DNA from: Paenibacillus sp.
GTDB lineage: Bacteria; Bacillota; Bacilli; Paenibacillales; YIM-B00363
Length of the DNA: 64,000 nt
Reading direction: 5' to 3'
NCBI RefSeq assembly: GCF_035645195.1
Contig: NZ_DASQNA010000037.1
Span: 62,001 to 126,000 of the forward strand
Both the position numbers and the translations under genes were made by a program. Below, one piece after another: positions 1 to 64,000 of the stretch (position 1 is its first letter; each line of letters starts with the position of its first letter). The notes below the pieces were generated by a model. That model was not told the DNA's origin and did not search any database. It saw only the letters and a list, made by a program, of their open reading frames with translations.

Positions 1-1
1 C

Positions 2-1141
2 CGCTCCGGCGGAAGCCTGCTCGTCATGTCGGGGACCGAGCGCGTCTACCCGGCCGGGGCGGCGATCGATCCGTCCGGCGCCGCCGCGGAGCGGACGGAT
101 CGGACCGGCTACGCGACGTTCCAGAAGGACGGGGCGACGTACTTCGTCTCCTATTTGCGCTCGGCCCAAACGAAATGGACGTACTACCACGTCATTCCGT
201 TCGAGGGCATCTTCGAACGCATCGAGCTGCTGAAGCGCTTGATCGCCGCGCTGTACGCCGTCGGGTTCGCCGCCGCGGTCGCGGCGTGCTTCGCCTTCGC
301 CCGCCGCATCACCCGCGGCATCGAGGCGCTGACGAATCGCATGCGCACGCTGCATAAGGAAGGGCTCGACCGCATCGATCCGGACGCGCTTGCGCCCGTC
401 TCCGCTTCGCTCGACGAAATCGGGTTGCTGCACCGCTCGTTCCGGTCGATGATGCTTCGCATGCAAGAGCTCATTCGCGAAAATTACGTGAAACAAATGA
501 AGCTGCAGGAAACGGAGCTGAAGGCGCTGCAGGCGCAGATGAATCCGCATTTTCTGTACAACACGCTGGAGACGATCAACTGGATGGCCGAAATGGAAGG
601 CCAGCGGGGCATCTCCCGGCTCGTGCTGTCGCTCGGCTTCCTGCTGCGCAAATCGATCGGCCTCAAATCGCCGCTCATCCCGCTGCGGGAAGAGATGGAC
701 ATCGTCCGGCATTACGTCGTCATCCAGCAGGCTCGCTTCGGCGACCAGTTCCGTATCGAGTTCGACGTGCCGGACGAGCTGCTGTCGCATCCGGTGCCGA
801 AGCTGTCCGTCCAGCCGGTCGTGGAGAACGCCTTCAGCCACGCGCTCGAGCAAATGATGGAGCCGTGCTTCATCTCCGTCTCCGCGCGGGCGGCCGGCGG
901 CCGTCTCGAGATCGCCGTCGCCGACAACGGGCCGGGCTTTGATCCCGACCTGCTCTCGAAGCTGTATTCCGGCGAAGTGCAGCCGCGCGGCTCCGGCATC
1001 GGCCTCCGCAATATCGACGAGCGGATGAAGCTGCTGTTCGGCGACGAGGCGGGCCTTGCGATCGCGTCGGCGCCGGGCGAAGGCGCTCGCGTCACGCTCG
1101 CCGTCCCGCTGAGGAAAGGAGGACTCGATCCAGATGTATAA
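2..1141 (+). CDS. YesM-type sensor histidine kinase, 5' end cut off
   Basis: Membrane sensor kinase of the LytS/YesM type, which phosphorylates a partner regulator in response to an extracellular, often sugar-related, signal. The frame is open to the left edge, so the N-terminal signal region lies outside the window; the first ATG inside is at 26. Counting from that ATG: the end of an extracellular domain, one membrane helix (about 72-92), a HAMP linker (93-145), the His-kinase motif QMNPHFLYNT with phospho-acceptor H175, the N box ENAFSHAL (N268), then DNGPGF and GSGIGL of the ATPase fold. It overlaps the next gene by 8 bases, which implies translational coupling. The paired sugar-binding protein downstream suggests it controls a carbohydrate ABC transporter whose permeases are not in this window. 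Confidence 0.93.
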   Translation, partial: RSGGSLLVMSGTERVYPAGAAIDPSGAAAERTDRTGYATFQKDGATYFVSYLRSAQTKWTYYHVIPFEGIFERIELLKRLIAALYAVGFAAAVAACFAFARRITRGIEALTNRMRTLHKEGLDRIDPDALAPVSASLDEIGLLHRSFRSMMLRMQELIRENYVKQMKLQETELKALQAQMNPHFLYNTLETINWMAEMEGQRGISRLVLSLGFLLRKSIGLKSPLIPLREEMDIVRHYVVIQQARFGDQFRIEFDVPDELLSHPVPKLSVQPVVENAFSHALEQMMEPCFISVSARAAGGRLEIAVADNGPGFDPDLLSKLYSGEVQPRGSGIGLRNIDERMKLLFGDEAGLAIASAPGEGARVTLAVPLRKGGLDPDV

Positions 1142-2720
1142 AGTGCTGCTCGTCGATAACGAACGGATCATTTTGAACGGCATTTCGAAAATGGTCGATT
1201 GGGAAAGCCTCTCCTTGACGCTCGTCGGCACGGCCGGCAACGGAATCGAGGCGCTCGAGCGGATCGAGCACGACGCGCCGGACATCGTCGTCAGCGATAT
1301 CCGCATGCCGGGCATGGACGGCCTCGCGCTCGTCGCGAAGGCGAAGGAGGAGCATCCGCACGTCCGGTTCGTTTTGCTGTCCGGCTTCAACGAATTCGAA
1401 TACGCGCGCAAAGCGATGCAGTACGGGGTCAAGCACTACTTATTGAAGCCTTGCGCGAAGGAAGCGATCGAGGAGGCGCTCGCGGAAGTCGTCTCCGAGC
1501 TGCGCCGCGACGCGGACCGGGACCAGTTCATCGAGCGCATCCAGGCGGAGCTGATCCGGGTGACGCCTCACGCGAAGGAGCAGTTCCTGAAGGAGTTCGT
1601 CACGAACAAAACGTACGGCGTCCGCGAATGGAACTTGTTCCGAGGCTTGTTCCGGATGCCGCTCGAGACGCAGCCGATCCGGCTGCTCCTCATGCAGCTG
1701 GACGGCGACATCGAGTACGAGCACCTTTTCGCGCTGACGAACATCGCCGAGGACATTCTCGGCCGTCCGCCCGTCTGGCTGAACGCTACGATCGGGCAGC
1801 GCGTGCTGCTGCTGACGGAGGACGGCGAAGAGCCGGCGCTGTTCCAGGCGCTGCAGGACATTCGCGCCCTGTTCCGGCGGTATTACCGGATGGACGTCAC
1901 GATCGCGGTCAGCGACCGCGGCGTCGTCGCGGAGGCGAAGCGGCTGTACCGGCAGACGATCGACTGTCTGAACCGCCGGTTTTATTTGGGCGAAGGCGGC
2001 ATCATTACGCCTGCGGACGTCGAGGCCGCGCCGGACGGCGGCGACGAACGCGTCGAGTACGACGAAGAGAAGATCGGGCAGCTCGTCAAGTCCGGCCGGG
2101 TGCAGGACGTGCTGAAGGAGCTCGACGAGTGGTTCGATGCGCTCGCGTCGATGCGGCTGAACGCGGACGTCGCCAAAGCGTACGCCCTCGCGGCGTACAT
2201 CGCCGTCGCCCGGCAAAGCCGCCCCGCCCTCCTGCCGTCGTATTTGCGGCGCCTCGCCGACGCGGCGGCGCTCGATACGTTCGCGGCGCTGCGCGAGCTC
2301 GTCCGGGAGACGGCGAAGGACGTCGCCTCCGACCATTATGACGCCACGCGCAGCCAGCAATCGGGCGTCGTCCGCAGCGTCTGCGCCATTATCGCGGACA
2401 ACCTGGGCAATCCGCAGCTATCGCTGCAGTGGGTCGCGAACGAGATGATGTACATGAACGCGGATTACTTAGGGAAGCTGTTCAAGAAAGAAACCGGCGA
2501 CAAATTTTCGACGTACGTCTGGAAGAAACGAATGGAACGAGCGATCGAGCTCATCCGAAGCATGGACGACATTCGGGTGTTCGAGCTGGCGGAGGCGCTC
2601 GGGTACGGGGACAACCCGAAATATTTCGGGTACGCGTTCAAGAAATACACCGGCATGACTCCCTCCGATTGGAAGCGGACGAACGAGACGCACGGATTTT
2701 CGGAACAAGGCAACGGATAA
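1134..2720 (+). CDS. YesN-type response regulator, AraC-family DNA-binding domain
   Basis: Cognate regulator of the upstream kinase. Residues 1-120 form a receiver domain with phospho-acceptor D55 in VVSDIRMPGMDG and the conserved Lys in LLKP. The middle (about 150-390) is the variable linker typical of YesN proteins. The C-terminal 110 residues hold two AraC-type helix-turn-helix units (around LSLQWVANEM and VFELAEALGYGDNPKYF). At 528 residues it has the normal length for the family. The ATG lies inside the end of the kinase gene, so the two are co-translated. It probably activates the sugar-binding-protein gene just downstream; the actual inducer cannot be read from sequence. Confidence 0.94.
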   Translation: MYKVLLVDNERIILNGISKMVDWESLSLTLVGTAGNGIEALERIEHDAPDIVVSDIRMPGMDGLALVAKAKEEHPHVRFVLLSGFNEFEYARKAMQYGVKHYLLKPCAKEAIEEALAEVVSELRRDADRDQFIERIQAELIRVTPHAKEQFLKEFVTNKTYGVREWNLFRGLFRMPLETQPIRLLLMQLDGDIEYEHLFALTNIAEDILGRPPVWLNATIGQRVLLLTEDGEEPALFQALQDIRALFRRYYRMDVTIAVSDRGVVAEAKRLYRQTIDCLNRRFYLGEGGIITPADVEAAPDGGDERVEYDEEKIGQLVKSGRVQDVLKELDEWFDALASMRLNADVAKAYALAAYIAVARQSRPALLPSYLRRLADAAALDTFAALRELVRETAKDVASDHYDATRSQQSGVVRSVCAIIADNLGNPQLSLQWVANEMMYMNADYLGKLFKKETGDKFSTYVWKKRMERAIELIRSMDDIRVFELAEALGYGDNPKYFGYAFKKYTGMTPSDWKRTNETHGFSEQGNG

Positions 2721-2721
2721 T

Positions 2722-2740
2722 CGGGTGCCGCGGGCGCCCG
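2722..2740 (+). terminator. weak hairpin between regulator and binding-protein gene
   Basis: CGGGTGC pairs with GCGCCCG (one G-U pair) around a five-base loop, followed by a short T-containing stretch. It could be a leaky terminator or processing site that separates the low-level regulator genes from the strongly expressed binding protein. The U-run is poor. Confidence 0.35.
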
Positions 2741-2806
2741 AATCTTTATATAGTTAATCTTGTAAAGCGGTTCCGGAAACCGAACAGACCAAGGGAGGAC
2801 AAACGA

Positions 2807-4135
2807 ATGAAAGCATGGGTAACGAAGCTGGCCGCGATCGCGGTATCCGCGTCGCTGGCCGGATGCGCCGCGGGCGCGGGCGGCGGGACGCAGGGCAGCG
2901 GTTCCGACGCGGCCGGCGCGACCGGCGCCGGCGGCGCGGCGGCGGAGACGCAGGAGCCGATCACGCTCCGCATCTCCTGGTGGGGAAGCCAGCCGAGACA
3001 CGATTACACGCTCAAAATCATTGAAATGTACGAGGCGCAAAACCCGCACGTCAACATCGAGGAGGAATACTCGAGCTGGGACGATTATTGGAAGCGCCTC
3101 GCGCCGCAGGCCGCCGCAGGCGAGCTGCCGGACATTTTGCAGATGAGCATTTCGTATTTGGCGCAGTACGGAGAGCAAAACCAGCTGGCGGATTTGACGC
3201 CGCACCTCGGCAAGGAGCTGAACGTCGACGACATCAGCCCGATGGTCGTAGACGGAGGCAAGCTGGGGGACAAGCTGTACGGCATGAGCCTCGGCGTGAC
3301 CGCGCTCGCGTTCCAATACGATCCGGAGCTCTTGAAGAAGGCGGGCGTCGAATCGATCGACCCGAACTGGACGTGGGACGACTACGTAGAGATCGCGAAC
3401 AAAGCGAAAGCGGCCGGGCTGTACATGGATACCGGCATGCGCCCCGAGGTGTTCTTCTCCTACTACCTGCGCACGCACGGGAAGACGCTGTTCAGCGCGG
3501 ACGGCACGTCGCTCGGCTACGACGACGACGCCCTGTTCATCGATTTCTTCGGCCGCCTAGCGGGACTCGTGCACGACGGCGCGCTCATGACGCCGGACCA
3601 GAGAGCGCAGGTCAAAGGGCTCGAAGACGACCCGATGGTGAAAGGGAAAGCGATCGGCATTTGGCAGTGGTCCAATCAGTTTATCGGGCTGCAGCAGGTC
3701 GCGAATCGGGAGCTCGCGATGTTCCACATGCCGGGGCCGAACATGTCGCAGGGCATGTTCCTCAATCCGGGGATGTATTTCTCCGTCTCGGAAAATTCCG
3801 AGCATAAGGCGGAGGCGGTCAAATTCATCGATTTCTTCGTCAACGACGTCGAAGCGAACAAGCTGATTCTCGGCGACCGCGGCGTGCCCGGCTCGAGCAA
3901 GGTGAAGGAAGCGCTCAAGCCGATGCTGACCCCGCAGCAGGCGCAGGTGTTCGACTACGTCGCTTGGGCCGAGCAGAACAGCACGCGGATGGATCCGCCG
4001 GAGCCGAAAGGCGCGGGCGAAGTGTTCGCGGCGCTGACGACGGCGATCGAGCAGCTCGATTTCGGCCAAATTACGGTCGAGGAAGCCGCGAAGCAGTTCC
4101 GCGAAGACGCGAGCGAAATTTTATCCTCGAATTAA
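2807..4135 (+). CDS. ABC transporter sugar-binding lipoprotein
   Basis: Extracellular solute-binding protein (family 1) of a carbohydrate ABC importer. The frame is open further upstream, but the ATG at 2807 is chosen because it follows AAGGGAGG by 8-9 bases and begins a textbook lipoprotein signal peptide with lipobox LAGC (Cys20). A Gly/Ala-rich tether then precedes the binding domain, which starts near ITLRISWWGS. Length is 442 residues, normal for the family. It follows a YesM/YesN pair, a common arrangement for oligosaccharide importers in Paenibacillus; no permease follows, because the next gene (hemL) is convergent. Substrate unknown. Confidence 0.92.
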   Translation: MKAWVTKLAAIAVSASLAGCAAGAGGGTQGSGSDAAGATGAGGAAAETQEPITLRISWWGSQPRHDYTLKIIEMYEAQNPHVNIEEEYSSWDDYWKRLAPQAAAGELPDILQMSISYLAQYGEQNQLADLTPHLGKELNVDDISPMVVDGGKLGDKLYGMSLGVTALAFQYDPELLKKAGVESIDPNWTWDDYVEIANKAKAAGLYMDTGMRPEVFFSYYLRTHGKTLFSADGTSLGYDDDALFIDFFGRLAGLVHDGALMTPDQRAQVKGLEDDPMVKGKAIGIWQWSNQFIGLQQVANRELAMFHMPGPNMSQGMFLNPGMYFSVSENSEHKAEAVKFIDFFVNDVEANKLILGDRGVPGSSKVKEALKPMLTPQQAQVFDYVAWAEQNSTRMDPPEPKGAGEVFAALTTAIEQLDFGQITVEEAAKQFREDASEILSSN

Positions 4136-4148
4136 TGCATCCATGCAG

Positions 4149-4187
4149 CGCAAAGCGCCCTCGGGAAGATCCCGAGGGCGCTTTGCG
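4149..4187. terminator. strong bidirectional terminator
   Basis: A perfect 17-bp inverted repeat (arms 4149-4165 and 4171-4187, loop AAGAT) sits between the convergent ends of the sugar-binding-protein gene (+) and hemL (-). Neither flank has a long U-run, but the stem is very stable and the position fits a shared terminator. Confidence 0.85.
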
Positions 4188-4196
4188 TCTGGCCTG

Positions 4197-5495
4197 CTAT
4201 TCCAGCTTCAGCGCCTCGTAATGCGCTTCGATCGTCAATTCGATATCTTCGTCCGTATGCGCGAGCGAGACGAACAACCCTTCGAACTGCGACGGCGCGA
4301 TGCTGACGCCGCGGTCGAGCAGGCGGCCGAACACCCGGTTGAACCGCTCGAGATCCGACGTTTTCGCGGTCGCGTAGTCGACCACCCGCTTGTCCGTGAA
4401 GAACGGGCACACCATCGAGCCGACCCGGTTGATCGTGCTCGGGATGCCGAATTCGCGGGCGTTGCGCGCGAGCCCCTCCTCGAGCCTCGCCGACTTGCGC
4501 TCAAGCTCCTCATAGACGCCTGGCCGCCCGAGCAGCCGCAGCGTCGTGATGCCCGCCGCCATCGCGAGCGGGTTGCCGGACAGCGTGCCCGCTTGGTAAA
4601 TCGGTCCGCTCGGCGCGATATGCTCCATAATGTCGCGGCGGCCGCCGTATGCGCCGACCGGAAGCCCCCCGCCGATCACTTTGCCCATGCAGGTGAGATC
4701 CGGCGTCACGCCGTACAGCCCTTGCGCGGAATGGAGATGGACGCGGAAGCCGGTCATGACCTCGTCGAAAATGAGCAGCGCTCCGTACTGGTTCGTCACC
4801 TCGCGCAGCCCTTCCAGGAAGCCCGGAATCGGCGGCACGACGCCCATGTTGCCGGCGATCGGCTCGACGATGACGGCCGCGATTTGCTCGCCGAACCGTT
4901 CGAAGGCGAGCTTCAGCGATTCGAGATCGTTGTAAGGCACCGTGATCGTATGCTCCGCGACGCCGGCCGGCACGCCGGGGCTGTCCGGCAAGCCGAGCGT
5001 CGCGACGCCGGAGCCCGCCTTAATGAGCAGCGCGTCCGCGTGGCCGTGGTAGCTGCCTTCGAACTTGACGATCTTCTGGCGGTTCGTGAAGCCGCGGGCG
5101 AGCCGGAGCGCGCTCATCGTCGCTTCGGTGCCGGAGTTGACCATCCGCACCACCTCGACCGAAGGCATCCGCTCGCAGACGAGCTCCGCCATCTCCGTCT
5201 CGCGTTCGGTCGGCGCGCCGAAGCTCGTCCCGCGCGCGGCCGCGTCGTTCACGGCGGCGAGCACCTCGGGATGGGCGTGTCCGAGAATGAGCGGCCCCCA
5301 AGAGCCGACGTAATCGATATACGCGTTGCCGTCGATGTCGTAAATGCGCGATCCTTCGCCCCGATCGACGAAGAACGGCTCTCCGCCGACCGACCGGAAC
5401 GCCCTCACCGGCGAATTGACCCCGCCCGGTATGATTCGTTTCGCCCGCTCGAACGCAGCCCGCGATTTGTCCGTGACCCTGTTTTGTCCGCTCAT
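4197..5495 (-). CDS. hemL: glutamate-1-semialdehyde 2,1-aminomutase
   Basis: Converts glutamate-1-semialdehyde to 5-aminolevulinate, the second step of C5-pathway tetrapyrrole synthesis, as a PLP enzyme in the cytoplasm. Fold-type I aminotransferase motifs are present: [13 protein letters not shown] near the N-terminus, FDEVMTGFR, and the PLP lysine in [18 protein letters not shown] (K276 when counted from an upstream GTG, K272 from the chosen start). I prefer the ATG at 5495 because AGGTGG lies 8 bases before it; a GTG at 5507 would have poor spacing and adds MEFG. In B. subtilis hemL closes the hemAXCDBL operon. Here it is separated from the main heme operon by a convergent/divergent regulator gene and must have its own promoter. 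Confidence 0.96.
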
Positions 5496-5529
5496 GCCGA
5501 ATTCCACCTATCCTTTCGTGATCCGCCTA

Positions 5530-5550
5530 TGGTAAAATAAAGTCGACTTT
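5530..5550 (+). promoter_or_regulatory. extended -10 promoter with palindromic operator before the Crp/Fnr gene
   Basis: In the 77-bp divergent region between hemL and the regulator, TGG-TAAAAT (5530-5538) reads as an extended -10 on the plus strand. A perfect 12-bp palindrome AAAGTCGACTTT (5539-5550) follows directly, over the expected transcription start. That position suits autoregulation by the encoded Crp/Fnr protein and could also touch the hemL promoter. No good -35 is seen. Inference only. Confidence 0.4.
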
Positions 5551-5572
5551 TGATAAAAGAGGAGCATTCCCC

Positions 5573-6244
5573 ATGTTATCTCTTCTGCATTCGGTTCCGC
5601 TGTTCAAGGATTTGTCGGAAGAACACCTGACGCGGCTTTCCAACATTTGCGCGCGCAAAGGCTTCAAAGCCGGCACGGTGCTGTTCCGCGAGAAGGAGCC
5701 GGGCGACGTGTTCTACATCATTGTATCCGGCTCGGTGAAAGTTTTCACGTCCAATGCGGGCGGAGAAGAGAAAATTTTGTCCGTGTTCCAAGCGGGCGAC
5801 AACTTCGGGGAACTGTCCCTCATCGACGGCAAGCCGCGTTCGGCGAGCGCGCAGGTGCTCGAGGACAGCATGTTCCTGACGCTGCGCGGAACGGAATTTC
5901 TCCACCTGTTGAAACAATATCCCGATATGTCTTTAGCGATTATGAAAGAGTTGTGCCGGCGCCTCCGGGAGACGAACGAGCACGTGTACGACCTGACGTT
6001 CGTCGACGCGCGCACCCGCGTGCTCAAAAACTTGATCGTCTTCGCCAACAAGAACGGCATTCGCAGCGGCAACACGATCAACATCCGCATCGCGCTCAAT
6101 TACGACGAGCTGGCCCGGATGGCCGGCGTGTCCAAATCGGTGCTGATGGACGTCATCCGCGACCTGGAGCGCATCCAGGTGCTGCAGTCGACCCCGCACG
6201 GCTTCTCCATGGATTTGTCCCGGCTACGGCCGAGCGGCTCGTAA
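5573..6244 (+). CDS. Crp/Fnr-family transcriptional regulator
   Basis: Residues 1-115 are a cyclic-nucleotide-binding-like beta barrel (GDVFYIIVSGSVKV, FGELSLIDGKPRSA); about 120-145 is the dimerisation helix; 150-215 is a winged helix-turn-helix with recognition region MAGVSKSVLMDVIRDL. Length of 223 residues is standard. The start follows AGAGGAG with good spacing. There is no N-terminal cysteine cluster of the Fnr iron-sulfur type, so the ligand is unclear. It is divergent from hemL, and its last 21 bases overlap the end of hemY, so it is embedded in the heme locus; control of heme synthesis is a reasonable guess but unproven. Confidence 0.9.
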   Translation: MLSLLHSVPLFKDLSEEHLTRLSNICARKGFKAGTVLFREKEPGDVFYIIVSGSVKVFTSNAGGEEKILSVFQAGDNFGELSLIDGKPRSASAQVLEDSMFLTLRGTEFLHLLKQYPDMSLAIMKELCRRLRETNEHVYDLTFVDARTRVLKNLIVFANKNGIRSGNTINIRIALNYDELARMAGVSKSVLMDVIRDLERIQVLQSTPHGFSMDLSRLRPSGS

Positions 6245-7693
6245 GAACGCGACCGCCTGCTCCGCCGCCTGCTTGCCCTGCTGGATGCAATCCGGCAATC
6301 CGACGCCTTCGAACCCCGCTCCCGCCGCGAATACGCCGGGAGCTTTTTGCATAAGCGCCTCCCGCAGCGCGCGCACGCGGTCCATGTGGCCGACCTCGTA
6401 CTGCGGCATCGACCGCTCGAGCCGCGTCACGTCGGCGAATTCCGGCTCGGCGTCGATGCCGACGAGCTCGGCCACGTCGCGTTTCACGGCGGCGAGCAGC
6501 GCTTCGTCGTCCATCGTCCGCCACCGCTCGTCGCCGATGCGGCCGACGTAGCAGCGGATGAGCACGCGTCCTTCCGGGGCCGTGTGCAGCCATTTGGACG
6601 ACGTCCACGTGCACGCCGTAATGAAGCGCCCCTCCGTGCGCGGCACGACGAAGCCGGCCCCGTCCAGCGGCACGCGGAGCGTCTCGCGGCGGTAGCCGAG
6701 CACGACGTTCGCGACGGACGCGTACGGCATATCGGCGAACAGCGCCGCTTCGCTCACGTCCGGCAGCAGCCGCGTCAGCGCCGGCGGCGGCGCGGTGACG
6801 ACGACCGCGTCCGCTTCCATCGATTCGCCGTCCTCCAAGGTGACGACGGCGCCGCCGTTCGGTCCCGGCCGCACCGTGCGGACGCTCGCGTCCGTGCGGA
6901 GGACGGCTCCCTCCGCCCGCAGCGTATCCTCGAGCCGCTCGATCAACGACGTGAGGCCCCGGCGGAAGCTGAGGAACGCGCTGCCCCGCGCGTGCGGCGG
7001 CAGATGCTCCTCTCCGCTCGCCCCGCCTCTCGTCGCGCCGGCGCCGCGGCGGAGCCCGATCATCAGGCTCCGGTACTTGCGCTCGGCGGCGCGGAATTGC
7101 GGGAACGTCGCCATCAGGCTGAGCCGATCGGCGTCTCCGGCGTAAATGCCGGAGAGCAGCGGCTCCGCCACGAAATCGACGACCTGATCGCCGAGGCGGC
7201 GGCGCAGGAAGCCGCCGAGCGATTCGTCCGCGTCGCTCTGCTTCGCGGGCAGCACCCAATCGAGGGCGGCGCGCAGCTTGCCCGACGTCGAGATGAGCCG
7301 GCTCGTCACGAACGGCTTCCACTCCGTCGGCACGCCGAGCACGAGCCCCGGCGGAATGCGGTGCAGCTTACCCCCGCGCAATATGTATGTCTTCTTCGTC
7401 GCCGGGTTGAGCGTCGTCAGCTCGTCCTCGATGCCGAGCTCCCGGGACAAATCGATAATCGGCCGCTTGCGCGCGAGGAACGAATCCGGACCGCGCTCGA
7501 TGACGAAGCCGTCCCGGCGCATCGTCTGCACTTTGCCGCCGAGCCGGCCGCTTCCTTCGAGCAGCGTCACCTTCGGCGCGAGCCCGCGGTGCGTCGCGAG
7601 GCGCAGCGCGTAGAACGCCGCCGACAGCCCCGTAATGCCGCCGCCGATGACGATAATGCGGGGCGTCCCGGCGCCTTCCTTCGCGTGCGTCAT
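6224..7693 (-). CDS. hemY: coproporphyrinogen III oxidase / protoporphyrinogen oxidase (HemY, CgoX)
   Basis: FAD-dependent oxidase that aromatises the porphyrinogen ring. In Gram-positive bacteria HemY (CgoX) works mainly on coproporphyrinogen III in the coproporphyrin-dependent route. The N-terminus carries the dinucleotide-binding motif IVIGGGITGLSAA, and the C-terminus has the FAD-contacting PGVFAAGAGFEGVGLPDCI region. Length of 489 residues is typical. The ATG overlaps the hemH stop as ATGA, so the two are translationally coupled. It is the last gene of the long heme operon, and its 3' end runs 21 bases into the convergent regulator gene. Confidence 0.95.
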   Translation of the reverse strand: MTHAKEGAGTPRIIVIGGGITGLSAAFYALRLATHRGLAPKVTLLEGSGRLGGKVQTMRRDGFVIERGPDSFLARKRPIIDLSRELGIEDELTTLNPATKKTYILRGGKLHRIPPGLVLGVPTEWKPFVTSRLISTSGKLRAALDWVLPAKQSDADESLGGFLRRRLGDQVVDFVAEPLLSGIYAGDADRLSLMATFPQFRAAERKYRSLMIGLRRGAGATRGGASGEEHLPPHARGSAFLSFRRGLTSLIERLEDTLRAEGAVLRTDASVRTVRPGPNGGAVVTLEDGESMEADAVVVTAPPPALTRLLPDVSEAALFADMPYASVANVVLGYRRETLRVPLDGAGFVVPRTEGRFITACTWTSSKWLHTAPEGRVLIRCYVGRIGDERWRTMDDEALLAAVKRDVAELVGIDAEPEFADVTRLERSMPQYEVGHMDRVRALREALMQKAPGVFAAGAGFEGVGLPDCIQQGKQAAEQAVAFLRAARP

Positions 7694-8658
7694 CGCGGTC
7701 CGGCTCCCAGCCGCTTCGCCGACTCGCCGACGACGTCGGCGAGCGTCTCCATGTACAGCGGCTCGGTGTTCAGCATGTCCGTCCGCTCGAGGTGCATGCC
7801 GAGCTTCCGCGCTAGCGCCTGCGCCTCGATGTCGAGATCGTACAGCACCTCGAGATGATCCGACACGAACCCGATCGGGCAGACGAGCGCGTAATCGACG
7901 CCTTCGTCCGCGTGCAGCCGCTCCAGCTCTTCAAGCACGTCCGGGCCGAGCCACGGTTCGTTCGTCTGCCCCGCGCTTTGCCACGCGAACTGCCAATTTT
8001 CGATGCCGGCGCGTTCCGCCGCCGCCCGCGACGACGCGAGCAGCTGCTCCGGATACGGGTCGTTCATCTGCAGAATGCGCTCCGGCAGGCTGTGCGCCGT
8101 GAACAGCACCTTCACCTCTTCGGGGTCGACCTCGGTGAACTTCTTCAGCGCGCGCTCGAGTCGGTCCGCCACCGCTTCGATGAACTTCGGGTGCAGATGG
8201 TAGCTCTCGACGAACTCCATCGCCACGCCCGCTTCTTCGGCGGTTTCCTTCGCGCGCTTGATGTAGCCGCCGACGCTCATCGACGAATAATGCGGCGCGA
8301 GCACGACGCCGACCGCCCGCGTAATGCCGTCCGCGGCCATCGCCCGCACGCCGTCCTCGATGAACGGCGACGCGTGCTTCTGCCCTTGATAGCAGACGAA
8401 TTTCGCGTCCGGGTACGTCCGATCCAACGTCTCCTGCAGCGCCGCCACCTGCAAGTCGGTGTTGCGGCGCAGCGGGAAGAAGCCGCCGACGATTGTATCG
8501 TAGCGGCGGATCAGGTCGTCCAGCTGCTCCTTCGTCGGCGGACGTCCGCGGCGAATATGCGTGTAATACGCTTCGACCTGGTCGAGGCTCTCCGGCGTGC
8601 CGTACGACATGACGAGCACCCCGATCGCGTCCGGGCCGTATTTCCGTGATTCACTCAT
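7690..8658 (-). CDS. hemH: ferrochelatase (coproporphyrin ferrochelatase, CpfC)
   Basis: Inserts Fe2+ into a porphyrin, in Firmicutes chiefly coproporphyrin III. The catalytic His is H189 in LFTAHSLPERI and the partner Glu is E270 in GFVSDHLEVLYDLD, matching H183 and E264 of the B. subtilis enzyme. At 322 residues it is the short, soluble Gram-positive form with no C-terminal extension. The ATG at 8658 has AGGAG upstream and sits 3 bases past the hemE stop, while its own stop overlaps the hemY start. The coproheme decarboxylase (HemQ) that completes this route is not in the window. Confidence 0.96.
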   Translation of the reverse strand: MSESRKYGPDAIGVLVMSYGTPESLDQVEAYYTHIRRGRPPTKEQLDDLIRRYDTIVGGFFPLRRNTDLQVAALQETLDRTYPDAKFVCYQGQKHASPFIEDGVRAMAADGITRAVGVVLAPHYSSMSVGGYIKRAKETAEEAGVAMEFVESYHLHPKFIEAVADRLERALKKFTEVDPEEVKVLFTAHSLPERILQMNDPYPEQLLASSRAAAERAGIENWQFAWQSAGQTNEPWLGPDVLEELERLHADEGVDYALVCPIGFVSDHLEVLYDLDIEAQALARKLGMHLERTDMLNTEPLYMETLADVVGESAKRLGAGPR

Positions 8659-8661
8659 GTA

Positions 8662-9708
8662 TTACCGGCTCCTTTGCTTCTCCGAATACCGATGCACGAA
8701 GTCCGTCAGCGCCTTCAGCTTGTCGAGCGACGCTTCCGGGAACAAGCCGTGGCCGAGGTTGAAAATATGGCCCGGCGCTTCCGCCCCTTCGTCGAGCACC
8801 GCCGCGGCGTGCTTCTCGATGGTTTCCATCGGCGCCGTCAGCACGTAAGGATCCAGATTGCCCTGCACGGCGAAGCGGCTGTCCAGCCGGCGCCGTCCTT
8901 CGCCGATCGGCACCCGCCAATCGAGGCCGATGACGTCCGCCTGCACGCCGCCGAGCAGCGGCAGCAGCTCGCCCGAGGCGACGCCGGGGAAGTAAATTTT
9001 CGGGTGCGGGATGTCCGACAGCTCGCGGAAAATCCGCTCGATGACCGGCAGCACGTACGTCTTGAAATCGCGCGGCGCCAGCGCCCCGACCCAGCTGTCG
9101 AACAGCTGCACCGCCTTCGCGCCGTTCGCGAATTGGGCGCGCACGTACGCGACGACCATGTCGCCGAGCTTGTTCATGAGCGCGTGCCACACGTCGGGCT
9201 CCGAATACATCATCGTTTTCGTTAAAATGTAGCTCTTGGACGGCCGCCCCTCGATGAGGTAGCTCGCGATCGTGAACGGCGAGCCGGCGAACGTAATGAG
9301 CGGCACCTTCAACTCCCGGTCGAGGATGCGGATCGTCTCCAAAATGTGCCCGAGATCGCCTTCGACGTCGATCGGACGGAGCGCCTCCACGTCGGCGCGG
9401 GTGCGCACCGGGTTGTGGATGACCGGGCCGATGTTTTTGACGATGTCGAAGTCGATGCCGATCGAGGCGACCGGATTCATGATGTCGGAGTACAAAATCG
9501 CCGCGTCGACGCCGAGCTTCTTCACCGGCATGAGCGTCACTTCCGCCGCCAGCTCCGGCTGCGCGCAAATTTCGAGCAGGCTGTATTTCTCTTTGATTTT
9601 CCGATATTCGGGGTCGTACCGACCGGCTTGGCGCATGTACCAAACCGGCGTCCGTTCGACGTCTTCTTTGCGGCAGGCTCTTAAAAACAAATCGTTGTAT
9701 GCGCTCAT
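8662..9708 (-). CDS. hemE: uroporphyrinogen III decarboxylase
   Basis: Decarboxylates the four acetate side chains of uroporphyrinogen III to give coproporphyrinogen III. The family signature [13 protein letters not shown] lies near the N-terminus and [12 protein letters not shown] carries a conserved active-site Asp. The frame is open for 200 codons upstream, but the real start is the ATG at 9708 ([10 protein letters not shown]), which gives 348 residues and overlaps the hemB stop as ATGA. Fourth gene from the end of the heme operon; coupling to hemB and hemH is tight. Confidence 0.96.
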
Positions 9709-10706
9709 CTGATCTCTTCCTTCAGCCATTTCGCGGCATCTTTGGCGTGATACGTAATGATGACGTCGGCGCCGGCACGCTTCATGCCCGTCAACGTCTC
9801 GAGCACGATCGCGCGCTCGTCGATCCAGCCGTTCGCCGCGGCGGCCTTCACCATGCTGTATTCGGCGCTCGTGTTGTACGCGACGAGCGGCAGCTCGAAC
9901 TGCTCGCGAACGGCGCGGATGACGTCGAGATACGCGAGCGCCGGCTTCACCATCAGGAAATCCGCGCCTTCGACGACGTCGGACTCGGCTTCGCGAATCG
10001 CTTCGCGCACGTTCGCCGGGTCCATTTGGTATGTTTTGCGATCGCCGAATTGCGGCGCCGAATGGGCCGCGTCCCGGAACGGTCCGTAATAGGCCGAAGC
10101 GTATTTCACCGCGTACGACATGATCGGCACGTGGCTGAGGCCGCTCTCGTCGAGGCCGCTCCGGATGGCGGCCACGAAGCCGTCCATCATGTTGGACGGC
10201 GCGATGATGTCGGCGCCCGCCTTCGCTTGGGACACCGCCGTCTTCACGTGCAGCTCGAGCGACGGATCGTTCACGATCTCGGCGCGGTTCGTATGCGGGT
10301 GATGCTCGACGATGCCGCAGTGGCCGTGGGTCGTGTATTGGCAGACGCACGTGTCCGCCACGACGAGCAGCTCCGGATCGACGCTCTTCAGCTTACGAAT
10401 CGCCTGCTGGACGATGCCGTCCTCGGCGTACGCGCTTGAGGCGACTTCGTCCTTCGCGTCCGGCACGCCGAACAGCAGGACGGCCCGAATGCCGAGCGCG
10501 CGCAGCTCCGCCGCCTCGGCCTCGAGCAAATCGAGCGACATATGATATACCCCTGGCATGGACGGGATCTCGTGCTTCACGTTCGTTCCGGACGTGACGA
10601 ACATCGGGTAAATGAACTGCTCGGGCGACACTCTCGTCTCCCGGACCAACGCGCGAATCGCGGCGCTGCCCCTTAATCTTCTATGTCTAACGCGGTCGTA
10701 ACTCAT
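9705..10706 (-). CDS. hemB: porphobilinogen synthase (ALA dehydratase)
   Basis: Condenses two 5-aminolevulinate molecules to porphobilinogen. The two active-site lysines are K201 ([18 protein letters not shown]) and K254 ([12 protein letters not shown]). A zinc-type triad is present as C120, C122 and C130 in [15 protein letters not shown], so this is a Zn-dependent rather than Mg-dependent form. Length is 333 residues. Start and stop both overlap their neighbours by four bases (ATGA), as expected for a translationally coupled operon. Confidence 0.97.
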
Positions 10707-12277
10707 CGCGCGTCTCCTCCGTTTCGTGTTATCGAGTAAGCGATCAGCGCCTCGAGCAGGCCGTCGATCGTCGCCTTTTCCGCTTCGTACGTCGTCGCGA
10801 GGCCCGCTTCTCTAGCCGCCGACGCCGTCACCGGTCCGATGCAGAACACCGGGATACCGGCGAGCGCTTCAATCGGCCGTTCCACGCCGCTGCGCCGCAG
10901 CAGCTCCAGCAAGTTCGACACCGTCGACGAGCTGGTGAACGTCACGGCGCCCAGCTTGCCTGCGTTCAGAAGCTCCAGCGCCTCTTCGGAGCCTTCATCG
11001 GATAGCACCGTTTCGTACACCGGCAGCTCGTCGACGGCGACGCCCGCGGCGCGCAGCCCCTCCGGCAGCGCCTCGCGGGCGACGCGGGCGCGAGGCAGCA
11101 GCGCCCGTTCGCCGGGCTTCACGAGCGGCGCCAGCGCTTTGGCCAGCTCGTCCCCTTGGTAGACGGACGGCACCGTCTCCGCGAGGAGGCCCCGGGCGCG
11201 GAGCGCTTCCTCCGTCTTCGGGCCGACGGCGGCGATGCGGGCGCGGGCGAACCGCCGCACGTCGATGCGCCGTTCCGCGCATACGTCGAAGAAGCAGCGG
11301 ACGCCGTTCGCGCTCGTGAACAACAGCCAATCGTACGACTCCGGCGGCAGCGGCTCGCTGCCGTCGGCCAGCCGGTCGCCCGGCAGCGCGGCGGTGCGGA
11401 TGACCGGCCATTCGACCGCTTCGCCGCCCAGCTCCTCAATCCGCTCCGCCAGCTCGCTCGCCTGATCCCGCGCGCGCGTCACGAGGACGCGCAGGCCGAA
11501 CAGCGGCTTTCGCTCGAACCATTTGATTTTGTCGCGCAGCTTTACGACGTCGCCGACGATGATGACCGCCGGCGACGAAAATCCGGACGCGGCGACCTGC
11601 TCGACGATCGTCGCGAGCGTGCCGACGAGCGTCCGCTGATCCATCCATGTGCCCCAGCGGATGAGCGCGACGGGAGTGGCGGGATCTTTCCCGCCGCGAA
11701 TGAGCGCTTCGGCGATGTTGCCAATGTTGGCGACGCCCATCAAGAAGACAAGCGTGCCGGACGCCTTCGCCAGATGATCCCAATCGACCATGCCGTACGT
11801 TTTATTCGGATACTCGTGCCCCGTCACGATCGAGAACGAGGACGTAAAATCGCGGTGCGTCACCGGAATGCCCGCGTACGTCGGCACTGCGATCGCGGAC
11901 GTGACGCCCGGCACGATTTCGAACTCGATGCCGTTCTCCGCCAGCTTCTCGGCCTCTTCCCCGACGCGGCCGAACACCGCCGGATCGCCGCCCTTGAGGC
12001 GGGTGACGACGCGGCCGGACGACGCCAGATCGACCAGCAGCTGGTTGATCTCTTCCTGCTTCAGCATATGCTTGTCCGGCAGTTTGCCGACGAACACCTT
12101 CTCCGCGCCCGGCTTCATATGGCGCAGCAGCCGCGGACTCGCGAGCCGGTCGTACACGACGACGTCCGCCTTCCGAATCGCTTCCAGCCCCCGCACCGTA
12201 ATCAGCTTCGGGTCCCCCGGTCCCGCGCCGACCAAAAACACCTTGCCTGCGCTCTCTCTCGTCCTCTCTCCGCTCAC
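10703..12277 (-). CDS. fused uroporphyrinogen-III C-methyltransferase and uroporphyrinogen-III synthase
   Basis: Two-domain fusion of 524 residues. Residues 11-250 are the SAM-dependent CobA/SUMT domain ([49 protein letters not shown]), which makes precorrin-2 for siroheme or cobalamin. Residues about 262-515 are HemD, which closes and inverts the tetrapyrrole to uroporphyrinogen III. So one polypeptide makes uroporphyrinogen III and also diverts part of it. The start is GTG at 12277 with GGGGAG seven bases upstream, inside the end of hemC. Together with the neighbouring dehydrogenase gene it would supply most of the siroheme branch. Confidence 0.95.
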
Positions 12278-12281
12278 CGCT

Positions 12282-13226
12282 TCACTCCCCTTTGGCTTCG
12301 GCCAAAATTCGCTCCGCTCCCCGCGCGAGCAGCGCTTCCCCGAGACGCCGCCCGAGCGCCGCCGGATCTTCCCCGCTCGCCGTCTCGCGCAGCAGCTGCG
12401 CCCCGTCCGGCGAACCGACGAAGCCGGTCAGCGTCACGACGACGCCCGCTTCATCCAGCGTCGCGTACGCGCCGATCGGCACCTGGCAGCCGCCGTTCAG
12501 CGTCGCGAGGAACGCTCGCTCCGCGGCGACCGCCGCCGCCGTCCGCTCGTGATGGTACAGCTTCAGCAGCGCCAGCAGCTCGTCGTCGCCCTCGCGGCAC
12601 TCGAGCGCGAGCGCTCCTTGCCCGACGGCCGGGATGACGACGTCGGCCGGCACCGCCTCCGTGATCTTCTCCTCCCAGCCCATGCGGCGAAGGCCCGCCG
12701 AGGCGAGCAGAATCGCGTCGAAGTCGCCGCTCTCGAGCCGTTTCAGGCGGGAATCGATGTTGCCGCGCAGCGGCTCGACGACGAGATCCGGCCGCTTCGC
12801 CATCATCTGGCTGCTTCGCCGCAGGCTGCTCGTGCCGAGGCGCGCGCCCTCGGGCAGCGTGTCCAGCGTCCAGCCGTTCCGCGTGATGAGCGCGTCCCGC
12901 GGGTCCTCCCGTTCCGGCACGCAGCCGATGACGAGGCCGTCCGGCAGCGCCGCCGGCATGTCCTTCATGCTGTGCACGGCGAAGTCGATCTCGCGATCGA
13001 ACATCGCTTGCTCGATTTCTTTCACGAACAGCCCCTTGCCGCCGACCTTCGACAGCGTGACGTCCAGAATGCGGTCGCCCTTCGTGACGATTTTCCGCAC
13101 CTCGAACTCGCAGGGGAGGCCGTGCTTCGCGCCGAGCGCCTTCAGCGCTTCGAGCACTTGATTCGTTTGGGTCAGCGCCAACGCGCTCTGTCTCGAGCCT
13201 ACAATCCATTTCCGTATGCCTGCCAT
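12282..13226 (-). CDS. hemC: hydroxymethylbilane synthase (porphobilinogen deaminase)
   Basis: Polymerises four porphobilinogens to hydroxymethylbilane. The dipyrromethane cofactor Cys is C247 in LNGGCQVPIGAY, and the catalytic Asp lies in VHSMKDMPAALP. A GTG at 13274 opens the frame, but the ATG at 13226 (MAGIRKWIVGSRQS) is chosen: it matches the family N-terminus, is preceded by AAGG/CAGG sites, and does not run into the upstream gene. That gives 314 residues. The stop is 5 bases from the start of the fused CobA-HemD gene. Confidence 0.96.
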   Translation of the reverse strand: MAGIRKWIVGSRQSALALTQTNQVLEALKALGAKHGLPCEFEVRKIVTKGDRILDVTLSKVGGKGLFVKEIEQAMFDREIDFAVHSMKDMPAALPDGLVIGCVPEREDPRDALITRNGWTLDTLPEGARLGTSSLRRSSQMMAKRPDLVVEPLRGNIDSRLKRLESGDFDAILLASAGLRRMGWEEKITEAVPADVVIPAVGQGALALECREGDDELLALLKLYHHERTAAAVAAERAFLATLNGGCQVPIGAYATLDEAGVVVTLTGFVGSPDGAQLLRETASGEDPAALGRRLGEALLARGAERILAEAKGE

Positions 13227-13251
13227 GACCTGCCTGCCTTCCGTATATTCA

Positions 13252-13926
13252 TTAAGGGTTGTTCCCGTTTTCACCCTGCAGCCAGCGCGCCGCGAGCGCC
13301 AGGCAGTCCGCCTCGACGGCGGCCGGCGATTCGCCCGCGCGCAGCCGCTCCAGCGCCCCCGCGTCGAGCAGCCGCCCGAGCGCCGCCGCCTTCCTGCCGG
13401 GATCGGCGCCGCTCGCCTGCACGGCGCGGCGCAGGCGCTCCAGCAGCTCGACGTAGGCCGCGTATTCCGCGCCGTACGTCTCCTCCCACTCGCTCGCGAT
13501 GCGGCGCGCGAGCAGCGGGCTCGCCCCGCTCGTCGTCGCCGCCAGCAGCAGCTTGCCGCGCCGCACGGCGGACGGCACGACGAAATCGCCTTCGCCCGCT
13601 TCGTATGCCGCGTTCAGCCAGACGCCTTCGCGCGACGCCTCCGCTCGCACGAGCGCGTTCGTCGCCGCGTCGTCGGTCGCCGCGAAGGCGAGCGCGGCGC
13701 CGGCAAGATCGCCCGGCGCGAACGCGCGGCGATGCCAGACGAGCCGGCCGTCGCGCGCCGCCTCCGCGAGCGCCGGCACCGCATGCGGGGCGACGACGAT
13801 CGTCCGCGCTCCGCACGCGAGCAGCCCCGCCGCTTTCCGCCAGCCGACCGGCCCGCCGCCGACGACGACGCACGTTTTGCCGTCGAGCCTCGCCATCATC
13901 GGGTACAGCCCCTGCGTTTCATTCAT
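13252..13926 (-). CDS. precorrin-2 dehydrogenase / sirohydrochlorin ferrochelatase-like protein
   Basis: NAD-dependent oxidation of precorrin-2 to sirohydrochlorin, possibly with iron insertion, the last steps to siroheme (Met8p / CysG N-terminal / YlnF type). It has the Rossmann motif VVVGGGPVGWRKAAGLL close to the N-terminus, then the family segments LAFAATDD and FVVPSAVRRG, and ATTSGASPLLARRI at the dimerisation region. At 224 residues it matches the single-domain family. It sits between hemX and hemC, where B. subtilis has no such gene, so siroheme synthesis is wired into the heme operon. Whether it has chelatase activity cannot be judged from sequence. Confidence 0.88.
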   Translation of the reverse strand: MNETQGLYPMMARLDGKTCVVVGGGPVGWRKAAGLLACGARTIVVAPHAVPALAEAARDGRLVWHRRAFAPGDLAGAALAFAATDDAATNALVRAEASREGVWLNAAYEAGEGDFVVPSAVRRGKLLLAATTSGASPLLARRIASEWEETYGAEYAAYVELLERLRRAVQASGADPGRKAAALGRLLDAGALERLRAGESPAAVEADCLALAARWLQGENGNNP

Positions 13927-13948
13927 CCCGGCTTCGCCCCTTCCCGGC

Positions 13949-14770
13949 CTACATCCACGGATGCAGCTTCGAAAAATCGTTCGTGACGCCGAAATTCAGC
14001 AGCAGCAGCAGGAACGTCGCGACGTTCCAAATCGCCAGCTTGCGCCCGGCCGCACGCCGCCGGTACTTTTGGAAAAACTGCCAGCCGTACAGCAGCAAGA
14101 CCGCCGCTGTGCCGTACACCTTCGCGTCGTGCAGCAGCGCGCCCATCCCGCCTTGGAGGCCGAGCCAGACGATGCCGAGCGCGAGCGACAGCAGCAGCGT
14201 CGGCGTGCCGACGAGCGCCGCGTTGAGCGCGTGCCGCTCCAGCGTCTCGAGGCTTGGCAGGCGCCGCAGCGCGTCGGTCCATCGCTTCTGCTTCAAGCGA
14301 TGCTGCAGAAACAAATAGAAGCCGGAGAGCACGGCGGACAGCGCGTAAGCGGCGTAGCTGGAGATGGCGAGCGCCACGTGCAGCGACAATAGCCCCGCGG
14401 TCGCCTCCGACCGCGCCGGCTCGACCCCGGGACTCGCGAGCAAATTGAGCACGAGCACCGCGAAGCCGAACACGTTGACGAAAAACACGACGAACTGCAG
14501 CGCGAAAAAGCGGCTCGCCGCCAGCGACACGGTCACCAGCAGCCAAGAGAAGAAGAACATCGTCTCGAACTTCGTAAAGACGGGTATGTAGCGATGTTCG
14601 TACATCCGAACGAAAAAAAACAACGTCTGGAGCACCCAGACAAAAACAAGCAGCCCTTCGCCCATCCGCTTCGCGCCGACGTTTCGGGAAACGGCGTCCG
14701 TGAAATAAAACAGAAGGCTCAGGGCATATATATAAATAATGCTATCGTATAACCAAAAGTTCGTTACCAT
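13949..14770 (-). CDS. hemX: HemX, cytochrome c assembly (CcsA-like) membrane protein
   Basis: Integral membrane protein of 273 residues with about eight hydrophobic segments, including conserved His-containing loops (MYEHRYIPVFTKFETMFF, LLSLHVALAISSYAAY). In B. subtilis HemX sits right after hemA and lowers HemA protein levels; the fold resembles CcsA-type cytochrome c biogenesis proteins. Position and size here are the same, 33 bases after hemA, so the same regulatory role is likely. Whether it handles heme directly is not known from sequence. Confidence 0.88.
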   Translation of the reverse strand: MVTNFWLYDSIIYIYALSLLFYFTDAVSRNVGAKRMGEGLLVFVWVLQTLFFFVRMYEHRYIPVFTKFETMFFFSWLLVTVSLAASRFFALQFVVFFVNVFGFAVLVLNLLASPGVEPARSEATAGLLSLHVALAISSYAAYALSAVLSGFYLFLQHRLKQKRWTDALRRLPSLETLERHALNAALVGTPTLLLSLALGIVWLGLQGGMGALLHDAKVYGTAAVLLLYGWQFFQKYRRRAAGRKLAIWNVATFLLLLLNFGVTNDFSKLHPWM

Positions 14771-14803
14771 TCAGATACGGCACCTCCGCGACGGTTTCGC
14801 CGC

Positions 14804-16165
14804 TTATGCGGGCGCGTAGGTTCCTTGGGTCAGCGGAAGCCGCGCGTCGCTCGCTTCGGCCGGCTCCGGCTTCGCCTGCGGCTTGGCCGAAGGCTTCAGC
14901 TGTTCTTCGAGCGCGAACAGCTTCGTGAAATATTCGAGCGCCTCGTCGCCGCGCCGCTCCGGCGCCATCTCCTTCACGCGCTGAATCGGATCGTGCATCA
15001 TTTGGTTCATCATGCTCTTCGTCAGCTTATGAATGATCTTGAGCTCCCGCTCGGAGAGATCGGGCAGCTTGTTGCGAAGGCTGTCCATCGTTTCGCGATG
15101 GATGCTCGCCGCCTTCTCCTGCAGCGCCCCGATGACCGGGCCGACGCCGAGCGAACGGTACCATTGATCGAACGCGGCGAGCTCGTCCTCGATCATCGCT
15201 TCGATTTGAATCGACTGCTGCTTGCGGTGCTCGAGATTCGCTTCCACGATGCCCTCCAAGTCGTCGATATCGTATAAGTACACGTTCTGCACGGCATGAA
15301 TGTCCGGGTCGAGGTCGCGCGGCACGGCGATGTCGATCATGAACATCGGGCGGGACGGCCGATCCTTCATGGCCGCTTCCACGTCGCTCCGCGTTAGAAT
15401 CGCTTGACTTGATCCCGTCGACGAAATGACGACGTCCGCTTCGGCGAGCAGCGCCGGCAGCCGGTCGAACGGATACGCGCGGCCGCCGAATTTCGACGCC
15501 AGCTCCTCCGCCCGCTCCAGCGTCCGGTTCGTCACCGCAATGCGCTCCGCGCCGTTCGCGTGCAAATGCTTCACGGTCAGCTCGCTCATTTTGCCCGCGC
15601 CGACGATCAATACCCGCTTGCTGCGGTAGGAGCCGAAGATGCGCTTGCCGAGCTCGATCGCGGCGTAGGACACCGATACGGCGTTCTCCCCGATGCCGTA
15701 ATCCGAATGCGCGCGTTTCGCGACCGTAATCGCCTGCAGGAACAGCTTGTTGAAAATCGTGCCGGTCGTCCGCTCCTGCTGCGCGAGCAAGAACGCGTCG
15801 CGCACTTGACCGAGAATTTGCGTTTCGCCAAGCACCATCGAATCCAGCCCGCAAGCGACCCGGAACAGGTGGCGCTTCGCTTCGTCGTCTTCGTACGTAT
15901 ATAAGTAAGGCGAGAAGGTATCCTTGGATACCCCGAACCACGCCTCCATGAAATCGCGGACGTGCTTCGGGCACCGGTTGTCGCGGTCGACGACCGCGTA
16001 CAGTTCCGTTCGATTGCAGGTGGCTACGATGACACATTCGAGGATGCTCTTCCAGGATTTCATCTCCCGCAGCGCTTGCGCCAGGCGTTCCTGCGCAACC
16101 GCGAACCGCTCCCGTACTTCCACGGGCGCCGTGCGGTAATTCAGTCCGATCGCGACGATGTGCAT
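14804..16165 (-). CDS. hemA: glutamyl-tRNA reductase
   Basis: Reduces glutamyl-tRNA(Glu) to glutamate-1-semialdehyde with NADPH, the committed step of C5 tetrapyrrole synthesis. The catalytic cysteine falls at C50 (VATCNRTELY), exactly the family position when counted from the ATG at 16165, which also has AAGGTGG eight bases upstream; the GTG at 16177 is therefore rejected. The NADPH domain has VLIVGAGKMSELTVKHL, and the C-terminus holds the helical dimerisation domain. First gene of the nine-gene heme/siroheme operon, with an extended -10 promoter and an inverted repeat just upstream. Confidence 0.97.
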   Translation of the reverse strand: MHIVAIGLNYRTAPVEVRERFAVAQERLAQALREMKSWKSILECVIVATCNRTELYAVVDRDNRCPKHVRDFMEAWFGVSKDTFSPYLYTYEDDEAKRHLFRVACGLDSMVLGETQILGQVRDAFLLAQQERTTGTIFNKLFLQAITVAKRAHSDYGIGENAVSVSYAAIELGKRIFGSYRSKRVLIVGAGKMSELTVKHLHANGAERIAVTNRTLERAEELASKFGGRAYPFDRLPALLAEADVVISSTGSSQAILTRSDVEAAMKDRPSRPMFMIDIAVPRDLDPDIHAVQNVYLYDIDDLEGIVEANLEHRKQQSIQIEAMIEDELAAFDQWYRSLGVGPVIGALQEKAASIHRETMDSLRNKLPDLSERELKIIHKLTKSMMNQMMHDPIQRVKEMAPERRGDEALEYFTKLFALEEQLKPSAKPQAKPEPAEASDARLPLTQGTYAPA

Positions 16166-16190
16166 CGAGTTCACCACCTTCTTTAAAATA

Positions 16191-16226
16191 ATTCTAATCT
16201 AGAATATCATACAATGCATTATATCA
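16191..16226 (-). promoter_or_regulatory. hemA operon promoter with inverted repeat
   Basis: On the minus strand TGA-TATAAT (16218-16226) is a perfect extended -10; no convincing -35 is visible. About 12 bases downstream, around the expected transcription start, lies the inverted repeat ATTCTA-ATC-TAGAAT (16191-16205). One half resembles a PerR half-site (TTCTAAT against TTATAAT), and hemA is PerR-controlled in B. subtilis, but the other half does not match. I therefore call it only a possible operator. Confidence 0.6.
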
Positions 16227-16309
16227 CAATTCGACATCGTTCGCTCCATGCAAAAATGACGAAATCTTGAAAGTAGTTTTCCCGAAACGGCGCGCGGAAA
16301 TACCAATAC

Positions 16310-16831
16310 TCACCTATTCTCCCGGCCGAGCCGATCGGCGATTTCCTTGTCCGCTTGACGCAGCCGTTCGGCGGCCCCCGCGTTCACGGCGCCGCCTTCG
16401 TCCATCAGCGCCGCATACGCGTCATGCAGCTCGGCGAAGTACGGCGCCGCCTCGGCCAGCGCTTCCGCCTCCTCCGGCTTCAGCGGCCGCTCTCCGCCGA
16501 TCTGCAGCCGAATGATCAGCTCCATCAGCGCCGACGCCGAACGCAGCTCCGGCACGCGGCCGCCAAGCGCCTTCGCCAGCCTTGCATGGGTGTAATCGGC
16601 GGAGTAGGCCGCCTGCTTCAGCCCGTTCAAGTCGCCGGTCGACGCGGCCCTGGCCGCCTCGCCGGTATATCCGCTCATCAGCTCGACTTGGAACAAGGAC
16701 GCTTCGTACAGCATCCGCTTCGCGTCCGCGGCCGGCTCCTCCCCGCCGAACGCGCCGGCCCATTGGATGACCGTCGCGGCCGCCAGCGCCAGCACGACCG
16801 CCCACAGCACGGCCTTCGGCCCTTTCCGCAT
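16310..16831 (-). CDS. small exported or membrane-anchored protein, unknown function
   Basis: A 173-residue protein with an N-terminal hydrophobic segment (about residues 7-25, VLWAVVLALAAATVIQWAGA) that could be an uncleaved signal anchor, followed by a soluble, Ala/Glu-rich, mostly helical domain (YEASLFQVELMSGYTGEAAR, later GGERPLKPEEAEALAEAAPY). The frame is open further upstream, but the ATG at 16831 has GGGGAGG with 5-base spacing. I do not recognise a family. It lies between hemA and speD on the same strand but has its own gap on both sides, so a link to either pathway is not shown. Confidence 0.7.
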   Translation of the reverse strand: MRKGPKAVLWAVVLALAAATVIQWAGAFGGEEPAADAKRMLYEASLFQVELMSGYTGEAARAASTGDLNGLKQAAYSADYTHARLAKALGGRVPELRSASALMELIIRLQIGGERPLKPEEAEALAEAAPYFAELHDAYAALMDEGGAVNAGAAERLRQADKEIADRLGRENR

Positions 16832-16894
16832 CGCTTCCTCCCCCTCGGTACAAGTCGTTAAGTACATCCTATGGGGGGCATAGAAAATAAATGA

Positions 16895-16917
16895 CCATGG
16901 AACACTCGGTTCCATGG
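16895..16917 (-). terminator. terminator after speD
   Basis: A perfect 9-bp stem (CCATGGAAC / GTTCCATGG) with loop ACTCG; read on the minus strand it is followed by TCATTTATTTTCT. It lies 25 bases past the speD stop. Confidence 0.75.
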
Positions 16918-16941
16918 CCTTCGTTTCATCGTCTTCGGTTG

Positions 16942-17346
16942 TTATTTCGCCGCGCCGACCGTCGTCTTCATCTCCGGCTCCACCACTTGGAGCTCGCCGA
17001 TGCCGCGGATCAATTTCTTCGCATGCGTCGTCTCCGGCTGCAGCACTTCGACCAGGTAATCGATCGCGACTTGCGGATCGACCGTCTCGCCGCACGTGTA
17101 GCAGTCGATAGCGGCGAATCCTTTCTCAGGATACGTATGGATCGAGAGGTGGCTCTCGGACAAGAGCACAAGCACCGTCGCGCCTTGAGGTTCGAACTGT
17201 TTGGATTGAACGGACAACACGCAAGCGCCGCTCGCTTCTGCCGCTTCAACCAGCTGGGATTGCAACCATTCCGCGCTGTTCAACTTCTCGAAGTCTACGC
17301 CCCAAGCGTCAACGGCAACATGTCTACCGAAAGTAGAGTATTCCAT
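16942..17346 (-). CDS. speD: S-adenosylmethionine decarboxylase proenzyme
   Basis: Pyruvoyl enzyme that decarboxylates SAM to supply aminopropyl groups for spermidine. The proenzyme self-cleaves between E64 and S65 (LLSESHLSIHTYPEKG); S65 becomes the pyruvoyl group, with H70 and C85 as the processing and catalytic residues, matching S63, H68 and C83 of the T. maritima class 1B enzyme with an offset of two. Length of 134 residues is typical. It appears as a single-gene transcript with a strong ribosome site (GGAAGGGGG) and a leader that can fold (17363-17462). No spermidine synthase gene is adjacent. Confidence 0.95.
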   Translation of the reverse strand: MEYSTFGRHVAVDAWGVDFEKLNSAEWLQSQLVEAAEASGACVLSVQSKQFEPQGATVLVLLSESHLSIHTYPEKGFAAIDCYTCGETVDPQVAIDYLVEVLQPETTHAKKLIRGIGELQVVEPEMKTTVGAAK

Positions 17347-17362
17347 CTTTCGGGTTCCCCCT

Positions 17363-17462
17363 TCCTAGGAATAAAATGTGTAACCAAATTTCATCCGCTA
17401 GGACCTACGTCATTCACTGCTTTAGGGGATCAATCTCGCGATAATCCATGTCCTGAGTGAAT
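17363..17462 (-). promoter_or_regulatory. structured 5' leader of speD (candidate cis-regulatory RNA)
   Basis: In transcript order (minus strand): an outer stem ATTCACT/AGTGAAT (17456-17462 with 17412-17418) encloses an inner hairpin GGAT...ATCC with a further ATC/GAT stem and TCGC-type loop (17427-17447). A third helix, TCCTAG with CTAGGA (17398-17403 with 17363-17368), then reaches into the start of the speD ribosome-binding region. The last stem would compete with ribosome access. I do not recognise a known SAM or polyamine riboswitch consensus. Confidence 0.38.
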
Positions 17463-17486
17463 CCTGGTTCCTATTAATTTTTCAAC

Positions 17487-17504
17487 GATGTTAAAAGTAA
17501 CATC
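17487..17504. repeat. palindrome upstream of speD leader
   Basis: Perfect 7-bp inverted repeat GATGTTA-AAAG-TAACATC. It lies just upstream of the likely speD transcription start, near where a -35 would be, so it could be an operator. No clear sigma-A hexamers could be fixed here. The surrounding 297-bp gap (17347-17643) holds no convincing gene. Confidence 0.45.
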
Positions 17505-17643
17505 ATTCGTATGGAATTGCAATACTTTTTTTCGGAAAATGACCGCCCGCCGAAAATCTTAACATTTCCGTCCGCCCCCCTCACTTTATGCGGAGTTTTC
17601 GATTTCGCTACAGCGCCGAAGCTCGCCGCCGCGAAGCCGGTTT

Positions 17644-18786
17644 CTAGCAAGGGAACACCTGCCTGCCGTTCACGAACGTTCGCAGCGCTTCGAACGATTC
17701 GCTCATGAGCACAAGGTCGGCATCCGCCCCCGGCTCGATCCGCCCCTTGTTCGGCAGGCCGAGCAAATCGGCCGGCGTTCGCGTCGCCATGGCGACGGCG
17801 TCGGGCAGAGGAATGCCCGCGCGAACCGCCTTCGCCAGCGCCTCGTTCATCGTCACCGTGCTCGAAGCGAGCGTGCCGTCCGAGAGCGTGGCGACGCCGT
17901 GCGCAACGGTCACCTCGTGACCCCCGAAGACATACGTGCCGTCTCCCAGCCCCATCGCCTGCAGCGCGTCCGTAATCAGCACCATCTTGTCCGCTCCCTT
18001 CTCCCGATACAGGAGGCGGACCATCGCCGGATGCAGATGGACGTCGTCCACGATCGCCTGCACGCTTACGTGCGGCATCTCGAACGCGGCGAGCACCAAA
18101 CCGGGGTCGCGGTGGTGGATCGGACGCATCCCGTTGCAGCAGTGCGTCACATGGCTCGCGCCGCCCCGGAACGCCAGCAGCGCCTCTTCGTATGTAGCGT
18201 CCGAGTGCGCCACGGCCGCGATCACGCCCCGTTCCTTCAGGAAAGCGATCATCTCCATGCCCCCGGGCAGCTCCGGGGCGAGCGTCACCATGCGGACGAG
18301 CGAGCCCGCGCGCCGCAAAATCGCCTCCATCTCCGAGATGTCGGGGTTGCGCAAATATTTTTCGTTCTGCATCCCTTTCCGCTTCGCGTTCAAGTACGGC
18401 CCTTCGATATGGATGCCGGCGATTCGCGCGCCGCTCTCGCGCCCGGCCGCCGCGGCCACGCCGGAGATCATGGCGTACAAATCCTCCAGCGAGGAGGAGA
18501 CGGACGTCGCGAGGAAGGAGGTGCAGCCCGTCCGGGCGCAGGCGAGCGACACCGCTTCGACGCTTCGCGCGGTGCCGTCCATCAGGTCGTACCCGTCGGC
18601 GCCGTGGATGTGGACATCGATCATGCCGGGCAGCAGCCATCCGCCGTGCCCGTCGATCGACGCTTCGGCGTCCGCGCCGTCGATATCGCCGACGGCTGCG
18701 ATTTTCCCGTCTCGAACGAGCAGGCCGCCTTCGACCGGCTCCCCGCCCGTAAACAGGCGGACATTATGAATGAAGAGCGAATTCAT
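17644..18786 (-). CDS. nagA: N-acetylglucosamine-6-phosphate deacetylase
   Basis: Amidohydrolase that removes the acetyl group from GlcNAc-6-phosphate, yielding glucosamine-6-phosphate. Motifs: GMIDVHIHGADGYDLMDG (metal/TIM-barrel entry), HIEGPYLN with the metal Glu, AVAHSDATYEEAL, SHVTHCCNGM (usual form THLFNAM) and the catalytic Asp in VLITDALQAMG. A frame-open extension upstream is ignored because the ATG at 18786 has GGGGGAG with 7-base spacing and starts the usual MNSLFIHNVRL sheet; 380 residues. It follows the glycosidase cluster on the same strand after a terminator-like hairpin. No nagB is adjacent. Confidence 0.92.
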   Translation of the reverse strand: MNSLFIHNVRLFTGGEPVEGGLLVRDGKIAAVGDIDGADAEASIDGHGGWLLPGMIDVHIHGADGYDLMDGTARSVEAVSLACARTGCTSFLATSVSSSLEDLYAMISGVAAAAGRESGARIAGIHIEGPYLNAKRKGMQNEKYLRNPDISEMEAILRRAGSLVRMVTLAPELPGGMEMIAFLKERGVIAAVAHSDATYEEALLAFRGGASHVTHCCNGMRPIHHRDPGLVLAAFEMPHVSVQAIVDDVHLHPAMVRLLYREKGADKMVLITDALQAMGLGDGTYVFGGHEVTVAHGVATLSDGTLASSTVTMNEALAKAVRAGIPLPDAVAMATRTPADLLGLPNKGRIEPGADADLVLMSESFEALRTFVNGRQVFPC

Positions 18787-18924
18787 CGGCAACTCCCCCA
18801 CAAAATTATTCACCCGAAGCCCCCGAGTCGCGCCGGGTTTGCCCGCGAACGCTCGAATCGCCTGGTCGACGGTACCGCCGTTCGCCCGCCGCACGCCCGC
18901 TGCGCGTCCCGTCACTCGCTGCAA

Positions 18925-18960
18925 AGCCCCTCGCCGCGTCCGAGACGCGGGCAAGGGGCT
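18925..18960 (-). terminator. hairpin between the GH36-like gene and nagA
   Basis: AGCCCC...GGGGCT arms form a long GC-rich stem of about 15 pairs with one mismatch or bulge and a CGAG-type loop. On the minus strand it is followed by TTTGCAG. It lies 19 bases past the stop of the GH36-like gene and would reduce read-through into nagA. Confidence 0.65.
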
Positions 18961-18978
18961 CTGCATCGGCTGCATCGC

Positions 18979-21153
18979 TCATTCGCCGCCGAACGCGATA
19001 TCGATCGCGACGGGCCCCGCTAGATCCCCGCAGTCGACGATGTAGCCGCGCGCCTCTCCGTTCCACGGCTCCGCGGCCGCGGGACGCCCGTTCGCCCGGA
19101 CGGACGCCGGCTCCCTTGCCGAGGCGAAGGCGAAGCGGCCGCCCTCGACCAGCCGGACGAAGGCCCGATCTTCCTCCGCATGGAACGATGTCACCGCGGC
19201 GGATGCGGCCAGCTTGTCGATCAGGCCGATCGGCGTCATGCCGCTCGCGTCCTCCGGCACGATGACGTACACGTTCGCGCCATTCGGCGGAAGCGCGATC
19301 TCCCGCCGTTCGTCTTTGCGCAGGCGGAACGCCCGTCCTTCGTTGTGGTCATAAACGAGGAACGCCTCCCCCGCAAGACCCGGAATATCCGACGGTCCGA
19401 TGCTGCCTGCGACGGCCTCGGCGTCGCGGCGCAGGTGGAAGGCGGCCAGCACGCCCGCGCGGCCGGCGCGGTTCCAAATCTTCAGCGGCGCCTTCGACGA
19501 TATCGGATCGACCGTCAAGCAGTCTTCGGTCGGCTGCCCCGGCAGGTCGCACCGGATGATCCGCCCGTCCCGGTAGACGAGCGGCCGCAGCAGCTCCGGC
19601 TTCGTGCGCCCCGGCTTGTCGCTGATGTAAATCGGGCCGCCGCTGACGGCGCGCAGCGCCATATGCCTTCGATCGTCGCGATGATCGGTCCAGAACATGT
19701 CCCAATCGCCCCAGTAGAGCGTGCCGTGGAAGAACGAGTTGTAGGCGTTTTGGAGCGCATGCTCCGCAAACCCGAACTCCGCCTCCGGCACGAAATCGTC
19801 GCTGCTGCGGGAGACGGCCGACGCCGGACGATGCCATATATTTTCGGAAGCCATGCCCATGCAGTTGATGACGCAGCCGTCGAAATGCAGCCCGACGGAC
19901 GCCTCCAGCGCCGCGTGCGCCGCCTCGGCGGCCCGCCCGATCGGCTCGAACTCGGAGAAGAAGTTGGCGATCGCGCTTTGGCTGTCCACCTTGACGAAAT
20001 CGACGCCCTGCCGCTTTAAATAACCGTGCCAATCGTTCCAGAACCCGAACGCGGCCGCCGCGGACGGCGCGGGCACCCATGCGCCGCCGCCCGTTTCGTA
20101 CAAATATTGACGATTGCGGGCGAACAGCTCCCCCTCCGGATCGACGCCGCCCCAATACCCGGCAATCGTATGCCATACCCCGACCCAGCGGATGCCGTGC
20201 TCCCGCTTCATCCGCCGTATGACGGGCGCGAGCCCCTCCGGAAATTTGCGCTTGTCCGCGTCGTACGAGGCAAGCCGCTTCTCCCGCGTCTCGGACCAGC
20301 CGTCGTCGATCATCGCCCATCGGACCGGCACCCCGAGCTCGTGCAGCTCCTTCGTCTTCCGCAGCAGCCCCTCCGCGTCGACCGCATGATAGAACGCGTC
20401 CCAGCTGCACCAGCCCAAATAGTCGAACGCCTCCGGATATCGCTTCTCCGCCCTCGGCCTCGTCTCCGCATCGAGCGCGCGAAGCGCCGTCTCGGCGCCG
20501 TCTGCCGCGAGCCGATACGGGTCGGCTCCGACGCCCAGGACGAACGCGAGCGTCCGGCATTCGCTAAGGCCGCCCCGATAGGAGGCGATCCGCACTTCGA
20601 GACCGCGCTCCCCGCCTCGAAGATCGGCCCGATACGCTTTGTCCGTAACGGGCAGCACATGCGCGTAACGGTCGGTCGTCCGCCACAGCAGCGACAGCGT
20701 CTTCGGCGGCAGCTTGCGCACGTCCGGCTCGAAGAACGGGCGCGTCCACCAATCTTTATGCTGGTAGTTCGCCATCAGCGCCTCTAGTCCCGGGACGCCG
20801 CCGACCCGGACGGCGAGCGCCTCGAACGGCGCGAAATGCAGACGGTCGCGGAACAGCTCCTTGTTCTCGACAAGGGCGCGCACAAATACGGCCGCGTGCG
20901 CGCCCGCCGAGACGACGTCCAGCTCCGCCGCGACGGCGCCGTTCCCATCGCCGCCGCTCGAGAACGCCAGCGTCGCGCGCGCCTCCGCGTCGAGCCGCCC
21001 GGCGCGTCCGCCCGCGCCGAGCCGGACGTCCCGCAGCCGCAGCGGGACGTTCGCGCCGTCGCTCCGCGCCGCCGCGAGCTCCACCTTCTCCAGCACCGGA
21101 GCGCCGTCGAATAGAAGATCGAACCCTTGATCTTGTTCGCGTACCGAAAACAT
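18979..21153 (-). CDS. GH36 / raffinose-synthase-like glycosyl hydrolase
   Basis: A 724-residue protein of the Sip1/raffinose-synthase branch of clan GH-D. The TIM barrel begins near FDYLGWCSWDAFYHAVD, contains WAMIDDGWSE (D283, D284) and the predicted nucleophile D390 in VDFVKVDSQSAI, and has a candidate acid/base region in SRSSDDFVPE. The N-terminal 230 residues form a beta-sandwich and the C-terminus is another beta domain. No signal peptide, so it acts in the cytoplasm on imported sugar. The ATG at 21153 has GGGAGG eight bases upstream. The likely reaction is hydrolysis or transfer of alpha-galactosyl residues, but this branch is poorly characterised and other alpha-glycosides are possible. 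Confidence 0.82.
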   Translation of the reverse strand: MFSVREQDQGFDLLFDGAPVLEKVELAAARSDGANVPLRLRDVRLGAGGRAGRLDAEARATLAFSSGGDGNGAVAAELDVVSAGAHAAVFVRALVENKELFRDRLHFAPFEALAVRVGGVPGLEALMANYQHKDWWTRPFFEPDVRKLPPKTLSLLWRTTDRYAHVLPVTDKAYRADLRGGERGLEVRIASYRGGLSECRTLAFVLGVGADPYRLAADGAETALRALDAETRPRAEKRYPEAFDYLGWCSWDAFYHAVDAEGLLRKTKELHELGVPVRWAMIDDGWSETREKRLASYDADKRKFPEGLAPVIRRMKREHGIRWVGVWHTIAGYWGGVDPEGELFARNRQYLYETGGGAWVPAPSAAAAFGFWNDWHGYLKRQGVDFVKVDSQSAIANFFSEFEPIGRAAEAAHAALEASVGLHFDGCVINCMGMASENIWHRPASAVSRSSDDFVPEAEFGFAEHALQNAYNSFFHGTLYWGDWDMFWTDHRDDRRHMALRAVSGGPIYISDKPGRTKPELLRPLVYRDGRIIRCDLPGQPTEDCLTVDPISSKAPLKIWNRAGRAGVLAAFHLRRDAEAVAGSIGPSDIPGLAGEAFLVYDHNEGRAFRLRKDERREIALPPNGANVYVIVPEDASGMTPIGLIDKLAASAAVTSFHAEEDRAFVRLVEGGRFAFASAREPASVRANGRPAAAEPWNGEARGYIVDCGDLAGPVAIDIAFGGE

Positions 21154-21222
21154 ACAGCCGCCCTCCCCTTTACACGTCCCTACTTCCCTACAAAACCTGA
21201 TCCATTTCAAACCAGGCGGAAC

Positions 21223-24200
21223 TCAAAACCAAATCTTGAACGTCTTGATCTCGAACGGGCGTAGCGAAAACTCGAGCTCCCCGCCCGATACGGCAACCGG
21301 CGCTTCTCCTTCCTCGACCAAGTTGCAGAGCGCCGCCCGGCGAATCGGGCGGCCGAAGGCGAGCCGGATGCCGTCCGCGCGGCACTGCTTATACTCGTAC
21401 ACGCGAACGATGCAAGCGTCGTCGTCCTCGGCTTTCTTCACCGTTTCGACCATGGCGTGATCGCAGGAGAGCGACGCGAAGCCGCCGCAGCCGGGAAGCT
21501 CGCCGTCCGGCCGCGCCGTCCGCTCCGCCGCGAGCAGCGGCACGTTCAAATCGTACGCCTCCTCGACGACGCGCCCTTCCCGCCAGCCGCCGGCGTGCGG
21601 CAGCAGCGCGTACGTAAACTCGTGCCGCCCCCGGTCGGCCGTCTCGTCCGGCTCGACGGGCGACTTGATCAGCGTCAGCCGCAGCGTATTATCCTTCGCG
21701 TCATACCCGTATTTGCAATCGTTAAGCAGCGCGACGCCGTAATTGCCCTCCGACAAATCCGCCCATTTCTGCGCGCACACCTCGAACTTCGCGTAATCCC
21801 AGCTCGTGTTCCAATGGGTCGGCCGCTCGATGCTGCCGAATTGGATGTCGTAAGTCGCCTTGTTCGCGCGCACGTGAATCGGGAACGCCGCCTTCAGCAG
21901 CACCTGCTTTTCCTGCCAATCGACCTCCGTCCGGAAATCGATCCGCGGCGAATGAGCGTATACCGTGACGCGCTGCGTAATCGTCGAGCGATGGAACCGC
22001 CAGACGAGACGCAGGACGCCGCGCAGCGGCCCCTCCTCTTCGACGGCGGCTTCGATCAGTTCGTCCGCCTCGGACAGCTTCTCCTGGTAATACAAGTCGA
22101 TGTCCCAAGCGTCGAACTTCATCGGGCGATCCTCGAACGCCTGCAGCACGTTGCCGCGTTTCCCCGGCTGCAGCGCTTCCCGTCCGTGCCGCTTGTCGTA
22201 CAGCGAGACGATGTGCCCGCGCTCGTCGAATCGGATGCGGTACAACGCGGTTTCGACGAGCTCGGGCGTAATCGTCATCGCGCCGGCCGGCGCCGCGGCC
22301 CGAGGAACGAACGCCAACGCTCTGTAGCCGAGCGACGGCACCTCGGGCGCCGCCAGTAGCAGCCGCCGTTCTCCCCGCTCTTCGACCGTCTGGGCGAGCC
22401 CGGACTCCTCGAGCGCCAAGCCGTCCAGCTCGCTCCGCCAAGGCAGCTCGATCAGCCCGCCGCGCGGCCGCGAGAGCGAGTTGAAGACGACGACGCCGGC
22501 CGCCGGTAACCGTACCCGGTCCGCGATCGAACGCAGCGCCGCGTCCAGCGCGCCGCGGCCGATCCGCTCGATTTCGCGGAAATCCTCGCGCGCGTCGTCG
22601 TACACCTGCCGAATGGACGACCCCGGCAGAATGTCGTGAAATTGGTTCAGCAAGAGCTTCTCCCAGCCTTCGTTCAGCTCGGCCTGCGGATAATTCGAAG
22701 CGCCCAGCAGCCAATCCGCGTACAGCGAAGCCCATTCCGCGTTATGAAACAGCGTTTCGGCCAGCCGGTTCGCCCGTTTGATGAACGCCTGCGACGTATA
22801 CGTGCCGCGGTGGTATTCGAGGTACAGCTCGCCGTCCCAGACCGGCAGCTTCGCCGGATCGACCCGCGCGGCGAGCCGCTCCAAGTAAGGCTCCAGCTTG
22901 CCCAGCTCGAACCGCGGCAGGCCCGGCATGTTTTTCATCGCCCGCGCCGCTTCGAGCATCTCCTTCGTCGGTCCGCCTCCGCCGTCGCCCCAACCGAACG
23001 CCAGGATCAGCTCGTCGTTGATGTCCTTCTGCTTATACTGATCCCACGTGCCCTTCACTTGGTAAGGGTCTGCGATGCCGTTATACGTATACGGCTTGCT
23101 GCCGACCTCCGGCGTCGTGATGAAGTGGGTCAGGATTTCCGTGCCGTCGGCGCCGCGCCATAGGAACGTGTCGTACGGGAACCGGTTGTATTGGCTCCAG
23201 CTGATTTTGCTCGTCATGAAAAAGTCGATGCCGCTGCCCCGAATAATTTGCGGCAGCGCCCAGCTGTACCCGAAAACGTCCGGCAAAAACACGACGTTCG
23301 TCTTCCGCCCGAATTCCCGTTCGATGAACCGCTTGCCGAACAACACCTGCCGGATGAGCGACTCCCCGTTCGGCACGTTCGTATCCGGTTCGACCCACAT
23401 GCCCCCCGCGATCTCCCATTCGCCGGAGGCGATCTTCGCTTTCACCTCGCGGTAAATGTCCGGATAATCTTGCTTCAAAAATTTGTACAGCTGCGGCGAC
23501 GTATGCAAAAACCGGTACTCGGGATACTGCCGCATGAGATGGAGGACGGTCGCAAACGTGCGGGACGCCTTCTCCCGCGAATGGGCGAGCCGCCACAGCC
23601 ACGCCATGTCGATGTGCGAGTGGCCGAAGCCGATCACCTTCGGCTTGATCTCCTCAGCCGCTTCGAGCTCCGCGAACGAGGCGGACAGCGTCTCCCACGC
23701 TTCCCGAACCGAATCGTAATACGCCTCCGTGCCGAGCCGGATCCAATCGACGCGCAGCGCCGCTTCGTTCAGCAGCTTCAGCAGCTTCGTTCGCCGGAGA
23801 TCGGTTTCCGGCAGCTCGACCGCGGCCTTCAACATCGTATCGCCTAAAAAGTACAGCCGCTCCGCGCACTCGTCGACGACGACGAGCTGCGCCAGCTTGA
23901 ACCGGCGGCGGTCCGGCACGCGCAGTACCCCGCTCCAAGCTTTCAGAGCGATATGGAACGCGCCCGAGCGGACGACGTCCGGAGGCAGCCACGCTTCCTC
24001 GTGCCACACGTCGATCCCCTGCATCGCTTCGCCGTTCACGTACAAGAGCGCCTCCGCGGTCGAGCCGCCGCCGTCCCGCGGACCGACCAAAAACCGCAGC
24101 GCGAGCTTCTTTCCTTCCCGCCATTCCTCCGGAACGGTCACTTCGGTCCGAAACCAAGCCGTCCGGTCGTAGCCGCCCCACTCGCCGCCGACCTCGAACG

Positions 24201-24369
24201 CCGCCCAATCGCCGTCGTCGAATTCCGGCGCGTGCGCGCCTTCGAGCCGCTGCAGCGCTTCGAAATCCCCTTCGAGATAGCGGAACGCGCGGATGTCCCG
24301 CTTCTCCCGATGCACGGTGCCGCGGATGTCGTCGAGATGTTTCCTAAGCTTCTCCTCCGTAAACCACAT
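21223..24369 (-). CDS. GH38 alpha-mannosidase, long form
   Basis: Retaining alpha-mannosidase of 1048 residues. Residues 1-240 are the N-terminal helical/beta extension of bacterial cytosolic enzymes. The catalytic domain starts at KVIGFGHSHIDMAWLWRLAH, with zinc ligands H252 and D254; D364 in FLPDVFGYSW is the nucleophile and a third ligand. The middle three-helix bundle and C-terminal beta domains (to KTFKIWF) complete the fold. No signal peptide, so it would degrade imported mannosides in the cytoplasm. AGGGGG lies seven bases before the ATG. It follows the ROK gene by 34 bases. A second, shorter GH38 gene lies 2.4 kb away in the same run. Confidence 0.93.
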   Translation of the reverse strand: MWFTEEKLRKHLDDIRGTVHREKRDIRAFRYLEGDFEALQRLEGAHAPEFDDGDWAAFEVGGEWGGYDRTAWFRTEVTVPEEWREGKKLALRFLVGPRDGGGSTAEALLYVNGEAMQGIDVWHEEAWLPPDVVRSGAFHIALKAWSGVLRVPDRRRFKLAQLVVVDECAERLYFLGDTMLKAAVELPETDLRRTKLLKLLNEAALRVDWIRLGTEAYYDSVREAWETLSASFAELEAAEEIKPKVIGFGHSHIDMAWLWRLAHSREKASRTFATVLHLMRQYPEYRFLHTSPQLYKFLKQDYPDIYREVKAKIASGEWEIAGGMWVEPDTNVPNGESLIRQVLFGKRFIEREFGRKTNVVFLPDVFGYSWALPQIIRGSGIDFFMTSKISWSQYNRFPYDTFLWRGADGTEILTHFITTPEVGSKPYTYNGIADPYQVKGTWDQYKQKDINDELILAFGWGDGGGGPTKEMLEAARAMKNMPGLPRFELGKLEPYLERLAARVDPAKLPVWDGELYLEYHRGTYTSQAFIKRANRLAETLFHNAEWASLYADWLLGASNYPQAELNEGWEKLLLNQFHDILPGSSIRQVYDDAREDFREIERIGRGALDAALRSIADRVRLPAAGVVVFNSLSRPRGGLIELPWRSELDGLALEESGLAQTVEERGERRLLLAAPEVPSLGYRALAFVPRAAAPAGAMTITPELVETALYRIRFDERGHIVSLYDKRHGREALQPGKRGNVLQAFEDRPMKFDAWDIDLYYQEKLSEADELIEAAVEEEGPLRGVLRLVWRFHRSTITQRVTVYAHSPRIDFRTEVDWQEKQVLLKAAFPIHVRANKATYDIQFGSIERPTHWNTSWDYAKFEVCAQKWADLSEGNYGVALLNDCKYGYDAKDNTLRLTLIKSPVEPDETADRGRHEFTYALLPHAGGWREGRVVEEAYDLNVPLLAAERTARPDGELPGCGGFASLSCDHAMVETVKKAEDDDACIVRVYEYKQCRADGIRLAFGRPIRRAALCNLVEEGEAPVAVSGGELEFSLRPFEIKTFKIWF

Positions 24370-24403
24370 GATCGAGCCCCCTATTCCTTATCGGCGATGC
24401 GCT

Positions 24404-25381
24404 TCAGCGCGGCTGCAGCTCGTTCATCGCCACGGACAGCGCGGCCACATCCCCGACGGCTTCCCCGAGCGCCGCCGGCACGACGCGGCAGGACGCCGCG
24501 GAAATCGGAAGCGCTTCCTCCGCGAGCGTCGCCAACGCAACCGGCTCGAGCAGCTCCCGCTGCCGTCCGTAGATGCTGCCGATGACGATCGTGTCCGGGT
24601 TTAAGATATCGACGAGAACGGCGAGCCCTCTCCCCAGCTGCTTGCCGACGAGGCGGAAAATGTCCAGCGCGAGCGGATCGCCCGCCTGCGCCGCTTCGCC
24701 GACCAGCTTCGCGGTAACGGCCTCCAGCCGATCCGGCGTCGGGCAGAAGGCGGGCGGATCTCCGGCGGCCAGCCGCTCCGCGGCAAGCGATTTCGCCAAT
24801 GCCGCGATGCCGCCGCCGCTGCAGAACCCTTCGAACGAGCCCGCTTTGCCGTAGCCGACCGGGCCGTCCTCGGCGAGTCGAACGTGGCCGACTTCGCCGG
24901 CCATATCGTTCGTCCCGACGTACAGCTTCCCGTCGAGAATGAGCCCGGCGCCCATGCCGGTGCCGAACGTCAGGAACGCCATGTTGCGGCTGCCGCGGCC
25001 GGCCCCCCACCGCCACTCCGCGAGGGCGCAGGCGTTCGCGTCGTTCTGCAGCCCGACGGGCGCGCCGAACCGAGCGCGCAGCGGGCCGGCGACGTCGATC
25101 CGGTCCCAGTGCGGCAAATTCGGCGGCGATAGAATCAATCCCCTGCGGCTATCGAGCGGGCTGCCGCAGCTGACGCCGATCGCGTCCAGCCGGGCGACGC
25201 CGTGCTCCGCCATCAAGCCGTCCATCTGATGCAGGAACGATGCGACGGCGTCCGCCGGAGAAGCGGGCGTCGGATACGTTCGTTTGCCGACGACGCGCAC
25301 GCCGCCCCCGCTCGCTTCTCCGAGGACGACGGCGCATTTCGTGCCTCCGATATCGACTCCGCCCAGCAGCTTCCCGTTCAT
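24404..25381 (-). CDS. ROK-family sugar kinase, atypical zinc site
   Basis: Cytoplasmic ATP-dependent hexose kinase fold, 325 residues. The phosphate-binding loop is GGVDIGGTKCAVV at the N-terminus; ALTFGTGMGAGL-like and NDANACALAEW segments carry the catalytic and ADP-binding residues. The usual ROK zinc signature (GH followed by CxCGxxGCxE) is absent: here GHVRLAEDGPVGYGKAG is followed by SFEGFCSGGG, with only one Cys. The start at 25381 overlaps the SIS gene stop as ATGA. In this cluster it plausibly phosphorylates mannose or another released hexose (or ManNAc/GlcNAc); the exact sugar is not readable. Confidence 0.87.
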   Translation of the reverse strand: MNGKLLGGVDIGGTKCAVVLGEASGGGVRVVGKRTYPTPASPADAVASFLHQMDGLMAEHGVARLDAIGVSCGSPLDSRRGLILSPPNLPHWDRIDVAGPLRARFGAPVGLQNDANACALAEWRWGAGRGSRNMAFLTFGTGMGAGLILDGKLYVGTNDMAGEVGHVRLAEDGPVGYGKAGSFEGFCSGGGIAALAKSLAAERLAAGDPPAFCPTPDRLEAVTAKLVGEAAQAGDPLALDIFRLVGKQLGRGLAVLVDILNPDTIVIGSIYGRQRELLEPVALATLAEEALPISAASCRVVPAALGEAVGDVAALSVAMNELQPR

Positions 25382-26010
25382 CCGAAAAACTCCTCCTCCA
25401 GCATCAGGCATAAAGCATGGTAGATCGGGAGATGCCGTTCCTGCACCTCCCGCGTGCGGTCCCGCGGCACGCGGATGACGACGTCGCATGCGGAGACGAA
25501 CGCCCCGCCGGTCCGGCCCGCGAGCCCGATCGTCTTCAGCCCGAGCGCCCGGGCGGCATGCAGCGCGAGCAGCACGCTCCGGGAATGACCCGACGTGCTG
25601 ATGCCGAGCAGGACGTCGCCGGGCTTGCCGTAGCCCAGCACCTGCTGCGCGAACGTCAAATCGGCGGCGACGTCGTTGGCGAACGCCGTCGCGAGCGCCG
25701 TCTGGCCGACCAAGGACACGGCGGGCAGCGCCCCCTGCAGCCGATCGGCCAAATATGCGCCGTGCTCGGGCGACGCCGCCAGCAGTTTCCTTCGCACGTC
25801 CTCGGGCAGCGGACGCTTCGATTCGAAGCCCTTCATCAGCTCTCCGACGATATGCTCGCAATCCGCCGCGCTCCCTCCGTTGCCGCAGAGGAGCAGCTTC
25901 CCGCCGGCGCGGTAGCTGTCCTTCAACAGCTCCGCGGCGGCCTCGATGTCGCCGAGACAAACATCCAGCTCCGGATACGTCTCCACCAGCTTCGTCAGCA
26001 GCGGGTCCAT
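25378..26010 (-). CDS. SIS-domain phosphosugar isomerase (GmhA-like)
   Basis: A 210-residue single SIS domain with the phosphosugar-binding stretches LLLCGNGGSAADCEHIV and GISTSGHSRSVLLAL, the two sites used by sedoheptulose-7-phosphate isomerase (GmhA/LpcA) and related proteins. Gram-positive catabolic clusters use such proteins as aldose/ketose phosphate isomerases. It is coupled to the ROK kinase (four-base overlap), which suggests that kinase product goes straight to this isomerase. No other heptose genes are nearby, so a true heptose pathway is not supported here. Confidence 0.85.
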   Translation of the reverse strand: MDPLLTKLVETYPELDVCLGDIEAAAELLKDSYRAGGKLLLCGNGGSAADCEHIVGELMKGFESKRPLPEDVRRKLLAASPEHGAYLADRLQGALPAVSLVGQTALATAFANDVAADLTFAQQVLGYGKPGDVLLGISTSGHSRSVLLALHAARALGLKTIGLAGRTGGAFVSACDVVIRVPRDRTREVQERHLPIYHALCLMLEEEFFG

Positions 26011-26020
26011 AGCGCCCTCC

Positions 26021-26803
26021 TCACTTCGCTTCGACCGGGCAGACGACGACCTCGACGCCCATCTCCCGAATATGCTTGATCGTCTGGGCGTCGGTCAGGC
26101 TGCTCGTGATCAACATGTCGACGTCCCGAAAGCTGCTGAACGAGACGAGGCCTTGGCGCTGAAATTTGCTGTGGTCGGCCAGCACCACGACCTTCTGCCC
26201 GGCCGCGATCATCGCCCGCTTGATTTCCGCTTCGTAAATGTCCAAGCTGGTGAATCCTTTGCGCTCCGACACGCCGGAGGCGCCCATGAACGCGTAATGC
26301 GCGTTATATTTATGCAGCTCCATCTCGGCCTGCGGGCCGACGAGGCTCTTCGACTTGCGAATGAGTTTGCCGCCGAGAAGGAAAATTTGCGCCTCCTCGT
26401 TCTCGCTGCACTGCTCGGCGACGTTAATGCCGTTCGTGACGACGACGAGCCCCGGTTTGTCCTTTAAATAGCGGGCCATGCACCACGTCGTGGAGCCGGC
26501 GTCGATGATGACGATTTGATGGCCTTCCACCATTTCCGCCGCTTTTTTGCCGATCGCGTCTTTCTCTTCGAAATGCTGGAGCGTCCGCTGCTGCACCGGC
26601 GGAATGACGACGTTCTCGAACTCCTCCAACAAGATGGCGCCGCCGTAATTTTTTTTGATCAACCCTTCCTGCTCGAGCTGATGCAAATCTCTCCGTATCG
26701 TTTCTTCCGAAACGTTGAATTCTTGGACCAAATCGGCGACCTTGACGCTGCGCTCTTGCAGCAGCCGCTCCTTGATCTTATTGCGACGCTGGATGACGAT
26801 CAT
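26021..26803 (-). CDS. DeoR/GlpR-family transcriptional repressor
   Basis: 260 residues. N-terminal winged helix RRNKIKERLLQERSVKVADL through VSEETIRRDLHQLEQEG (about residues 4-55), then the DeoRC sugar-phosphate sensor domain with IIDAGSTTWCMARYL and the VLADHSKF motif. I choose the second ATG (26803, MIVIQRRNK) because GGAGG lies eight bases before it but only two before the first ATG (26809). DeoR proteins usually repress sugar operons and are released by a phosphorylated intermediate. It is the natural candidate to act on the palindromic site at 31945-31958. Confidence 0.92.
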   Translation of the reverse strand: MIVIQRRNKIKERLLQERSVKVADLVQEFNVSEETIRRDLHQLEQEGLIKKNYGGAILLEEFENVVIPPVQQRTLQHFEEKDAIGKKAAEMVEGHQIVIIDAGSTTWCMARYLKDKPGLVVVTNGINVAEQCSENEEAQIFLLGGKLIRKSKSLVGPQAEMELHKYNAHYAFMGASGVSERKGFTSLDIYEAEIKRAMIAAGQKVVVLADHSKFQRQGLVSFSSFRDVDMLITSSLTDAQTIKHIREMGVEVVVCPVEAK

Positions 26804-26815
26804 TCGCATACCCTC

Positions 26816-29257
26816 CTAAATTTCCAACGATGATTCCCACTCGATCAGATTCGTTTCGCGGACCGGCTCCTCCGGCCGCTTCGGGATGCGGAACGTTTTG
26901 ATTTCGCAAGGCGCGAATTTCGCCTGGATTTCCCGATTCCATTTCGGCAGGCGGATGACGGCGTCGGTCGCGGCTTTCGTCGTTTCGTAGCAGCGCAAAA
27001 TCATATCGTCGTTGTCTTCGGCCTTCTTCAAGGCGCCGACGACGACGTTCGGCTTGTCGATCGACAGGAAGCTGTCCGACTGCGGCAGCTCGCCTTCATG
27101 ATACGTCTCGATGATCGCGATCGGCCGCTGATTTAGTTCGGCCGCCCGCTGCACCGTGCCGGCGTCCTCCCAATTGTTTTCGTGCGGCAGCAGCGTGTAA
27201 TGGAACGTCTGAATGCCTTGGTCGATAAAGCTGTATTGTCCGTTCGGGTCGGGCACGAGCGGATCGTGATGGGCGTAGATCGGGCTGCGCAGCACGGTCA
27301 TCGCCATTTCTTTATTATGAATGCTGTAACTGTATTTCGCGTCGTTGATCAAGCTGACGCCGTATACCGTATCTTTGCCGCGCACGATACCCGAATAATC
27401 GATCCAGCTTTGGCCGGGCTCCTCCTCGCCGTTATGCTCGCGCTCGATGTATCCGTACGGAATTTCGTAGCTTTGCCGGGTGAAGATCAGGTTGACCGGG
27501 AACACGAGCTTCAGCATTTTGAACTTTTCCCGCCAATCGACGGTCACCTTCACGTCGATTCGGTCGAGCTCCCGGTACATGGCGAACTCCTGCACGAGCT
27601 TCGAATGGCCGTACTCGCTCGTCACCCGCACGACCGACTTCACCGGCCCGTGCTCGACGCGCTTCACCGACGTCGCGACGAACGCGCCCGCGACCCGGTT
27701 GAAATGGAACACGTTATGGCTCCACGTGTCGGAAGCATCCTCGATGACGACCGGCCTCGCGGCGGCTTCCTTGAACACCTCCGTCTGCACCCGCTTATCG
27801 AACAAACTGCTGATATACCCCGTCAACGGATCGAATTCGAGGCGGAACCGATCGTTCTCGAGCAGCGTATCGTGCGCGACGATCGGTTGGACGTCCGCCT
27901 TCGGCAGCGTCGATGCCGGGTACAATTTATAGACGCGGTATCCCATCGGCGGAAGATCGGCGATAAAGCTGAGCCGGTACCGGCCGTTCGCCGTCGCGAG
28001 CGATTGCACCGCTTGGTGCGGCACGACCTTCCCGTCGTTGTCCACGAGGACGGCCGTGTCCTTCAGCCCGCCGATTTCGATTTCGACGTTGACCTTGCTG
28101 TTCCACGAATGCGGGTTGAATACGACGATCGGTTTCATGCCCTCCTCTTGCTCGATATGAATGTTCCACGAGAACGATTGGATCGCATAATTGAGCCCAC
28201 GGTCCGCGATCGCCATCGCCTCTCCGTGCATATGGCGGGCGTCCTCGTACGCCGGCTCGATGCTCGTGCCCGCCAAAATGTCGTGAAACTGGTTGAAGAG
28301 CACGTTCTTCCAAGCTTGCGCATAGTTCGAAGGATACGGCTGTCCCGTCGTCCATTCCGCCAGGATGGAAAACTTTTCCGCCGCGATGAGCCTATGCTCC
28401 GCCTCCCGGTTCCATTTCTTCACGCCCGAGTGCGCCGCGTAGCAGCCGCTCGCGTGATGCTGCAAATCGTCGTGCACGACGGGGAACGGAAGGTTTCTCG
28501 ATTCTACCTGTTGGAAAAAGCGGGTCGGCGTGCTGAATTCGAGCGTCGGCGCCTCCGGATCCTCGTTCAGCCTGCGGATGCTCTCGATGTTTTCCTTCGT
28601 CGGGCCGCCGCCGTGATTGCCGACGCCGTAGAAACACATCAATTCGTCGAACGGCTCCTTCAATTCGGCCGCGCACCGGCGAACATGCTTATCCAGCTCT
28701 TTCCCCCAGGTGCAATATTCGAACATGATGCGGAACGTCAGCACGCGCGAGCCGTCGTCCGACTCCCAATAAAACAGACGGCCCGGCAGCCCCTTCTCGT
28801 TCGGCATCGGACGCATCATGACGTAGTAATCCATACCGCTTTTCTTCAAAATTTGCGGCAGCGAGCCGGCATGGCCGAAGCTGTCCACGTTGTAGCCGAC
28901 CTTCGCGGTCACGCCGAATTTCTCTTTGAAATAACGCTGCCCGTACAGCCCCTGCCGCACGAACGATTCGCCGCCCGGGATGTTGCAATCCGGCTGAATC
29001 CACCAGCCTCCGACGATATGCCAGCGGCCTTCCCGCACGCGCTGCCGGATTTCCTCGAACATCTTCGGGTCGTTGTTCTCCACCCACTCGTACATCGCGG
29101 CCGAGCTGGACGTGAACAGGAAGTCCTCGGACTCCTTCATTCGGTCCAAGGCGGATCGGAAGGTGGCTTTCGCCTCTTGGAAGCCTTCCTGCCACTGCCA
29201 CAGCCATACCGGGTCCAAATGCGCGTTGCCGATCATGTGAAGCTTCTTACGTTTCAT
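26816..29257 (-). CDS. GH38 alpha-mannosidase, short form
   Basis: 813 residues without the long N-terminal extension: the catalytic domain starts at once with HMIGNAHLDPVWLWQWQEGF. Predicted zinc ligands are H13 and D15; D125 in YNVDSFGHAGSLPQIL is the nucleophile. The helical bundle and C-terminal beta domains follow, ending in KTFRIP. The ATG at 29257 is chosen over an upstream start because AGGAGG precedes it by ten bases. The short form is closer in architecture to MngB-type and other bacterial GH38 proteins, so it may prefer small mannosides (for example mannosylglycerate-like or phosphorylated substrates) while the long form attacks glycans. Specificity is inference. Confidence 0.92.
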   Translation of the reverse strand: MKRKKLHMIGNAHLDPVWLWQWQEGFQEAKATFRSALDRMKESEDFLFTSSSAAMYEWVENNDPKMFEEIRQRVREGRWHIVGGWWIQPDCNIPGGESFVRQGLYGQRYFKEKFGVTAKVGYNVDSFGHAGSLPQILKKSGMDYYVMMRPMPNEKGLPGRLFYWESDDGSRVLTFRIMFEYCTWGKELDKHVRRCAAELKEPFDELMCFYGVGNHGGGPTKENIESIRRLNEDPEAPTLEFSTPTRFFQQVESRNLPFPVVHDDLQHHASGCYAAHSGVKKWNREAEHRLIAAEKFSILAEWTTGQPYPSNYAQAWKNVLFNQFHDILAGTSIEPAYEDARHMHGEAMAIADRGLNYAIQSFSWNIHIEQEEGMKPIVVFNPHSWNSKVNVEIEIGGLKDTAVLVDNDGKVVPHQAVQSLATANGRYRLSFIADLPPMGYRVYKLYPASTLPKADVQPIVAHDTLLENDRFRLEFDPLTGYISSLFDKRVQTEVFKEAAARPVVIEDASDTWSHNVFHFNRVAGAFVATSVKRVEHGPVKSVVRVTSEYGHSKLVQEFAMYRELDRIDVKVTVDWREKFKMLKLVFPVNLIFTRQSYEIPYGYIEREHNGEEEPGQSWIDYSGIVRGKDTVYGVSLINDAKYSYSIHNKEMAMTVLRSPIYAHHDPLVPDPNGQYSFIDQGIQTFHYTLLPHENNWEDAGTVQRAAELNQRPIAIIETYHEGELPQSDSFLSIDKPNVVVGALKKAEDNDDMILRCYETTKAATDAVIRLPKWNREIQAKFAPCEIKTFRIPKRPEEPVRETNLIEWESSLEI

Positions 29258-29276
29258 CGCGATTGCGCCTCCTGAT

Positions 29277-31100
29277 TTAGACGTGTCCGTCATTCCGAAT
29301 GTCCGCATGCACGTTGACTAACGCTTCGGCCAATTGGCCAAGCCTCTTGCCGCCCACGGTGACGTCGGCGGCGATGCGCCGGCGGCGCGCCGTCAGCCCC
29401 TCCGGCGTCCGAAACGCGAACGCGAGCGCCGCCGTTTGGCGAGGCTCCAGCCGGATGCGACGCGCGGGCGGCGCCGTCCAGCCCTCCGGCAGAACGAGCG
29501 TCACGGTCGCCTCCGCCGCCGTCGGGAACGGGTTCCGGACTTCCACCCGCGCTTCGGCGGCGTCCCCCGCGGCGAGGTCGAATTCGTACGGGCTGATGAC
29601 GCAGCCGAAGCCGTCCGCGCCGAAATCCGCGTCCTCGAGCGGCAGCAGCTCGGCATGCAGCCGCGCGAGCGCGGCCCCTCGTTCGTCCAAGGCGTCGTAA
29701 TATCCCGGCTCCACCCACAGCGGCTCCCAATGCCCCGTCAAAATGACGTCGGGTCGAAGCCGCCGGTACAGCTCCGCGCTGCGGACGTAGTCATCTATTT
29801 GAAAGCCGTTCTGGTATACGTAGTTATATTGCAATCCGTCATTCCCTTGATATTGGTCGCCGGTTACGAGCACCCTCTTGCCGTCCGCCTCGAACGAAAT
29901 CGCCGCGGCGTACCGCGTATGCCCCGGCAGCGCGTGCAGCTCGATTTCGTACTCCTCCCAGCGGAACGGCGCGTCGAGCGCGATTTTCCGATCGACGGGG
30001 ATCGGGTCGTACCATAAGCACGGCAGATCGTACGCTTCGGGACGCTCCAGCACGTCCGCGAAATGCTCCGCCGCCCACACCTCCGCCCCTTCGGCTTGCC
30101 GCAGCGCATTGCAGCCGGCCACGTGGTCGTCATGGTAATGAGTGAGCAGTACCGCCTCGATCCGCGCGACGCCGAACTGCCGCTTCAGGCGAGGGATCGA
30201 ATACAGCCACGGTCGGCGCGACGCGCGGTCCGTCGGCTCGACGATCCCCGTCGCGAAGTCGTACCCGAAATCGAGCAGCAGCGCTTTGCCGGATGCCGAC
30301 AACAAGACGTAATAATTCGCGAAGGCCGCCCGGCTCCTCAGCAGATGCTCCGTCACCCGTTCGTACGGACGATCGCGCAGCTCGAACAGCCTTGCGTTAT
30401 GCCCGCGGTAACGAAGCAGCTGCCGCAGCCGCTCGACCAGCGGGTCGATCGCTTCCGCCGGCCGCTCCATCGGCTCGCCGTGGGACGGGAGCAGCGCGTC
30501 GGGGCGCCGCTCCTTCACATCCAGCAGCGAAGCGATGGAGGCCGGCACGCCCTCCGCCCCGTTATAGGTCCATTGCGTTGCCGCCATCGACCACACTTTC
30601 CCCGGTCCGTAGATCAAATCGCCGCAGAACGCGTACGTTCTCCCTTGCAGCTCCGTCATGAGCGTAATCGACCCTGTCGTATGGCCCGGCGTCGGCACGA
30701 CGAGAAACCGAAGCGACCCGCAGGTCCACTCGGCGTAGTCGACGAGCGTGCCGGCGATGCGCACGGGCTCAAGCAGCGAGAAGCGGTCCTGCCGGACGAA
30801 ATAATTGTTGCGCACGACCCGCCCCTGCCAATGCGCGTCGACGCGGGCGAACAGATCCTGCTCCGCGTGCGGCACCCAAATCGGGATGCCGCGTTGTTCC
30901 GCCTTCGGCAGCCCTTGCCCTTGGTCGCGGTGATGGTGCGTCATCAGAATCGCCGCGACGCGCTCGACGCCGATCGACGGCAGTTCGTCCAATACGCCGC
31001 CGTCGCCGAAGTCGACGAGCACGGCGTCGGGACCGTCTTTCACGACGTAGACGTTGCAGGTATCCCGGTACATATACAAGTTCTCCGCAAGCTGCTTCAA
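29277..31100 (-). CDS. tandem metallo-beta-lactamase-fold protein with C-terminal beta domain
   Basis: 607 residues with two consecutive MBL domains. Domain 1 (1-235): THHHRDQ (H55, H57, D59, with Q60 where a ligand His is normal), PTPGHTTGS (H140), FCGD (D161), SHGEP (H207). Domain 2 (about 255-480): THYHDDH (H321, H323, D325, H326), LPGHTRY (H394), VTGD (D415), TGHWEP (H457). A beta-rich C-terminal domain (about 500-600) resembles an Ig or sugar-binding module. The start is TTG at 31100, supported by AGGAGGAG six bases upstream. No signal peptide. It sits between a racemase-family protein and a mannosidase in the glycan operon; the reaction is unknown, possibly hydrolysis of a sugar lactone or ester. 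Confidence 0.85.
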   Translation of the reverse strand: MKQLAENLYMYRDTCNVYVVKDGPDAVLVDFGDGGVLDELPSIGVERVAAILMTHHHRDQGQGLPKAEQRGIPIWVPHAEQDLFARVDAHWQGRVVRNNYFVRQDRFSLLEPVRIAGTLVDYAEWTCGSLRFLVVPTPGHTTGSITLMTELQGRTYAFCGDLIYGPGKVWSMAATQWTYNGAEGVPASIASLLDVKERRPDALLPSHGEPMERPAEAIDPLVERLRQLLRYRGHNARLFELRDRPYERVTEHLLRSRAAFANYYVLLSASGKALLLDFGYDFATGIVEPTDRASRRPWLYSIPRLKRQFGVARIEAVLLTHYHDDHVAGCNALRQAEGAEVWAAEHFADVLERPEAYDLPCLWYDPIPVDRKIALDAPFRWEEYEIELHALPGHTRYAAAISFEADGKRVLVTGDQYQGNDGLQYNYVYQNGFQIDDYVRSAELYRRLRPDVILTGHWEPLWVEPGYYDALDERGAALARLHAELLPLEDADFGADGFGCVISPYEFDLAAGDAAEARVEVRNPFPTAAEATVTLVLPEGWTAPPARRIRLEPRQTAALAFAFRTPEGLTARRRRIAADVTVGGKRLGQLAEALVNVHADIRNDGHV

Positions 31101-31149
31101 TCGCTTCTCCTCCTTAGCGAGCGATCCGCATCCGCCGCGCGCGCCTCGT

Positions 31150-31845
31150 TCAGCGGCGTTCGCCCCGTCCCCCGGCGTTCGGCGCCGCGCGTTCGAGCGT
31201 TTCCTTCACCCGCTGCATGCCGAGCCTCGGGCTCGCGAGGAAGCGGTCCCGGACCCCCTCCGGAAGGCGGGGAAGCACGCGCGCCATGGACGCCTGCGCA
31301 AGCACGACCGTATCGGCGCCGCCGATCAGCCGCTCGAGCGCCTCGGCCAGCGCCGCGTCGTGGCCTTCTTTATCCCCCGCGATGAGCCGGCGGTACGCTT
31401 CGTCCACGAGCAGCGGCCGGAATTCCACATCATTCCCGGCTTCGTCGGCTTTCCGGCGCAGCAGCGCGAGGGTCGGCCGGAGCGTCGTGTCGAGCGTCGC
31501 CGCCACCCCGATGCGGCCCCCCGCGCGCACCGCCGCCTCCGCCATCGCCTCGTCGATTCGGACGACGGGCACGTCGACGCGCGCCTGCATCGCCGATGCG
31601 ATTTCGCCGACCGACGAGCAGGCGCTCAAGATGCAGTCCGCCCCTCGCCGTTCCGCGAATGTCGCGTAGGCGCACAACCGCTCTTTCACGGCTTCCGGAT
31701 CGCCGCCGTTCCCGGCGAGCTCGGGAAGAATCGAGTCGTCGACGAAATTGATGATCTCGCAGTTCGGAATCATGCTCAGAGCCAGCTCCTTCAGCGGCTC
31801 AACCGTGACGACCGTCGTATGGATAATGGCCAGCGTGCGGTTCAT
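31150..31845 (-). CDS. aspartate/glutamate racemase-family protein
   Basis: 231-residue protein of the Asp/Glu/hydantoin racemase superfamily: RTLAIIHTTVVTVEPL at the N-terminus, DCILSACSSVGEIA with C76, and a second half containing ADTVVLAQASMARVLP. The second catalytic cysteine expected after VVLA is replaced by Gln-Ala-Ser, so a standard two-cysteine racemase mechanism looks impaired; it may be a decarboxylase- or isomerase-like relative. AGGAGGGG lies eight bases before the ATG at 31845. First gene after the palindrome-bearing promoter, co-directed with the tandem-MBL and mannosidase genes. Confidence 0.8.
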   Translation of the reverse strand: MNRTLAIIHTTVVTVEPLKELALSMIPNCEIINFVDDSILPELAGNGGDPEAVKERLCAYATFAERRGADCILSACSSVGEIASAMQARVDVPVVRIDEAMAEAAVRAGGRIGVAATLDTTLRPTLALLRRKADEAGNDVEFRPLLVDEAYRRLIAGDKEGHDAALAEALERLIGGADTVVLAQASMARVLPRLPEGVRDRFLASPRLGMQRVKETLERAAPNAGGRGERR

Positions 31846-31944
31846 CGCCGCATCCCCTCCTATCGGCATCATTTCCGACGCCCGCGCAATCGAATCGGTC
31901 ACGGCGGAATGACGATTTGGTTGGATTTATGAATGGTGTTAACT

Positions 31945-31974
31945 TATTCTCGAGAATATCCCACATCGTGTCAA
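31945..31974 (-). promoter_or_regulatory. sigma-A promoter with 14-bp palindromic operator over the -10
   Basis: On the minus strand a consensus -35 TTGACA (31969-31974), 17-base spacer, and -10 GAGAAT (31946-31951). The perfect 14-bp palindrome TATTCTCGAGAATA (31945-31958) covers the -10. This is a classic arrangement for repression, probably by the locus DeoR protein, of the racemase-to-glycosidase genes. Confidence 0.7.
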
Positions 31975-32018
31975 TGAAAAAGTAACGATCACCTTGCGAA
32001 ACGCTCGGCATCCCACAA

Positions 32019-32942
32019 TTACGATTCGGTGCCCTCGTTCGCGCGGCCGGCGCTGCCCAGGAAATGGCGGATTTTGTCCGCGACCGCCGCTCGGACGGCA
32101 TTCCGGCCGCGTTCGAGCTGCTCCGAAGGGAGCGCCTTGCATTCCGCGTTCGTCATGCGCTGCTCCCGTCCCAATGCCGCAAGCAGCGCCAGCTCCAGAT
32201 CGGTGGCGATGTTCACCTTGCTGATGCCGCCTCCCGGCAGATGGATCGCGCTCGCCATCATGTCGGCCGGCACGCCCGACCCGCCGTGCAGCACCAGATG
32301 AACCGGCGTTAAGCGGCGAATCGCCGCAAGCCGGTCCAAATCGATTTTCGGCTGGCGAACGTTGTACACCCCGTGCGCCGTACCGCACGAAACCGCCAGC
32401 GCGTCCACTCCCGTCTCGCGCACGAAGCGCATCGCCTCCTCAGGATCCGTGTACAGCTCCTCGTCTTCGTCCGTTTCGATGAAGTCGGTCGTCCCGATCA
32501 TCCCGAGCTCCGCCTCGACCGAGACCCCTCTGGCGCGGGCGTATTCCACGACCTCTTTCGTCAAGCGGATATTTTCATCAAGGACGTGCTCCGACGCATC
32601 GATCATGACGGAGGTAAACCCTGCCTCGATCGCCTGGGCGATCGTCGCCAGCCCTTTGGTATGGTCCAGATGAAGCACCGCGGGCACGGTAATGCGCAAT
32701 TCGCGGATTTGCCGGTAAAATTCCTCCCCGAACTCCTGCGGCGCGATGCCGTAACGCGCCAATTCTTTCTCCGAAATTTGCACGATCAGGGGCGAGCTCG
32801 TTTCCTGCCCCGCTTGCAGCACCGGCTTCACGATCGGCGTATATCTCGGCGAGAACGACCCGACGGCGTAACCCCGCTTTTCGGCCGTCTCCAATGCCTT
32901 TTTCAAGGTAATGACGTTATCCGGCCTGTTTCGTACAGTCAT
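32019..32942 (-). CDS. class II fructose/tagatose-bisphosphate aldolase family protein
   Basis: Zinc aldolase of 307 residues that cleaves a ketose bisphosphate to triose phosphates. Key residues: D93 (catalytic) and H94 in LHLDHTKGLA, E145 in VEAELG, zinc ligands H190 (SCGTAHGVY) and H219 (LVLHGGSG), then KVNIATDLE binding phosphate. GatY/KbaY/FbaA types cannot be separated by eye; in this locus the substrate could be fructose-, tagatose- or a related 1,6-bisphosphate. It lies 28 bases after the second permease gene, so it belongs to the ABC-transporter transcript and would feed products of glycan breakdown into glycolysis. Confidence 0.9.
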   Translation of the reverse strand: MTVRNRPDNVITLKKALETAEKRGYAVGSFSPRYTPIVKPVLQAGQETSSPLIVQISEKELARYGIAPQEFGEEFYRQIRELRITVPAVLHLDHTKGLATIAQAIEAGFTSVMIDASEHVLDENIRLTKEVVEYARARGVSVEAELGMIGTTDFIETDEDEELYTDPEEAMRFVRETGVDALAVSCGTAHGVYNVRQPKIDLDRLAAIRRLTPVHLVLHGGSGVPADMMASAIHLPGGGISKVNIATDLELALLAALGREQRMTNAECKALPSEQLERGRNAVRAAVADKIRHFLGSAGRANEGTES

Positions 32943-32970
32943 AGATATCTCTCCTCTATTCTCTGGGCGC

Positions 32971-33843
32971 CTATCCCTTAGTCCCCGACGTCAAATTCAT
33001 GCCTTCGATGAAATACTTCTGGAAGAAAAAGAACAGCGATACGACCGGGATCAGCACGAGAATCGACGCGGCCATCAAATAATGCCACTGCGTTTGCACC
33101 GTTCCTTTGAACGTGGCGAGCCCCAACTGAATCGTATATTTCGATTCTTCGTTCAAATACAAGAGCGGGCCGAGCACATCGTTCCAAGAGCCGTTGAAGG
33201 AAAAAATCGCCGTCGTCGCGAGCACCGGCTTCGTCAGCGGCAGCATGAGACGCGACCAAATGTAGAAGTGGCTCGCGCCGTCGATTTTCGCCGCTTCGAG
33301 CAGCTCGTTCGGGATGCCGAGCAGAAACTGGCGATTCAGAAAGATGAAGAACGCCCCCGCCGTAAACGGCGGAATGATGAGCGGCAGGTAGGTGTTCAGC
33401 CAGCCCAGCTTCGCGAACAAAATATACTGCGGAACCAAAGTGACGAAGCCGGGAAGCATCATCGTCCCGAGGACGATCGCGAACAACACGTTCCTCCCGC
33501 GGAAATGCATCTTGGCGAAGCCGTAGGCGACAAGCGAGTTGGACAGGACGCTCCCGACGACGACGAACGCCGAAACGAAGAGCGAGTTCAAGGCGAATCT
33601 CGTGAACGGCGCCGTAGTCCACGCTTTCGCGTAATTCTCGAAATGAAACTGCGTCGGCCACCAGGTCGGAGGATACTGCATGATTTCCTGCATCGATTTC
33701 ACCGAGGTGGCGAACATCCACCACAGCGGGGAAAGGAACAGGAGACTTCCCGCAAGCAGCAGCAGCGTCACGACGACCTGGTTGATCCGCATTTTCGCCC
33801 TGCGGCTTTGATAGTAGCTGAATCTCTTCGTCGTTGCGGCCAT
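32971..33843 (-). CDS. ABC sugar permease, MalG/MsmG type
   Basis: Inner-membrane permease of 290 residues with six predicted helices and the ATPase-coupling EAA loop EAAKIDGASHFYIWSRLMLP. N-terminus MAATTKRFSYYQSRRAKMR is cytoplasmic. Start ATG shares one base with the stop of the partner permease (TAATG), so the two are co-translated. It forms the channel with the neighbouring permease. No ATPase gene is present in the locus, so a shared MsmX-type ATPase encoded elsewhere is expected. Confidence 0.93.
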   Translation of the reverse strand: MAATTKRFSYYQSRRAKMRINQVVVTLLLLAGSLLFLSPLWWMFATSVKSMQEIMQYPPTWWPTQFHFENYAKAWTTAPFTRFALNSLFVSAFVVVGSVLSNSLVAYGFAKMHFRGRNVLFAIVLGTMMLPGFVTLVPQYILFAKLGWLNTYLPLIIPPFTAGAFFIFLNRQFLLGIPNELLEAAKIDGASHFYIWSRLMLPLTKPVLATTAIFSFNGSWNDVLGPLLYLNEESKYTIQLGLATFKGTVQTQWHYLMAASILVLIPVVSLFFFFQKYFIEGMNLTSGTKG

Positions 33844-34778
33844 TACCGATGCTCCCCTCCTTCGTAATGCACCCAATGCTTCGACAGCTTCAAATTCACC
33901 AGCGTAATCGTCATGACGATCGCGAGCAGCACCCACGCCATGGAGGAAGCGTACCCCATGTCGAACACCTCGAACGCTTGATTCCACATATGCAGGTTAT
34001 AGAATACAAGCGAGTTTTGGGGCCCGCCGTCGCCGGATTCGGACATAATGTACGCCTCTTGGAATACCTGGAAGCCGCCGATCGTGCTCGTCACGAGGTC
34101 GAAGAAAATAATCGGCGTTATCATGGGCAGCGTAATGTTCCGGAACCGCTGGAACGCGTTCGCGCCATCGATCTCCGCGGCTTCGTACAGATGAGACGGC
34201 ACGTTCTGCAGCGTCGCCAAATAAAGCAGCATGCCGCCGCCGAGCGACCAGAGCTTCATGAGGACCAAGGACGGCTTCGTCCATTGCGGATCGTACAGCC
34301 AAGCCGGTCCGACGATGCCGAACCAACCCAAGATCGTATTGATCAAACCGGTCGACGGGCTCAGCAGCTGCATCCACAAGAGGTACACGGCTACGCCCGA
34401 CAAGACGGCCGGCAAGTAAAAGATCGTTCGGTACAGCCGCATCCCGGACACGCCTTGATTCAGCAGAACGCCCAGCAGGACGGCGCCGATCGTCGTGAGC
34501 GGCACCATGAACACCACGTAGTACACCGTGTTGTACAAAGAAATCCAGAAGATTCGGTCGTGCTTCGCCATCTCGACGTAGTTGGCGAATCCGATGAAAT
34601 CGAATTTGGAGGTGATGTTGTAGTTCGTAAAGCTGGCGTATAACGAGAACAGCATCGGACCCGCGGTGAAAATCAAAAACCCGAGCAGCCACGGGGAAAT
34701 GAATAAATACCCTTGCAGCTCCTCTTTCCGCCGGTTCCGGCTCCAGCCTCCGCCCGGTCGCTTCGTCCGATCGGCCAT
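33843..34778 (-). CDS. ABC sugar permease, MalF/MsmF type
   Basis: Partner permease, 311 residues, with six helices starting at LFISPWLLGFLIFTAGPML and the EAA loop EAAEIDGANAFQRFRNITLP. The ATG at 34778 is chosen because AAAGGAG lies nine bases upstream; the TTG at 34787 would directly abut that site. It is preceded by an intercistronic terminator-like hairpin (34802-34837), which should keep permease expression below that of the binding protein. Confidence 0.93.
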   Translation of the reverse strand: MADRTKRPGGGWSRNRRKEELQGYLFISPWLLGFLIFTAGPMLFSLYASFTNYNITSKFDFIGFANYVEMAKHDRIFWISLYNTVYYVVFMVPLTTIGAVLLGVLLNQGVSGMRLYRTIFYLPAVLSGVAVYLLWMQLLSPSTGLINTILGWFGIVGPAWLYDPQWTKPSLVLMKLWSLGGGMLLYLATLQNVPSHLYEAAEIDGANAFQRFRNITLPMITPIIFFDLVTSTIGGFQVFQEAYIMSESGDGGPQNSLVFYNLHMWNQAFEVFDMGYASSMAWVLLAIVMTITLVNLKLSKHWVHYEGGEHR

Positions 34779-34801
34779 GGTCGTCAACTCCTTTGATCGA
34801 A

Positions 34802-34837
34802 AAAGGAGCGGCCGATGAAGAAAAACGCCGCTCCTTT
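34802..34837 (-). terminator. intercistronic terminator between binding protein and permeases
   Basis: Perfect 11-bp stem (AAAGGAGCGGC / GCCGCTCCTTT) with a 14-base loop, then TTTCGATC on the minus strand. It lies 10 bases past the binding-protein stop. Partial termination here would explain high binding-protein and low permease output, a known pattern in sugar ABC operons. Confidence 0.75.
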
Positions 34838-34846
34838 CTTCGGATG

Positions 34847-36259
34847 CTATTGCTTCTTATTCCGCTGAATCAGTTCCTCGACTTCTTTCTGCGCTTGCGC
34901 CAACGCTTCTTCCGGCGTCTTCTGCCCGAGAAGCGCCGCGTCCATCTGCGGGTTTTTCAAATTCCAATATTCCGGAGCTTCGAGCGGGACGGGACTCAAC
35001 TTCGTCCACTCCATGTTGTCGACGGCCATTTGATACACTTCTTTGCCTTTGTCGCTCAGCTCGGAGTTGCCCGCCGCCGTCTCCGCGGCTTCGATATTCG
35101 CGACGTTGTCGAAGTTTTTCACTGCCCAGTACTCCTGCGCTTGCTTGCCGCCCAGCCATTTGAGGAATTCCCACGCTTCGTCCGGGTGGCTCGCCCCCTT
35201 CGGAATTTCGACGACGAATCCGCCGCCGGAGCTCCAATGGCCGTTGCCGGCCGTCTTCTCCGGCACCGGAGCGACGCCGAAGTCGATGTGCTGCCCGTAA
35301 TCGCGGAGCTGCGTATAGAACGTACCCGTCGTAACGATCATCGCGACTTTGCCGGAGATGAACGGGTCCGCCTGCTGGCTGCCGAATTCGGCCTTGAACG
35401 CGTCGACGTTCGTTTGACCGAGGCGCTCGGTCCAGCTGTTGATCCACTTCAGCGCTTCCACCTTGGCCGGCGTGTTAATCGTCACTTCGCCCGTGTCATA
35501 GTCGAAGTAGCTCAAGCCGTTCGGCTCCGTATTGATCATCCAAGCGTCATAGCCGAAATTGCCCCACAGCGGGTAAAAGCCGATGCGCGTGTAACGGTTC
35601 CCTTGCTTCTGATCCAGCTTCTTCGCGTATTCCTCCAGCTCGGCCCACGTCGTCGGCGGCTTCTCGGGGTCGAGACCCGCTTCTTTGAACGCCGCCTTGT
35701 TATAAAACAAGAAGCGAGTATCGGTGTTGAACGGCAGCGCGTACGCATCGCCCTCGTACAGCACCGTCTTCCACAATTCCGGATAAAACTGATCCTGCAC
35801 GTTATCCTTCGCCAAATATTCCGAAAGGTTCGTCACTTGGCCGTTCGCGGCGCGATGCGCCACCGCGTTGATGTCGTTGACGATCACGTCCGGCGGATCG
35901 CCCGCCGCGATCGCCGCCGTGTTTTTCGTCCAAATGTCGCCCCAAGGCAAAAATGTATGTTTAACAACGATGCGGTCTTGCGACTTGTTGAATTCGTCGA
36001 CAATATGCTCGATGATCGGCCGGCGCGTCTCGGAGCCCCAGAACGTCCAAAAATCCAACTCCACCTTTTCGGCCGGCTTCGCTTCGGACTCCTTCGAATT
36101 GGTTGCGCTTTCATTTTTCGGAGAGGTTGTTTCCGCTCCGGCTTCGCCCTCCTGGCCGGCCGATCCGCTGCCGCTCCCGCCGCTCCCGCCGCTGCAAGCG
36201 GCCAATACCAAGCTCATCGTCAGTAATAACGACAACCAGACGACTAAAGACTTCCTCAT
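34847..36259 (-). CDS. ABC transporter sugar-binding lipoprotein
   Basis: 470 residues. Signal peptide with lipobox LAAC (Cys22), a long Gly/Ser/Glu-rich tether (about 23-65), then a family-1 solute-binding domain from VELDFWTFWGSE. GGGAGG lies ten bases before the ATG. First gene of the transporter operon (binding protein, two permeases, aldolase), with a promoter, a palindrome over the -35 and a CcpA-type cre site upstream. The downstream alpha-mannosidases suggest a mannose-containing oligosaccharide as ligand, but the binding site cannot be read for specificity. Confidence 0.93.
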   Translation of the reverse strand: MRKSLVVWLSLLLTMSLVLAACSGGSGGSGSGSAGQEGEAGAETTSPKNESATNSKESEAKPAEKVELDFWTFWGSETRRPIIEHIVDEFNKSQDRIVVKHTFLPWGDIWTKNTAAIAAGDPPDVIVNDINAVAHRAANGQVTNLSEYLAKDNVQDQFYPELWKTVLYEGDAYALPFNTDTRFLFYNKAAFKEAGLDPEKPPTTWAELEEYAKKLDQKQGNRYTRIGFYPLWGNFGYDAWMINTEPNGLSYFDYDTGEVTINTPAKVEALKWINSWTERLGQTNVDAFKAEFGSQQADPFISGKVAMIVTTGTFYTQLRDYGQHIDFGVAPVPEKTAGNGHWSSGGGFVVEIPKGASHPDEAWEFLKWLGGKQAQEYWAVKNFDNVANIEAAETAAGNSELSDKGKEVYQMAVDNMEWTKLSPVPLEAPEYWNLKNPQMDAALLGQKTPEEALAQAQKEVEELIQRNKKQ

Positions 36260-36364
36260 TCTACATAGACCTCCCGTAAAAGATGAGTAAAAAGCCTTAT
36301 AAAGCCTCGCACAACACCCTTCTTGAATTCGTTTACATTTGGTTTTATGGAGCTTTATGACTTA

Positions 36365-36398
36365 ATAATGACCCAAATACCACACAATGTCAACATTG
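36365..36398 (-). promoter_or_regulatory. promoter of the glycan-importer operon with palindrome over the -35
   Basis: Minus strand: -35 TTGACA (36388-36393), 17-base spacer, -10 CATTAT (36365-36370). The -35 is the centre of the near-palindrome CAATGT-TG-ACATTG (36385-36398, 6-bp perfect arms), likely an operator. It differs from the palindrome at 31945, so a second regulator, or none, may act here. Confidence 0.65.
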
Positions 36399-36428
36399 TT
36401 TTTCGATAAATCGGAATGAAACGTCATT

Positions 36429-36443
36429 AGTTAACGCTTTCAT
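36429..36443 (-). promoter_or_regulatory. CcpA cre site
   Basis: ATGAAAGCGTTAACT on the minus strand fits the B. subtilis cre consensus WTGNAANCGNWWNCW at every position. It lies 35 bases upstream of the -35 of the glycan-importer promoter, so carbon-catabolite control is likely; the upstream position would also allow activation. Confidence 0.7.
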
Positions 36444-36521
36444 TAACGTTTTAAAGCATGAAACCCACAAAACCTCGGTAAAGACGGCGCCGCGTCGCCG
36501 CTTCGGCCATAACGCAAAAAA

Positions 36522-36539
36522 GCCGCCCCTCAGGGCGGC
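36522..36539 (-). terminator. second of two tandem terminators after the 196-residue gene
   Basis: Minus strand GCCGCCC-TGAG-GGGCGGC stem followed by TTTTTTG. It lies 11 bases beyond the first terminator and acts as a back-up. Confidence 0.85.
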
Positions 36540-36549
36540 CGGCATGCAA

Positions 36550-36573
36550 AAATCCGCCCAGAGGGGCGGATTT
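36550..36573 (-). terminator. first tandem terminator after the 196-residue gene
   Basis: Perfect 10-bp stem AAATCCGCCC / GGGCGGATTT with a four-base loop and a T-run on the minus strand, six bases after the stop codon. The 319-bp gap 36260-36578 contains only these two terminators and the promoter and cre elements of the importer operon. Confidence 0.9.
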
Positions 36574-36578
36574 CATCG

Positions 36579-37169
36579 TTAGGCTTCCAACACGAACAAC
36601 CGATGCGATAAGCGGTTCAGCTCCGCGTCGATGCCGCGCAGCTCGGCGGCGTCTTTGCAAGCGTTCCGCCGATCCAGCCAATCGTTGATTTCCAAACGAA
36701 CCACTTGAATCTGCGCTTCGACGCTGCCGTTCATGAACGTGCGCGACAGTTCGCCGAGCGTGTCCTTATGTTCGTAGACGAGCCGTTCGCCGCGCGCGCT
36801 GCGCTCCGTAATCCGCACGACCGCGCCGTTCCGGTACTGATACTCTAAGGTGTACGCTTCGTAAATCCGGTTGACGACTGCATCGCCTTTAAACTGGGAC
36901 ACCGCCTTGCGCATGGCGTTCGCCAGCTGCAAATCCGTAAATCGGCATGAGCCTTCCAGCACGAATTTTCCGAGTTTTCGTTGGAACGTCAATGTCAGCG
37001 ACTCCGTTCCGGACGCCTGCTCGAATACGACCTCGTGGTCGCCGTTTTCCAACACTTTGACTTTGAACGTTAGGTTATGAACTTGAAACAGCTGAATGAG
37101 TTGGTACCACTGGGCTTCGTTTACGATCAGACAGGTTTTGACGTATTCGGTCGCTAACCGCTGAGCCAT
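36579..37169 (-). CDS. hypothetical protein, 196 residues
   Basis: Start MAQRLATEYVKTCLIVNEAQ with GGAG nine bases upstream. The protein is soluble, mixed alpha/beta, with a beta-rich middle (LTLTFQRKLGKFVLEGSCRF) and a helical C-terminus (INDWLDRRNACKDAAELRGI). No signal peptide, no obvious catalytic motif, and I do not recognise the family. It stands alone with a promoter-like TATAAT at 37229-37234 and two strong terminators. Coding quality and isolation argue that it is a real, independently expressed gene. Confidence 0.8.
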   Translation of the reverse strand: MAQRLATEYVKTCLIVNEAQWYQLIQLFQVHNLTFKVKVLENGDHEVVFEQASGTESLTLTFQRKLGKFVLEGSCRFTDLQLANAMRKAVSQFKGDAVVNRIYEAYTLEYQYRNGAVVRITERSARGERLVYEHKDTLGELSRTFMNGSVEAQIQVVRLEINDWLDRRNACKDAAELRGIDAELNRLSHRLFVLEA

Positions 37170-37228
37170 ACGAATATCTCCTCAATTCATCAAGGTTAGG
37201 AAACGCAAGTTTCGGTCCCCGTACATAC

Positions 37229-37234
37229 ATTATA
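37229..37234 (-). promoter_or_regulatory. -10 element for the 196-residue gene
   Basis: TATAAT on the minus strand, 60 bases before the ATG, giving a leader of about 48 bases. No good -35 at 16-18 bases. Confidence 0.4.
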
Positions 37235-37346
37235 CACCAGACGGAAATACAAATGCCCGCGCCCCGCTCTTGAATTTCGGGCAAATATCGAGAAAAACCG
37301 CGATATTGCCAAAGGAGCCGCATAAATCCCATGGCTTCCTCGGTTT

Positions 37347-37393
37347 CGTGCCGGACGTTCTCCGCTTCCCTACGGGATCCGGCACGTTTTTTT
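37347..37393 (+). terminator. orphan plus-strand intrinsic terminator
   Basis: Perfect 9-bp arms CGTGCCGGA / TCCGGCACG around a 22-base loop, with TTTTTTT directly after on the plus strand. No plus-strand gene is annotated upstream, so it may end an unannotated small RNA or block antisense transcription toward engB. Confidence 0.55.
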
Positions 37394-37488
37394 GGGCGGA
37401 CGCCTAGATTGACGGCTCCCCGCCGCTCGTTTCCGCTCCGAAAAGCGCCCCCTCGCTCGCCTTCTCGCCCCCGCACGGTCCGCGAACG

Positions 37489-37524
37489 AAAAAACGTCCA
37501 AGCCCCCGTAGGGGACTCGAACGT
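37489..37524 (-). terminator. terminator after engB
   Basis: Minus-strand stem of 14 pairs (three G-U) with loop TAC (arms 37511-37524 and 37494-37507) followed by six T. It lies 13 bases past the engB stop. Confidence 0.85.
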
Positions 37525-37536
37525 TCGATGTTCGCG

Positions 37537-38166
37537 CTACGCTTCTTCGGTTTCCGACGGTTCTCCGTCCGTCCCCCCGTCGGTCGAAAGCCGCGGCTTG
37601 ATCCAAGCCCACAGCTCGTCTTTGCCGAGTCCTTCCTCGGACGAGAATACGATGACGGGCCGATCTTTGGCGAGGCCCAGCTTCTCGCGAATGACCTTCA
37701 CGTGAGCGGGGCGCTTGCCTTTCGGAATTTTGTCCGCCTTCGTCGCCACGACGCACGTTTCGATGCCGATATGGTCGAGCCATTCGCTCATCATGACGTC
37801 CTCCGCCGACGGCGCGTGGCGGATGTCGACGAGGTGCAGCACGGCGCGCAGGTTCATGCGCTCCGTCAAATATTTCTCGATCATCTTGCCCCACTGCTTC
37901 CGGGTTTCCTGCGAGACGCGGGCGAAGCCGTAGCCGGGAAGATCGACGAAGTACATGTTGTTGTTGATCCGGTAATAGTTCAGCGTCTGCGTTTTGCCGG
38001 GCTGACCGCTCGTCCGGGCCAAATTTTTGCGTTGAATAAGTCGATTGATCAAGGACGATTTGCCCACGTTGGAACGCCCTGCCAGAGCGATCTCCGGCAG
38101 AGCGTCATCGGGGTATTGCTCCGGTTTTACGGCGCTGATGACAAATTCGGTGCTCGTTATTTTCAC
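37537..38166 (-). CDS. engB: ribosome-biogenesis GTPase EngB/YsxC
   Basis: TRAFAC GTPase for late 50S subunit assembly. 209 residues with G1 loop GRSNVGKS (30-37), G3 DLPGYG, and G4 TKAD. The last 15 residues are acidic and Ser/Thr-rich, variable in the family. It follows lon by 24 bases on the same strand, the same lon-ysxC order as in B. subtilis, so co-transcription with lon is likely. Known under yihA/ysxC as well. Confidence 0.96.
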
Positions 38167-38190
38167 GTTGCGTTCCGCCTTTCCCGCAGG

Positions 38191-40530
<2,340 letters not shown>

Positions 40531-40590
40531 CCTGTGGCACCTCCAAGAGACTCTTCTCCGTTGTCGCTTCAAGGAAAACGACTGTATTTC

Positions 40591-40599
40591 ATTCTACCA
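40591..40599 (-). promoter_or_regulatory. extended -10 for lon
   Basis: TGG-TAGAAT on the minus strand in the 107-bp lonB-lon gap. No -35 at standard spacing, and no clear CtsR heptad pair. Confidence 0.4.
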
Positions 40600-40637
40600 A
40601 AGTCACCTTCAAATTACCAACGACGCGACTCCGCCCG

Positions 40638-42344
40638 TTATTGGTCGGCGCTTTCCGCGTGCAGCACCGAGACGTTCGGGCTTGATTCCGCCGCGAAATT
40701 CGCCATAAGCGGCAGCGCCGGCTCGCGCTCGATGCCGAACAGCGCCGAGAACAATTCGTCGATATGCTCGAGCGGCACGACGGACAACCCGCCGCCGATA
40801 TCCTCGAACAGCGTTTGCCAGTTTTCCTTCGGGATGAACACTTTCGTCGCGCCCGCCTGGAACGCGGCTTCGACCTTCGAGACGACGCCGCCGACCGGCT
40901 TCACCTTGCCGTGGATGCTTACCTCGCCCGTCATCGCGACCCGGTTGTCGACCGGCACGCCGAGGATGGCGGACGCGATCGCCGTCGCCATCGCGACGCC
41001 GGCGCTCGGCCCGTCGATCGGCACGCCGCCCGGGAAATTGACATGAAGGTCGTAGTCGTGCGGCTTCAGCCCGAACCGGCGCAGCACCGTCATAACGTTC
41101 TCGACGGAGCCGCGCGCCATGCTTTTGCGTCGCAGCGTCTTCGAACCGCCCCCGAGCTCCTCTTCGTCGACGACGCCGGTAATGTTGATTTTCCCGGCGC
41201 CCGGCCGCTCCGCTTGGTTCGCCGTCACCTCGATCTCGAGCAGCGTGCCCATGTTCGGACCGTACACGGCGAGGCCGTTCACGAAGCCGACCATCGGCTC
41301 CGGCGGAATTTTCTTCTCCGGCCGCGGCGTCATTTGGCTGCAGCGCGCCACCCACTCCACGTCGGCGGCGCTCAGCTCGCTGCGGCCTTCCGTCAGCGCG
41401 ACGCCGGCCGCCAGCTGGACGATGTTGACGGCTTCGCGCCCGTTCGTCGCGTACCGCTTGACGACGTCGACCGCTTCCGGATTCGGCTCCATGCCGACCT
41501 TGCGGATCGCGTTCTCCGTAATTTCCCCGATTTCCTCCGGCAGCAGCGGGCGGAAGAAAATTTCCATGCAGCGGGACCGCAGCGCCGGCGGCAGCTCCTG
41601 CGGCGTGCGCGTCGTCGCGCCCACGAGGCGGAAATCGGCGGGGAGCCCGTTTTGGAAAATGTCGTGGATATAGCTCGGGATATGCGTGTCTTCCGGATTA
41701 TAATAGGCGCTCTCGAGGAACACCTTGCGATCCTCCAACACCTTCAACAGCTTATTCAATTGAATCGGGTGAAGCTCCCCGATCTCGTCGATGAACAGCA
41801 CGCCGCCGTGCGCCTTGCTGACCGCGCCCGGCTTCGGCTGCGGAATGCCGGCGACGCCCATCGCGCCCGCCCCTTGATAGATCGGGTCGTGCACCGAGCC
41901 GATCAGCGGATCGGCGATGCCGCGCTCGTCGAAGCGCGCCGTCGTCGCGTCGATCTCCGTGAACTTAGCGTCCTGCCGGAACGGGGAGTCCGGATTTTTC
42001 TTCGCTTCCTCGAGAATGACGCGCGCCGCCGCCGTCTTGCCGACCCCCGGCGGGCCGTACACGATCACGTGCTGCGGGTTCGGTCCGCACAGCGCCGCCT
42101 TCAGCGCCCGCAGCCCTTCCTTCTGCCCGATAATGTCGCTCATCGTCGTCGGACGCGTCCGCTCGGCCAGCGGCTTCGTCAGCGTGATGCTGCGCAGCTT
42201 CCGCAGCTTCTCCATCTCTTTCTTCGATTCCCGATCGACGGCCACCTTGTTGGTCTGTTGATTACGCAGCAAATTCCAAAAATATAAACCGATGACCACG
42301 GCGAAAAACACCTGTACCAGCATCAAAACGAGGCTTAGCGTCAC
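40638..42344 (-). CDS. lonB: membrane-anchored Lon-like protease LonB
   Basis: 568 residues with an N-terminal membrane helix (LVLMLVQVFFAVVIGLYFW), AAA+ domain with Walker [14 protein letters not shown] (K103) and a sensor region rich in Mg-chelatase-like motifs, and peptidase dyad S447 (IDGPSAG) and K490. In B. subtilis LonB is made in the forespore under sigma-F and lies upstream of lonA, as here. Start is GTG at 42344 with AGGAGG eight bases upstream. Substrates are not known from sequence. Confidence 0.95.
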   Translation of the reverse strand: MTLSLVLMLVQVFFAVVIGLYFWNLLRNQQTNKVAVDRESKKEMEKLRKLRSITLTKPLAERTRPTTMSDIIGQKEGLRALKAALCGPNPQHVIVYGPPGVGKTAAARVILEEAKKNPDSPFRQDAKFTEIDATTARFDERGIADPLIGSVHDPIYQGAGAMGVAGIPQPKPGAVSKAHGGVLFIDEIGELHPIQLNKLLKVLEDRKVFLESAYYNPEDTHIPSYIHDIFQNGLPADFRLVGATTRTPQELPPALRSRCMEIFFRPLLPEEIGEITENAIRKVGMEPNPEAVDVVKRYATNGREAVNIVQLAAGVALTEGRSELSAADVEWVARCSQMTPRPEKKIPPEPMVGFVNGLAVYGPNMGTLLEIEVTANQAERPGAGKINITGVVDEEELGGGSKTLRRKSMARGSVENVMTVLRRFGLKPHDYDLHVNFPGGVPIDGPSAGVAMATAIASAILGVPVDNRVAMTGEVSIHGKVKPVGGVVSKVEAAFQAGATKVFIPKENWQTLFEDIGGGLSVVPLEHIDELFSALFGIEREPALPLMANFAAESSPNVSVLHAESADQ

Positions 42345-42379
42345 CGTTCGTCCCTCCTCATGCTTCTATCGTTACCCTT

Positions 42380-42409
42380 CAGTATTACCTTCCTCCTGTT
42401 CCTTCATCC
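42380..42409 (-). promoter_or_regulatory. possible sigma-F promoter of lonB
   Basis: GGTAATACTG (42380-42389, minus strand) fits the sigma-F -10 consensus GGNRANANTR completely. GGATG lies 15 bases upstream (consensus near GHATR/GYWTA, spacing about 16), so the -35 is imperfect. It agrees with sigma-F control of lonB in B. subtilis. Confidence 0.45.
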
Positions 42410-42431
42410 GGTGAAAGCGGCATGCAAATGA

Positions 42432-42464
42432 AAAGCCCCGAGTCGACATTCGACTCGGGGCTTT
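42432..42464 (-). terminator. terminator after ispG
   Basis: Perfect 15-bp stem AAAGCCCCGAGTCGA / TCGACTCGGGGCTTT with loop CAT, eight bases past the ispG stop, followed on the minus strand by TCATTTG. Confidence 0.88.
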
Positions 42465-42471
42465 GCGCCGC

Positions 42472-43584
42472 TTAACTGTGCAAATTGTGATGCTTCCGTC
42501 CCGGTATTTCTCCGGTGCGGTTGTAATGCTCGACGATGACGTCGATCTCTTTCTTCAGCTCCGTCACCAGCTCTTGCTCCGGCACTTTGCGGATCATTTC
42601 GCCGTAGCGGAACAGCATGCCTTCGCCTCTCGCGCCGGCGATGCCGATGTCCGCCTCCCGCGCTTCGCCCGGGCCGTTCACGGCGCAGCCGAGCACGGAC
42701 ACCTTGATCGGAACCTTCACCTTCTCCAGATACGCCTCCACCTCGTTCGCGACCGCGAACAGGTCGATATCGAGGCGCCCGCACGTCGGGCAGGAAACGA
42801 GCGTCGCGGCGTTCGTGATGAGCCCGAACGTCTTCAGCAGCTCGCGAGCGACCTTCACCTCTTCGACCGGATCGGCGCTGAGCGAAATGCGGACCGTCGA
42901 ACCGATGCCCATATTGAGCAGCACGCCGAGACCTGCCGCGCTCTTCACCGTGCCGGAGAACAGCGTGCCGGCTTCGGTGATGCCGAGGTGCAGCGGATAC
43001 GGAATGACCTGCGCCGCCTTCGTGTACGCCGCGATCGCCATCGGCACGTCGGACGCCTTCAGCGACACGATGATGTCGTGGAAATCGAGCTCTTCCAAGA
43101 TGCCGATATGGAACAGCGCGCTCTCGACCATCGCGTCGGGCGTCGGGTAGCCGTATTTCTCGAGCAGATGCTTCTCGAGCGAGCCGGCGTTCACGCCGAT
43201 GCGGATCGGAATGCCGCGATCCTTGCAGGCTTGAACGACCGCCTCGACGTTCTTGCGCTTGCCGATGTTGCCCGGATTGATGCGCACCTTGTCGATCCCG
43301 TTCTCGATCGCCTTCAGCGCGAGCCGGTAATCGAAATGGATATCCGCGACGAGCGGGATCGAGATGCGCTTTTTGATTTCTTTGATCGCCTCGGCCGCTT
43401 CCTCGTTGTTCACCGTCACCCGCACGAGCTGGCAGCCGGCTTCCTCGAGCCGGTGAATTTCGGCGACGGTCGCTTCGACGTTGGCCGTTTTCGTCGTGCA
43501 CATGCTTTGAATCGTCACTTCGTTGCTGCCGCCGATCGTGAGATTGCCGACTTTGACGGGACGAGTATCTTTGCGATGGTACAT
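42472..43584 (-). CDS. ispG: (E)-4-hydroxy-3-methylbut-2-enyl-diphosphate synthase
   Basis: Penultimate step of the MEP isoprenoid pathway: reductive ring opening of MEcPP to HMBPP. 370 residues, TIM-barrel domain followed by the iron-sulfur domain whose ligands are C265, C268 (SCPTCGR), C300 and E307 ([11 protein letters not shown]), a [4Fe-4S] site with a Glu ligand. Start ATG at 43584 has GGGAGGGG upstream. Single-gene unit between terminators; other MEP genes are not in the window. Confidence 0.96.
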
Positions 43585-43616
43585 TCGGTTCCCCTCCCAA
43601 GGAAATAACGAAACGA

Positions 43617-43642
43617 AGCACCCGTCTGGGGAGACGGATGCT
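43617..43642 (-). terminator. terminator after clpX
   Basis: Stem AGCATCCGTCT / AGACGGGTGCT (one mismatch) with loop CCCC on the minus strand, followed by TCGTTTCGTTATTTCC. It lies 28 bases past the clpX stop. Confidence 0.7.
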
Positions 43643-43670
43643 GCGCGGATTAACGTTCCGAAACCGCGGG

Positions 43671-44933
43671 TTACGCGCTTTCTTCCTTCTTGTTTTTCTT
43701 ATCGGTCTTCGCGAGCGTGAGCGTCGGCACGATTTTGTTCGCGACGACGTCCTTCGTGATGAGGCAGTGGTTAATATCGGTCCGCGACGGCACGTCGTAC
43801 ATCACGTCGAGCATGATGCTCTCGATGATGGCGCGCAGGCCCCGGGCGCCGGTATTCCGCTTGATCGCTTCCGCCGCGATCGCGGTAAGCGCCTCCTGCT
43901 CGAACTCGAGGTGGACGTTATCCATCTCAAGCAGCTTCTGATACTGCTTCACGAGCGCGTTCTTCGGCTCGGAGAGGATGCGCACGAGCGCCGCCTCGTC
44001 GAGCGGTTCGAGCGACGTGATGACCGGCAGACGGCCGACGAATTCCGGAATGAGGCCGTATTTCAGCAAGTCTTCCGGCAGCACCATCGACAAATATTCG
44101 CCCGCTTTGAGATCCGCCTTCTGGCCGTCGGCGCCGAAGCCGATGACCTTCTTGCCGATCCGGCGCTTGATAATCTGCTCGAGGCCGTCGAACGCGCCGC
44201 CGCAGATGAACAAGATGTTCGTCGTATCGATTTGGATGAACTCTTGGTGCGGGTGCTTCCGGCCGCCCTGCGGCGGAACGGACGCAACCGTGCCTTCCAA
44301 AATTTTCAGCAGCGCCTGCTGAACGCCTTCGCCCGATACGTCGCGCGTGATCGATGGGTTCTCCGACTTGCGCGCCACTTTGTCGATTTCGTCGATATAA
44401 ATGATGCCGCGCTCCGCCTTCTCGACGTCGTAATCCGCCGCTTGGATGAGCTTCAGCAGAATGTTCTCCACGTCTTCGCCGACGTAGCCCGCTTCCGTGA
44501 GCGACGTCGCGTCCGCGATCGCGAACGGCACGTTCAAAATTTTCGCGAGCGTCTGCGCGAGGAGCGTTTTGCCGCTGCCCGTCGGGCCGACGAGCATGAT
44601 GTTGCTCTTCGTCAACTCGACGTCTTCGTTTTTGCCTGTCGTGTTGATCCGCTTATAGTGGTTGTAAACGGCGACCGCGAGCGATTTTTTCGCTTGGTCT
44701 TGGCCGATGACGTACTGGTCCAAAATTTCGCGAATTTGATGCGGCTTCGGCACTTCCTTCAGATCGAGCTCTTCCTCGTGACCGAGTTCCTCCTCGACGA
44801 TCTCCGTGCACAGCTCGATGCATTCATCGCAAATATATACGCCAGGACCGGCGACGAGTTTGCGCACCTGATCCTGCATTTTTCCGCAGAACGAACATTT
44901 CAGCTGGCCCTTCTCTTCGTTGAACTTAAACAT
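43671..44933 (-). CDS. clpX: ClpXP ATPase subunit ClpX
   Basis: AAA+ unfoldase of 420 residues that feeds tagged proteins to ClpP. Zinc-binding N-domain with C13, C16, C35 and C38; Walker [15 protein letters not shown] (K122); Walker [11 protein letters not shown]; the IGF-type ClpP-binding loop appears as [11 protein letters not shown]. It follows clpP by 12 bases in the same order as tig-clpP-clpX in many Firmicutes and Proteobacteria. Confidence 0.98.
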
Positions 44934-44945
44934 AACCTTCCCTCC

Positions 44946-45536
44946 TTATTTCAGATCGCCCGGCGTGATCACCTTGTCGATGAGCCCGTAAGCGAGTGCT
45001 TCTTCCGCGCTCATGAAGAAATCCCGATCCGTGTCGCGCTCGATTTTCTCGTACGGCTGGCCCGTATGCGTCACGTAAATTTGGTTCAGCTTCTGCTTCG
45101 TCTTGATGATCCAGTCCGCATGGATTTTGATGTCCGTCGCCTGGCCTCTGACGCCGCCGAGCGGCTGATGGATCATGACCTCGCTGTTCGGCAGCGCGTA
45201 CCGCTTGCCTTTCGCGCCGGCCGTGAGCAGGATGGAGCCCATGCTCGCCGCCATGCCGACGCAAATCGTCGACACGTCGGGCTTAATATATTGCATCGTA
45301 TCGTAGATGCCCATCCCGGCCGTGACCGAACCGCCGGGAGAATTTATATAGAGGTGAATGTCCTTCTCCGGGTCTTCCGCCGCAAGGAAAAGCAATTGCG
45401 CGATGACGAGATTGGCCACATCGTCATCGATGCCGCTTCCGAGGAAGATAATGCGGTCTTTCAACAATCGCGAGTAAATATCGTACGAACGCTCGCCGCG
45501 GTTTGTTTGTTCCACCACAATCGGGACTAGATTCAT
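44946..45536 (-). CDS. clpP: ATP-dependent Clp protease proteolytic subunit ClpP
   Basis: Serine peptidase of 196 residues, catalytic triad S98 (GMAASMGS), H123 (MIHQPLGG) and D172 (DTDRDFFM), the standard numbering. It forms tetradecamers and partners with ClpX, next gene downstream. Promoter at 45577-45605 (ATGACA-17-TAAAAT with an extended TG) is well formed. No CtsR tandem heptads were recognised near it. Confidence 0.98.
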
Positions 45537-45576
45537 GCGCTACCAACCTCGTTTCATAGCAGATAGGGTTATCATT

Positions 45577-45605
45577 ATTTTAACACTTTCCGGTGGCGGT
45601 GTCAT
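45577..45605 (-). promoter_or_regulatory. clpP promoter
   Basis: Minus strand: -35 ATGACA (45600-45605), spacer 17, -10 TAAAAT (45577-45582) preceded by TGT as an extended -10. About 40 bases before the ATG. Confidence 0.75.
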
Positions 45606-45633
45606 TTTTGGGACTCTTTCCCGGCCGAGGGGT

Positions 45634-45670
45634 AAAAAAGGGCACGCCTCAGAAAATTTGAACGTGCCCT
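45634..45670 (-). terminator. terminator after tig
   Basis: Minus strand AGGGCACG / CGTGCCCT stem with a 16-base loop and a following TTTTTA run, 32 bases past the tig stop. Confidence 0.85.
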
Positions 45671-45701
45671 CTTTGGAATATGCTCCTCGATTGTCCGGGA
45701 A

Positions 45702-46991
45702 TTACTTCACCTTGCTGTGTTCCACCAGGAAGTCTACCGCCCGTTTCATGGACAGCTCGCTCTGGATGTCTTCTAGTCGTCCGTTCGCCGTCAGGATGCT
45801 GCGGATTTCTTCGACCGGACGCTGGTACGTGTCCGCCATCGTTTGGAGTTCCTTCTCCAGATCTTCGTCCGACGCTTCGAGCCCTTCGGCCTTCGCGATC
45901 GCCTCGAGCACGAGGTTGTTGCGCACGCGCTTCTCGGCGTCCGGCTGCATTTGCTCTTTCAGCGCGGATTCGCTCTGGTTCGTGAATTGGAAATACATTT
46001 GAAGCGTCATGCCTTGCGCCCGGAGACGGGATTCGAACTCTTTTACCATATTATTCAGTTCCGTCTCGACCATGACTGCCGGAACGTCTACCGTGGCGTT
46101 CGCGGACGCTTGATCGATGACGGATTGCTCTTGATGGATGCGGAATTCGCGCTCTTTGCGCGCTTTCAGCTTGCTTTCAAGATCTTTCTTGAACTCTTCG
46201 AGCGTTTCGAATTCGGAAACGTCCTTCGCGAATTCGTCGTCGAGCTCAGGCAAGTTTTTGCGCTTCAGCTCTTGGAGTTTCACCTTGAACGTCGCCGCTT
46301 TGCCTTTCAGGTTTTCGGCATGGTAGTCCTCGGGGAACGTCACTTCGACGTCCTTCTCCTCGCCCTTCTTCATGCCTACGACGCCTTCTTCGAAGCCCGG
46401 GATGAAGCTGTTCGAGCCGAGCTCGAGCGAATGCTTCTCGCCTTTGCCGCCTTCGAACGCCTCGCCGTCGACGAAGCCTTCGAAATCGATGACCGCGATG
46501 TCGCCCATTTGCGCTTCGCCGTCTTCGACCGGCACGATTTCCGCGTGGCGCTGCTGCAGACGCTTCAGCTCCTCGCCGATCTCTTCGTCCGTCACTTCCG
46601 TGCTCTTGCCTTCGACTTCAAGGCCTTTGTATTCGCCGAGCGTCACTTCCGGCTTCACTTGCACCTTCGCCGTCAGCTTCATCGGCTGGTTCTTCGCGAA
46701 GCTCTCGATGTCCACTTCCGGACGATCGATCGGTTCGATGCCCGTTTCTTGGAGTGCGTATGTATACGCTTCCGGCAAGAGAATATCAATCGCTTCTTGA
46801 TACAGGCTTTCGACGCCGAACTTCGCTTCGAAAATTTGGCGCGGCACTTTGCCCTTGCGGAAGCCTGGAACATTGACCTTGCTCGATACTTTCTTGAACG
46901 CTTTATCCAGGGCTTCGTTCACGTGCTCCGCTTCGACCTCGATCGTAAGCACCCCAACGTTGCTCTCTAGCTTTTCCCAACTCGCCTTCAT
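45702..46991 (-). CDS. tig: trigger factor
   Basis: Ribosome-bound chaperone and peptidyl-prolyl isomerase, 429 residues. N-terminal ribosome-binding domain with the signature GFRKGKVPRQIFEAKFG, an FKBP-type PPIase domain (GDIAVIDFEGFVDG through FPEDYHAENLKGKAATFKV, about 155-245) and the helical C-terminal arms. The second ATG (46991, MKASWEKLES) is used because GGAGG lies nine bases before it and abuts the first. Strong promoter just upstream; clpP and clpX follow. Confidence 0.97.
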   Translation of the reverse strand: MKASWEKLESNVGVLTIEVEAEHVNEALDKAFKKVSSKVNVPGFRKGKVPRQIFEAKFGVESLYQEAIDILLPEAYTYALQETGIEPIDRPEVDIESFAKNQPMKLTAKVQVKPEVTLGEYKGLEVEGKSTEVTDEEIGEELKRLQQRHAEIVPVEDGEAQMGDIAVIDFEGFVDGEAFEGGKGEKHSLELGSNSFIPGFEEGVVGMKKGEEKDVEVTFPEDYHAENLKGKAATFKVKLQELKRKNLPELDDEFAKDVSEFETLEEFKKDLESKLKARKEREFRIHQEQSVIDQASANATVDVPAVMVETELNNMVKEFESRLRAQGMTLQMYFQFTNQSESALKEQMQPDAEKRVRNNLVLEAIAKAEGLEASDEDLEKELQTMADTYQRPVEEIRSILTANGRLEDIQSELSMKRAVDFLVEHSKVK

Positions 46992-47035
46992 ATTATGCAT
47001 CCTCCAAACTTTCGGTCCGAAAATATAACCATGCC

Positions 47036-47063
47036 ATTATAACACATAACCTGTCCATTTCAA
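47036..47063 (-). promoter_or_regulatory. tig promoter
   Basis: Minus strand: -35 TTGAAA (47058-47063), 16-base spacer, -10 TATAAT (47036-47041) with extended TGT. The -35 overlaps the last codons of the upstream gene. Confidence 0.85.
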
Positions 47064-47968
47064 ACGTGGACGCCCGAGATGTCGCGAAAGAACTTCGCGA
47101 TGGCCTCGTACGCTTTCTCCCAATCGGGAAGCAGCGGTTCCGTGATGCCGTATCGGTCCTGCAGCTCCTCGGCGGGCGCGTCGCCGTACATCGCCCGGGT
47201 GACCGCCGCGTGGAGCGCGGACGCCCACACGTCTTGGCCGGCTTCGTCGGCGCGCAGCAGCTCGCGGTAGAGCGCCGTGCCGTACCAATACGGCAAGAAC
47301 TCCTCCCACGTGCGCTTCGCGAACTCCGCGACCGTCGGGTCCTCGTCCTCCGCCGCCGCCCGCACGCGTTCGGCGATTTGCGGCAGCGGCTCCGGGAACC
47401 GGTCCGCCGACGGCGGCGTCCGCTCCACGTCGACCGTGACGATTTCGCCGAGCTTGCCGAACGTCGCCTCGCCCTCGACGCCGAGCTTCGCCAGCGTCTG
47501 CAGCAGCTTGAACCCGACGAACGGGTGCAGCTGCGGGTCCGCCAGCTTTTGCTTCAGCGCCTCCGCGACGCCGTCGTCCGTCACGTACGCGAGCTGCTCG
47601 AGAGCGAGCAGCTGAGAGTCGACCGATGCGCGATTCAGCGACTCGAGCAACCGTTTCGTATATAGTTTATCCTTCGACGACCTCGCGGAAACATGAGCGC
47701 GAAGCAGCTCTTCTTCCCCGGCGGGACCTTCGTCCTCGCCCTCGTCCGCGCCGCGGGCGGCGTCTGGGAACTCGGTCCGCAGCCACTGGAGCAGCGTGCT
47801 CCATTCCGCGTTGGCTCGGCCGTCGTCGGGCCGGCAGTCGACCAGAAATTCGAGCATGCGGATCGCTTCGCCGTATGCTTCCTTTTCCAGCAGTTTCGTC
47901 AATTCGAACTGATAATAATCAATGGTTTTCGGGAAAAGAATCAATTCCCCCCGCGTCCTGCCGCTCAT
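47060..47968 (-). CDS. helical repeat-like hypothetical protein, 302 residues
   Basis: Soluble, acidic, almost all-helical protein. The N-terminus (LILFPKTIDYYQFELTKLLE, then YGEAIRMLEFLVDCRPDD) looks like a single TPR-like unit. The middle has HEAT-like pairs (SVDSQLLALEQLAYVTDDGV, LADPQLHPFVGFKLLQTLAK, EGEATFGKLGEIVTVDVERT). No catalytic motif. The ATG at 47968 is chosen: upstream codons in this frame read antisense through the neighbouring tRNA. Own promoter at 47999-48026. The stop overlaps the tig -35, so it is a neighbour rather than an operon partner. Function unknown; an assembly or scaffold role is only a guess. Confidence 0.8.
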   Translation of the reverse strand: MSGRTRGELILFPKTIDYYQFELTKLLEKEAYGEAIRMLEFLVDCRPDDGRANAEWSTLLQWLRTEFPDAARGADEGEDEGPAGEEELLRAHVSARSSKDKLYTKRLLESLNRASVDSQLLALEQLAYVTDDGVAEALKQKLADPQLHPFVGFKLLQTLAKLGVEGEATFGKLGEIVTVDVERTPPSADRFPEPLPQIAERVRAAAEDEDPTVAEFAKRTWEEFLPYWYGTALYRELLRADEAGQDVWASALHAAVTRAMYGDAPAEELQDRYGITEPLLPDWEKAYEAIAKFFRDISGVHV

Positions 47969-47998
47969 CGAAACCCCCGATTGAAAAAGGTTCTTCCC

Positions 47999-48026
47999 AT
48001 TGTAGCAGTTTTTATCGGGAATGCAA
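47999..48026 (-). promoter_or_regulatory. promoter of the 302-residue protein
   Basis: Minus strand TTGCAT (48021-48026), 16-base spacer, TACAAT (47999-48004), 31 bases before the ATG. Confidence 0.6.
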
Positions 48027-48073
48027 ACAGCGCTGCCATCGCCGCCAACGGCATTGCAGGGCGAACTTACCGG

Positions 48074-48103
48074 TTGCGCGATATCCAAAAACCGTGTTAT
48101 AAT
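48074..48103 (+). promoter_or_regulatory. tRNA-Arg promoter
   Basis: TTGCGC (48074-48079), 18-base spacer, TATAAT (48098-48103) with extended TGT; 12 bases separate the -10 from the tRNA start. Confidence 0.8.
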
Positions 48104-48114
48104 TCGATTCTGAT

Positions 48115-48191
48115 GTCCCAGTAGCTCAGTCGGATAGAGCATACGCCTTCTAAGCGTACGGTCGGGGGTTCGAATCCCTCCTGGGACGCCA
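48115..48191 (+). tRNA. tRNA-Arg(UCU), CCA encoded
   Basis: 77-nt cloverleaf: acceptor GTCCCAG/CTGGGAC, D arm GCTC...GAGC, anticodon stem TACGC/GCGTA around loop CTTCTAA (anticodon TCT, reads AGA and AGG), variable CGGTC, T arm GGGGG-TTCGAAT-CCCTC, discriminator G and genomic CCA. It is a stand-alone gene with its own promoter and terminator. Confidence 0.97.
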
Positions 48192-48220
48192 TTTTTATAC
48201 ATAATATGTATCGCACTCCC

Positions 48221-48260
48221 AGCCTTCGGACGCCATATCGGCGAAACCGGAGGCTTTTTT
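48221..48260 (+). terminator. terminator after tRNA-Arg
   Basis: AGCCTTCGG pairs with CCGGAGGCT (one G-U) around a 17-base loop, followed by TTTTTT. It starts 30 bases after the tRNA. Confidence 0.88.
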
Positions 48261-48390
48261 GATGCGCCCCTTGGTGCGTCGGTTATTCGTTTCCGGCGTT
48301 TCCTTTGTTTTAACCGGATACGTTCGGGCGTTCGAACTCAAGCTAAGGAAGTCGTCATCCCCTACAACCACACTTCGAGGAGTGGATCGC

Positions 48391-49116
48391 ATGTCCAAGG
48401 CAACGTCCAAACAAGCGGGTTCGAGCTCCGCGCAGAGCGGCTCCGGCATCCAGAAAGCCGCGCAGAACGCTGGCAAGGAAGTGGCCGCCGCCGTCGTCGA
48501 CGCTTCCATGAAGGTGGAGAGCGCGATGGCGCAGCAAGTGAAAAAAGGCGCCCAAGCGGTACAGCAGATGGCGGATCAAGCGTCGCAGCAAGCGCAGCAG
48601 CAGCTGCAGCAGTCGATGTCGAAATCGTCGCAGAGCAGCCAATCGGCTCAAAGCTCGCAAGCTTCGCAGCCGTCCCAAATGTCTTCGCAGATGTCGCAGC
48701 CTGCGCAGCCATCGACGACGACCCAGCCGATGCAGGACGGCGCGTCCCAGCCGATGACGCCGGATCAAACGCAGACGATGGTCGAGCAGATCACGCAGCA
48801 GGCGCAGCAAGTCGTCATGGAAGCCCAACAGCTTGCGCAGCAGGCGATTCAGCATGCGCAAAGCGCCGTGCAAAAAGCGACGCAAGCGCAGCAAATTCAG
48901 ACGGAAGCGCAAAAAATCCAGGGCTTGAGCGCCCAGCAGCTGCAGGAAGCGAAGCTTCAACAGGAAATGCTGGCGCAGCAGCTGCAAGCCGTGCAGCAAA
49001 AGGCGAGCCAAGCGCAGCAGCTCGCGCAGAAGGCTAGCCAAGCGCAGCAGCTCAGCGTTTCGCAGCTGCAAGCGGCGCAGCAAGAGCTCCAGCAAGTCGA
49101 GCAAACGCTGCACTAA
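48391..49116 (+). CDS. glutamine-rich low-complexity protein, unknown function
   Basis: 241 residues from the ATG at 48391 (GAGGAG eight bases upstream). By count about 73 residues (30 percent) are Gln, most of the rest Ala and Ser; there is no Arg, Cys, Phe, Trp or Tyr. Residues 8-115 are Ser/Gln-rich and probably disordered. Residues 120-240 are regular Ala/Gln/Leu stretches that could form long amphipathic helices or a coiled coil, with a near-duplicate KASQAQQLAQ / KASQAQQLSV. No signal peptide. I do not recognise a family; spore-coat or surface Gln-rich proteins are a speculative comparison. Single-gene unit. Confidence 0.75.
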   Translation: MSKATSKQAGSSSAQSGSGIQKAAQNAGKEVAAAVVDASMKVESAMAQQVKKGAQAVQQMADQASQQAQQQLQQSMSKSSQSSQSAQSSQASQPSQMSSQMSQPAQPSTTTQPMQDGASQPMTPDQTQTMVEQITQQAQQVVMEAQQLAQQAIQHAQSAVQKATQAQQIQTEAQKIQGLSAQQLQEAKLQQEMLAQQLQAVQQKASQAQQLAQKASQAQQLSVSQLQAAQQELQQVEQTLH

Positions 49117-49118
49117 TC

Positions 49119-49157
49119 AGGCGTTACCGATCGGGCGTCCCGGATGGGGCGCCTTTT
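49119..49157 (+). terminator. possible terminator after the Gln-rich gene
   Basis: Outer arms AGGCG / CGCCT with an inner CGGG-CGT-CCCG hairpin, then TTTT. It starts three bases after the stop codon. The stem is interrupted. Confidence 0.5.
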
Positions 49158-49248
49158 CGCGTTGCCGTTAAGGCGCGCCGCGGCGAAACGGCGCGAAAAC
49201 GGGGCAACCTAGGACGAGAACCACTTTCGAGATGCGGAGGGATGAAAT

Positions 49249-49677
49249 ATGGCGCTATGGCTTATTTACGCGCTGTTGTCCGCCTTGACGGCGGCGCTTG
49301 TGGCGGTGCTGGGGAAAATCGGGCTGGAGGACGTCGATTCGACTGCGGCGACGGCCGTCCGCGCGGCGATCATGGCGATTTTCCTGATCGGCTTCGCGGC
49401 GTTCCAAGGGAAGCTGTCGCTCGCCGTCGGCATCGTCGGCCAGCGCCGGGCGCTGGCGTTCATCGCCTTGAGCGGAGCCGCGGGCGCGGCGTCGTGGCTG
49501 TTTTATTTTCTGGCGCTGAAATACGGCAGCGTGTCGCAGGTCGCCCCGATCGACAAATTGAGCGTCGTCGCCGCCGTCGTGCTCGCCGCCGCGTTCTTGG
49601 GCGAAAAAATATCGTGGACGACCGGCGCCGGCGTCGCGCTGATCGCGGCCGGCGCCGTCCTTGTCGCCCTCAAATGA
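49249..49677 (+). CDS. small EamA-family membrane protein
   Basis: 142 residues, about five hydrophobic helices covering most of the chain (WLIYALLSALTAALVAVLG, AIMAIFLIGFAAF, ALAFIALSGAAGAASWLFYF, LSVVAAVVLAAAFLGE, GAGVALIAAGAVLVALK). This is a single EamA unit, half the length of the usual ten-helix drug/metabolite exporter, and would need to dimerise. CGGAGGG is at good distance from the ATG. Convergent with the protease gene with only one base between the stops. Substrate unknown. Confidence 0.85.
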   Translation: MALWLIYALLSALTAALVAVLGKIGLEDVDSTAATAVRAAIMAIFLIGFAAFQGKLSLAVGIVGQRRALAFIALSGAAGAASWLFYFLALKYGSVSQVAPIDKLSVVAAVVLAAAFLGEKISWTTGAGVALIAAGAVLVALK

Positions 49678-49678
49678 A

Positions 49679-50713
49679 TCAGTCCGCTTCGGTCAAATGC
49701 CGATGCACCCAATCGACGGGCACGGCGAGGCCGATGCGATGCTTCTTGCCGTCGCGCTCCAGCGTGCTGGTAGCGAAGACGACGCCGATCACTTGCCCGT
49801 CCTTCGTCAGCACCGGGCTGCCGCTGTTCCCTTTGTAAATCGGGGCCTCGATCGCCATCAGCGGCGGGCTTCGCTCCGACAGCAGCCCCCAAGTGACGCC
49901 CTCGTTCGCGATGCCGTTGAAAAACAGCGGGTTGCCGATCACGTACACCGGCACGTCCTCGGCGCCGTCGTACGCCTCCGCCAGCGTCAGCGACGGCAAG
50001 CCGTCCGCGTCGATGTCGACGACGGCGAGATCGACATCGTCGTCGACCGATCGAATCGTCCCCCGGAACACGCGCCCGTCCGCGAAATGCACGCTCGGCG
50101 CGCCGCCGTCGACGACGTGCCGGTTCGTGACGATGAGCCCGTCCTCCGAAACGACGAAGCCCGTCCCCTTCGAGGCGCCCGAACGGATCACGACGACCGA
50201 TTGCTTGTACTCCTGCACGACCTCCGACTGCGACAGCCTGGCGGACGTCGCGAGGAACCGGACCGCCGCCAGCGAGAACATTTGGGGCAGCACCGCCAGC
50301 ACCTGCGCGCACAGCATGAGCGCGAGGACGCCGGCCATGATTTTGCGAAACCGCGACGAGCGGAAAAACGGCGGCGGCGGTTCGCCTTCCTCGTCCGCCG
50401 CTTTGAACAGCTCGGCCAGCTCCTCGTCCGTGAACTCTCTCCCGTGCTCGCGATCCTCGTACTCGGTCAGCGCCGGCGCCGAAGCGCGCCGCTCGCTCTC
50501 TCCGGCGCCCTCCGTCGAATCCGGCTGCTGCTCCGGCCGTTCCGCCTGCCGCCGCTCCGACTCATTCGACCGATTCCGCGCCTCGCCGTCCCGGTCCTGC
50601 GCCGAATGCTTCTTGTCGCCGTCGACCAACGTCAAATGATTTTTCGCTTTGCCGCCGCTGACCAGCGTCAAATGCCTTCTTTTCTCGCCGCCCCCGTCGT
50701 GCCGTTCCGTCAT
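49679..50713 (-). CDS. membrane-anchored trypsin-like serine protease, S1C/HtrA type without PDZ
   Basis: 344 residues. A long polar cytoplasmic N-terminus (1-120, highly charged) contains a duplicated HLTLV motif (HLTLVSGGK, HLTLVDGDK). One membrane helix follows (about 126-148), then the protease domain with triad H199 (VTNRHVVDG), D228 (DVDLAVVDID) and S297 (YKGNSGSPVL). No PDZ domain follows, unlike HtrA/DegP. The ATG at 50713 with GAGGGGG is preferred over an upstream in-frame extension. Likely an envelope protease with the active site outside; substrate unknown. Confidence 0.88.
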   Translation of the reverse strand: MTERHDGGGEKRRHLTLVSGGKAKNHLTLVDGDKKHSAQDRDGEARNRSNESERRQAERPEQQPDSTEGAGESERRASAPALTEYEDREHGREFTDEELAELFKAADEEGEPPPPFFRSSRFRKIMAGVLALMLCAQVLAVLPQMFSLAAVRFLATSARLSQSEVVQEYKQSVVVIRSGASKGTGFVVSEDGLIVTNRHVVDGGAPSVHFADGRVFRGTIRSVDDDVDLAVVDIDADGLPSLTLAEAYDGAEDVPVYVIGNPLFFNGIANEGVTWGLLSERSPPLMAIEAPIYKGNSGSPVLTKDGQVIGVVFATSTLERDGKKHRIGLAVPVDWVHRHLTEAD

Positions 50714-50803
50714 GCCGCAGCCCCCTCGCTCGCGTTCGCTTCGCTGTTTCTTTCTCTCATTATAACACGCAGCGGCCGTTCTCCGGTTTCGCCCGGACGC
50801 GCA

Positions 50804-50831
50804 AAAGCCCGGAGACGAGCCCCCGGGCTTT
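50804..50831 (-). terminator. terminator after the 115-residue gene
   Basis: AAAGCCCGG / CCGGGCTTT stem of nine pairs with a 10-base loop, followed by TTTGCGCG on the minus strand, 16 bases past the stop. Confidence 0.75.
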
Positions 50832-50847
50832 GCATTCAGCATTCAGC

Positions 50848-51195
50848 TCAACTTTTACCGTAATAGAAGGCGTCCTCGATTTGCTCCCGCAGATCCCCGA
50901 ACCGCAGCACTTGCTCCTCGAACGAACGGCGGGTCGTCTCGCCGTCGGAGCTGCCGCCGAACAGTCTGTCGGTCGCGTCGACGTAAGCCTCATGCAAATT
51001 GTTCTCGTACCAGTCCAACAGCCGATCCTCCCGCCTCTCCGACACGTTCGCGAGCGCGAGGCGGCCGTCCGCCTCCCGTCGGAACGTAGCGATCAAGGGA
51101 TGGTCGAAGCCGTCGGCCGCGACCTCCACCTCGGCGAACGTTTCGTCCCCGCTGTAGCCGAGCCGGACGAACGACGCGTTCCTTATCGTAATCAT
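50848..51195 (-). CDS. hypothetical protein, 115 residues
   Basis: Starts MITIRNASFVRLGYSGDETF with GGAAGGGG upstream (the AGAGGG touching the ATG would be too close). A beta-rich N-terminal half is followed by an acidic helical C-terminus (ERREDRLLDWYENNLHEAYV, EQVLRFGDLREQIEDAFYYG). No known motif seen. Divergent from asnB. Function unknown. Confidence 0.7.
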   Translation of the reverse strand: MITIRNASFVRLGYSGDETFAEVEVAADGFDHPLIATFRREADGRLALANVSERREDRLLDWYENNLHEAYVDATDRLFGGSSDGETTRRSFEEQVLRFGDLREQIEDAFYYGKS

Positions 51196-51275
51196 CCCTC
51201 TGCCCCTTCCGTATAGGCTTATCCTCCTATAGAATCCCGCAGGGACTTGCATCTTATCCCGTCTCCGCGCATACC

Positions 51276-51281
51276 TATAAT
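51276..51281 (+). promoter_or_regulatory. -10 element for asnB leader
   Basis: TATAAT; the hexamer 17 bases upstream (CTTATC) is a weak -35. It would give a 160-170-base leader before asnB. Confidence 0.45.
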
Positions 51282-51370
51282 CCATACTCCGCAAGGAACA
51301 TCGAGTGTGTCATGCCCTATGGGTTCTTCGCGTACATCCGTAAGATAAGCGCAAACGAACCGTCCCGAGA

Positions 51371-51391
51371 GAAGGCCCGGCAGGGCTTTTT
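51371..51391 (+). promoter_or_regulatory. terminator-like attenuator hairpin in the asnB leader
   Basis: GAAGGCCC-GGCA-GGGCTTTT folds into a hairpin (G-U pairs included) that ends in TTTTT, about 60 bases before the asnB ATG and inside its leader. A related stretch GGGTTCTTCGCGT at 51320-51332 resembles GGGCTTTTTCGCGT here and might offer an alternative pairing. No T-box consensus was seen. Confidence 0.4.
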
Positions 51392-51452
51392 CGCGTCGAT
51401 GGGAACCGTCGGCAGGCATTACCGGACACCAAGATGGAAAGGGATGAAACCT

Positions 51453-53300
51453 ATGTGTGGAATCACCGGATGGGTCGACTGGAATAAAACGTTGACGAAC
51501 TATTCGGCGGCGCTCGAAAACATGACGGAAACGATGGGCGCCCGCGGCCCGGACGCTTCCGGCACGTGGCTTTCGGGGCATTGCGCGCTCGGCCACCGGC
51601 GGCTAAGCATTATCGATCCGGCCAACGGGGCGCAGCCGATGTACCGCAAGTACGGCGGACATACGTTCACGATCGTATATAACGGCGAGCTGTACAATAC
51701 GATGGAACTGCGCAGGGAGCTGGAAGCGAGAGGGCATACGTTCCGCACGAACTGCGACACGGAAGTGCTGCTCGTCTCCTACATCGAATGGGGACGCGCG
51801 GCCGTCGACCGGCTGAACGGCATTTTCGCCTTCGCGGTGTGGAGCGAACGCGATCAAAGCTTGTTCCTCTGCCGCGACCGCGTCGGCGTCAAGCCGCTGT
51901 TCTACGCTCACGCGAACGGCTCGTTCTTGTTCGGCTCGGAGCCGAAAGCCATATTGGCGAACCCGGCCTTCCAACCGGAGATCGGACCGGAAGGGCTCGC
52001 CGAAATTTTCGCGGTCGGTCCCGCGCGGACGCCCGGACACGGCGTGTTCCGGGATATGCACGAGCTCAAACCCGGCCATTTCCTCGTCTACGACCGCAAC
52101 GGCCTGCGCACGCAGTGTTATTGGAAAGTGGAAGCCCGCGAGCACGAAGACGATCTCGAAACGACGGCGAGCAAAGTCGGCGAGCTGCTGAAAGACACGG
52201 TCGAGCGCCAGCTCGTGTCCGACGTTCCGGTCTGCACCCTGCTCTCCGGAGGCCTCGACTCCAGCGCGCTGACGTCCTTCGCCGCGGAATACTACAATAA
52301 GAACGCGCTCGGCCGCATTCATACGTACTCGATCGACTACGTCGACAACGACAAGCATTTTAAATCGACGGCGTTCACGCCGAATCCGGACCGCCCATGG
52401 ATCGAAAAAATGCGGGATTACCTCGGCACGGAGCATCATTTCATCGAATTCGATACGCCGGAGCTCGTCAAGACGCTCGAAGACGTCGTCTACGCGCGCG
52501 ATTTGCCCGGCATGGCCGACGTCGACGCCTCGCTGCTGCTGTTTTGCCGAGAAATCAAAAAAGGCGCCACCGTCGCCATTTCCGGCGAGGCGGCGGACGA
52601 AATTTTCGGGGGGTATCCGTGGTTCCACCGCGAGGACGCCCTGAACGCGAACACGTTCCCGTGGTCCCGCTTTACGCATGTTCGGGCGGAACTGCTGAAG
52701 CCGGAGCTCGTCGAATGGATCCGGCCGATCGAATACGTCGAGGATCGGTATGCGGAAGCGCTCGCGGAGGTGCCGCGTCTGCCGCACGAGAAGGAAGGCC
52801 GGCTCGGCCGCATGCGCGAGATGTCGTACCTCAACATCACGCGGTTCATGCCGACGCTGCTCGACCGCAAAGACCGCATGAGCATGGCGGCGGGGCTCGA
52901 GGTGCGCGTGCCGTTCTGCGACCACCGGTTGATCGAGTATGTGTTCAACATTCCGTGGGAGATGAAGATGACGGGCGGACGCGAAAAAGGCATCCTTCGC
53001 AAAGCGCTCGAAGGCTATCTCCCGGACGAAGTGCTGTACCGGAAAAAAAGCCCGTACCCGAAGACGCACAACCCGAATTACATGAAGGCGGTGCGCGAGT
53101 GGGTCGAATCGATTTTGGACGATGCCTCCTCGCCGATCCTGCGCTTCGTGGACGCGAACAAAATTCGGCAAATGGCTAAAGGCGAGACCGACCAGTTCGA
53201 CATCCCCTGGTTCGGTCAGCTCATGACCGGGCCGCAAATGTTCGCGTACCTCGCGCAAGTAAACACGTGGTTGAAGCGGTACAACGTTACCGTAAAATAA
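51453..53300 (+). CDS. asnB: asparagine synthase (glutamine-hydrolysing)
   Basis: 615 residues. Met removal exposes the N-terminal nucleophile Cys2 (MCGITGWVDW) of the class II glutaminase; the synthetase domain has the PP-loop SGGLDSSAL (from 265) that binds ATP for aspartate activation. It makes Asn from Asp, Gln and ATP. The upstream open frame (to 51312) is ignored because Cys2 must be N-terminal; AAAGGG is nine bases before the ATG. Single gene preceded by a leader with an attenuator-like hairpin. Confidence 0.96.
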   Translation: MCGITGWVDWNKTLTNYSAALENMTETMGARGPDASGTWLSGHCALGHRRLSIIDPANGAQPMYRKYGGHTFTIVYNGELYNTMELRRELEARGHTFRTNCDTEVLLVSYIEWGRAAVDRLNGIFAFAVWSERDQSLFLCRDRVGVKPLFYAHANGSFLFGSEPKAILANPAFQPEIGPEGLAEIFAVGPARTPGHGVFRDMHELKPGHFLVYDRNGLRTQCYWKVEAREHEDDLETTASKVGELLKDTVERQLVSDVPVCTLLSGGLDSSALTSFAAEYYNKNALGRIHTYSIDYVDNDKHFKSTAFTPNPDRPWIEKMRDYLGTEHHFIEFDTPELVKTLEDVVYARDLPGMADVDASLLLFCREIKKGATVAISGEAADEIFGGYPWFHREDALNANTFPWSRFTHVRAELLKPELVEWIRPIEYVEDRYAEALAEVPRLPHEKEGRLGRMREMSYLNITRFMPTLLDRKDRMSMAAGLEVRVPFCDHRLIEYVFNIPWEMKMTGGREKGILRKALEGYLPDEVLYRKKSPYPKTHNPNYMKAVREWVESILDDASSPILRFVDANKIRQMAKGETDQFDIPWFGQLMTGPQMFAYLAQVNTWLKRYNVTVK

Positions 53301-53313
53301 GTTCCTTTATTTG

Positions 53314-53341
53314 TCGGCGGCCGATTACAATCGGCCGCCGA
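53314..53341. terminator. shared terminator of asnB and rdgB
   Basis: Perfect 12-bp stem TCGGCGGCCGAT / ATCGGCCGCCGA with loop TACA, between the convergent genes and overlapping the last codons of rdgB. Flanks lack a real U-run, so efficiency is uncertain. Confidence 0.6.
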
Positions 53342-53969
53342 ATTCGTGTTTCAGCTTCTCGGCGAGCTCCAGCAGCGCTTTCCCGCGGTGGCTGACCCGA
53401 TGCTTCTCCTCCGGCGCCGCTTCGCCGAACGTTTTCCCAAGGCCGGGCACGTAGAACAGCGGATCGTACCCGAAGCCGCCGGTTCCGCGCGGCTCCGGCA
53501 CGATCGCGCCTTCGACGGCGCCCTCCGCTGGAATCGTGCGGCCTTGCTCCGGGATGTACAGCGCGAGCGCGCAGACGAACCGCGCCGGGCTGAGCGCCGC
53601 GACGCCGTCCGCCGTCGTATGCTCCGCCCCGATGGCGGCAAGTTCGCGGAGCAGCTTCTCGTTGTTGCGCGCGTCGTCGGACGGCTCGCCGGCGTAGCGG
53701 GCCGAGTACACGCCCGGCGCCCCGTCCAGCTCGTCTACGCATAAGCCCGAGTCGTCCGCGAGCGCGGGACGGCCGAGCGCCTCCGCCGCGGCGCGCGCCT
53801 TCTTCTCGGCGTTCGCCGCGAACGTCTCGCCGTCTTCGACGACGTCGGGCGCGGCCCCCTCCGGCAAATCGAGCAGCGACAGCACCTCGATGCCGAGCGG
53901 CGACAGCATGTCGCGGAACTCGGCGGCTTTCCCCTTGTTCCGCGTCGCGATGACGATCGACTTAAGCAT
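53325..53969 (-). CDS. rdgB: dITP/XTP pyrophosphatase (RdgB/HAM1)
   Basis: House-cleaning enzyme that hydrolyses non-canonical purine NTPs such as dITP and XTP. 214 residues with the N-terminal nucleotide-binding motif [34 protein letters not shown] (metal/catalytic Asp) and [15 protein letters not shown] plus RVSHRGKAL near the end. It overlaps the rph stop by eight bases, the usual rph-rdgB pairing of Firmicutes. Confidence 0.96.
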
Positions 53970-54729
53970 GAGCCGCGCTCGCCTCCCGAATGCGCTCCGA
54001 CGCCGCCTCGCCGAGCGCCTCGCTCTGCAGCGCCTGCATCCGGCGGATGCCCTGCTCCGCGACGTCGAGCATGCCGTTCAGCTCCGCTCGCGTGAACGGC
54101 GCCTCCTCGCCCGTGCCCTGCACCTCGACGAGCTTGCCGTCCCCCGTCATGACGACGTTCATATCGACGATCGCCTTGCTGTCTTCCTCGTAGTTAAGGT
54201 CGAGCAGCACGTTGCCGTTAACGACGCCGACGCTGAGCGACGCCAGGAAGTCCCGCAGCGGGTATTTCCGAGCGTCCGGCAGCATGCCCGCCGCGCGCAG
54301 CTTCTCGATCGCGAGGCCGAGCGCCACGAACGAGCCGGTGATCGACGTCGTCCGCGTTCCGCCGTCCGCTTGGATCACGTCGCAATCGAGCGTGATCGTC
54401 CGTTCGCCGAGCGCATGCAGATCGACGACCGATCGGAGCGCGCGGCCGATGAGCCGCTGGATTTCCATCGTTCGGCCGGACAGCTTCCCTTTCGCCGACT
54501 CGCGCTGATTGCGCACCTGCGTCGCGCGAGGCAGCATCGAATACTCGGCCGTCACCCAGCCGCGGCCCTGCCCCTTCATGAAGGGCGGCACCCGCTCGTC
54601 GATCGTCGCCGTGCAAATGACTTTCGTGGCGCCGACCTCGATCAGCACCGAGCCTTCCGCATATTTATTGACGCCCGTCGTAATCGTCGTCGGGCGAAAC
54701 TCATCCCATTGTCTTCCGTCGTTCCGCAT
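53962..54729 (-). CDS. rph: ribonuclease PH
   Basis: Phosphorolytic 3'-5' exoribonuclease that trims tRNA 3' ends. 255 residues from the ATG at 54729 ([16 protein letters not shown]), chosen over an upstream start because family members begin here; GGGGAG lies upstream. Typical segments: [30 protein letters not shown], and the phosphate-binding [10 protein letters not shown] region. Confidence 0.96.
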
Positions 54730-54924
54730 GTAAGTTCGCGCTCCCCTTTCTCCCGATCCGGAAACCATAATTGTTACGCTGCTTAGTTTCCATCGGAGCG
54801 AACGGCGTCATCCGTTCGCGTCGTACCTCATCTTACCAGAAGATCATGGAAAAATCACATTCCGCCCCGCCGCACGGTTTCCGGCATCGGGGAGCGCTCC
54901 GGATCAGCGCGCCAGGGACGGCAA

Positions 54925-54955
54925 AGCCGCGCGGCGCATCCCGCGCCGCGCGGCT
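54925..54955 (-). terminator. terminator after gerM
   Basis: Perfect 13-bp GC-only stem AGCCGCGCGGCGC / GCGCCGCGCGGCT, five-base loop, then TTTGCC on the minus strand. A smaller 8-bp hairpin lies at 54798-54819 in the same 246-bp gap, which holds no gene. Confidence 0.8.
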
Positions 54956-54975
54956 CATCCCGTTCATGACCCGGT

Positions 54976-56022
54976 TTACATTTCCAGCGGGTTCAGCGCT
55001 TTCGGCCGGCTGACCGGCGCCGAGCCGTAGTCTTTGTCGTCCGTGCCGAGCACCTGCGCCGCGCCTTCCATCGTAATTTGCACGTCCTTCGCCGGCGTCG
55101 TGTCCGTCAGCGACAGGACGATCGCCTGCAGCCCTTCCGCCGGCAGCTTCTCGCCGGAGCCGGCGAGCGCCGCGTCGAGATCGACCGTGATCCGGTCGCC
55201 CGTCGAATCGACGACCGTCTCCGGCTCCTCCGCCGTCGGCAGGAACACCGCGTCCAGCTTGCTCGTCTCGAGCGGGCCTTTCACGAGCTCGGCCACCGTC
55301 GCGCCCGGAACGTCGTCCGTCCACTCGATAAGGCGCGTCACCGGCACGTAGTACGTGAAGCTGTCCGCCGTTTGGTTAAGGAAATACAGCGTCACCGGCG
55401 TCGCCCGCGTATAATCGACGCCGGACGCGCGCTCCACGTTGATGCCGAACTTGCGCGACAGCGGCGCGTCGAGCGGCGTCTTCGCCACCGGCATTTCCTT
55501 GAGCGCCTTCCCTTCGATCCACAGCTGCACGTGTTCGACGGACGGGTAGCTCGTCATCGCCCACGTGACCGCCTCGAGAATTTGCCGCTCGTCGGCTTCG
55601 TCGTACGTCGCGAACGCTTCGTTGAAGTCGATCGTCGCCGTCTTCGTCGTCGTATCGATATCGAGCGAAATGACCTCGGTTCCCTCCGGCAGCACCGCCG
55701 AGAACCCTTCCGGCAGCAAATCTTCGCCCGGGCCGCCCTTCACCATATATTGCAAGGTCCGCTTCGCGACGTCCGGCGTGTCGTACGGCAGCTTGACACT
55801 GAGCGGCGCGATGTAGCCGTCCCCGTCACGCACGTACAGCGTCGCGTTGAACGACGTCGACGCTTCCGCCGATGCCGCGACCGCCTCCCCTCCCGCCTCG
55901 CCGGTCAAGTCCTGCGGCGGATCGATCGGCGTCGATCCGGTGGACGAGGAAAGCGAGCAGCCCGATAATATACCGACGGAAGCAATGATGCTGATCCAGC
56001 CAACTTTTTTATTTCGATTCAT
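54976..56022 (-). CDS. gerM: GerM-type sporulation/germination lipoprotein
   Basis: 348 residues. Signal peptide with lipobox LSGC (Cys22), a Ser/Thr-rich tether, then two GerMN domains (first about 58-185 with LYVRDGDGYIAPL and TATIDFNEAFATYD; second about 205-330 with LYFLNQTADSFTYYVPVTR and DRITVDLDAALAGSG). B. subtilis GerM is made under sigma-E and helps anchor the SpoIIIA-SpoIIQ complex between mother cell and forespore. In B. subtilis gerM is also next to rph and ysnA/rdgB, which supports orthology. GGGAGG ten bases before the ATG. Confidence 0.92.
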   Translation of the reverse strand: MNRNKKVGWISIIASVGILSGCSLSSSTGSTPIDPPQDLTGEAGGEAVAASAEASTSFNATLYVRDGDGYIAPLSVKLPYDTPDVAKRTLQYMVKGGPGEDLLPEGFSAVLPEGTEVISLDIDTTTKTATIDFNEAFATYDEADERQILEAVTWAMTSYPSVEHVQLWIEGKALKEMPVAKTPLDAPLSRKFGINVERASGVDYTRATPVTLYFLNQTADSFTYYVPVTRLIEWTDDVPGATVAELVKGPLETSKLDAVFLPTAEEPETVVDSTGDRITVDLDAALAGSGEKLPAEGLQAIVLSLTDTTPAKDVQITMEGAAQVLGTDDKDYGSAPVSRPKALNPLEM

Positions 56023-56177
56023 GGTCCATGAGCCTCCCCAATGAGTTTGTACTATGTATACGAGCCTCCCGGGGTTTTATAACCACTTTTTGTCCACCTC
56101 CCGCGAAAAAGACTTGCCGCCTCGCGACGCGGGCATACTAAAACTCGTCATTTTGATCAGAAAAGGGGTTCGTGCGG

Positions 56178-56708
56178 ATGAAATACAGCTTGGATAGCGC
56201 GAAGGTAGCCGCCGCGACGAAGGAATGGCTCGAAAAGCGGAACGTGCGGACGGAGGAAATCGCGGAGCTTGTCTTGTTTTTGCAAGGGGAGTATATCCCG
56301 GGGCTGACGCTGGACGACTGCAAGGAAAGCGTGGAGCGCGTGCTGGAGAAGCGCGAGGTGCAAAACGCGGTGCTGACGGGGATTCAGCTCGACATGCTGT
56401 GCGAGCGCGGACAACTGTTCGAACCGCTGCAGGACATGGTCAAATACGATGAGGGCTTGTACGGAGTAGACGAAATCGTGGCGCTGTCGATCGTGAACAT
56501 CTACGGCTCGATCGGGCTGACGAATTTCGGCTATATCGACAAATTAAAGCCGGGCGTGCTGAAGCGGCTCAACGACAAAAACGACGGCTTCATCCACACG
56601 TTCCTGGACGATATCGTCGGCGCGATCGCCGCCGCGGCGTCGAGCCGCATCGCGCATACGCGCACGGCGGTGCTGCCCGTGCCGGAAGAGCCGGAGCCGG
56701 CGCGATAA
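56178..56708 (+). CDS. phosphatidylglycerophosphatase A family protein (YutG-like)
   Basis: 176 residues. The PgpA-family core is visible as LYGVDEIVALSIVNIYGSIGLTNFGYIDKL and NDGFIHTFLDDIVGAIAAAASSRIAHTR; the C-terminus is acidic/proline-rich. AAAAGGGG is nine bases before the ATG at 56178, so the GTG six bases earlier is rejected. Members are annotated as phosphatidylglycerophosphatases, but the Firmicute branch lacks the membrane helices of E. coli PgpA, and low-temperature or other roles have been suggested; treat the activity as tentative. Confidence 0.85.
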   Translation: MKYSLDSAKVAAATKEWLEKRNVRTEEIAELVLFLQGEYIPGLTLDDCKESVERVLEKREVQNAVLTGIQLDMLCERGQLFEPLQDMVKYDEGLYGVDEIVALSIVNIYGSIGLTNFGYIDKLKPGVLKRLNDKNDGFIHTFLDDIVGAIAAAASSRIAHTRTAVLPVPEEPEPAR

Positions 56709-56728
56709 CCACGCGCCGACCCGCGCGT

Positions 56729-57721
56729 CTACCTCCCGCCCGCTGCCGCGTAGCGGACGGCTGGTTCCTCTTCGACGACGACGATGCGCCCGCGCCGCTC
56801 CAAATACGCGAGATGCGCCAGCGTCTCCGCCAGCGCGAACCGAAGCTGATGCACGGACAGCTTCTCGCCGAACAGAGTCCGGCACAGCGCGTACCCCGTC
56901 ATCGGCTCCGCGAGCAGCGACTCCATCCGGGCGAGCCGCTCGTCGTGGTGCGAGCGGATGGCGCGGACGCGCGCTTCGTAATGCCCGAACGGCTCGCGAT
57001 GGCCCGGGAACGCCTGAACGACCGGCAGCTCCGCCGCTTCCTCGAGCGACGCCATGTACGTCCCGAGCGGATCGGCATCGCCGAACGGCAGCAGCGACAC
57101 GTTCGGCGTAATGCCCGGCAGCACGTGGTCGCCGCAAAACAGCCGTCCGGTCGCTTCGTCCCATAAGCTGAGATGTCCCGCCGCGTGGCCGGGCGTATGC
57201 AGCGCGGCGTAGCTCCGGTCGCCGAGCGCGACGGCGTCGCCGTATCGAACCGTCTCCGTGCGCGCCGGCGCCGGAGACACCATCGGCACGAAGCCGGCCA
57301 AATGCCCGCGCATCGCCTCCCGCCCCTCGGCGGGGTAGCCGTGCCGCTCGAACAGCGCCAGCGTCTCCGCCGCCGTGCGCTCCGCGCTCGCGGGTCCCCA
57401 CAGCGTATCCGCCTGCTCTCTGGCGACGGCCGACAGCCGCACCGGCGCGCCGGTAAGCTCCTGCATCCATCCCGCAAGGCCGTAGTGGTCGGGATGATGA
57501 TGCGTCAGCACGATCGAACGGACATCCTCCCATCGGAAGCCGACCGCGTTCGCCGCCTCCCGCCAAACCGTTTCCGCCTCCGGCGTGCGCAGTCCCGGAT
57601 CGACGATGTCGACGACGCCGCGCTCCCCTTTCACGACATACGCATTCACCCACAACAACGGAAACGGCAGCGGCACCTTCACCTGCCATATGCCGTCCCC
57701 GCGGTCGATGTATCTCTCCAT
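56729..57721 (-). CDS. MBL-fold metallo-hydrolase
   Basis: 330 residues with metal motif LTHHHPDHYG (H74, H76, D78, H79), HTPGHAAGHLS, and FCGDHVLPG, all glyoxalase-II-like ligands present. The C-terminal 90 residues are a helical, winged-helix-like domain (ESLLAEPMTGYALCRTLFGE to FALAETLAHLAYLERRGRIV) seen in the LACTB2-like group, which also has nuclease members. Its ATG overlaps the methyltransferase stop (TAATG), so the two are coupled. Substrate unknown. Confidence 0.9.
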   Translation of the reverse strand: MERYIDRGDGIWQVKVPLPFPLLWVNAYVVKGERGVVDIVDPGLRTPEAETVWREAANAVGFRWEDVRSIVLTHHHPDHYGLAGWMQELTGAPVRLSAVAREQADTLWGPASAERTAAETLALFERHGYPAEGREAMRGHLAGFVPMVSPAPARTETVRYGDAVALGDRSYAALHTPGHAAGHLSLWDEATGRLFCGDHVLPGITPNVSLLPFGDADPLGTYMASLEEAAELPVVQAFPGHREPFGHYEARVRAIRSHHDERLARMESLLAEPMTGYALCRTLFGEKLSVHQLRFALAETLAHLAYLERRGRIVVVEEEPAVRYAAAGGR

Positions 57722-58461
57722 TAGACGTCTTCTCCTTTGCATCCGACGAGGATGAGCCGCTTCGAGCGCGCTTCCTCGTAATCGGATCCGTCATAATCGC
57801 CGAACGCGCGCAGGAGCGTCAGGCCAGCGCCCTTCAGCATCCGCACGAAATCGGACAGCTCGTACAATTTGACGCGCTCCTCGTACGTTCTTGCAGAGGC
57901 GCCGCGTTCGCTCACGCGAATCGTCTTGACGACGCAGCCGGCTTGGATCGTTCGCGTTTCTTCAATATAAAGAGGTCCGTCCCTCTTCGTCGATCTCGGC
58001 ACCAGATGTTCCTTCGTATACGATGGATTTAAGAAGTCGATGACGAACCGTCCGCCGGGACGAAGCAAGCGATGCATCTCGCGCAGCACCTTCTCGTTCT
58101 CGGCGTCCGACTCGAAATAGCCGAAGGAGGTAAATAAATTCAATACGGCATCGAAACGTTCGGCGAGCGGAACGGCGCGCATGTCGCCTCTCACCCAGCG
58201 AATGCCGTTAGGCTCGCGCTTTCGCGCCACCGCCAAGAGCGTTTCGGACAAATCGACGCCGACGACGCTGTAGCCGAGCCGCCGGAGCACGACCGAGTGA
58301 CGGCCGGTGCCGCAGCATAAATCCAGCACGCTCGCCCGCGGTGGCAGCCGGAGCCAAGCCGACATCGCGCGAACCTCGTGTTCCGCCCCTTTGACGTCCC
58401 GGTGCTTGTACACCGCCAAATAATCTTCGCAAAAGGTTCGCTCGTACCATGGCTTATTCAC
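57721..58461 (-). CDS. class I SAM-dependent methyltransferase
   Basis: 246 residues. SAM-binding motif SVLDLCCGTGRHSVVLRRLG, acidic loop VVGVDLSETLLA, and FDAVLNLFTSFGYF; a beta-rich insert follows. Start is GTG at 58461 (MNKPWYERTF) with a weak GGTGG site; the next Met is far into the fold. Coupled to the MBL hydrolase. Substrate cannot be read; a small molecule is more likely than protein or RNA from the domain layout. Confidence 0.87.
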   Translation of the reverse strand: MNKPWYERTFCEDYLAVYKHRDVKGAEHEVRAMSAWLRLPPRASVLDLCCGTGRHSVVLRRLGYSVVGVDLSETLLAVARKREPNGIRWVRGDMRAVPLAERFDAVLNLFTSFGYFESDAENEKVLREMHRLLRPGGRFVIDFLNPSYTKEHLVPRSTKRDGPLYIEETRTIQAGCVVKTIRVSERGASARTYEERVKLYELSDFVRMLKGAGLTLLRAFGDYDGSDYEEARSKRLILVGCKGEDV

Positions 58462-58602
58462 GCGACCACCGCCTATACGGTTTTGCTCGTATTATTGTAC
58501 TAAGAGCGCCGGGAAAACTCAAAAACCTTCTGCGCAGCGGCCCCGTGACGGCGGCGGCGGACAGAAGGTCCCTAGAGGGTTCCGTATGGAAAGAAGCGAG
58601 CG

Positions 58603-58827
58603 TCAAATGTTCAGTTCCCCGAGCCTGATCAGCTCCACAACCGCTTGAGAACGGCCTTTGACATTCAGCTTCTGCATCACGTTGGAAATGTGATTGCGTA
58701 CGGTTTTTTCGCTGATAAACAGCAGCTGGGCAATGTCTCTGGTCGTTTTGTCTTGAACCAGCAATTCGAACACTTCCCGTTCGCGGTTCGTCAGCAGGAA
58801 CTTATTTCGGTGGTCGTTACCCTTCAA
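58603..58827 (-). CDS. gerE: GerE, late mother-cell sporulation regulator
   Basis: 74-residue LuxR/FixJ-type helix-turn-helix without receiver domain: LLTNREREVFELLVQDKTT, then IAQLLFISEKTVRNHISNVM, KGRSQAVVELIRLGEL, nearly identical to B. subtilis GerE along its length. The start is taken as TTG at 58827: AGGAGG lies ten bases upstream, and the length then equals that of B. subtilis GerE; a GTG at 58836 would sit one base from the ribosome site. GerE controls late spore-coat genes. A good sigma-K promoter lies upstream. Confidence 0.96.
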   Translation of the reverse strand: MKGNDHRNKFLLTNREREVFELLVQDKTTRDIAQLLFISEKTVRNHISNVMQKLNVKGRSQAVVELIRLGELNI

Positions 58828-58885
58828 GTGCGTCACCCCTCCTTGCTCGGGATTTGTTTTACAAGGTTAAGGGATACAGTCACCA

Positions 58886-58914
58886 TATAGTATGAAGTGA
58901 AGGGGAGGTTGGTG
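58886..58914 (-). promoter_or_regulatory. sigma-K promoter of gerE
   Basis: Minus strand CACC (58911-58914), 16-base spacer, CATACTATA (58886-58894): fits mACm-N16-CATANNNTA at every fixed position. gerE is sigma-K-dependent in B. subtilis. The -10 ends 58 bases before the TTG. Confidence 0.75.
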
Positions 58915-58947
58915 CGGAGGGGGGGAAAAATAGGCGGAATATGTAGA

Positions 58948-58973
58948 AGCCGAAGAGCATATACTCTTCGGCT
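58948..58973 (-). terminator. hairpin after the YhcN/YlaJ gene
   Basis: Perfect 10-bp stem AGCCGAAGAG / CTCTTCGGCT with six-base loop, 18 bases past the stop. The U-run is weak (TCTACATATT). Confidence 0.65.
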
Positions 58974-58991
58974 CGATTCACGGATGCGTCT

Positions 58992-60434
58992 TTAACGCGT
59001 GCTGTCGAGCGTGCCCGCTTGCGCGTTGTTCAGCGTGCCGGCTTCGACGCCGCCGTCGACCGTATGACGCGGGTTCGACCGGTCGAAGCTGTTGTCGAGC
59101 CGTCGCGTCACGCCGTTGCGGTTGCGCTGATCGTAGCCGTTCAAGTCATAGCGATTCGTGTCGGTCTCGCGGAACATGCGGTGGACGAAGGCGTTAAAAT
59201 CGTTCAACGGCTGTTGTCCGCCGCGCCTGTTCAATCGTACCGAATAACTGCTCAACCGGCGCATAAACTCTCGGTCCGCGCTCACGTACACGTTCCGGAC
59301 GTTCGGCGCGAGAGAACGAACGACGCTTTCTACTCGCGCCCGCACCTGCGAGCTGAGCGTATCGTGCGCATTGTACGAGCTTAAGCTGCCGTATGCCCCG
59401 CCGTTGTACATGTAGCGATGCGAAGCGTCTTCCGGATACGGGCCGTTCATCCCCGTGCGGTTCATGATGCGTCCGGACAATCCGCGGTACTGCGTTCCGG
59501 CGTTCGCGCGGGATCCGCCGACGCTGCCGGACTGCTGCGCGTTCATGCCGCCGACGCTGCCGGACTGCCCCGCGTTCATGCCGCCGACGATCCCCGAATT
59601 GACGCCGTACCCGCCGAACGAACCGTTGCTGGTGCTCGCCGTGCCGCCGCTCATCCCGGAGACGCCCCCGGTCGTGCCGCCGGCGTTCATGCCCGTGCCG
59701 GCGACGCCGCCGGCGTTCATGCCCGCTCCTGTACCGCGGGTCCGGCTGCCCGTGCCTCTGCCGGTATCCATGCCGGTGACGCTGCCTTCGATCGGACCGC
59801 CCCCGACGTTCGTGTCGGCGTTCGCTCCCCCGCGGCCTCCGCCGAACATGCGGCCCAGCCCGCTCAAGAATCCTCCGGGCTCGCGATCTCCGCCGGAATA
59901 CCCGCTAATTTCGGAACCGCCGTTCATCCCGAGCCCCGGAGTCCGCTGATTCAAACCGTACATGTTCGGCGCGGCCGCCATGGAGCCGACGTCGTTCAGT
60001 CCGAACGTGCCGGCGCCCGTCGTGCGTTGACCGCGTACGCTCGGGAACGCGCGGCTGTCGGTATTGCCGTAATAATTGCCCCGAATGCCCCATTCCGAAG
60101 CGTTCCGGCTCAATCGGGCGTTGCTGCCGCCGAGCGCCGTGCCGCGCCCCGCGTTATTGTTCAGTTCCACCGCGACATAAGCGTTCGTTTCGCCCATGAC
60201 GACGCGAGCGCGCGAGATGCCGTCGATGCGCTCGATCGCGCGGGCCATTTCTTGGTTCGCGCGCAAATTGCGATTGGTATGAGTGCCATACTGCTGCATC
60301 GAGGCGTTGCGGCCGACCGTATTCGTGCGGTACCCGTTTTGGGACATTTCATCGGCTGCGGGTTGTCCTCCGCAGGCGGCCATCGCGACGACGGAGGCGC
60401 CGATGACAGTGAAGCGCAGTAGCTTTTTCAGCAT
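58992..60434 (-). CDS. expanded YhcN/YlaJ-family sporulation lipoprotein
   Basis: 480 residues. Signal peptide with lipobox MAAC (Cys21). The first half of a YhcN/YlaJ domain is at about 48-95 (NQEMARAIERIDGISRARVV, NAYVAVELNN). The second half is at about 340-415 (LSSQVRARVESVVRSLAPNV, VYVSADREFMRRLSSYSV). Between them lies a region of more than 200 residues rich in Gly, Met, Asn, Ser and Thr with tandem MNAGQSGSVGG-type repeats. Typical members are 150-250 residues, so the insertion more than doubles it. A sigma-G-like promoter lies upstream. Related B. subtilis proteins are in the spore inner membrane or cortex region. The repeat's function is unknown. Confidence 0.85.
   Translation of the reverse strand: MLKKLLRFTVIGASVVAMAACGGQPAADEMSQNGYRTNTVGRNASMQQYGTHTNRNLRANQEMARAIERIDGISRARVVMGETNAYVAVELNNNAGRGTALGGSNARLSRNASEWGIRGNYYGNTDSRAFPSVRGQRTTGAGTFGLNDVGSMAAAPNMYGLNQRTPGLGMNGGSEISGYSGGDREPGGFLSGLGRMFGGGRGGANADTNVGGGPIEGSVTGMDTGRGTGSRTRGTGAGMNAGGVAGTGMNAGGTTGGVSGMSGGTASTSNGSFGGYGVNSGIVGGMNAGQSGSVGGMNAQQSGSVGGSRANAGTQYRGLSGRIMNRTGMNGPYPEDASHRYMYNGGAYGSLSSYNAHDTLSSQVRARVESVVRSLAPNVRNVYVSADREFMRRLSSYSVRLNRRGGQQPLNDFNAFVHRMFRETDTNRYDLNGYDQRNRNGVTRRLDNSFDRSNPRHTVDGGVEAGTLNNAQAGTLDSTR
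59515..59580 (-). repeat. two tandem 33-bp repeats in the YhcN/YlaJ insertion
   Basis: Units 59515-59547 and 59548-59580 differ at only two positions and encode MNAQQSGSVGG and MNAGQSGSVGG; a third, degenerate unit follows toward 59600. Further GTGMNAGG repeats are coded at about 59680-59725. Such repeats are prone to length variation between strains. Confidence 0.85.
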
Positions 60435-60478
60435 CCTACCCCATCTCTCCCGTCATGAAGTTTTGGCGGAACCGTACT

Positions 60479-60508
60479 TAGGATGCGGCTCCGCGCTCCC
60501 GATCATGC
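60479..60508 (-). promoter_or_regulatory. sigma-G promoter of the YhcN/YlaJ gene
   Basis: Minus strand GCATG (60504-60508), 18-base spacer, CATCCTA (60479-60485): matches GMATR-N18-CATNMTA at every position. It sits 45 bases before the ATG. B. subtilis yhcN is sigma-G-controlled, which agrees. Confidence 0.75.
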
Positions 60509-60595
60509 GCGCCGCCGCCAACGCAAAGGTTGTCTGCCGTGGGAGGGAATGTCGTTTCATTATTATGTAGAGGAGCCTCGAAGAGCTCCGCTGCC

Positions 60596-60955
60596 TTAGC
60601 TTTTCCGCTGCCGCCGCTTGCCGCCGCGGCCTGTTCCCTTCGTCTCTCGCTTCTCCTTCTTCCCTTTCTCCTTCATCGAAGAAGACTTCGCGGGCCCCCG
60701 CGCGGCCGACCGCGCCGTTCGCGAGACGACGTTCCCCGCCGCGGCCGCCCGCACGAGCCAATCGGCGGGCGCCGCGCACTTCGCGAGCGCCTTCAGCGCT
60801 TCCGGCCGCGAGGCGATCTCCCGGGCGAGGGCGGGGTCCGCTTCCGCCGCGTCCGCGATCGCCGCGAAGATGCGGTCGACCGCTCGCCGGCTGCGGAGCA
60901 CCGCCGTCAAATAATCTTGGATGACCGATCGCCGCAGCTCCTCGTGCGTCCTCAC
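60596..60955 (-). CDS. small protein of the ugd/ATP-grasp operon, basic tail
   Basis: 119 residues, GTG start overlapping the previous gene's stop (GTGA). Residues 1-75 are helical (RRSVIQDYLTAVLRSRRAVD, AAIADAAEADPALAREIASR); the last 35 are Lys/Arg/Gly-rich (KSSSMKEKGKKEKRETKGTG), apparently disordered and likely to bind nucleic acid or an anionic polymer. I do not recognise a family. Last gene of the operon; followed by a weak hairpin and the sigma-G-like promoter of the YhcN/YlaJ gene. Confidence 0.72.
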   Translation of the reverse strand: MRTHEELRRSVIQDYLTAVLRSRRAVDRIFAAIADAAEADPALAREIASRPEALKALAKCAAPADWLVRAAAAGNVVSRTARSAARGPAKSSSMKEKGKKEKRETKGTGRGGKRRQRKS

Positions 60956-61287
60956 GCGCCGTCCCCTCCGCCGAGCAGACCGGATCCGGAGAACGGGTCG
61001 ACGGCGTCCTCCTCCTCGAGGAGCAGCCGCAGATGGGTCGCGAGGCCGGATTCGAACTTCGTCATACCCTGAAGCAGTTCAATCATCTGATGATGGAACG
61101 CGCACGATTCCATGACGATCCGGTCGGCGTCGCTCTCCTCGGCCAGCTTCGGATGGGCGGTATGCAGCACCCAATCGCGCAGCGTTTCCATTTCCGTCGC
61201 CTTCGCCTCGAGAATGTCGGCCACGCGCCATTGCATATGAGCCGCCGCGGCGAGCAGCCTGAGGCCCGCTTCCGTTCGCACCGACAA
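60952..61287 (-). CDS. small helical protein of the ugd/ATP-grasp operon
   Basis: 111 residues, all-helical (GLRLLAAAAHMQWRVADILE, MIELLQGMTKFESGLATHLR) with a Gly-rich tail (FSGSGLLGGGDGA). Start is TTG at 61287 or GTG at 61281: GGAG lies nine bases before the former and GAGAGG six before the latter, so the exact start is open. No catalytic motif. It overlaps the next gene's start by four bases. Function unknown. Confidence 0.72.
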   Translation of the reverse strand: MSVRTEAGLRLLAAAAHMQWRVADILEAKATEMETLRDWVLHTAHPKLAEESDADRIVMESCAFHHQMIELLQGMTKFESGLATHLRLLLEEEDAVDPFSGSGLLGGGDGA

Positions 61288-61314
61288 CCTCTCCAGCTCC
61301 TTTCCGTTCTGCTT

Positions 61315-61602
61315 TTATTCTTCTTCCGCCACGCGCAGCTCCTTAATGGCGTGCTTTACGAAATCCGCGAGCGCCTCCTCAAGGTCCGCCAGCGCGTTCA
61401 CATACCCGGCGATTTCCCGCGCGACGGACAGCTCCGCCTCCGTATACGGATCCCCTTTGACCCGCTTGAGGTCCTCGACGGGAACTTTGCGGAGCAGCGC
61501 CGCCATGCGCCGGACGACCGCGCTCTCCGCGTCGAGCGCGCGGCCGAGCTGCTCCTGCGATTTCGCGAACGCGAGCAGCTGTTCATCGATTAAATCCTGC
61601 AT
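61315..61602 (-). CDS. small coiled-coil-like protein of the ugd/ATP-grasp operon
   Basis: 95 residues with strong AGGAGGG before the ATG. Helical with heptad-like spacing (MQDLIDEQLLAFAKSQEQLG, ELSVAREIAGYVNALADLEE); acidic at the end. No family recognised. It lies 18 bases after the ATP-grasp gene and is followed by two more small helical proteins, so the three may form one complex. Confidence 0.75.
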   Translation of the reverse strand: MQDLIDEQLLAFAKSQEQLGRALDAESAVVRRMAALLRKVPVEDLKRVKGDPYTEAELSVAREIAGYVNALADLEEALADFVKHAIKELRVAEEE

Positions 61603-61620
61603 TTCCGCGTCCCTCCTCTC

Positions 61621-62823
61621 CTAGCCCTCCGCCGCCGACGTCGAGAGGACGATCGCCTCCGGCCCGGATTCCTCAGGGCCCACCGCAAGGAAGATCCTCT
61701 CCGACCCGGCTTCCTCCGGGGCCCCCGCGAGAAAAGCCATTTCCGAGGGAGCTCGCTGCTCCGGGACGGCCTCCTCCCGGCCGCGGCGCAGCAGCGCCGC
61801 GGCGTAACGGACCGGATTCGCGAACGTAGCCTTCCATACGTCGCGCTCGCCGGCGTTGCGGAACGTGATGCGCAAATCCCGGAAGTTCGCCTCGATAAAC
61901 CACGGATGCCCGCTCTCGTCGAGCGCGATGTCGAGACCCAAATCCGCGATGGGAGGCAGACTCCGCTCGAGCGCCGCGGCGATCCGCACCCCGAGATCGG
62001 CGATGTTCGCCCGCATCTCGTCCTCGTTCCAGCCCCACTCCCCGAACAGTTTGGACACTTTGATCGACTTGCCGCCGCAGTGCAGATTGGTGACGATCGA
62101 ACGCGCGCGCGCCACTTTGCCGACCATGCCGGTGCACTGCCACGCCCCGTCCTCGCCGCGCTGCACGGAGACGCGAAAATCGACGGGGCTGCCGCGGTAC
62201 CGCATGAGCGCGATGCCCTGCTGCGCCAAGTAGGCGAGCCGGCGGGCGCGCACCAGCTTCACGATTTGGCGGACGCCGAGCCGCCGCCGCTTCGTCCGCC
62301 CGAGCGCGTTAATGTCGGCGAACGTCTCGTCGTCGACGCGGCTGACGCGGATGATGCCGAATCCGACGGACGCGTGCGCGGGCTTGAGGTACAGCGTGCC
62401 GTGCTCGCGCAGCAGCGCTTTAACCTTGCGGCGGCCGACCGACGCCGTCTCGGGCAGGTGCGGCAGCAGCGTTTCGTCCTTCGCCAGCATCCGATGGACC
62501 TCCAGCTTCGAGACGACGTTGCGTTCGTTGCACACGCGCTTGCCGAGCCGCGTCAGCCGCCGGATCGAACGGCGCGCGGACGCGCGCGTCGTCCGGGTCC
62601 GGTTCAAGATGACGTCGGGAATCGGCCGCCGCTTCCATACCGGATCGACGCCGTTCCACCCCGTCGCCGTGCCGCGTTTCCAATCGATATCCTCGAGCGC
62701 GAAGAAAAACATGTTCTCCCCCGCCTTCCGCGCCGCTTCGACATAGAAGGAAGGCCTTTCGAACGAGCGGCCTCCCCGCATGAGCCGAACGATCAGCTCG
62801 CGGGGATACAGCATGCCGATCAT
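61621..62823 (-). CDS. YheC/YheD-family ATP-grasp protein
   Basis: 400 residues. ATP-grasp ligase fold with central KVKALLREHGTLYLKPAHAS (ATP-binding Lys), FRVSVQRGEDGAWQCTGMVG, and the metal-binding end DLGLDIALDESGHPWFIEAN. The C-terminal 50 residues are variable and acidic. The ATG at 62823 overlaps the epimerase stop as ATGA; upstream Arg-rich codons are ignored. YheC/YheD of B. subtilis are spore-coat-associated; the reaction is not known. Here it is tied to UDP-sugar genes, so it may ligate an amino acid or similar group to a sugar-containing polymer (inference). Confidence 0.88.
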   Translation of the reverse strand: MIGMLYPRELIVRLMRGGRSFERPSFYVEAARKAGENMFFFALEDIDWKRGTATGWNGVDPVWKRRPIPDVILNRTRTTRASARRSIRRLTRLGKRVCNERNVVSKLEVHRMLAKDETLLPHLPETASVGRRKVKALLREHGTLYLKPAHASVGFGIIRVSRVDDETFADINALGRTKRRRLGVRQIVKLVRARRLAYLAQQGIALMRYRGSPVDFRVSVQRGEDGAWQCTGMVGKVARARSIVTNLHCGGKSIKVSKLFGEWGWNEDEMRANIADLGVRIAAALERSLPPIADLGLDIALDESGHPWFIEANFRDLRITFRNAGERDVWKATFANPVRYAAALLRRGREEAVPEQRAPSEMAFLAGAPEEAGSERIFLAVGPEESGPEAIVLSTSAAEG

Positions 62824-63812
62824 GGCTTCACCTCCGAACCGCCGACGGAGCCTGCGGAACCTCCGCCGCCTCCGTACAAGCGCACGATGTACTCCCACTG
62901 CCGCGCCATCCCTTCCGCGAGCGGCACCGACGGCTTGTAGCCGAGCTCCGCCTGCGCCAAGGCGACGTCCGCCCGCGTCACGTACGGGTCGCCCGGCTGC
63001 GCGGGCAGCCGCTCGATCGCGAGCGGTTTGCCGGCCAGCCGTTCGATTGCCGCCAGCACCTCGTTCACCGACGCGGTCTCGACGCCGCCGACGTTAAAGA
63101 CGGTGCCGTGCTTCGGATAGCCCATCGCCGCGACGTTCGCGGCCACGAGATCGGCGACGTACGTGAAGTCGCGCGTTTGGTTCCCGTCGCCGTACACCGG
63201 GATCGGCTCGCCGAGCAGCGCCGCCTTCATGAAGCGGTGGAACCCCATATCGGGGCGCTGCCGCGGCCCGTACACGGTGAAATACCGCAGCGCGGTGTAC
63301 GGCACGCCGAACTGGCTATAATACACGTGGCACAGCTGCTCGCCGGCCAGCTTCGTAAGCCCGTAAGGCGAAATCGGCCGCGTCGGAGACGACTCCGACA
63401 TGACCGCCCCGACGCCGCCCCCGTACACCGAAGACGAAGAAGCATAGACGAGCTTCTTCAGAGAAGACGACCGCTTGCACGCCTCGAGCAGCTTCTGCGT
63501 CAGCAGCACGTTGGCGTCCAAATAGTCGGCGAACGACGCCCCCCAGCTGCCCCGAACGCCGGCGATGCCGGCAAGGTGGAAGACGGCGTCTGCGTCCGCG
63601 ATCAGCGCGTCGAGATCGATCGCCAGCAGATCGGCCGCCGTCCATCGAAACCGCGGATGCGCAAGCGCTTCGCGCAAATTGTCTTCCTTGATCAAGCGAT
63701 CCGAGCGATGCCCGATATGATCGACGCCCACGACGTCGTGCCCGCTCTGCAGCAGCGCTTCGGCGAGATGGGAGCCGATGAAGCCGGCCGCCCCCGTGAT
63801 GACGATCTTCAT
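62820..63812 (-). CDS. NAD-dependent nucleotide-sugar epimerase
   Basis: 330-residue extended SDR. NAD motif VITGAAGFIGSHLAEALL, catalytic Ser/Tyr/Lys in YASSSSVYGGG and SPYGLTKLAGEQ, substrate loop LRYFTVYGPRQRPDMGFHRF. The closest functional type by eye is UDP-glucose/UDP-glucuronate 4-epimerase. The ATG at 63812 has AGGAGG eight bases upstream and overlaps the ugd stop. With Ugd it could convert UDP-glucose to UDP-glucuronate and then UDP-galacturonate. Confidence 0.92.
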   Translation of the reverse strand: MKIVITGAAGFIGSHLAEALLQSGHDVVGVDHIGHRSDRLIKEDNLREALAHPRFRWTAADLLAIDLDALIADADAVFHLAGIAGVRGSWGASFADYLDANVLLTQKLLEACKRSSSLKKLVYASSSSVYGGGVGAVMSESSPTRPISPYGLTKLAGEQLCHVYYSQFGVPYTALRYFTVYGPRQRPDMGFHRFMKAALLGEPIPVYGDGNQTRDFTYVADLVAANVAAMGYPKHGTVFNVGGVETASVNEVLAAIERLAGKPLAIERLPAQPGDPYVTRADVALAQAELGYKPSVPLAEGMARQWEYIVRLYGGGGGSAGSVGGSEVKP

Positions 63813-64000
63813 CGCCCGTTCCTCCTTGCCACGCCGGCGTACCGAAAGCCGAGGGACGTCAACGCTTCGGCGTCCAAGAAATTGCGGCCGTCGAACACGG
63901 CCGGCTCCGCCGCCCGCGCGGCCCAGTCGCTCCACGGCAAATCGCGGAACTGCCGCCACGGCGTCGCGAGCACGATCATGTGCACGCCGTCGGCCGCCGC
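63809..64000 (-). CDS. UDP-glucose 6-dehydrogenase, C-terminal end only
   Basis: The window cuts this minus-strand gene; only the last 63 residues are present. The translation reads from ADGVHMIVLATPWRQF through VFDGRNFLDAEALTSLGFRY to a short basic tail, which matches the UDP-binding C-terminal domain of UDP-glucose/GDP-mannose dehydrogenases (DGRN...GFRYAGV). The TGA overlaps the epimerase ATG. UDP-glucose 6-dehydrogenase is the most likely member; GDP-mannose dehydrogenase cannot be excluded from this piece. Confidence 0.82.
   Translation of the reverse strand, partial: AAADGVHMIVLATPWRQFRDLPWSDWAARAAEPAVFDGRNFLDAEALTSLGFRYAGVARRNGR

Follow-up and report, generated by a model that had tools for sequence, protein, structure and literature searches.

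In a 64,000-nt stretch of Paenibacillus sp. DNA (hereafter the window), three small genes stand at the end of a compact operon of UDP-sugar enzymes, and the question raised by the locus is what such small proteins do beside these enzymes. The operon lies on the minus strand and extends upstream past the window end, through genes for GT-D, GT2, GT4 and BSK kinase proteins. Within the window it consists of the 3' end of ugd, named from its sequence as a UDP-glucose 6-dehydrogenase in the YtcA position (63809..64000, stop at 63809; the gene beyond the window end is at L005 8810 to about 10140 in its own genome), an NAD-dependent sugar epimerase gene in the YtcB position, probably for a UDP-glucuronate 4-epimerase (62820..63812; PF01370, 5.7e-60), a gene for a 400-aa YheC/YheD-type ATP-grasp protein (61621..62823; PF14398, 3.4e-61, 207 bits, cut-off 26.8), and the triad of sp1 (61315..61602, 95 aa), sp2 (60952..61287, 111 aa) and sp3 (60596..60955, 119 aa). 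Both the ugd/epimerase and the epimerase/ATP-grasp junctions are 4-nt ATGA overlaps. Junctions, gaps and gene order all bear out the compact operon read by a first-pass annotation, as the PF14398 match does its ATP-grasp assignment. The spacing of 18 to 27 bases that it gave for the small ORFs holds between the ATP-grasp gene and sp1 (18 nt) and between sp1 and sp2 (27 nt), but not for sp2 and sp3, which overlap by 4 nt; the good starts that it saw apply in full to sp1 but not to sp2, which begins with TTG (with a GTG two codons further), nor to sp3, which begins with GTG. The sporulation neighbours it had named were both matched by family models, downstream on the same strand: a YhcN/YlaJ sporulation lipoprotein gene (58992..60434; PF09580, 4.3e-15; TIGR02898, 1e-17, under that model's cut-off) and gerE, for the late mother-cell regulator (58603..58836; PF00196, 1.4e-22), which is 98.7% identical among same-genus relatives with its synteny kept in L023-L025.

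In four of five same-genus relatives, all three small ORFs stand next to one another with their frames conserved, and sp1 and sp2 are likewise conserved in a second genus of the family. Across the order, sp2 was found in 250 of 296 Paenibacillales genomes. Chance ORFs are ruled out by this conservation among relatives and across the order, and genus-restricted genes by the count for sp2. The three genes keep the same order and strand in 79 of 80 named loci, always with sp1 first, and the 4-nt overlap of sp2 and sp3 recurs in 60 named loci; the triad is order-wide and fixed in its arrangement, and no genus-level curiosity. Outside Paenibacillales, sp2 was absent from all of the several hundred genomes sampled, with no relatives of it in the other Bacilli or Bacillota among them, and sp1 had no convincing relatives in sampled Bacilli outside the order, where the single marginal match (G472, 8e-4) fell within a 662-aa frame. 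Within the order, sp2 is present in 250 of the 281 spoIVA-positive genomes versus 0 of the 15 spoIVA-negative ones, a comparison that reflects few independent losses because 14 of those 15 belong to one genus. There are 31 spore-formers without sp2, which is therefore not essential to sporulation.

The sugar enzymes beside the triad are familiar. The closest solved relatives of the epimerase are PDB 6zl6 (2e-93), which we take to be the B. cereus UDP-glucuronate 4-epimerase, and MoeE5 (1.5e-66), and together with Ugd they agree with the UDP-uronate synthesis that had been proposed for the locus. The BSK kinase gene (L005:12868-13959) matches YtaA 2q83 at 8.6e-24 and an APH domain at 2.7e-17; three related GT4-type proteins, of about 37-46% mutual identity over their shared part, are encoded on both sides of it, and the Ugd and epimerase genes and one for a YtdA-like nucleotidyltransferase are all found nearby. 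This tight grouping of BSK kinase, glycosyltransferases, Ugd, epimerase and nucleotidyltransferase is like the ytdA/ytcA-ytcB-ytcC/cotSA/cotS-ytaA cluster described from Bacillus, where cotS and ytaA of B. subtilis have a common promoter under the control of sigma-K and GerE (PMC2860764). Its paired glycosyltransferases of the CotSA/YtcC kind have their counterpart here in the related GT4-type proteins, and the window cluster adjoins gerE. The spore-surface setting put forward in the first-pass annotation is supported, but the sugar-enzyme half is not new: it is the ytdA-ytcAB-cotS/ytaA cluster already known from Bacillus. The operon here adds GT2, GT-D, ATP-grasp and sp1-sp2-sp3 to that cluster as described, and the new part is the triad.

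What stays constant beside the triad across the order is the entire spore glycan island, rather than the Ugd or the ATP-grasp gene, each of which the survey of triad loci ruled out as an order-wide partner within the operon. These islands are of very variable content, with CgeB-type and other glycosyltransferases and WIAG-tail repeat proteins. The median is 9 glycan-type genes per roughly 20-kb triad locus, with at least one in 79 of 80 loci, and the same families are absent from three control stretches of 18 kb each taken from the window. In joining glycosyltransferase and nucleotide-sugar genes, the islands are like the sps, yfn and cge loci of B. subtilis, which are late mother-cell glycan loci (PMC7439481), the island genes being taken as CgeB-like from domain make-up alone (DUF3880 and Glyco_trans_1_2); unlike those loci, they carry sp1, sp2 and WIAG-tail genes. 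WIAG-tail had zero matches in 14 control genomes, B. subtilis included, and the paper library searched contained nothing relevant on it or on the sp1-sp3 genes. An ATP-grasp gene in the triad's own operon was seen only in the window's genus, and in 20 of 80 named loci a paralog lies 6-10 kb upstream of the triad in divergent orientation. The ATP-grasp gene is enriched on the triad island, and its expected co-occurrence with the small genes outside the genus, the absence of which would have counted against the first-pass proposal, is therefore found, as a nearby paralog and not within the operon.

The region upstream of sp1 has a conserved promoter of the sigma-K type, AC-N17-CATANNNT. The sigma-K consensus consists of a -10 element, CATANNNTA, and a -35 AC about 16-17 nt upstream. 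Before sp1, CATANNNT[AG] is present in 20 of 20 diverse loci (random windows, 4%; other genes, 11%) and in 76 of 79 named loci (26 of the 79 having the strict -10), and 47 of 59 distinct sequences have AC exactly 17 nt ahead of it, across a spacer of varying sequence. No sigma-E or sigma-G promoter pattern was found upstream of sp1. The sigma-K pattern belongs to the triad family as a whole and is lacking in the upstream region of the window's own sp1; in this lineage, the triad would be read as the tail of the ytc/cotS-type operon. Before the BSK gene, CATAGGTTG is conserved in four genomes of the genus with no constant -35 element, and the window likewise has only CATAGGTTG there, with no clear sigma-K -35 element. 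Judged by these motifs, it is sigma-K itself that would transcribe the triad.

The AF2 model of sp1 is a helix-loop-helix hairpin (helices 2-37 and 55-94, pLDDT 75) and that of sp2 a long helical hairpin with a Gly/Asp-rich tail (helices 3-50 and 54-95, pLDDT 78.5); the models cover these two proteins, and sp3 would be expected to share the fold. A two-helix hairpin fold tells little of function. Both sp1 (mean net charge -9.5) and sp2 are strongly acidic, and sp2 has 11 invariant columns across 58 sequences, including Q19, L26-E27-A28-K29-A30, W39 and H65. The net charge of sp3 is +16 in the window versus a family mean of +2: the Lys/Arg-rich tail noted at first reading is present but confined to the window's genus, and a G-x-P-x-x-P-W motif occupies that end elsewhere. 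The small ORFs had also been described as having no recognisable motif, and indeed no Pfam family covers them; curated Pfam models (for sp1-sp3) and NCBIfam models (for sp2) gave no consistent match over the 47, 58 and 45 members compared. For sp1, the foremost recurrent match, PF04672, had a best E of only 0.0011 and was judged spurious, and a profile match of sp1 to a solved structure, a designed coiled coil (4.5e-4), was taken as coiled-coil similarity. Foldseek returned no match for the sp2 model and, for sp1, only matches at E about 7-9, giving no structural relative, and profile search gave no solved relative of sp2. Profile comparisons among sp1, sp2 and sp3 gave scores of 39, 39 and 35, and in a second alignment set the scores exceeded those of reversed and column-shuffled controls; the sp1-sp2 and sp2-sp3 relationships weakened if restricted to closer named sequences. 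The three are probably paralogs by these profiles, less securely so for sp2 with the other two.

The interpretation that we favor, at a little short of an even chance, is that the triad is an order-wide accessory module that organises Paenibacillales spore-surface glycosylation, by a mechanism that we infer as follows. Late in sporulation, sigma-K would transcribe sp1-sp2-sp3 in the mother cell, usually from the triad's own promoter. The acidic sp1 and sp2 and the basic or neutral sp3 would most likely join in one helical bundle, and this complex would serve as an adaptor, holding or positioning the changeable glycosyltransferases, the nucleotide-sugar enzymes and the acceptor at the developing spore surface. 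The small proteins may be scaffold-like, and the outcome would be a decorated outer spore layer, for which the sugar donors in the window's species would be UDP-glucuronate and probably also UDP-galacturonate. A bolder version, which we find doubtful, would make the triad a hitherto undescribed three-part complex from one duplicated helical hairpin and the constant core of a Paenibacillales-specific machine for spore-surface glycosylation, coupling interchangeable glycosyltransferases to giant WIAG-tail fibre proteins of the spore. In the streptococcal serine-rich-repeat systems, Asp1-3/Gap1-3 form a constant accessory set that accompanies variable glycosyltransferases and a giant repeat protein. 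The triad, constant beside variable glycosyltransferases and a giant repeat protein, may be likened to it, but differs in proteins, size, compartment and transport route; the likeness would be one of logic.

Spores spread the crop inoculants, the American foulbrood agent and the food spoilers that Paenibacillales include. Hardly any outer-coat proteins of B. subtilis are recognised in the order, and cotE is the only B. subtilis cot gene found in P. polymyxa (PMC11278568). Near-universal, fixed in order, tied to islands and with a sigma-K-type promoter, the triad is a testable candidate for part of the missing outer-layer machinery, and a conserved handle for finding and comparing the variable glycan islands. 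With the proteins of the Paenibacillales layer largely unrecognised, the triad could also be imagined as structural parts of the outer spore layer (coat/crust) rather than organisers of glycosyltransferases. Its small, highly conserved, helical proteins and sigma-K-type timing would suit such parts, but sp1 and sp2 are nearly free of Cys (0.03 and 0.7 per protein) and neither is Ser/Thr-rich, in which they are unlike many coat proteins, and the tight embedding in enzyme islands suits an accessory role better; we consider structural parts unlikely. A chaperone or trafficking set, keeping the giant upstream WIAG-tail protein soluble during glycosylation by an Asp1-3-like logic, is quite improbable: in 39 genomes picked out as linked, WIAG-tail genes do share the triad's strand and lie 4-62 kb upstream of it, and 242 of the 250 sp2 genomes have both (among spore-formers, odds ratio 5.8, p=0.008), but sp2 occurs in 8 genomes that lack WIAG and, counted by elimination, about 26 spore-formers carry WIAG but no sp2, while the pair is far apart in one genus (g23) and WIAG is on a different contig from the triad in the window's genome.

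The accessory role in glycosylation also has to be weighed against the ATP-grasp gene as the centre of the system, whose product would, as a ligase, attach a peptide or amino acid to a spore polymer that contains uronate, with the small proteins as carrier or scaffold. The shared operon in the window's genus speaks for this, as do the nearby paralogs, given that there are only about 10 YheC/D ATP-grasp copies per genome, and the copy numbers of 0 and 4 in the two spoIVA-negative genomes tested versus 9-15 elsewhere; most triads, however, lack an ATP-grasp gene in their operon, and no acyl-carrier-type conserved Ser, Lys or Cys site was recognised in sp1-sp3, which makes a ligase with its carrier very improbable. 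Least probable are small regulators that travel with the island, e.g. anti-sigma factors or accessory factors of transcription: the proteins are small and helical and sp3 of the window's genus has a basic tail, but a family-model search gave no DNA-binding or regulatory match for sp1-sp3, the strong acidity of sp1 and sp2 argues against it, and the linkage of the triad to biosynthetic genes is constant.

In the last 3.4 kb of the window, all on the minus strand, the 3' end of ugd is followed in transcription order by an epimerase gene (62820-63812), a YheC/YheD-type ATP-grasp gene (61621-62823) and then a run of three small genes, sp1 (61315-61602), sp2 (60952-61287) and sp3 (60596-60955). A gene for a YhcN/YlaJ lipoprotein lies next, followed by gerE. 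The gene junctions are as described in the first-pass annotation, except that sp2 and sp3, for which a spacing had been claimed, actually overlap by 4 nt. The operon is interrupted by the window edge and continues in the surrounding genome (locus L005), where genes for a GT-D-type glycosyltransferase (PF22882), a GT2, a GT4 and a kinase lie upstream on the same strand, with more GT4 genes in the opposite orientation and a nucleotidyltransferase gene past these; the gene order of the region is conserved in three close relatives (L024-L026). Past gerE, at 56172-58461, genes for a class-I methyltransferase-like protein, a metallo-beta-lactamase-fold protein and, in the opposite orientation, a conserved protein of 178 aa also recur in several relatives.

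The best solved relative of the kinase is YtaA (2q83, 8.6e-24), the earliest solved structure among the bacterial spore kinases (BSK). In Bacillus, ytaA/cotS are associated with paired glycosyltransferases and with ytcA, ytcB and ytdA, encoding a UDP-glucose dehydrogenase, an epimerase and a nucleotidyltransferase, and the common promoter of cotS and ytaA is under sigma-K and GerE control (PMC2860764); ytdA-ytcABC is one of the B. subtilis loci shaping the spore surface. As kinase, glycosyltransferases, Ugd, epimerase and nucleotidyltransferase are common to both, the enzyme half of our operon is a cluster type already described (PMC2860764), and the novelty first attributed to these enzymes was overstated. 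The closest solved relatives of the window epimerase are 6zl6 (2e-93) and MoeE5. We take 6zl6, titled only 'epimerase domain-containing protein' in the PDB copy, to be the UDP-glucuronate 4-epimerase of B. cereus, which has been the subject of published work. Given these relatives, the sugar donors are likely UDP-glucuronate and UDP-galacturonate.

The three small genes, or triad, are an undescribed sporulation module of the whole order Paenibacillales; the initial observation was right and undersold them. No Pfam family was found for sp1, sp2 or sp3 (over 47, 58 and 45 members), and no NCBIfam family for sp2 in the same set. Single-sequence searches of eight genomes of the family found sp1 and sp2 in six and sp3 in five, a divergent sp3 in the sixth being identified afterwards from position and sequence. 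By profile search, sp2 is present, almost always in single copy, in 250 of the 296 genomes of the order, and the genomes matched in the class sample (25/299) and the phylum sample (6/378) were all members of it. A scan of named genomes gave 80 loci, almost all from Paenibacillus, plus Cohnella and Fontibacillus; order and strand are kept in 79, with sp1 not detected in the remaining one, and the sp2/sp3 overlap is 4 nt in 60. Twenty loci sampled elsewhere in the order, from further genera and families, share the arrangement with two exceptions, one without detected sp1 and one without sp3. In Cohnella faecalis (L116:9971-10600), the sp2 frame extends to 210 aa through the sp3 region, possibly a frame change or an alternative frame.

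SpoIVA (PF09547), our sporulation marker, is encoded in 281 of the 296 genomes; sp2 occurs in 250 of these and in none of the 15 lacking it (Fisher p about 8e-14, in a test that ignores shared ancestry, 14 of the 15 belonging to one genus). Immediately upstream of sp1, CATANNNT[AG], its last base relaxed to A or G after an initial look at the sequences, was present in 20/20 loci from many genera outside the window's own, compared with 4% for random windows and 11% for the remaining genes of those loci; the strict CATANNNTA was found in 9/20 loci and 26/79 named loci. AC lies exactly 17 nt ahead of this -10 element in 47 of 59 distinct upstream sequences, across a spacer that is not conserved. 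This pattern matches the sigma-K consensus; neither a sigma-E nor a sigma-G pattern was detected upstream of sp1. In the window's genus, where sp1 closely trails the ATP-grasp gene, sp1 itself has no such element, and the BSK gene heading the operon is preceded in four genomes by CATAGGTTG, with no constant -35 element.

AlphaFold2 predicted two-helix hairpins for sp1 (pLDDT 75.2) and sp2 (pLDDT 78.5), for which a search found no solved structural relatives. Both are acidic (mean net charge about -9.5), sp3 tends to be slightly basic (mean +2 in the family, +16 in the window), and hydropathy gave no membrane segment in any of the three. Profile comparisons among them scored 39, 39 and 35 with diverse alignments, and 42 (sp1-sp3), 27 (sp2-sp3) and 22 (sp1-sp2) with a second set, all of the latter above reversed and shuffled controls (shuffle maximum 15.6-19.7). 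The comparisons suggest that the three are paralogs, and the second set against its controls makes this firm for sp1-sp3 and less firm for sp2.

The usual named locus runs from a giant WIAG-tail repeat protein through several GT2, a nucleotidyltransferase, GT-D and GT2 to sp1-sp2-sp3, then two CgeB-like glycosyltransferases, GT4, wecB-, pseB/fnlA- and rmlD-like genes, an epimerase and GT2. The wecB/pseB(fnlA)/rmlD-like trio suggests a FucNAc- or QuiNAc-type amino-deoxysugar donor. Of the 80 named loci, 79 contain one or more glycan-type genes (median 9), and island content is highly variable while the triad is constant. A gene named from its sequence alone as a FabH-like ketoacyl synthase lies on the opposite strand just past the triad in several lineages (e.g. 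L075:4644-5666; L059, L062, L064), within 700 nt in 8/80 named loci.

A triad that is fixed, probably expressed late on the mother-cell side, and invariably placed among exchangeable glycosyltransferase genes is most plausibly an accessory complex organising glycosylation of the spore surface: its three small, probably homologous helical proteins would bind one another or the island enzymes. Rival readings make them structural coat proteins, partners of the ATP-grasp ligase, or chaperones for the WIAG-tail proteins. The partner reading draws on an ATP-grasp copy on the island in 20/80 named loci, a lower bound as the flanks stop at 10 kb. That copy lies 6-10 kb upstream and is divergent, so that the proposed link of the small genes to this ligase holds as island co-location and not as a conserved operon; spore-forming genomes have about 10 YheC/YheD genes each, with many arranged as a single tandem array, and the two spoIVA-negative genomes examined have 0 and 4. 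One such array, of about five paralogs, is at G000:C7:93574-99249, with equivalents in other genomes.

As for the chaperone reading, WIAG-tail proteins (NF012201) occur in 269/296 genomes, and in 39 genomes, picked by hand as linked cases and so not a rate, their genes share the triad's strand and lie 4-62 kb upstream of it. They are candidate spore-surface fibre proteins; they head many glycan islands (L065, L066, L068, L070, L071), in frames often of 1,500-2,500 aa and at most about 4,600. The mechanism of the triad is readily testable, and sp2-less genomes of one family (f8) offer a natural test of its contribution: G014, G021, G025 and G028 have spoIVA and WIAG-tail genes and lack sp2.
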